In this document: positions 1 to 10,425 of the stretch, in pieces
How the letters are laid out: each line of letters begins with the position of its first letter
Position numbering within the stretch: the stretch's first letter is position 1
From: an uncultured Prevotella sp.
GTDB lineage: Bacteria; Bacteroidota; Bacteroidia; Bacteroidales; Bacteroidaceae
NCBI GenBank assembly: GCA_934217675.1
Contig: CAKQCV010000078.1
Span: 1 to 10,425, forward strand
Length of the DNA stretch: 10,425 nt
Direction of reading: 5' to 3'
Notes under the pieces: generated by a model
The model's input: only the letters and a program-made list of their open reading frames with translations
What the model was told of the DNA's origin: nothing
Database searches by the model: none
Position numbers and translations under genes: made by a program

Positions 1-882
1 GGCTGGATGGTTATTCTGAACATAGTACATTGGAGCTTCTCCGGTGTTCTTCTTCCGCTTCTTTTCGATGCAGTCAATTGTGACGGATTTTTGCAGGATT
101 GCATCTCCGCAATATCGCTCGTTGGAGAGCATATTCATGATCATGCCCTTGCTAAAGCTGATGGTTTTGCCAGGAATATCATAGTTCTCAGCCTGCATCA
201 TCTTGGAGATTTTGTCCACGGTTTCCCCAGCCAGATAGAGGTTGAAGATGCGTTCCACGATGACCGCTTCGCTCGGTACGATCTCCGGCTCACCGTCAGC
301 GCCCTTTCTATAGCCGAGGAACCGCTTGTACATAAACACTGGAGTTCCTTCCTCGAACTTCTTGCGGACGCTCCATGTGATATTCTTGCTGATGCTCTCG
401 GATTCGGACTGTGCGAAGCCAGCATAGATGACCAGATACAGTTCACTATCTGTCTTGAGTGTATCGATCTGCTGCTCCTCAAAGTAGACGCCGATGCCTT
501 TGGACTTGAGCATTCGGACATAGTCAAGGCAGTCCACCGTATTTCTGGCAAATCGGGATACGGACTTAGTAATGATGTAATCGATCTTTCCGGCCAGACA
601 ATCGTTGATCATTTTGTTGAACTCAGGCCGCTTGTCGGCTCTTGTGCCGGACTTGCCCTCATCAGCGAACAGGCCTGCGAAGCACCAGTCTTTACGACTG
701 GCGATCATCTCGGTGTACACCTTCTTTTGGTTGGCATAGGAGACGAGCTGTTCTTCGCTATCTGTCGAGACTCGGCAGTATGCCGCCACTCTTTTCTGCC
801 TGTATTTTTCTTTGTCTACCGTCATGGAGCGTTTCGGCTCTATGACAGTGACAATTTTCTTAGGGACTTTCGTTACTTCCAT
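1..882 (-). CDS. Large serine recombinase, partial (C-terminus beyond window edge)
   Basis: A site-specific DNA recombinase of the resolvase/invertase superfamily, expected to cut and rejoin attachment sites of a mobile element through a covalent phosphoserine. The 294 visible residues start with a ~30-residue N-terminal extension, then the catalytic domain with YCRVS (nucleophile Ser39) and the conserved ITKSVSRFARN helix motif. After that comes the start of the Recombinase domain (FLGYRKG near residue 195, NERYCGD near 265). The reading frame is still open at base 1, so the zinc ribbon and coiled coil are not seen. The ATG at 882 has a GGAGG 12 bases upstream, a rather long spacing. It overlaps the 3' end of the preceding gene by 23 bases, which points to translational coupling. 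It is the third of three consecutive recombinase genes. Family assignment is very secure; its att sites cannot be inferred. Confidence 0.95.
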   Translation of the reverse strand, partial: MEVTKVPKKIVTVIEPKRSMTVDKEKYRQKRVAAYCRVSTDSEEQLVSYANQKKVYTEMIASRKDWCFAGLFADEGKSGTRADKRPEFNKMINDCLAGKIDYIITKSVSRFARNTVDCLDYVRMLKSKGIGVYFEEQQIDTLKTDSELYLVIYAGFAQSESESISKNITWSVRKKFEEGTPVFMYKRFLGYRKGADGEPEIVPSEAVIVERIFNLYLAGETVDKISKMMQAENYDIPGKTISFSKGMIMNMLSNERYCGDAILQKSVTIDCIEKKRKKNTGEAPMYYVQNNHPA

Positions 883-1741
883 CGTCCAGCGTGACCTCCG
901 TTTCTGTCTTAGTATGAAGCACCACTCTGCCTTGTTCGCCGAGCGTGATGCATGAGGCGAGGGCGGTAAAGTAATCTCGATTGAATTCATCCTGCGTGAC
1001 CATCGTATGTGCCAGTTTCCTTGCGAGCGATACTGTGAGGTTCAACTTGGCATTGCTTTGCTCGTACATCAGCGCTGCCAACTCGATGGTCTTTTCAATG
1101 ATGTACTCCTCGTTTGGAGCGTCACGCTCCAGCTCCAGGGCGATATCGTTTCCTACCTTGGTGACCTTCGCGTCTGGTTCATACCGTTTCCTGGGCTTCG
1201 GCTGGAGCAGATGGTCATTGAGGATGACCCGATTGATGAGGACGGTAATGGTTTCGATGAGTTGGGTATCGCTGATGCGAACTCTGATGCCGCAGTCATC
1301 GTTAGTGCAGTTCCAGCTCTCTCGAATGCGATGTTTCATACTGACACGACGCTTCATTGGCTGACCGCAGTTGTCGCACCGAACGAAGTCACGGAGCAGG
1401 TCGATGGCATCGTTTTCCTTTTCGCAGGTATTGCGCTGCCGCGCCGTTTTCAGGCTGACTGCCGCTTCATACATATCTTCATCTATGATGGGGTCGTATT
1501 CTTCAGTCCCAATATATTTGGCGTTGTCGATGATTCTTGCGATACGGGCTTTATCCCATGTGGTGGTTCTTTGTGTATATGGGATCTGGCGACCGGTCAG
1601 TTCTTCCGCAATTGCTTTGAGAGAAGCGCCATCCAGATATGCCTTAAAGATCTCTCGGATGATCTCTGCTTCCTCAGTTGAGATGACCGTTCTGCCATTT
1701 CGCATCGTGTATCCGTATGGGATGTATCGTATCTTTTTCAT
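860..1741 (-). CDS. Serine recombinase-like protein lacking the catalytic domain
   Basis: This 293-residue protein begins directly at the Recombinase (DNA-binding) domain: PYGYTMRNG at residues 8-16 and NAKYIGTE at 73-80. A zinc ribbon follows with Cys122, Cys125, Cys145 and Cys150, then a helical, charged C-terminal part. The whole N-terminal resolvase domain with the nucleophilic serine is absent, so it should bind DNA or partner recombinases but not cut DNA alone. The absence looks genuine: the ATG at 1741 has a close AGGAGG (5 bases away) that overlaps the stop codon of the upstream recombinase gene, and no resolvase-like frame precedes it. It overlaps the next recombinase gene by 23 bases. 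Short recombinase genes between two full ones are known from some Firmicutes integrative elements; a role as an accessory subunit of a multi-protein integrase is inference. Confidence 0.9.
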   Translation of the reverse strand: MKKIRYIPYGYTMRNGRTVISTEEAEIIREIFKAYLDGASLKAIAEELTGRQIPYTQRTTTWDKARIARIIDNAKYIGTEEYDPIIDEDMYEAAVSLKTARQRNTCEKENDAIDLLRDFVRCDNCGQPMKRRVSMKHRIRESWNCTNDDCGIRVRISDTQLIETITVLINRVILNDHLLQPKPRKRYEPDAKVTKVGNDIALELERDAPNEEYIIEKTIELAALMYEQSNAKLNLTVSLARKLAHTMVTQDEFNRDYFTALASCITLGEQGRVVLHTKTETEVTLDDGSNESP

Positions 1742-1750
1742 GAGTGCCTC

Positions 1751-3292
1751 CTATATGCGTTCTCTGAATCGAAGCCCGCCAAGGAGTTCCACGGACATTT
1801 CGTCCTCTTTATTGATTTGGATGGACTTCACAATTTCCAGAAAGAGCTTCTCATCGAATGCTTCGAGGGGTTCTTCCAGTTCGAAGATGAGCATTTTTAG
1901 TCTCTTGACTTCCTCAAGCATGATGGCGGCTTTTGAATTGAACTTCTCCTGTCTGATGTCCTTAAGTTTTGCCAGCTCTGCGCCGATCTCGTTGGCTTGC
2001 GCCTGATAGACTTCAGGGGCGAGGTATCCCTTGGACCGGAGTTGTTCAAGCATGAGCAGTTTCGCATTCAACTCAGCGATGCTCTTGCTTAAATCACGCG
2101 CAGCCAGATTGTTTCGCTTCATAGCTGCCAATGTCATTTCCAGCCGGCTGATGACCTGTCCGAGAATGTTATCTTCAGAGAACCGCAGTTTGTTCACCAT
2201 GGAGATGAAGCCGTCGTAGATTCTTTCTTCGCTGTAGTAGTTGGAATCGCAGGCCATGCTGTCATCTTTGTGAAGAGAGCATACCCACTTCACAGTCCCC
2301 GACACGATTCTTCGCCTATAGAAAGAGCCACACTCAGAACACTGAATGCGGCTCGTAAGCGGATAGATATTTTGTGTTGTTGCTTTGGCGAAGACATCCT
2401 TGCGCTTTTCAATAAGGGTCTGAGCGGCATCGAATACATCCTTTTCGACGATGCCGGGGTGGGTACCCTTTGCGTAGAAGCGATCTTCCTGTCCACGATT
2501 GGGGTGTTGGTTGAAGGGAACGGTGGTTTCTCGGTAGGTCTTTTGATAAAAGCTGTCGCCGATGTACCTTTCGTTCTTCAGAATATATGCCACGCGACTT
2601 GGTCGCCAGATTGCCTTTCCGGCCTTGGTAGGGATATTGAGTTTGTTCAGCTCTCTTGCAATCTCACTTGTGGAGAAGCCCTGCAAGTACAGAGCGAAAA
2701 TATTCCGCACAATGCCTGCTTCCGGCTCGTACACGGTCAACATCTTATCGACTAACCGGTATCCGTAAGGGGCGTTGCTGTCCACATACTCGCCAAGTTC
2801 CATGCGTTTGACGATTGAGAGACGCTGGTTCATAGAGATGGACTGCGATTCCTCCTGCGCCAGAGCAGAGAAGGTATTAAGAAGCATCTCGTCACCCATA
2901 GAGAGCGTTGAGATGCCTTCCTTTTCAAACTGTACGCCCACACCCAGCAACTTGAGCTTTCTTACATAGGCCAGAGCGTCTTTTGTGTTTCGTGCGAAGC
3001 GAGAGATGGACTTCGTTATGATGAGGTCAATGTGCTTGAGCTCACACATGCGGATCATCCGCTGAAATTCATCACGGGTTTCACTTTTCATTCCGGTAAG
3101 CCCTTCATCGGCGAAGATGTCCACCAGTTCCCAATCGTCGCGTGCTCCGATATATTTTTTGTATGCTCGGATCTGTGCGGCATAGGAGTTGAGCTGATCA
3201 GCGGAGTTGGAAGACACTCGGCAGTAAGCTGCAACCTGCATTTTCTTCGTGCTCTGCCTTGTGATAGGGGTGATGAGCCGTACTTCAGGCAT
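1751..3292 (-). CDS. Large serine recombinase, full length
   Basis: A 513-residue site-specific recombinase. The resolvase catalytic domain (about 17-165) carries YCRVS with nucleophile Ser27, FADEGLTG (60-67) and ITKSISRFARN (92-102) with the active-site arginines. The Recombinase domain follows (about 172-300; APYGYR, NERYIGD). A zinc ribbon has Cys318, Cys321, Cys338 and Cys348. A long coiled coil (about 375-480) is the type that controls integration versus excision in this family. Length and domain order are typical. The ATG at 3292 has AGGAGG 8 bases upstream. It is the first gene of the recombinase triplet, and its stop overlaps the ribosome binding site of the next gene. A strong palindrome in its leader suggests regulated expression. 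Substrate attachment sites are unknown. Confidence 0.97.
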   Translation of the reverse strand: MPEVRLITPITRQSTKKMQVAAYCRVSSNSADQLNSYAAQIRAYKKYIGARDDWELVDIFADEGLTGMKSETRDEFQRMIRMCELKHIDLIITKSISRFARNTKDALAYVRKLKLLGVGVQFEKEGISTLSMGDEMLLNTFSALAQEESQSISMNQRLSIVKRMELGEYVDSNAPYGYRLVDKMLTVYEPEAGIVRNIFALYLQGFSTSEIARELNKLNIPTKAGKAIWRPSRVAYILKNERYIGDSFYQKTYRETTVPFNQHPNRGQEDRFYAKGTHPGIVEKDVFDAAQTLIEKRKDVFAKATTQNIYPLTSRIQCSECGSFYRRRIVSGTVKWVCSLHKDDSMACDSNYYSEERIYDGFISMVNKLRFSEDNILGQVISRLEMTLAAMKRNNLAARDLSKSIAELNAKLLMLEQLRSKGYLAPEVYQAQANEIGAELAKLKDIRQEKFNSKAAIMLEEVKRLKMLIFELEEPLEAFDEKLFLEIVKSIQINKEDEMSVELLGGLRFRERI

Positions 3293-3317
3293 TTCGGTGT
3301 CCTCCTCTCTCGTTTTT

Positions 3318-3346
3318 TGGTTGGTATCATATTATGATACCAACCA
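3318..3346. promoter_or_regulatory. Perfect 29-bp palindrome in recombinase leader (possible operator)
   Basis: Perfect inverted repeat with 14-base arms (TGGTTGGTATCATA) around a single central T. It lies between the likely recombinase promoter and the AGGAGG of the first recombinase gene. No T-run follows on the minus strand, so it is not an ordinary terminator. It fits an operator for a dimeric regulator, a transcript-stabilising hairpin, or a recombinase-binding site near an element end. Confidence 0.75.
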
Positions 3347-3361
3347 CTTTTGGCAAACCAC

Positions 3362-3390
3362 ATTATACTGATAACTATTCTGAATAGCTA
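3362..3390 (-). promoter_or_regulatory. Possible recombinase operon promoter with small palindrome
   Basis: On the minus strand a perfect TATAAT (3362-3367) lies 70 bases upstream of the first recombinase start. Just upstream of it is a 6+1+6 bp palindrome (CTATTC/GAATAG, 3375-3387) in the -35 to spacer region. No good -35 hexamer is seen 16-18 bases away, which would fit an activator-dependent promoter or a chance -10 match. Confidence 0.4.
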
Positions 3391-3434
3391 CCAAAACAAT
3401 TGGAACAGCGCAGAATTGACCTTATGCACAATTT

Positions 3435-3593
3435 TCAGTGGGCTAATACGATATCTGCGCCGGTAAGCTTCATATAATATTTTTTCGCCCTGGCATATTC
3501 CTTTTCTGTGATCAACTCCTGCGCAAGGAGATCCTTCAGCATATCAACAATAAAGAGAAAATTGGCGTTCTTGGTGTTCTTGTTTGACAGCAC
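3435..3593 (-). CDS. Small SHOCT-like helical protein (52 aa, GTG start)
   Basis: A 52-codon gene starting with GTG at 3593, with AGGAGG 7 bases upstream and stop TGA at 3435-3437. The core LKDLLAQELITEKEYARAKK (residues 19-38) fits the short C-terminal (SHOCT) pattern: a leucine-rich helix, a turn with I-T-E-x-E, and a second basic helix. There is no signal peptide or membrane segment. It lies just before the recombinase triplet and is read in the same direction. In my knowledge of clostridial elements, small SHOCT-type genes accompany serine recombinases, and a role as a helper such as a directionality factor is inference. The gene is missed if only ATG starts are considered. Confidence rests on the ribosome binding site, family-like motif and position; no search was possible. 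Confidence 0.75.
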   Translation of the reverse strand: MLSNKNTKNANFLFIVDMLKDLLAQELITEKEYARAKKYYMKLTGADIVLAH

Positions 3594-3719
3594 GGTGCTA
3601 CCTCCTCGTAGTTGATTTCGTGTTTATAGAAATGAGCAGAGACAGCAGTTACAGTATAGTCTGCTGCCTTTGGCGGTTTCGCTGCTCCATGTAGTACACA
3701 CTGCAAGGAGCAACTTTTC

Positions 3720-3747
3720 AATATAATTTTGTCGAATCTGTTGTCAC
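3720..3747 (-). promoter_or_regulatory. Candidate promoter of the SHOCT-like gene
   Basis: On the minus strand GTGACA (3742-3747), a 16-base spacer and TATATT (3720-3725) form a plausible sigma-A type promoter about 125 bases upstream of the GTG start. The 47-bp inverted repeat lies immediately upstream, where an activator or repressor could act. The leader between them also holds a weaker CAGCAG/CTGCTG repeat at 3643-3666. Confidence 0.45.
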
Positions 3748-3761
3748 TTTTCAAAATTGCA

Positions 3762-3808
3762 GATGATAGAAATCTAAGGACAAGTCTTGTCCTCACATTT
3801 CTATCATC
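3762..3808. repeat. 47-bp near-perfect inverted repeat
   Basis: Two 23-base arms (3762-3784 and 3786-3808) around one central T match at 21 of 23 positions. The outer arm begins GATGATAGAAAT and the inner arm ends AGGACAAG. It lies between a minus-strand terminator and the candidate promoter of the SHOCT-like gene. There is no directly following T-run of terminator type on either strand. The length and symmetry fit a large operator or a serine recombinase binding/attachment site; which one cannot be decided here. Confidence 0.8.
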
Positions 3809-3855
3809 AAAAAGGCGGGAGCCGTCCATTGGTTGGAAGAATATTGCTTTCCCAT
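3793..3855 (-). CDS. Possible 20-codon leader peptide inside the terminator
   Basis: An ATG at 3855 in the loop of the 3809-3875 hairpin opens a 20-codon frame that begins MGKQYSSNQW. It reads through the 3' arm of the terminator and the T-run, ending with TGA at 3793-3795. A GGGAG lies 12 bases upstream, inside the 5' arm of the stem. Translation would disrupt the terminator hairpin. The frame is short, spacing is poor, and it could be chance. Confidence 0.25.
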   Translation of the reverse strand: MGKQYSSNQWTAPAFLMIEM

Positions 3856-3875
3856 GGTTTGGCTCGGCTCCCGCC
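3809..3875 (-). terminator. Rho-independent terminator with ~40-base loop
   Basis: Perfect 11-bp GC-rich stem (GGCGGGAGCCG at 3814-3824 pairing with CGGCTCCCGCC at 3865-3875), followed on the minus strand by five T (3809-3813). The loop is 40 bases and can form an inner CCAT/ATGG pairing. It ends the transcript carrying the sigma-like gene and the palindrome-rich region, unless read-through to the SHOCT-like and recombinase genes is controlled here. Confidence 0.75.
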
Positions 3876-3935
3876 GCATTTGTGTTCTTACTTACTAATG
3901 ATCCTATTCGACACTACTTCCCGGATCGTGGGCGG

Positions 3936-4235
3936 CTAAACTGACCAGTGGCTGGCACCACCCTCCGGGAATCTCACCCCTCCGAGGATCTCTCCGAGCT
4001 GCCCCCATTGCTTGAGTCTGTGGCTGGACAGTGAGTACAGGTCAACGGTATCATTGCGAGACAACTTGCCAAAGCTGCTTTGGGCTGGGTGGGTATCGCT
4101 CGGCCACCTTAGTAGGCCGTCTTTTATGCGGAGTTCTCCGCACAGGTGGGTCTTGGCGCACCCGCCGCATCGCTGCTCCCCTTCGTCGGGGGCCCGCTGA
4201 CTGACGTTATCAGTCGCCGGATATTCAGTTTTCAA
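3936..4235 (-). other. Palindrome-rich region: candidate structured RNA or 99-aa TTG-start ORF
   Basis: The stretch after the sigma-like gene contains many short perfect inverted repeats in a row: GACTGA/TCAGTC (4199-4215), CCCC/GGGG (4178-4191), a perfect 16-bp TGCGGAGTTCTCCGCA (4127-4142), GGCC/GGCC (4102-4118), CCAAAGC-T-GCTTTGG (4069-4083) and GTGG/CCAC (3948-3961). CTCCGAG is also directly repeated (3980, 3992). This density suggests a folded RNA on the minus strand, ended by the terminator at 3809-3875. The same stretch is open as a 99-codon frame starting TTG at 4235, with CGGCAKTHLCGELR and ending GGASHWSV. It has reasonable codon use but no ribosome binding site. A second overlapping frame (ATG at about 4171, 38-39 codons, with GGGGAG upstream) adds to the doubt. 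I do not recognise either protein. Confidence 0.45.
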
Positions 4236-4289
4236 CGTTCACAAGAAGAGATTTTTCTTCTCGCATGTATACGGGAGAAAACAAGAATC

Positions 4290-4736
4290 TTAACAACCCT
4301 CCGCGTCCAAATTATTTTTGATTTTTTTCAAAATGCGCTTCTTCCGCTCATGGACGGCCTGTTGAGATATTCCCAGCTTCTGCGCGCATTCCCTTTCGGT
4401 GCGGTTTTTGAAGTAAAGTTCATAGACCAGCTCGTAGTCTTTAGGAGGAAGCAGATCCAGAACATTACGCAAGGACTGGACTACCATGTCCTCAATGGCC
4501 TGATTTTCGGGCGTATTGTCATAATCTATAAACTCGTGGAACCGCTCGAACCCCTCATTTTCGCCGCCAATCAGCGAACTCATCTGTGTCTCATGCTTAA
4601 AAAAGCGTTCCGTGCTATCTTCGATATTCCATTTCGTTCGCCTGTAGGTCTGAAAAACTTCCTTGGTTACTTGGATAAGTTCATATTGGCCGGTCATGGT
4701 ATTGTAAACATTGAGAACATATACTTTTTCGGACAT
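4290..4736 (-). CDS. Sigma-70 region 4-like regulator
   Basis: A 148-residue protein whose C-terminal half (about 80-142) resembles sigma-70 region 4: LRNVLDLLPPKDYELVYELYF, then a helix-turn-helix ending ISQQAVHERKKRILKKI. There is no recognisable region 2, so it is shorter than a complete sigma factor. Such proteins are common in clostridial and enterococcal conjugative elements, where they are annotated as sigma-70 family or YlxM-like regulators. The N-terminal part (VYVLNVYNTMTGQYELIQVTK) is a small uncharacterised segment. The ATG at 4736 has AGGAG 9 bases upstream, and that site lies in a long stem-loop preceded by a leader ORF, so translation is probably controlled. It probably activates element genes nearby; the target promoters are not known. 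Confidence 0.85.
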   Translation of the reverse strand: MSEKVYVLNVYNTMTGQYELIQVTKEVFQTYRRTKWNIEDSTERFFKHETQMSSLIGGENEGFERFHEFIDYDNTPENQAIEDMVVQSLRNVLDLLPPKDYELVYELYFKNRTERECAQKLGISQQAVHERKKRILKKIKNNLDAEGC

Positions 4737-4740
4737 GATT

Positions 4741-4797
4741 TTGATCTCCTTTTGATTTTTTGAAGTTGATGGGGTTTTTCAAAAAATCGGAGATCAA
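4741..4797 (-). promoter_or_regulatory. Stem-loop sequestering the sigma-like gene's ribosome binding site
   Basis: On the minus strand TTGATCTCC plus GATTTTTTGAA (4797-4778) pairs with TTCAAAAAATC (4764-4754) and GGAGATCAA (4749-4741). This gives 20 base pairs with a single 4-base bulge and a 13-base loop. The 3' arm contains the GGAG ribosome binding site of the gene starting at 4736, so in this fold initiation would be blocked. The leader ORF's stop codon lies in the 5' arm. Confidence 0.8.
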
Positions 4798-4838
4798 GGA
4801 TATTGAGCGATATAGGGCTCCCAAAGGCTGGTCAGCAT
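4794..4838 (-). CDS. 14-codon leader peptide upstream of the sigma-like gene
   Basis: The frame ATG (4838) to TGA (4794-4796) encodes MLTSLWEPYIAQYP. It has a strong GGAGG 5 bases before the ATG. Its stop codon is inside the 5' arm of the stem that hides the downstream ribosome binding site. A ribosome finishing or stalling on this ORF would cover that arm and free the GGAG of the sigma-like gene, as in the translational attenuation known for erm-type leaders. The C-terminal Tyr-Pro-stop is the kind of context that slows termination, and Trp6 could contribute to arrest. The coding evidence is only the ribosome binding site, the position and the logic; stalling signals and inducers are unknown. 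Confidence 0.6.
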   Translation of the reverse strand: MLTSLWEPYIAQYP

Positions 4839-4866
4839 TGTTACCTCCGTTAAGGGGCAACAGCAC

Positions 4867-4930
4867 AAAAAAGCCGGGCATTAAGAAGATAGGTACACTT
4901 TGCAGTAACCTTTTCCTCTCAATGCCCGGC
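4867..4930 (-). terminator. Terminator/attenuator with ~38-base loop and mini-ORF
   Basis: Perfect 10-bp stem GCCGGGCATT (4873-4882) / AATGCCCGGC (4921-4930), followed on the minus strand by six T (4867-4872). The 38-base loop carries AGGAAAAGG, 10 bases later GTG, and a five-codon frame (GTG TAC CTA TCT TCT TAA, 4881-4898) whose stop touches the 3' arm. It ends the ImmA/zinc-ribbon transcript. It could also serve as a transcription attenuator for the leader ORF and sigma-like gene, which lack an evident promoter of their own in between. Confidence 0.75.
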
Positions 4931-5011
4931 AATTTGGTGACTCATAGACTTCCTAATCTAAGGACCCGTGGCTCGGTGCGATCAGCTTTCTTATTCTGTT
5001 GTCGATTGTTC

Positions 5012-5218
5012 TTATGTGTAAGTATGGCAGGATGCTCGGTAGTAGGTAGCTCTCCTGCGGATTGGGGTACGATAACTCAGGTCTATCTCAACAATCTTTC
5101 GACAGTTGGGACACTTCAACTCAATGATGCCCGAAGTGGGAGTCACTTTATCAAAAATGCGCCAGTCGCATTTCGGGCAACGCTTTACAACTTTGATTTC
5201 ATACGAGTTAGGTTTCAT
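5012..5218 (-). CDS. Small zinc-ribbon protein
   Basis: A 68-residue protein with two CxxC knuckles (CPKC at 14-17 and CPNC at 36-39) separated by 18 residues that are likely a beta hairpin. This is a classic zinc-ribbon layout, similar in outline to the Com-type small proteins of phages. The C-terminal tail is basic (RRRATYYR). Its ATG at 5218 overlaps the TGA of the ImmA/IrrE-type gene as ATGA, so the two are almost certainly translated together. It is the last gene of the minus-strand operon before the terminator at 4867-4930. Zinc binding is well supported; the partner, nucleic acid or protein, is not known. Confidence 0.8.
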   Translation of the reverse strand: MKPNSYEIKVVKRCPKCDWRIFDKVTPTSGIIELKCPNCRKIVEIDLSYRTPIRRRATYYRASCHTYT

Positions 5219-5958
5219 AGTATACGGTCCTCCTCATCCATTTCGACTCGAACCAAACTATAAGGGTCGGTAAGATCATTTCTTTTCAAAAGGCCAAGCT
5301 GCATCATTCGAATGGACAGTGCTGTTTTAGAAGCCCCCATAAATGATGCCATCGCTTCGAACTTCTTGTAATCGGCAGGGGCAAACACTCGGTTTAGAAG
5401 GCGCATCTGGGTTCCAAGGCCGAATCGCTCCATGCTTCGAACTACACATTCGGGCGGAAGTAAAATCATGGCAGCCAGTGTTTCAACCTGCCACTCCTCC
5501 CAATCCCCCTTTCCTCTGTTGCTTCGATAACAACAGTGAACGGAACGCCCACTTGCTTGGGCTCCGTAGTCGTGCGGAAACAGCATTTTCAGAATATGGT
5601 GACAGCTCTCGTGGGAAACGGTATAGTTCCTGCGGCCTATATTGGCACCCTCTTTCATGAGATCACTTTCAATCAAAATGGTTTTTCCATCAAGCATATA
5701 ATACTGTTCTTCCGTGGAGCTTGGATCTTCAGGGAACACCTCGACGCCTATATCGCAAGAAGATGTCAGGCCGATTTTTTCGCCGTTCAGAGATAATCGA
5801 GCATAATCGATACGAAGCCCCAGAAGCTCTTGGCAGAGGAAGTCGATATCTACTCGCTCCAGCGCTTGGCCTGATATAGCCGGAAGTCTCTTATATGCTG
5901 CGATGACTCTCTCACCGATAGTCTCGAGGTCATTGCGTGATAGATATTTCAATTGCAT
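5215..5958 (-). CDS. ImmA/IrrE family metallo-endopeptidase
   Basis: A 247-residue cytoplasmic zinc protease of the family that cleaves repressors of mobile elements (ImmA-ImmR) or stress regulators (IrrE-DdrO). The zinc motif is HESCH (His116, Glu117, His120), and Glu159 in WQVETLAAMILLP is the third ligand. The region after 170 (ECVVRSMERFG, then a helical part) fits the family's C-terminal domain. The start is uncertain. The ATG at 5958 lies only 2 bases after AGGAG, while a TTG two codons later (5952) has ideal 8-base spacing and would give MKYLSRND. It follows the 5964-6221 gene by 5 bases and overlaps the zinc-ribbon gene by 4. The likely substrate is the XRE protein at 8542-8760 or the LexA-like repressor; this is inference from context. 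Confidence 0.92.
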   Translation of the reverse strand: MQLKYLSRNDLETIGERVIAAYKRLPAISGQALERVDIDFLCQELLGLRIDYARLSLNGEKIGLTSSCDIGVEVFPEDPSSTEEQYYMLDGKTILIESDLMKEGANIGRRNYTVSHESCHHILKMLFPHDYGAQASGRSVHCCYRSNRGKGDWEEWQVETLAAMILLPPECVVRSMERFGLGTQMRLLNRVFAPADYKKFEAMASFMGASKTALSIRMMQLGLLKRNDLTDPYSLVRVEMDEEDRIL

Positions 5959-5963
5959 ATCTC

Positions 5964-6221
5964 CTATATATGGAGGTTCTTTGCTTCAACAAACCACTGA
6001 TCTTCGTCCTCAAAGAGATAGGTTTGCCTTCCTCCGATCATGATCGTATAACGGATGCCTGTTCCGCCAACTTTTGTTGCTGCGGCTCTCCGTCTGCCGC
6101 AGACACGGTCGATGGGATATTCCTTTCCGTCTTCGAAAGTCAGAGAGACAGGAGTTTTGGTGCGGTCTGGTGCTACGACGACCAGCACCTTCACCACGGC
6201 TTTGTGGAATTGTATTTTCAT
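5964..6221 (-). CDS. Small conserved protein between DNA polymerase and ImmA genes
   Basis: An 85-residue, beta-rich protein without membrane segments or catalytic motifs I can name. Visible features are VSLTFEDGKEYPIDRVCGRRRAAA (about 26-49), a glycine-rich VGGTGIRYTIMIGG (51-64) and the end TYLFEDEDQWFVEAK. This looks like a small barrel. It lies 33 bases after the polymerase stop and 5 bases before the ImmA-type gene, so it is part of the same operon. The ribosome binding site is weak (GAAGGGAAG, distant), which suggests coupling to the polymerase. Small proteins adjoining Y-family polymerases (for example YolD-type) occur in Firmicutes and are thought to modulate the polymerase. I see the same position but not the YolD sequence. 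Function unknown. Confidence 0.8.
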   Translation of the reverse strand: MKIQFHKAVVKVLVVVAPDRTKTPVSLTFEDGKEYPIDRVCGRRRAAATKVGGTGIRYTIMIGGRQTYLFEDEDQWFVEAKNLHI

Positions 6222-6254
6222 CTTGTTCAGCCACTTCCCTTCAGTTGGCAGTAG

Positions 6255-7496
6255 TTACTGATACATAAGTCCAGGCATGGTCACCAACTGCCTACCGTCA
6301 TCTGGGATCTTCAAGTCACCCATAAGCACGGCGTAGGAAATGGCTCGTTTGCCGAACCTTTTTCGAATGTCCTCAACAGCGTCCTCCAGACGGATGCGGC
6401 GATCTCGCTTCTGATGATCCACGAACATGGAGAGCTGCTCTGCTTCTTTTTGCGATACCAAATCAATACCACGGATAGTGACGGCTCGAATCGGCTTGTC
6501 CCACCGATATCGTTCCATAAACAGGTGAAAGCCTGCCCCTGCGATCTCATTGGGGAGCTGGGTTCTGAATGGGAGCTTACACTGGTATTGTGAACCATAC
6601 AGGTCATTTGCCCGGACGGAGACTTGCACACCACAGGCCATCAACTCGTGGACACGGAGTCGATGCCCAACATCCTGGCTCAATTCCAGCATGGCTCGGA
6701 AAACTTCTTCTGGTGTTTGCAGGTCAGCGGTGCAGGTGATCCCGTGTCCGATGGACTTGACGGGGCTGACAAAGTCCTTATGCATGACACGAGAAGTATC
6801 CGTTCCATTTGCATATCTCCAGAGTTTGATGCCATTGATCCCTAGCATGTGCTGTAACGTTTCCGGGGAGGCCTTTGCTACATCGCCGATGGTGCGGATC
6901 CCGTATTGAGCCAGTTTGTTTTCTGTGGACCTTCCCACATAGAGTAGCTCGGCAGCATCGAGCGGCCAGATCTTTTCCTTGAAGTTATCCTGCCTGATTT
7001 CGGTGATTGCATCTGGCTTCTTCATGTCCGACCCGAGTTTGGCAAAGATCTTGTTGAACGACACGCCGATGCTCACCGTCAGGCCAAGCTCATCCTTTGT
7101 TGTCTGCCGAATCGCCTCGGCGATCTCCATGCCTGTTCCGCAAATACTGGAGCCGGTCACATCAAGCCAGCACTCATCCATGCCATACGGTTCAACAAGA
7201 TCCGTATATCGGTGGTAGATTTGGCGAGCCAGCTTAGAATACTTGAGGTACTGGTCGTACTGAGGCGGTACAACAATCAGTCCTGGGCAAAGCTGCCGAG
7301 CTTCCCAATTTACCATGCCTGTTTTTACTCCAGCTTTCTTGGCTAAGTCCGACTTGGCTAAGACGATACCATGACGCTCTTCCGTCGAACCGCACACCGC
7401 AACAGGCTTCCCTTTGAGCTCAGGATCGAGCATCATCTCAACGGATGCGTAGAAGGAGTTCATGTCACTGTGCAGAATAACACGCTCGCTATCCAT
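6255..7496 (-). CDS. Y-family (DinB/UmuC-type) translesion DNA polymerase
   Basis: A 413-residue error-prone DNA polymerase. The palm carries HSDMNSFYASVE with catalytic Asp11 and the probable steric gate Tyr16, and YGMDECWLDVTG with Asp107 and Glu108. A little-finger domain follows (about 240-350). A canonical beta-clamp binding motif QLSMF sits at 354-358, then a helical tail. Length is normal for the family. The ATG at 7496 has AGAGGTG 8 bases upstream. The gene is divergent from the LexA-like repressor gene and has its own TTGACA/TATTAT promoter, so repression and SOS induction by that repressor are likely. It leads an operon with the small 85-residue protein, the ImmA-type peptidase and the zinc ribbon. 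Mobile elements of Firmicutes often carry such UvrX/UmuC-like polymerases. Confidence 0.96.
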   Translation of the reverse strand: MDSERVILHSDMNSFYASVEMMLDPELKGKPVAVCGSTEERHGIVLAKSDLAKKAGVKTGMVNWEARQLCPGLIVVPPQYDQYLKYSKLARQIYHRYTDLVEPYGMDECWLDVTGSSICGTGMEIAEAIRQTTKDELGLTVSIGVSFNKIFAKLGSDMKKPDAITEIRQDNFKEKIWPLDAAELLYVGRSTENKLAQYGIRTIGDVAKASPETLQHMLGINGIKLWRYANGTDTSRVMHKDFVSPVKSIGHGITCTADLQTPEEVFRAMLELSQDVGHRLRVHELMACGVQVSVRANDLYGSQYQCKLPFRTQLPNEIAGAGFHLFMERYRWDKPIRAVTIRGIDLVSQKEAEQLSMFVDHQKRDRRIRLEDAVEDIRKRFGKRAISYAVLMGDLKIPDDGRQLVTMPGLMYQ

Positions 7497-7531
7497 GTGT
7501 TTTTCACCTCTTATCTTGTCCGTGTGCCTTC

Positions 7532-7560
7532 ATAATAATTTGAATGTTTGTCTATGTCAA
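7532..7560 (-). promoter_or_regulatory. Promoter of the polymerase-ImmA operon
   Basis: Minus-strand TTGACA (7555-7560), a 17-base spacer and TATTAT (7532-7537) lie 36-64 bases upstream of the polymerase start. Hexamers and spacing are near consensus. The -35 contains the ATTGAC motif that is repeated in the intergenic region. Confidence 0.75.
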
Positions 7561-7581
7561 TGTCGCATTTGTAGAGTAATA

Positions 7582-7598
7582 GTCAATTTTCTATTGAC
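7582..7598. promoter_or_regulatory. Candidate operator GTCAAT-N5-ATTGAC
   Basis: Perfect 6-bp inverted repeat GTCAAT (7582-7587) / ATTGAC (7593-7598) that overlaps the -35 of the LexA-like gene. A further GTCAAT at 7556-7561 overlaps the -35 of the divergent polymerase promoter. One half-site coincides with the -35 consensus itself, but the one at 7582 does not serve a visible promoter. It may be the autoregulatory site of the LexA-like protein; it is unlike the Bacillus GAACN4GTTC SOS box. Confidence 0.5.
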
Positions 7599-7622
7599 AG
7601 TAAGTGTTTTCCGCTATATACT
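7594..7622 (+). promoter_or_regulatory. Promoter of the LexA-like repressor gene
   Basis: TTGACA (7594-7599), a 17-base spacer and TATACT (7617-7622) give a nearly ideal sigma-A promoter 32 bases upstream of the ATG at 7654. It is back-to-back with the polymerase promoter, with the two -35 boxes 33 bases apart. Confidence 0.85.
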
Positions 7623-7653
7623 GAAGCCATAAACAGAAAAGGCGGTCGCTATT

Positions 7654-8472
7654 ATGAGTAAGAGCAAAGCTAAAATTCTTTCTCTCCCGATAACGAATCA
7701 CGCGAACTATAATGCAGAAACGGAGCGTCAGGAAAATGTTATCGGAGCTCGCATTGATGAAGCACGACGCAAAGCTGGACTCAGCCTTGTCGACTTCAGC
7801 GCACTTTTGCGGCAGTATGGGGTAACAATGTCCCCCAGCGGCATCAATAAGTGGGCAAAGGGCAGCGCGCTGCCCAACGCCTATCAGATGATGGCCGTCT
7901 GCCATGCGCTCGATCTGGATGTGGATGTTTCTTATTTTTGCAGTAGTCATACGCCGGTGCTCAATGATACCGGTTTGGCAAAGGTCAAAGAGTACAGGGA
8001 TGACCTGATTGCTTCAGGAAGATATAAGCCGCAGCCAAAGGTGGTCAGCATTCTCAAGTACATAGATATGCCTGTGAGCAACCTTGCGGTATCTGCTGGT
8101 ACGGGTGAGTTTCTTGAGGAAGGGAACTTTGAGATGGTTAGTTTCCCTGAGAAGTCTGTTCCGAAAGGTGCCGATTTTGGCGTGCGGGTTTCTGGTGACA
8201 GCATGGAGCCGGTCTATCATGACGGTCAGATCGTTTGGGTAGAGGAATGCGAGACTCTGGCCGTTGGTGAAGTCGGCATCTTTGTCTATGATGGCGATGG
8301 CTATTTGAAGGTCTACAGCGAGCAGGAGCCAGATGAGAACCAAAGGGACGCATTTACTGACAGCTATGGTTGCCTGCACATGCAGCCTGTGATGCTGTCC
8401 TATAATCAGGCATACGCGCCCAAGACGATCATGCCAGACTCGAGATTCCAAATCGTAGGGCGCGTCCTTTAA
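7654..8472 (+). CDS. LexA/CI-like transcriptional repressor with S24 autoprotease domain
   Basis: A 272-residue two-domain repressor. The N-terminal helix-turn-helix spans about 28-95 (IDEARRKAGLSLVDFSALL and SPSGINKWAKG), preceded by a ~25-residue basic extension. The C-terminal S24 peptidase domain has the cleavage site Ala148-Gly149 (AVSAGTGEF), catalytic Ser183 in GDSMEP and Lys219 in GYLKVY. All catalytic elements are present, so RecA-stimulated self-cleavage after DNA damage is expected for the family. The ATG has an AAAAGGCGG about 10 bases upstream and a strong promoter. It is divergent from the polymerase operon, which it probably represses. The HTH is of the XRE/phage-repressor type rather than the winged helix of true LexA, so this is an element-encoded SOS-responsive repressor. 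Confidence 0.93.
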   Translation: MSKSKAKILSLPITNHANYNAETERQENVIGARIDEARRKAGLSLVDFSALLRQYGVTMSPSGINKWAKGSALPNAYQMMAVCHALDLDVDVSYFCSSHTPVLNDTGLAKVKEYRDDLIASGRYKPQPKVVSILKYIDMPVSNLAVSAGTGEFLEEGNFEMVSFPEKSVPKGADFGVRVSGDSMEPVYHDGQIVWVEECETLAVGEVGIFVYDGDGYLKVYSEQEPDENQRDAFTDSYGCLHMQPVMLSYNQAYAPKTIMPDSRFQIVGRVL

Positions 8473-8487
8473 GTACAGAATATTGGA

Positions 8488-8526
8488 CTACATTTCCTTT
8501 AGAATTGATGGCAGGAAAGAATGTAG
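8488..8526 (+). repeat. Imperfect stem-loop before the XRE gene
   Basis: CTACATT (8488-8494) pairs with AATGTAG (8520-8526) and, after a 2-base bulge, CTTT pairs with AAAG, closing a 15-base loop. It lies between the LexA-like gene and the ribosome binding site of the small HTH gene. No T-run follows. It may be an operator or an mRNA hairpin that sets relative expression of the two genes. Confidence 0.4.
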
Positions 8527-8541
8527 AAAGGCGGGGATTAC

Positions 8542-8760
8542 ATGGATACGATAGCAAGAGTGATGGAGTTGGCTAACGAGCGTAACCTCTCGCTTTTCAA
8601 GCTATCTCAGTTGTGCGATGTTTCCTATTCAACTTTGAAGAATGCTGAGATGCGCGGAAGTCAGTTAGGGGTTCCTACAATCGAGCGCATCTGCGCTGCG
8701 CTGGGGGTTACATTGAGCGATTTTTTTGCAGAGTCGGGTCGTGCATATACAAAATCATAA
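8542..8760 (+). CDS. Small XRE (Cro/CI-type) HTH protein
   Basis: A 72-residue DNA-binding protein consisting of little more than one HTH domain: LSLFKLSQLCDVSYSTLKNAEMRG (16-39) is the helix-turn-helix, and PTIERICAALGVTLSDFF (45-62) gives the typical closing helices. AGGCGGGG lies about 6 bases before the ATG. It follows the LexA-like gene by 69 bases in the same direction, probably co-transcribed, and ends 12 bases before a strong terminator. Candidate roles are a Cro-like antagonist of the LexA-like repressor or an ImmR-like target of the ImmA/IrrE peptidase encoded across the promoter region. Family certain, role inferred. Confidence 0.9.
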   Translation: MDTIARVMELANERNLSLFKLSQLCDVSYSTLKNAEMRGSQLGVPTIERICAALGVTLSDFFAESGRAYTKS

Positions 8761-8772
8761 GCCGATAGTATA

Positions 8773-8806
8773 AAAGAGAAGGTCGCCATATGGCGACCTT
8801 CTCTTT
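8773..8806. terminator. Bidirectional terminator, perfect 34-bp palindrome
   Basis: A perfect palindrome with 17-base arms, centred on CATATG (8787-8792). The outer ends are AAAGAGAA and TTCTCTTT, giving a GC-rich core with U-rich 3' side on both strands. It sits between the stop of the HTH gene (plus) and the stop of the degenerate gene (minus), so it ends convergent transcripts. Confidence 0.9.
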
Positions 8807-8836
8807 CGTATTTCGTATACACTTGAGTTGCTTTTC

Positions 8837-9552
8837 CTAGATGGTAATCGTACGCTCCAGCTCACGCTCCGCTTCTAAGCGTTCCTGTTCTCGGCGTACC
8901 GCCTCCAGATGTTCCTGTTCACGACGCTCTGCTTCAAGATGTTCCTGTTTATGGCGTTGAGAACCCTCGACGAATACAGTGTTTTGCTTTTCCTGCTGCT
9001 CAAGCCATTTAACCATTAGAGTAGGATTATCGAATATTGCAGGATCAATATCTTCGTCGTAACCATCGAAGATGTCATCATTATCGTCGTCATCCAGATC
9101 ATCTTCAAAGCCAAACTGCTCCTCGTCATCTGTATCTTCGAGTTCAAGTTCGAAGCTAATCCGATCGATTTCATCTGAAATATTATGATAGTAGATCAAT
9201 TTCCCTACCGACTTTCTGCTTCTCCCTCGTATTGGCACTCTTGGCCTTCCTGACATCCGCAATGTGCCGCTTCTCGTTGTCGGTTTGCTTCTTTTCAAGC
9301 TCCGCGATCCGCAGTTCATTGGCTTCCGTCTCTTTTTTGAGGCGATTCTTTTCGGAGAAGTTTCTTTGTGATCCGGGTATTCTCGAACAAGTCACCGGCG
9401 ATCACAAATAGTCCGCATTCCTCTTCATTGGCAATTTGAACCATGTTCTGAAACGCATCCATGCGCTTTTGCGCAAGAACAGTTCCGGCAGCACCGTGCC
9501 CCATATATTTGAGGCCAATATGGTTGTCCCCGGTCAAAAAAATTCTCAGCAT
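8837..9552 (-). pseudogene. Degenerate SbcD/Mre11-like gene with coiled-coil and acidic tail in shifted frames
   Basis: The ATG at 9552 (GGGAGAGAGG upstream) opens an SbcD/Mre11-type calcineurin-like nuclease: FLTGDNHIGL with metal ligands Asp9 and His11, and VIAGDLFENTR with Asp54. After ITKK (residue 64) this frame becomes unlike the family and stops at 9316. Sense resumes in a second frame with a coiled coil (FSEKNRLKKE through IAELEKKQTDNEKRHIADVRKAKSA, up to a stop at 9183). It then continues in a third frame from about 9200 to 8837, with an acidic run (DDLDDDDNDDIFDGYDEDID) and a repetitive coiled coil (EHLEAxRREQ). Most of the roughly 400-residue nuclease is missing, so an internal deletion plus at least one frame change is likely. 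The third part may once have been, or still be, a separate gene. Expression of a complete product is improbable. Confidence 0.7.
8851..8956 (-). repeat. 30-bp tandem repeat encoding EHLEAxRREQ units
   Basis: Two full 30-base copies (8881-8910, 8911-8940) start GTTCCTGTTC, flanked by a diverged copy at 8851-8880 and a partial one at 8941-8956. On the minus strand each unit encodes ten residues of a charged coiled coil (EHLEAERREQ, EHLEAVRREQ). Copy number could vary by slippage. Confidence 0.8.
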
Positions 9553-9586
9553 AGCAACCTCTCTCCCAAAATAGTATTTTCTTGCG

Positions 9587-9620
9587 TCCTAACGGCAAAT
9601 CGTCAATTCTTCCTAACGGC
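9587..9620. repeat. Direct repeat TCCTAACGGC in the SbcD-like gene leader
   Basis: TCCTAACGGC occurs at 9587-9596 and again at 9611-9620, a 24-base period. It lies in the ~125-base 5' leader between the minus-strand promoter (9687-9715) and the ATG at 9552. This may be a tandem protein- or RNA-binding site; I cannot match it to a known riboswitch. Confidence 0.5.
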
Positions 9621-9686
9621 TTGCACGCGGCATCATGTTTCGTGCCACATCCGGCGCCCCAGAATGCGTACCATTTCACACCGATA

Positions 9687-9715
9687 ATTATATATAATGG
9701 ACAAATAGAAGTCAA
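9687..9715 (-). promoter_or_regulatory. Promoter of the SbcD-like (decayed) gene
   Basis: Minus-strand TTGACT (9710-9715), a 17-base spacer and a perfect TATAAT (9687-9692) form a strong sigma-A promoter. It leaves a leader of about 125 bases before the ATG at 9552. That such a good promoter remains suggests recent decay of the gene. Confidence 0.75.
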
Positions 9716-9765
9716 ATTTTCTCATGCCAATGTAGTCAAAAATAAACAAAGCGCGTGTTCTATAT

Positions 9766-9800
9766 CTTGAAACACACGGGTGTGCCCACCAGTGTTCAAG
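9766..9800. repeat. Inverted repeat upstream of the SbcD-like promoter
   Basis: CTTGAAACAC (9766-9775) and GTGTTCAAG (9792-9800) pair with a single-base bulge, and an inner CACAC-GG-GTGTG lies in the same stretch. No T-run of terminator quality follows on either strand. It sits about 50 bases upstream of the minus-strand -35 box, so an operator is possible. Confidence 0.5.
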
Positions 9801-9990
9801 TGCGTTTGTGATGCTGCATCGCGAAGGCAGTCCATTTTTCAGCTAATCTTAGCTTGTGAACCATTATGATTCTTATGCTGTCCAATTTTACGGACAGTGC
9901 CGTAAAAACTCCAGGATATTTAGAAAGTACGCCATGATTTGATGTCCTCCGTTGCCGTTTTTTGCTCGTATTGCCCTCCGTCAAGTTCAT
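9796..9990 (-). CDS. Doubtful 64-codon basic ORF
   Basis: ATG at 9990 with AGGAGG 5 bases upstream, ending with TGA at 9796. The product would be basic (KKRQRR at 10-15) with no recognisable domain. A plausible divergent promoter lies at 10040-10068. Against it, the frame crosses the inverted repeats at 9878-9907, and a second short frame with GGAGG (MAYFLNILEFLRHCP, ATG at about 9934) overlaps it. It may be a remnant of a larger gene or a leader sequence. Unknown function. Confidence 0.3.
   Translation of the reverse strand: MNLTEGNTSKKRQRRTSNHGVLSKYPGVFTALSVKLDSIRIIMVHKLRLAEKWTAFAMQHHKRT
9878..9907. repeat. Two overlapping, mutually exclusive inverted repeats
   Basis: CTGTCC (9878-9883) can pair with GGACAG (9892-9897), while TTTTACGG (9886-9893) can pair with CCGTAAAA (9900-9907). 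The arms overlap, so an RNA could form only one hairpin at a time. This is the layout of an operator pair or a conformational switch, but the stems are short. Confidence 0.5.
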
Positions 9991-10018
9991 CCCATCCTCC
10001 TGCCATTGTCCGCAAAGC

Positions 10019-10047
10019 TTGTTTTCCTGTTTTGTGAATGCTATACT
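10019..10047 (+). promoter_or_regulatory. Promoter of the DUF2779-type gene
   Basis: TTGTTT (10019-10024), a 17-base spacer and TATACT (10042-10047) preceded by TG (extended -10) lie about 45 bases before the ATG at 10092. This is a plausible sigma-A promoter. Confidence 0.65.
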
Positions 10048-10068
10048 CAGGACAGGGTTACCAGACAA
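10040..10068 (-). promoter_or_regulatory. Possible divergent promoter overlapping the plus-strand -10
   Basis: Minus-strand TTGTCT (10063-10068), a 17-base spacer and TATAGC (10040-10045). Its -10 shares bases with the plus-strand TATACT, so the two promoters would compete for polymerase. It would drive the doubtful ORF at 9796-9990. Confidence 0.4.
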
Positions 10069-10091
10069 ATTGTGCAGAGAGGGGAATCGGT

Positions 10092-10425
10092 ATGGTCAAC
10101 CTTTCCAAGTCCAAATACTGTGCGCTGTGGCAGTGCCCGAAAATGTTATGGCTCCGCAAATATAAGCCGGAGCTTGCCGAGATAGACAGCCATACGCTGT
10201 CCATTATGGAGACCGGCAATGCCGTAGGGGATCTGGCGATGGGGCTGTTCGGGGACTTTACCGAGGTCACGGTCTACACGGATGGAGAGATCGACCTGCC
10301 GGCTATGGTACGCCGCACGCAGGAGGAAATCGCAAAGGACACCCCCGTGATCTGCGAGGCGTCCTTTGAATGGAACGGCTTATACTGCGCCGTGGATATC
10401 CTGCGGCGTGAAGACGACGGGTGGG
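10092..10425 (+). CDS. DUF2779-type Cas4-like PD-(D/E)XK nuclease, N-terminal part
   Basis: The frame opens with MVNLSKSKYCALWQCPKMLWLRKYKPE and remains open to the window edge (111 residues seen). The N-terminus LSKSKYCxxxQCPKxLWLxxxKPE is the hallmark of the DUF2779 family, with Cys10 and Cys15 as possible Fe-S ligands as in Cas4/AddB-type nucleases. ETGNAVGDLAMGLFGD (40-55) is the family's conserved glutamate helix region, and the ICEASFEWNGLYCAVDILRR stretch (87-106) supplies the PD-(D/E)XK-like E...D core. GAGGGG lies 7 bases before the ATG, and an extended -10 promoter precedes it. Members are presumed DNA nucleases; several occur near mobile elements or defence genes. The C-terminal part with the remaining cysteines is outside the window. 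Confidence 0.85.
   Translation, partial: MVNLSKSKYCALWQCPKMLWLRKYKPELAEIDSHTLSIMETGNAVGDLAMGLFGDFTEVTVYTDGEIDLPAMVRRTQEEIAKDTPVICEASFEWNGLYCAVDILRREDDGW

What the first reader, a model, noticed from the sequence alone, without database searches (positions are those of the whole stretch)
4736..4838. Leader peptide plus ribosome-binding-site-masking stem controls a sigma-like regulator
Directly visible: a 14-codon ORF (MLTSLWEPYIAQYP) with a strong GGAGG ends with its stop codon inside the 5' arm of a 20-bp stem. The 3' arm of that stem contains the GGAG of the next gene. This is the geometry of translational attenuation known from erm leaders, but here the output is a mobile-element sigma-70-like regulator rather than a resistance gene. 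It would couple ribosome state (antibiotic, amino acid or polyamine stress) to element activation. The Tyr-Pro-stop ending is compatible with a TnaC-like termination arrest.
Basis: partly seen in the sequence, partly recalled or inferred. Interest (0 to 1): 0.78.

Follow-up and report, generated by a model that had tools for sequence, protein, structure and literature searches.

The report
Arrest-type leader peptide for mobile-element activators
A tiny peptide gene in front of a mobile element's activator gene looks like a ribosome sensor: its ending (Trp, six residues, Tyr-Pro-stop) recurs in related gut Clostridia elements, and it sits where a ribosome paused at its end would uncover the activator's hidden start signal.

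Summary
The leader (4838-4794, minus strand, MLTSLWEPYIAQYP*) ends inside the 5' arm of a 20-bp stem whose 3' arm holds the Shine-Dalgarno (SD) of a sigma-70-region-4-like gene. Of 30 loci found by the regulator protein alone, 26 carry a leader ending W-x6-Y-P-stop (1 in 9000 shuffles); the other four carry R-[A/D]-P-P, a RAPP-like arrest motif, at the same place. Tyr, Pro, Ala and stop codons vary synonymously, so the peptide is selected. Stem arms covary. A gene-independent peptide pattern hits 13 of 391 Clostridia genomes (reversed control 0); 13 of 14 matches are leaders before SD-masked genes, mostly sigma-like with unrelated N-termini. In folding models a ribosome at the leader's end opens the SD on average, though not in every locus. 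Best reading: an apparently unreported Pro-stop arrest peptide that lets mobile-element activators be made when ribosomes pause there. Arrest and its signal are inferred, not shown. A zinc-ribbon, weakly Com-like protein encoded just upstream in many loci is a rival or partner.

The parts
4794..4838 (-). Leader ORF MLTSLWEPYIAQYP* (14 codons plus TGA); member of a W-x6-Y-P-stop leader family
4844..4848 (-). SD (GGAGG) of the leader
4839..4862 (-). Hairpin H2 whose 3' arm contains the leader SD
4867..4930 (-). Hairpin H1 (GCCGGGCATT...AATGCCCGGC) followed by six T: terminator or attenuator candidate between the zinc-ribbon gene and the leader
   Evidence: not listed by the scan (loop too long for its rule)
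4778..4797 (-). 5' arm of the masking stem; contains the leader's TGA
4741..4764 (-). 3' arm of the masking stem (bulge 4753-4750); contains the regulator's SD
4746..4750 (-). SD (AGGAG) of the sigma-like regulator
4290..4736 (-). Sigma-70 region-4-like regulator, 148 aa
3965..4057 (-). Rfam pemK RNA (RF02913), recurrently just downstream of the regulator gene
3435..3593 (-). 52-aa ORF, weakly SHOCT-like, between regulator and recombinases
   Evidence: below Pfam cut-off
1751..3292 (-). Large serine recombinase 1 (513 aa)
860..1741 (-). Recombinase-domain protein 2 (293 aa; no resolvase catalytic domain found)
1..882 (-). Serine recombinase 3, runs off the window
5012..5218 (-). Small zinc-ribbon protein (CxxC...CxxC), weakly Com-like; possible RNA-binding partner or rival activator
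5215..5958 (-). ImmA/IrrE-like metallopeptidase candidate (HESCH read by eye; no Pfam hit; 45% identical in a container alignment to the annotated ImmA/IrrE protein of L056)
6255..7496 (-). Y-family DNA polymerase (Pol IV/UmuC type)

Best explanation
A short leader peptide is translated just upstream of a mobile-element sigma-like activator. The activator's SD is locked in a stem whose 5' arm starts at the leader's stop codon. [quoted passage not shown] The parked ribosome occupies the foot of the 5' arm, the SD opens and the activator is translated. Without leader translation, or when release is fast, the stem re-forms and the activator stays off. Supported here by comparison and folding: the translated and selected peptide, the covarying stem, the geometry, and recurrence before regulators with unrelated N-termini. 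Inferred: ribosome arrest, its modulation by a signal sensed in the exit tunnel or by termination/rescue capacity, and that the activator drives the neighbouring recombination genes.
For: (1) Of 30 non-duplicate loci selected by regulator homology only, 26 have W-x6-Y-P-stop in the 110 nt examined before the gene (23 of 27 if near-identical L024-L027 are collapsed); shuffles give it once in 9000. (2) Over 43 distinct leaders (17 pattern-selected) positions 1-2 of Tyr and Pro are fixed by the search while third positions vary: TAT29/TAC14, CCA20/CCG17/CCC4/CCT2, stops TGA16/TAA16/TAG11; Ala, not demanded in the 26 others, is 41/43 with four codons. (3) A gene-independent pattern gave 14 matches in 13 of 391 Clostridia genomes (the search centre gave two, one already known), reversed control 0; 13 of 14 are leaders 46-62 nt before an SD-masked ORF. 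(4) In 26 non-redundant loci (the window represented by L001) own arms pair at -20.1 against -10.8 kcal/mol swapped; 0 of 10000 permutations as low. (5) SD unpaired probability over 43 loci: mean 0.16 free, 0.56 with a ribosome at the stop, 0.16 at the W codon, 0.21 at codon -5; at the stop it rises by more than 0.1 in 36 of 43 (printed values). (6) The four loci without it carry R-[A/D]-P-P; in 13 class II loci a ribosome stalled there raises mean SD opening from 0.03 to 0.54. Later-fetched L084 has W-x6-YP, L085 R-G-P-P and L086 R-S-P-P. (7) Precedent: NSP-stop and NAP-stop peptides stall with the stop codon in the A site; SecM arrest frees the masked secA SD (PMC10987492, passages).
Against: No expression, profiling or toeprint data. 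Trp has one codon, so synonymous change cannot test it, and UGGN can pair with the Ala-codon region (4 of 4 pairs in 23 of 43, 3 of 4 in 18). Modelled opening at the stop is incomplete (window 0.20 to 0.39) and does not rise by more than 0.1 in L002, L018, L031, L032, L062, L065, L066; in L002, L024, L028, L031, L046, L066 a ribosome at codon -5 opens the SD as much or more; free SD is not well masked (0.33-0.51) in L002, L018, L019, L051, L053, L054. L076 keeps the stem with neither motif; L039 shows neither in the 90 nt held. Three further sigma genes on L040 and L086 have neither motif within 130 nt. L049, L060, L063 leaders precede genes without a Pfam region-4 match. L059 has no in-frame start in my search; L008, L011, L063 have only non-ATG (TTG or GTG) starts near, L028 and L056 a GTG. 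No promoter-like site on this strand lies between 4838 and 5218, so H1 would have to be read through.
Confidence: 0.74

Rival explanations
1. Plain translational coupling: any ribosome that finishes the leader opens the stem; the peptide sequence does not matter.
For: The geometry suffices for coupling; stop-to-start distance is 36-62 nt.
Against: The peptide end is conserved at residue level with synonymous changes, at a fixed W-to-stop spacing, and the pattern finds it before genes with unrelated N-termini. The replacement motif in other loci is arrest-type.
Confidence: 0.12
2. Com-type control: the zinc-ribbon protein encoded just upstream binds the RNA and opens the stem, as phage Mu Com does for mom (Com function recalled).
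For: 27 of 42 class I loci with enough upstream DNA have a CxxC...CxxC ORF ending 92-450 nt before the W codon. Weak matches to phrog_6417 'translational regulator' in 6 of 10 proteins at E <= 0.01; L056 to 'gpCom control of modification' E 9.6e-5.
Against: 15 of 42 lack it, as do the 4 class II loci examined. No Com family appears among the Pfam matches of the 10 proteins at E <= 0.05, and no close solved relative was found. It does not explain peptide conservation; it could act together with the leader.
Confidence: 0.1
3. Transcription attenuation at H1/H2 is the real switch and the leader is secondary.
For: A run of at least five T lies 26-95 nt before the leader in 25 of 29 loci given to (L056 missed through a wrong start), after strong hairpins in the folds. 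H1 region and following spacer are more complementary than permuted (-24.0 against -20.2 kcal/mol, 0 of 10000).
Against: Does not explain the conserved peptide or the covarying SD stem; own pairing ranks first of 25 in only one locus, and the complementarity is weak in the window.
Confidence: 0.08
4. The leader region is an N-terminal extension of the regulator (196-aa gene calls).
For: Five of the 20 database proteins read (P0002, P0003, P0005, P0008, P0009; 195-196 aa) run through the region in another frame.
Against: In the window that frame does not join the regulator's frame (83-aa ORF), while the leader frame and stem persist.
Confidence: 0.02

Closest known systems
[quoted passage not shown] PMC10987492, passages)
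   Same: C-terminal Pro before the stop; arrest with the stop codon in the A site
   Different: Those precede secA/secDF and were found in a search for secretion monitors; here most leaders are 11-16 codons by the nearest start, carry Trp at -9 and precede sigma-like regulators of mobile elements of Clostridia
TnaC (E. coli; PMC8429421, passages)
   Same: Short leader; essential Trp and terminal Pro; stall with Pro in the P site and stop in the A site
   Different: TnaC needs Trp12, Asp16, Ile19, Pro24 and free L-Trp and acts through Rho; here spacing is W-x6-Y-P, no conserved Asp, and the output is an SD-masking stem
RAPP-type arrest peptides (ApdA, ApdP, ApcA; PMC10951233 abstract and passages, PMC12992588 passages and section 13)
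   Same: Class II leaders carry R-[A/S/D/G]-P-P; RAPP and RGPP arrest in several contexts, RSPP and RDPP are reported as partially permissive
   Different: The cases listed there precede sec, copper, TonB and similar genes, and RGPP/RAPP uORFs were reported absent in many Gram-positives including Bacillota; here they precede regulators in mobile elements of Bacillota
Drug-induced leaders (erm and cat, recalled; toiL-topAI, PMC12121999 abstract; CTnDOT tetQ, a table entry and a reference title in PMC5418344)
   Same: uORF stalling frees a masked SD
   Different: No drug response shown here; different peptide and target
Phage Mu Com/mom (recalled)
   Same: Zinc-finger protein gene directly upstream; masked translation start
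   Different: No conserved leader peptide recalled for mom

Membership tests
Translational attenuation by leader peptide | Translated uORF directly upstream | tested here: met
   SD, start and synonymous codon variation; translation itself not measured
Translational attenuation by leader peptide | Downstream SD masked by conserved structure | tested here: met
   (SD unpaired below 0.3 in 37 of 43)
Translational attenuation by leader peptide | Ribosome stalling on the leader | not testable with these tools
   needs toeprint or profiling
Translational attenuation by leader peptide | Inducing drug or metabolite | not testable with these tools
   none identified
Pro-stop arrest peptides | Pro as last residue with arrest at the stop | tested here: inconclusive
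   Pro-stop in 26 of 30 loci selected without it; arrest untested
TnaC | Trp12/Asp16/Ile19/Pro24 spacing | tested here: not met
   W and P are 8 residues apart, no conserved Asp
TnaC | Arrest depends on free L-Trp | not testable with these tools
   none
RAPP-type arrest peptides (class II leaders only) | R-[A/S/D/G]-P-P in an open uORF | tested here: met
   13 of 14 loci (8 with an ATG, 5 with GTG or TTG only; their SDs not examined), L076 lacks it; two more
RAPP-type arrest peptides (class II leaders only) | Demonstrated arrest | not testable with these tools
   none
Com/mom translational activation | Com-family protein encoded upstream | tested here: inconclusive
   weak PHROG matches, no Com family in Pfam matches

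The most novel reading that the evidence does not exclude
Clostridia mobile elements use two interchangeable arrest motifs, an undescribed Pro-stop peptide (W-x6-Y-P-stop) and RAPP-like R-[A/S/D/G]-P-P, each placed so that the stalled ribosome unlocks a sigma-like activator. Element activation thereby becomes a readout of ribosome release, rescue or drug state. Most W-x6-YP leaders are too short to leave the exit tunnel (tunnel length recalled), so the signal would be sensed inside the ribosome rather than by secretion pulling.
Probability: 0.55. Interest if true: 0.88.

Novelty: new variant of a known kind. Interest (0 to 1): 0.8.

Why it matters
It offers a compact, testable candidate arrest peptide, and RAPP-like leaders in Bacillota where RAPP/RGPP uORFs were reported missing, and it would tie a mobile element's decision to express its activator to the state of the translating ribosome. 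If a ribosome-targeting drug or a termination defect triggers it, that would explain how such stresses could switch on recombination modules in gut Clostridia. The leader is also a genomic marker for such regulators, which are otherwise unrelated at their N-termini.

Tried and rejected
DNA searches of 4700-5020 against plasmid and phage collections found nothing. Viral contig scans with the window protein or alignment A1 found nothing; alignment A2 gave L034 and L035. Rfam lists no family at the leader at its gathering threshold. An N-terminal-extension reading was rejected. An RF2/UGA-only leader was rejected (three stops used). A link to plasmid records through the L059 regulator found none. 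The pemK RNA discovery paper is not held. Ten paper searches listed no report of this leader; 'IAKYP' occurs in two papers, on rice lysine acetylation and bone stem-cell proteomics (listing only). The Tn916 antitermination paper (PMC11658703, passages) did not bear on the leader. No structure was predicted: the regulator's fold is not the question. Container alignments A3 and A4 of unrelated neighbours serve only for family tallies and hold 59 of 80 downstream and 49 of 76 upstream ORFs.

Dropped rows: L023, L029, L030 as duplicates of L001, L005, L006; L006 (regulator frame broken, ATA start) and L015 (SD GGGGGT) failed my SD filter although both have the leader; L047 and L057 are spurious; L058 was not examined further; L061 is the contig of L034, L067 repeats L066, L043 and L052 repeat L056. 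L039 shows neither leader in the 90 nt held. Only the best or chosen plasmid and phage hits were fetched (H1-H7 except none withheld, H11, H13), not H8-H10, H12 or H14-H26. In one search four of 29 chosen loci (L012, L046, L056, L064) were dropped for lack of a T-run in range. Of the 103 proteins, 20 were read.

Full report
What is there. On the minus strand, in transcription order: a Y-family polymerase, an 85-aa ORF, a metallopeptidase candidate, a zinc-ribbon protein, hairpin H1 with six T, hairpin H2 over the leader SD, the 14-codon leader, a 20-bp stem, the sigma-70-region-4-like regulator, an Rfam pemK RNA, a weakly SHOCT-like ORF and three serine recombinase-type genes, the last running off the window. 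The leader's TGA is in the 5' arm and the regulator's SD in the 3' arm; the fold is far more stable than shuffles (z -4.5, longer region: z -8.4; 0 of 200 shuffles each).

Is the leader real? In 26 of 30 the stretch examined before the gene holds W-x6-Y-P-stop; dinucleotide shuffles gave it once in 9000. Collapsing the near-identical L024-L027 leaves 23 of 27. Examples: MLTGFWEPYIAQYP* (L001), MLGGWQASIAKYP* (L002), MPFFQVWQCSIAKYP* (L005), MIVYWLPYIAKYP* (L017), MRLWQTYIDSYP* (L012). In 43 distinct leaders (17 of them pattern-selected, which inflates the counts; W, Y, P and stop are demanded by the search) position -4 is Ala in 41, -5 is Ile in 35, -3 is Lys in 29, and the third positions of Ile, Ala, Lys, Tyr and Pro vary while all three stops occur. 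This is the mark of selection on a peptide.

Is it tied to this regulator family only? No. A degenerate DNA pattern for W-x3-I-A-[KQE]-Y-P-stop, which knows nothing of the gene, gave 14 matches in 13 of 391 Clostridia genomes and none for the reversed pattern; the centre genome gave two, one of them the known L001. Thirteen of the 14 (all but L047) are leaders followed 46-62 nt later by an ORF with a masked SD (L043 and L052 repeat the folded L056). A phylum-wide sample gave 2 of 398 genomes, again the centre and one new locus, L077, with a clear leader and stem. Viral contigs gave 3 and 9 stretches for two patterns (one shared): L059-L067 have the motif before an SD-masked ORF, L059 without an in-frame start in my search; L057 is spurious, L058 not examined. 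The downstream proteins fall into several families with unrelated N-termini; of 15 tested with Pfam, 12 match sigma-70 region 4 at E <= 0.01 (7 above a gathering score), while L049, L060 and L063 do not.

The stem. In the folds the SD is in or beside a stem that begins at or near the stop codon; its mean unpaired probability is below 0.3 in 37 of 43 loci and 0.33-0.51 in six. Mean z of the stop-to-start stretch is -4.8. In 26 non-redundant loci the 5' arm pairs with its own 3' arm at -20.1 kcal/mol and with other loci's arms at -10.8; none of 10000 permutations reached the own value, and the own arm ranks first of 26 in 14 loci. Pair types at the SD-flanking positions include T-A, A-T, G-C and C-G. 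With a ribosome at the stop, the mean SD opening rises from 0.16 to 0.56; at the Trp codon or codon -5 it stays at 0.16 and 0.21. The picture is uneven: 14 of 43 exceed 0.7 at the stop, the rise is more than 0.1 in 36, seven loci (L002, L018, L031, L032, L062, L065, L066) do not rise by that much, and in six (L002, L024, L028, L031, L046, L066) a ribosome at codon -5 opens the SD as much or more (printed values). The window goes from 0.20 to 0.39.

A second class. The four loci of the 30 without W-x6-YP (L003, L021, L022, L033) carry R-A-P-P or R-D-P-P at the foot of the stem; none of the 30 has both (search for R-[A/S/D/G]-P-P, shuffle expectation 0.005 per locus). Homologues of L022 in 58 genomes (7 genomes with hits) add eight loci, seven with R-[A/S]-P-P and one, L076, without. 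With L035 and the regulator beside tet(O) on L040, 13 of 14 loci examined have the motif, at -59 to -85 from the gene. Two more homologues fetched late fit too: L085 has R-G-P-P and L086 R-S-P-P, while L084 has W-x6-YP; but three other sigma genes on L040 and L086 have neither motif within 130 nt. Arg is written AGG, AGA, CGA, CGT or CGC. Eight of the 13 ORFs have an ATG, five only GTG or TTG; some start before the terminator hairpin (by eye). RAPP stalls ribosomes by preventing peptide bond formation (PMC10951233, abstract and passages). RDPP and RSPP are partially permissive for arrest, ApdA and ApdP arrest is not rescued by EF-P in the reconstituted system, and RGPP/RAPP uORFs were reported absent in many Gram-positives including Bacillota (PMC12992588, passages and section 13). 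That a known arrest motif takes the place of W-x6-YP is the best indirect evidence that the latter is an arrest motif too. Precedents for arrest at Pro-stop are NSP-stop and NAP-stop (PMC10987492, passages) and TnaC (PMC8429421, passages).

What it controls. Of 59 ORFs from the 4.5 kb downstream of the regulator, 28 match Recombinase, 20 Resolvase, 11 PemK_toxin, 5 Phage_integrase and 2 Tn916-Xis; of 49 upstream ORFs, 8 match Peptidase_M78, 4 Peptidase_S24 and 2 IMS (chosen from 80 and 76 ORFs of 26 loci). The Rfam pemK RNA lies downstream of the regulator in 11 of 12 loci (in L031 it overlaps the end of the called ORF), in 9 of 16 others and in the window. An annotated example is Monoglobus NZ_OY725736.1: Pol IV, two hypotheticals, ImmA/IrrE, leader, sigma-70 factor, PemK/MazF, HTH genes, site-specific integrase (leader read). 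So the likely output is an integration/excision and toxin module; that step is inferred.

Mechanism and doubt. The chain is: read-through of H1, leader translation, pause at the stop, stem opening, activator made. Supported by comparison or folding: selection on the leader peptide, the covarying stem, the geometry. Inferred: the pause, its trigger and the output. The main rival or partner is a zinc-ribbon protein encoded just upstream in 27 of 42 class I loci, weakly Com-like by PHROGs but not by Pfam. Plain coupling does not explain the conserved peptide. The Trp has a single codon and could also be held by RNA pairing with the Ala region, which is the main gap in the peptide argument; the synonymous changes at Tyr, Pro, Ala and stop argue against an RNA-only reading there.

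Novelty. Ten literature searches (listed under Tried and rejected) found no report of this leader or of arrest-peptide control of such regulators; the library holds only open-licence papers. I file it as a new variant of translational attenuation: known logic, apparently unreported peptide and target, with two interchangeable motifs. After the recount my confidence in the best explanation moved from 0.75 to 0.74, because the folding support is more uneven than first written.

Noticed in passing
window 3965-4057 (-) and loci: Rfam pemK RNA (RF02913) sits just downstream of the sigma-like gene in many loci, before PemK toxin or recombinase genes; it may be part of the regulator's target region.
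   Followed up: partly
window 4839-4930 (-); L002, L005, L018, L034, L036, L044, L066: Apical loops of hairpins H1 and H2 upstream of the leader are reverse complements that covary in several loci (for example GCTTTTAAAGC with GCTTTAAAAGC in L005, GCTTTTAACGC with GCGTTAAAAGC in L002), suggesting a kissing loop or alternative fold; weak in the window.
   Followed up: partly
L042, L045, L051, L060, L062: The 5' arm of H1 (CCGTATGAAGC in L045) is also complementary to sequence after its T-run (GCTTCATACGG), an odd order for an antiterminator.
   Followed up: partly
window 5012-5218 (-) and 26 other loci: A small zinc-ribbon gene with weak Com-like matches recurs directly upstream of the leader.
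   Followed up: partly
L040 and L041 5824 upstream, L056, L086 1204 upstream: Sigma genes beside tetracycline-resistance genes on Enterococcus, Monoglobus and Streptococcus phage records have a masking stem and an RSPP leader; the Monoglobus plasmid carries both leader classes.
   Followed up: partly
L085 upstream of 1474 (Subdoligranulum OY725857.1): An R-G-P-P motif, reported as the most stable arrest variant in PMC12992588, lies at -60 before a GTG-started sigma-like gene without annotation.
   Followed up: partly
P0002, P0003, P0005, P0008, P0009: Database gene calls of 195-196 aa read the leader region in a wrong frame as an N-terminal extension of the regulator.
   Followed up: yes
window 7654-8806 (+): An S24-type repressor gene and a Cro-like gene face the Pol IV operon, followed by a 17-bp perfect hairpin (8773-8806); looks like an SOS-type control region.
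   Followed up: no
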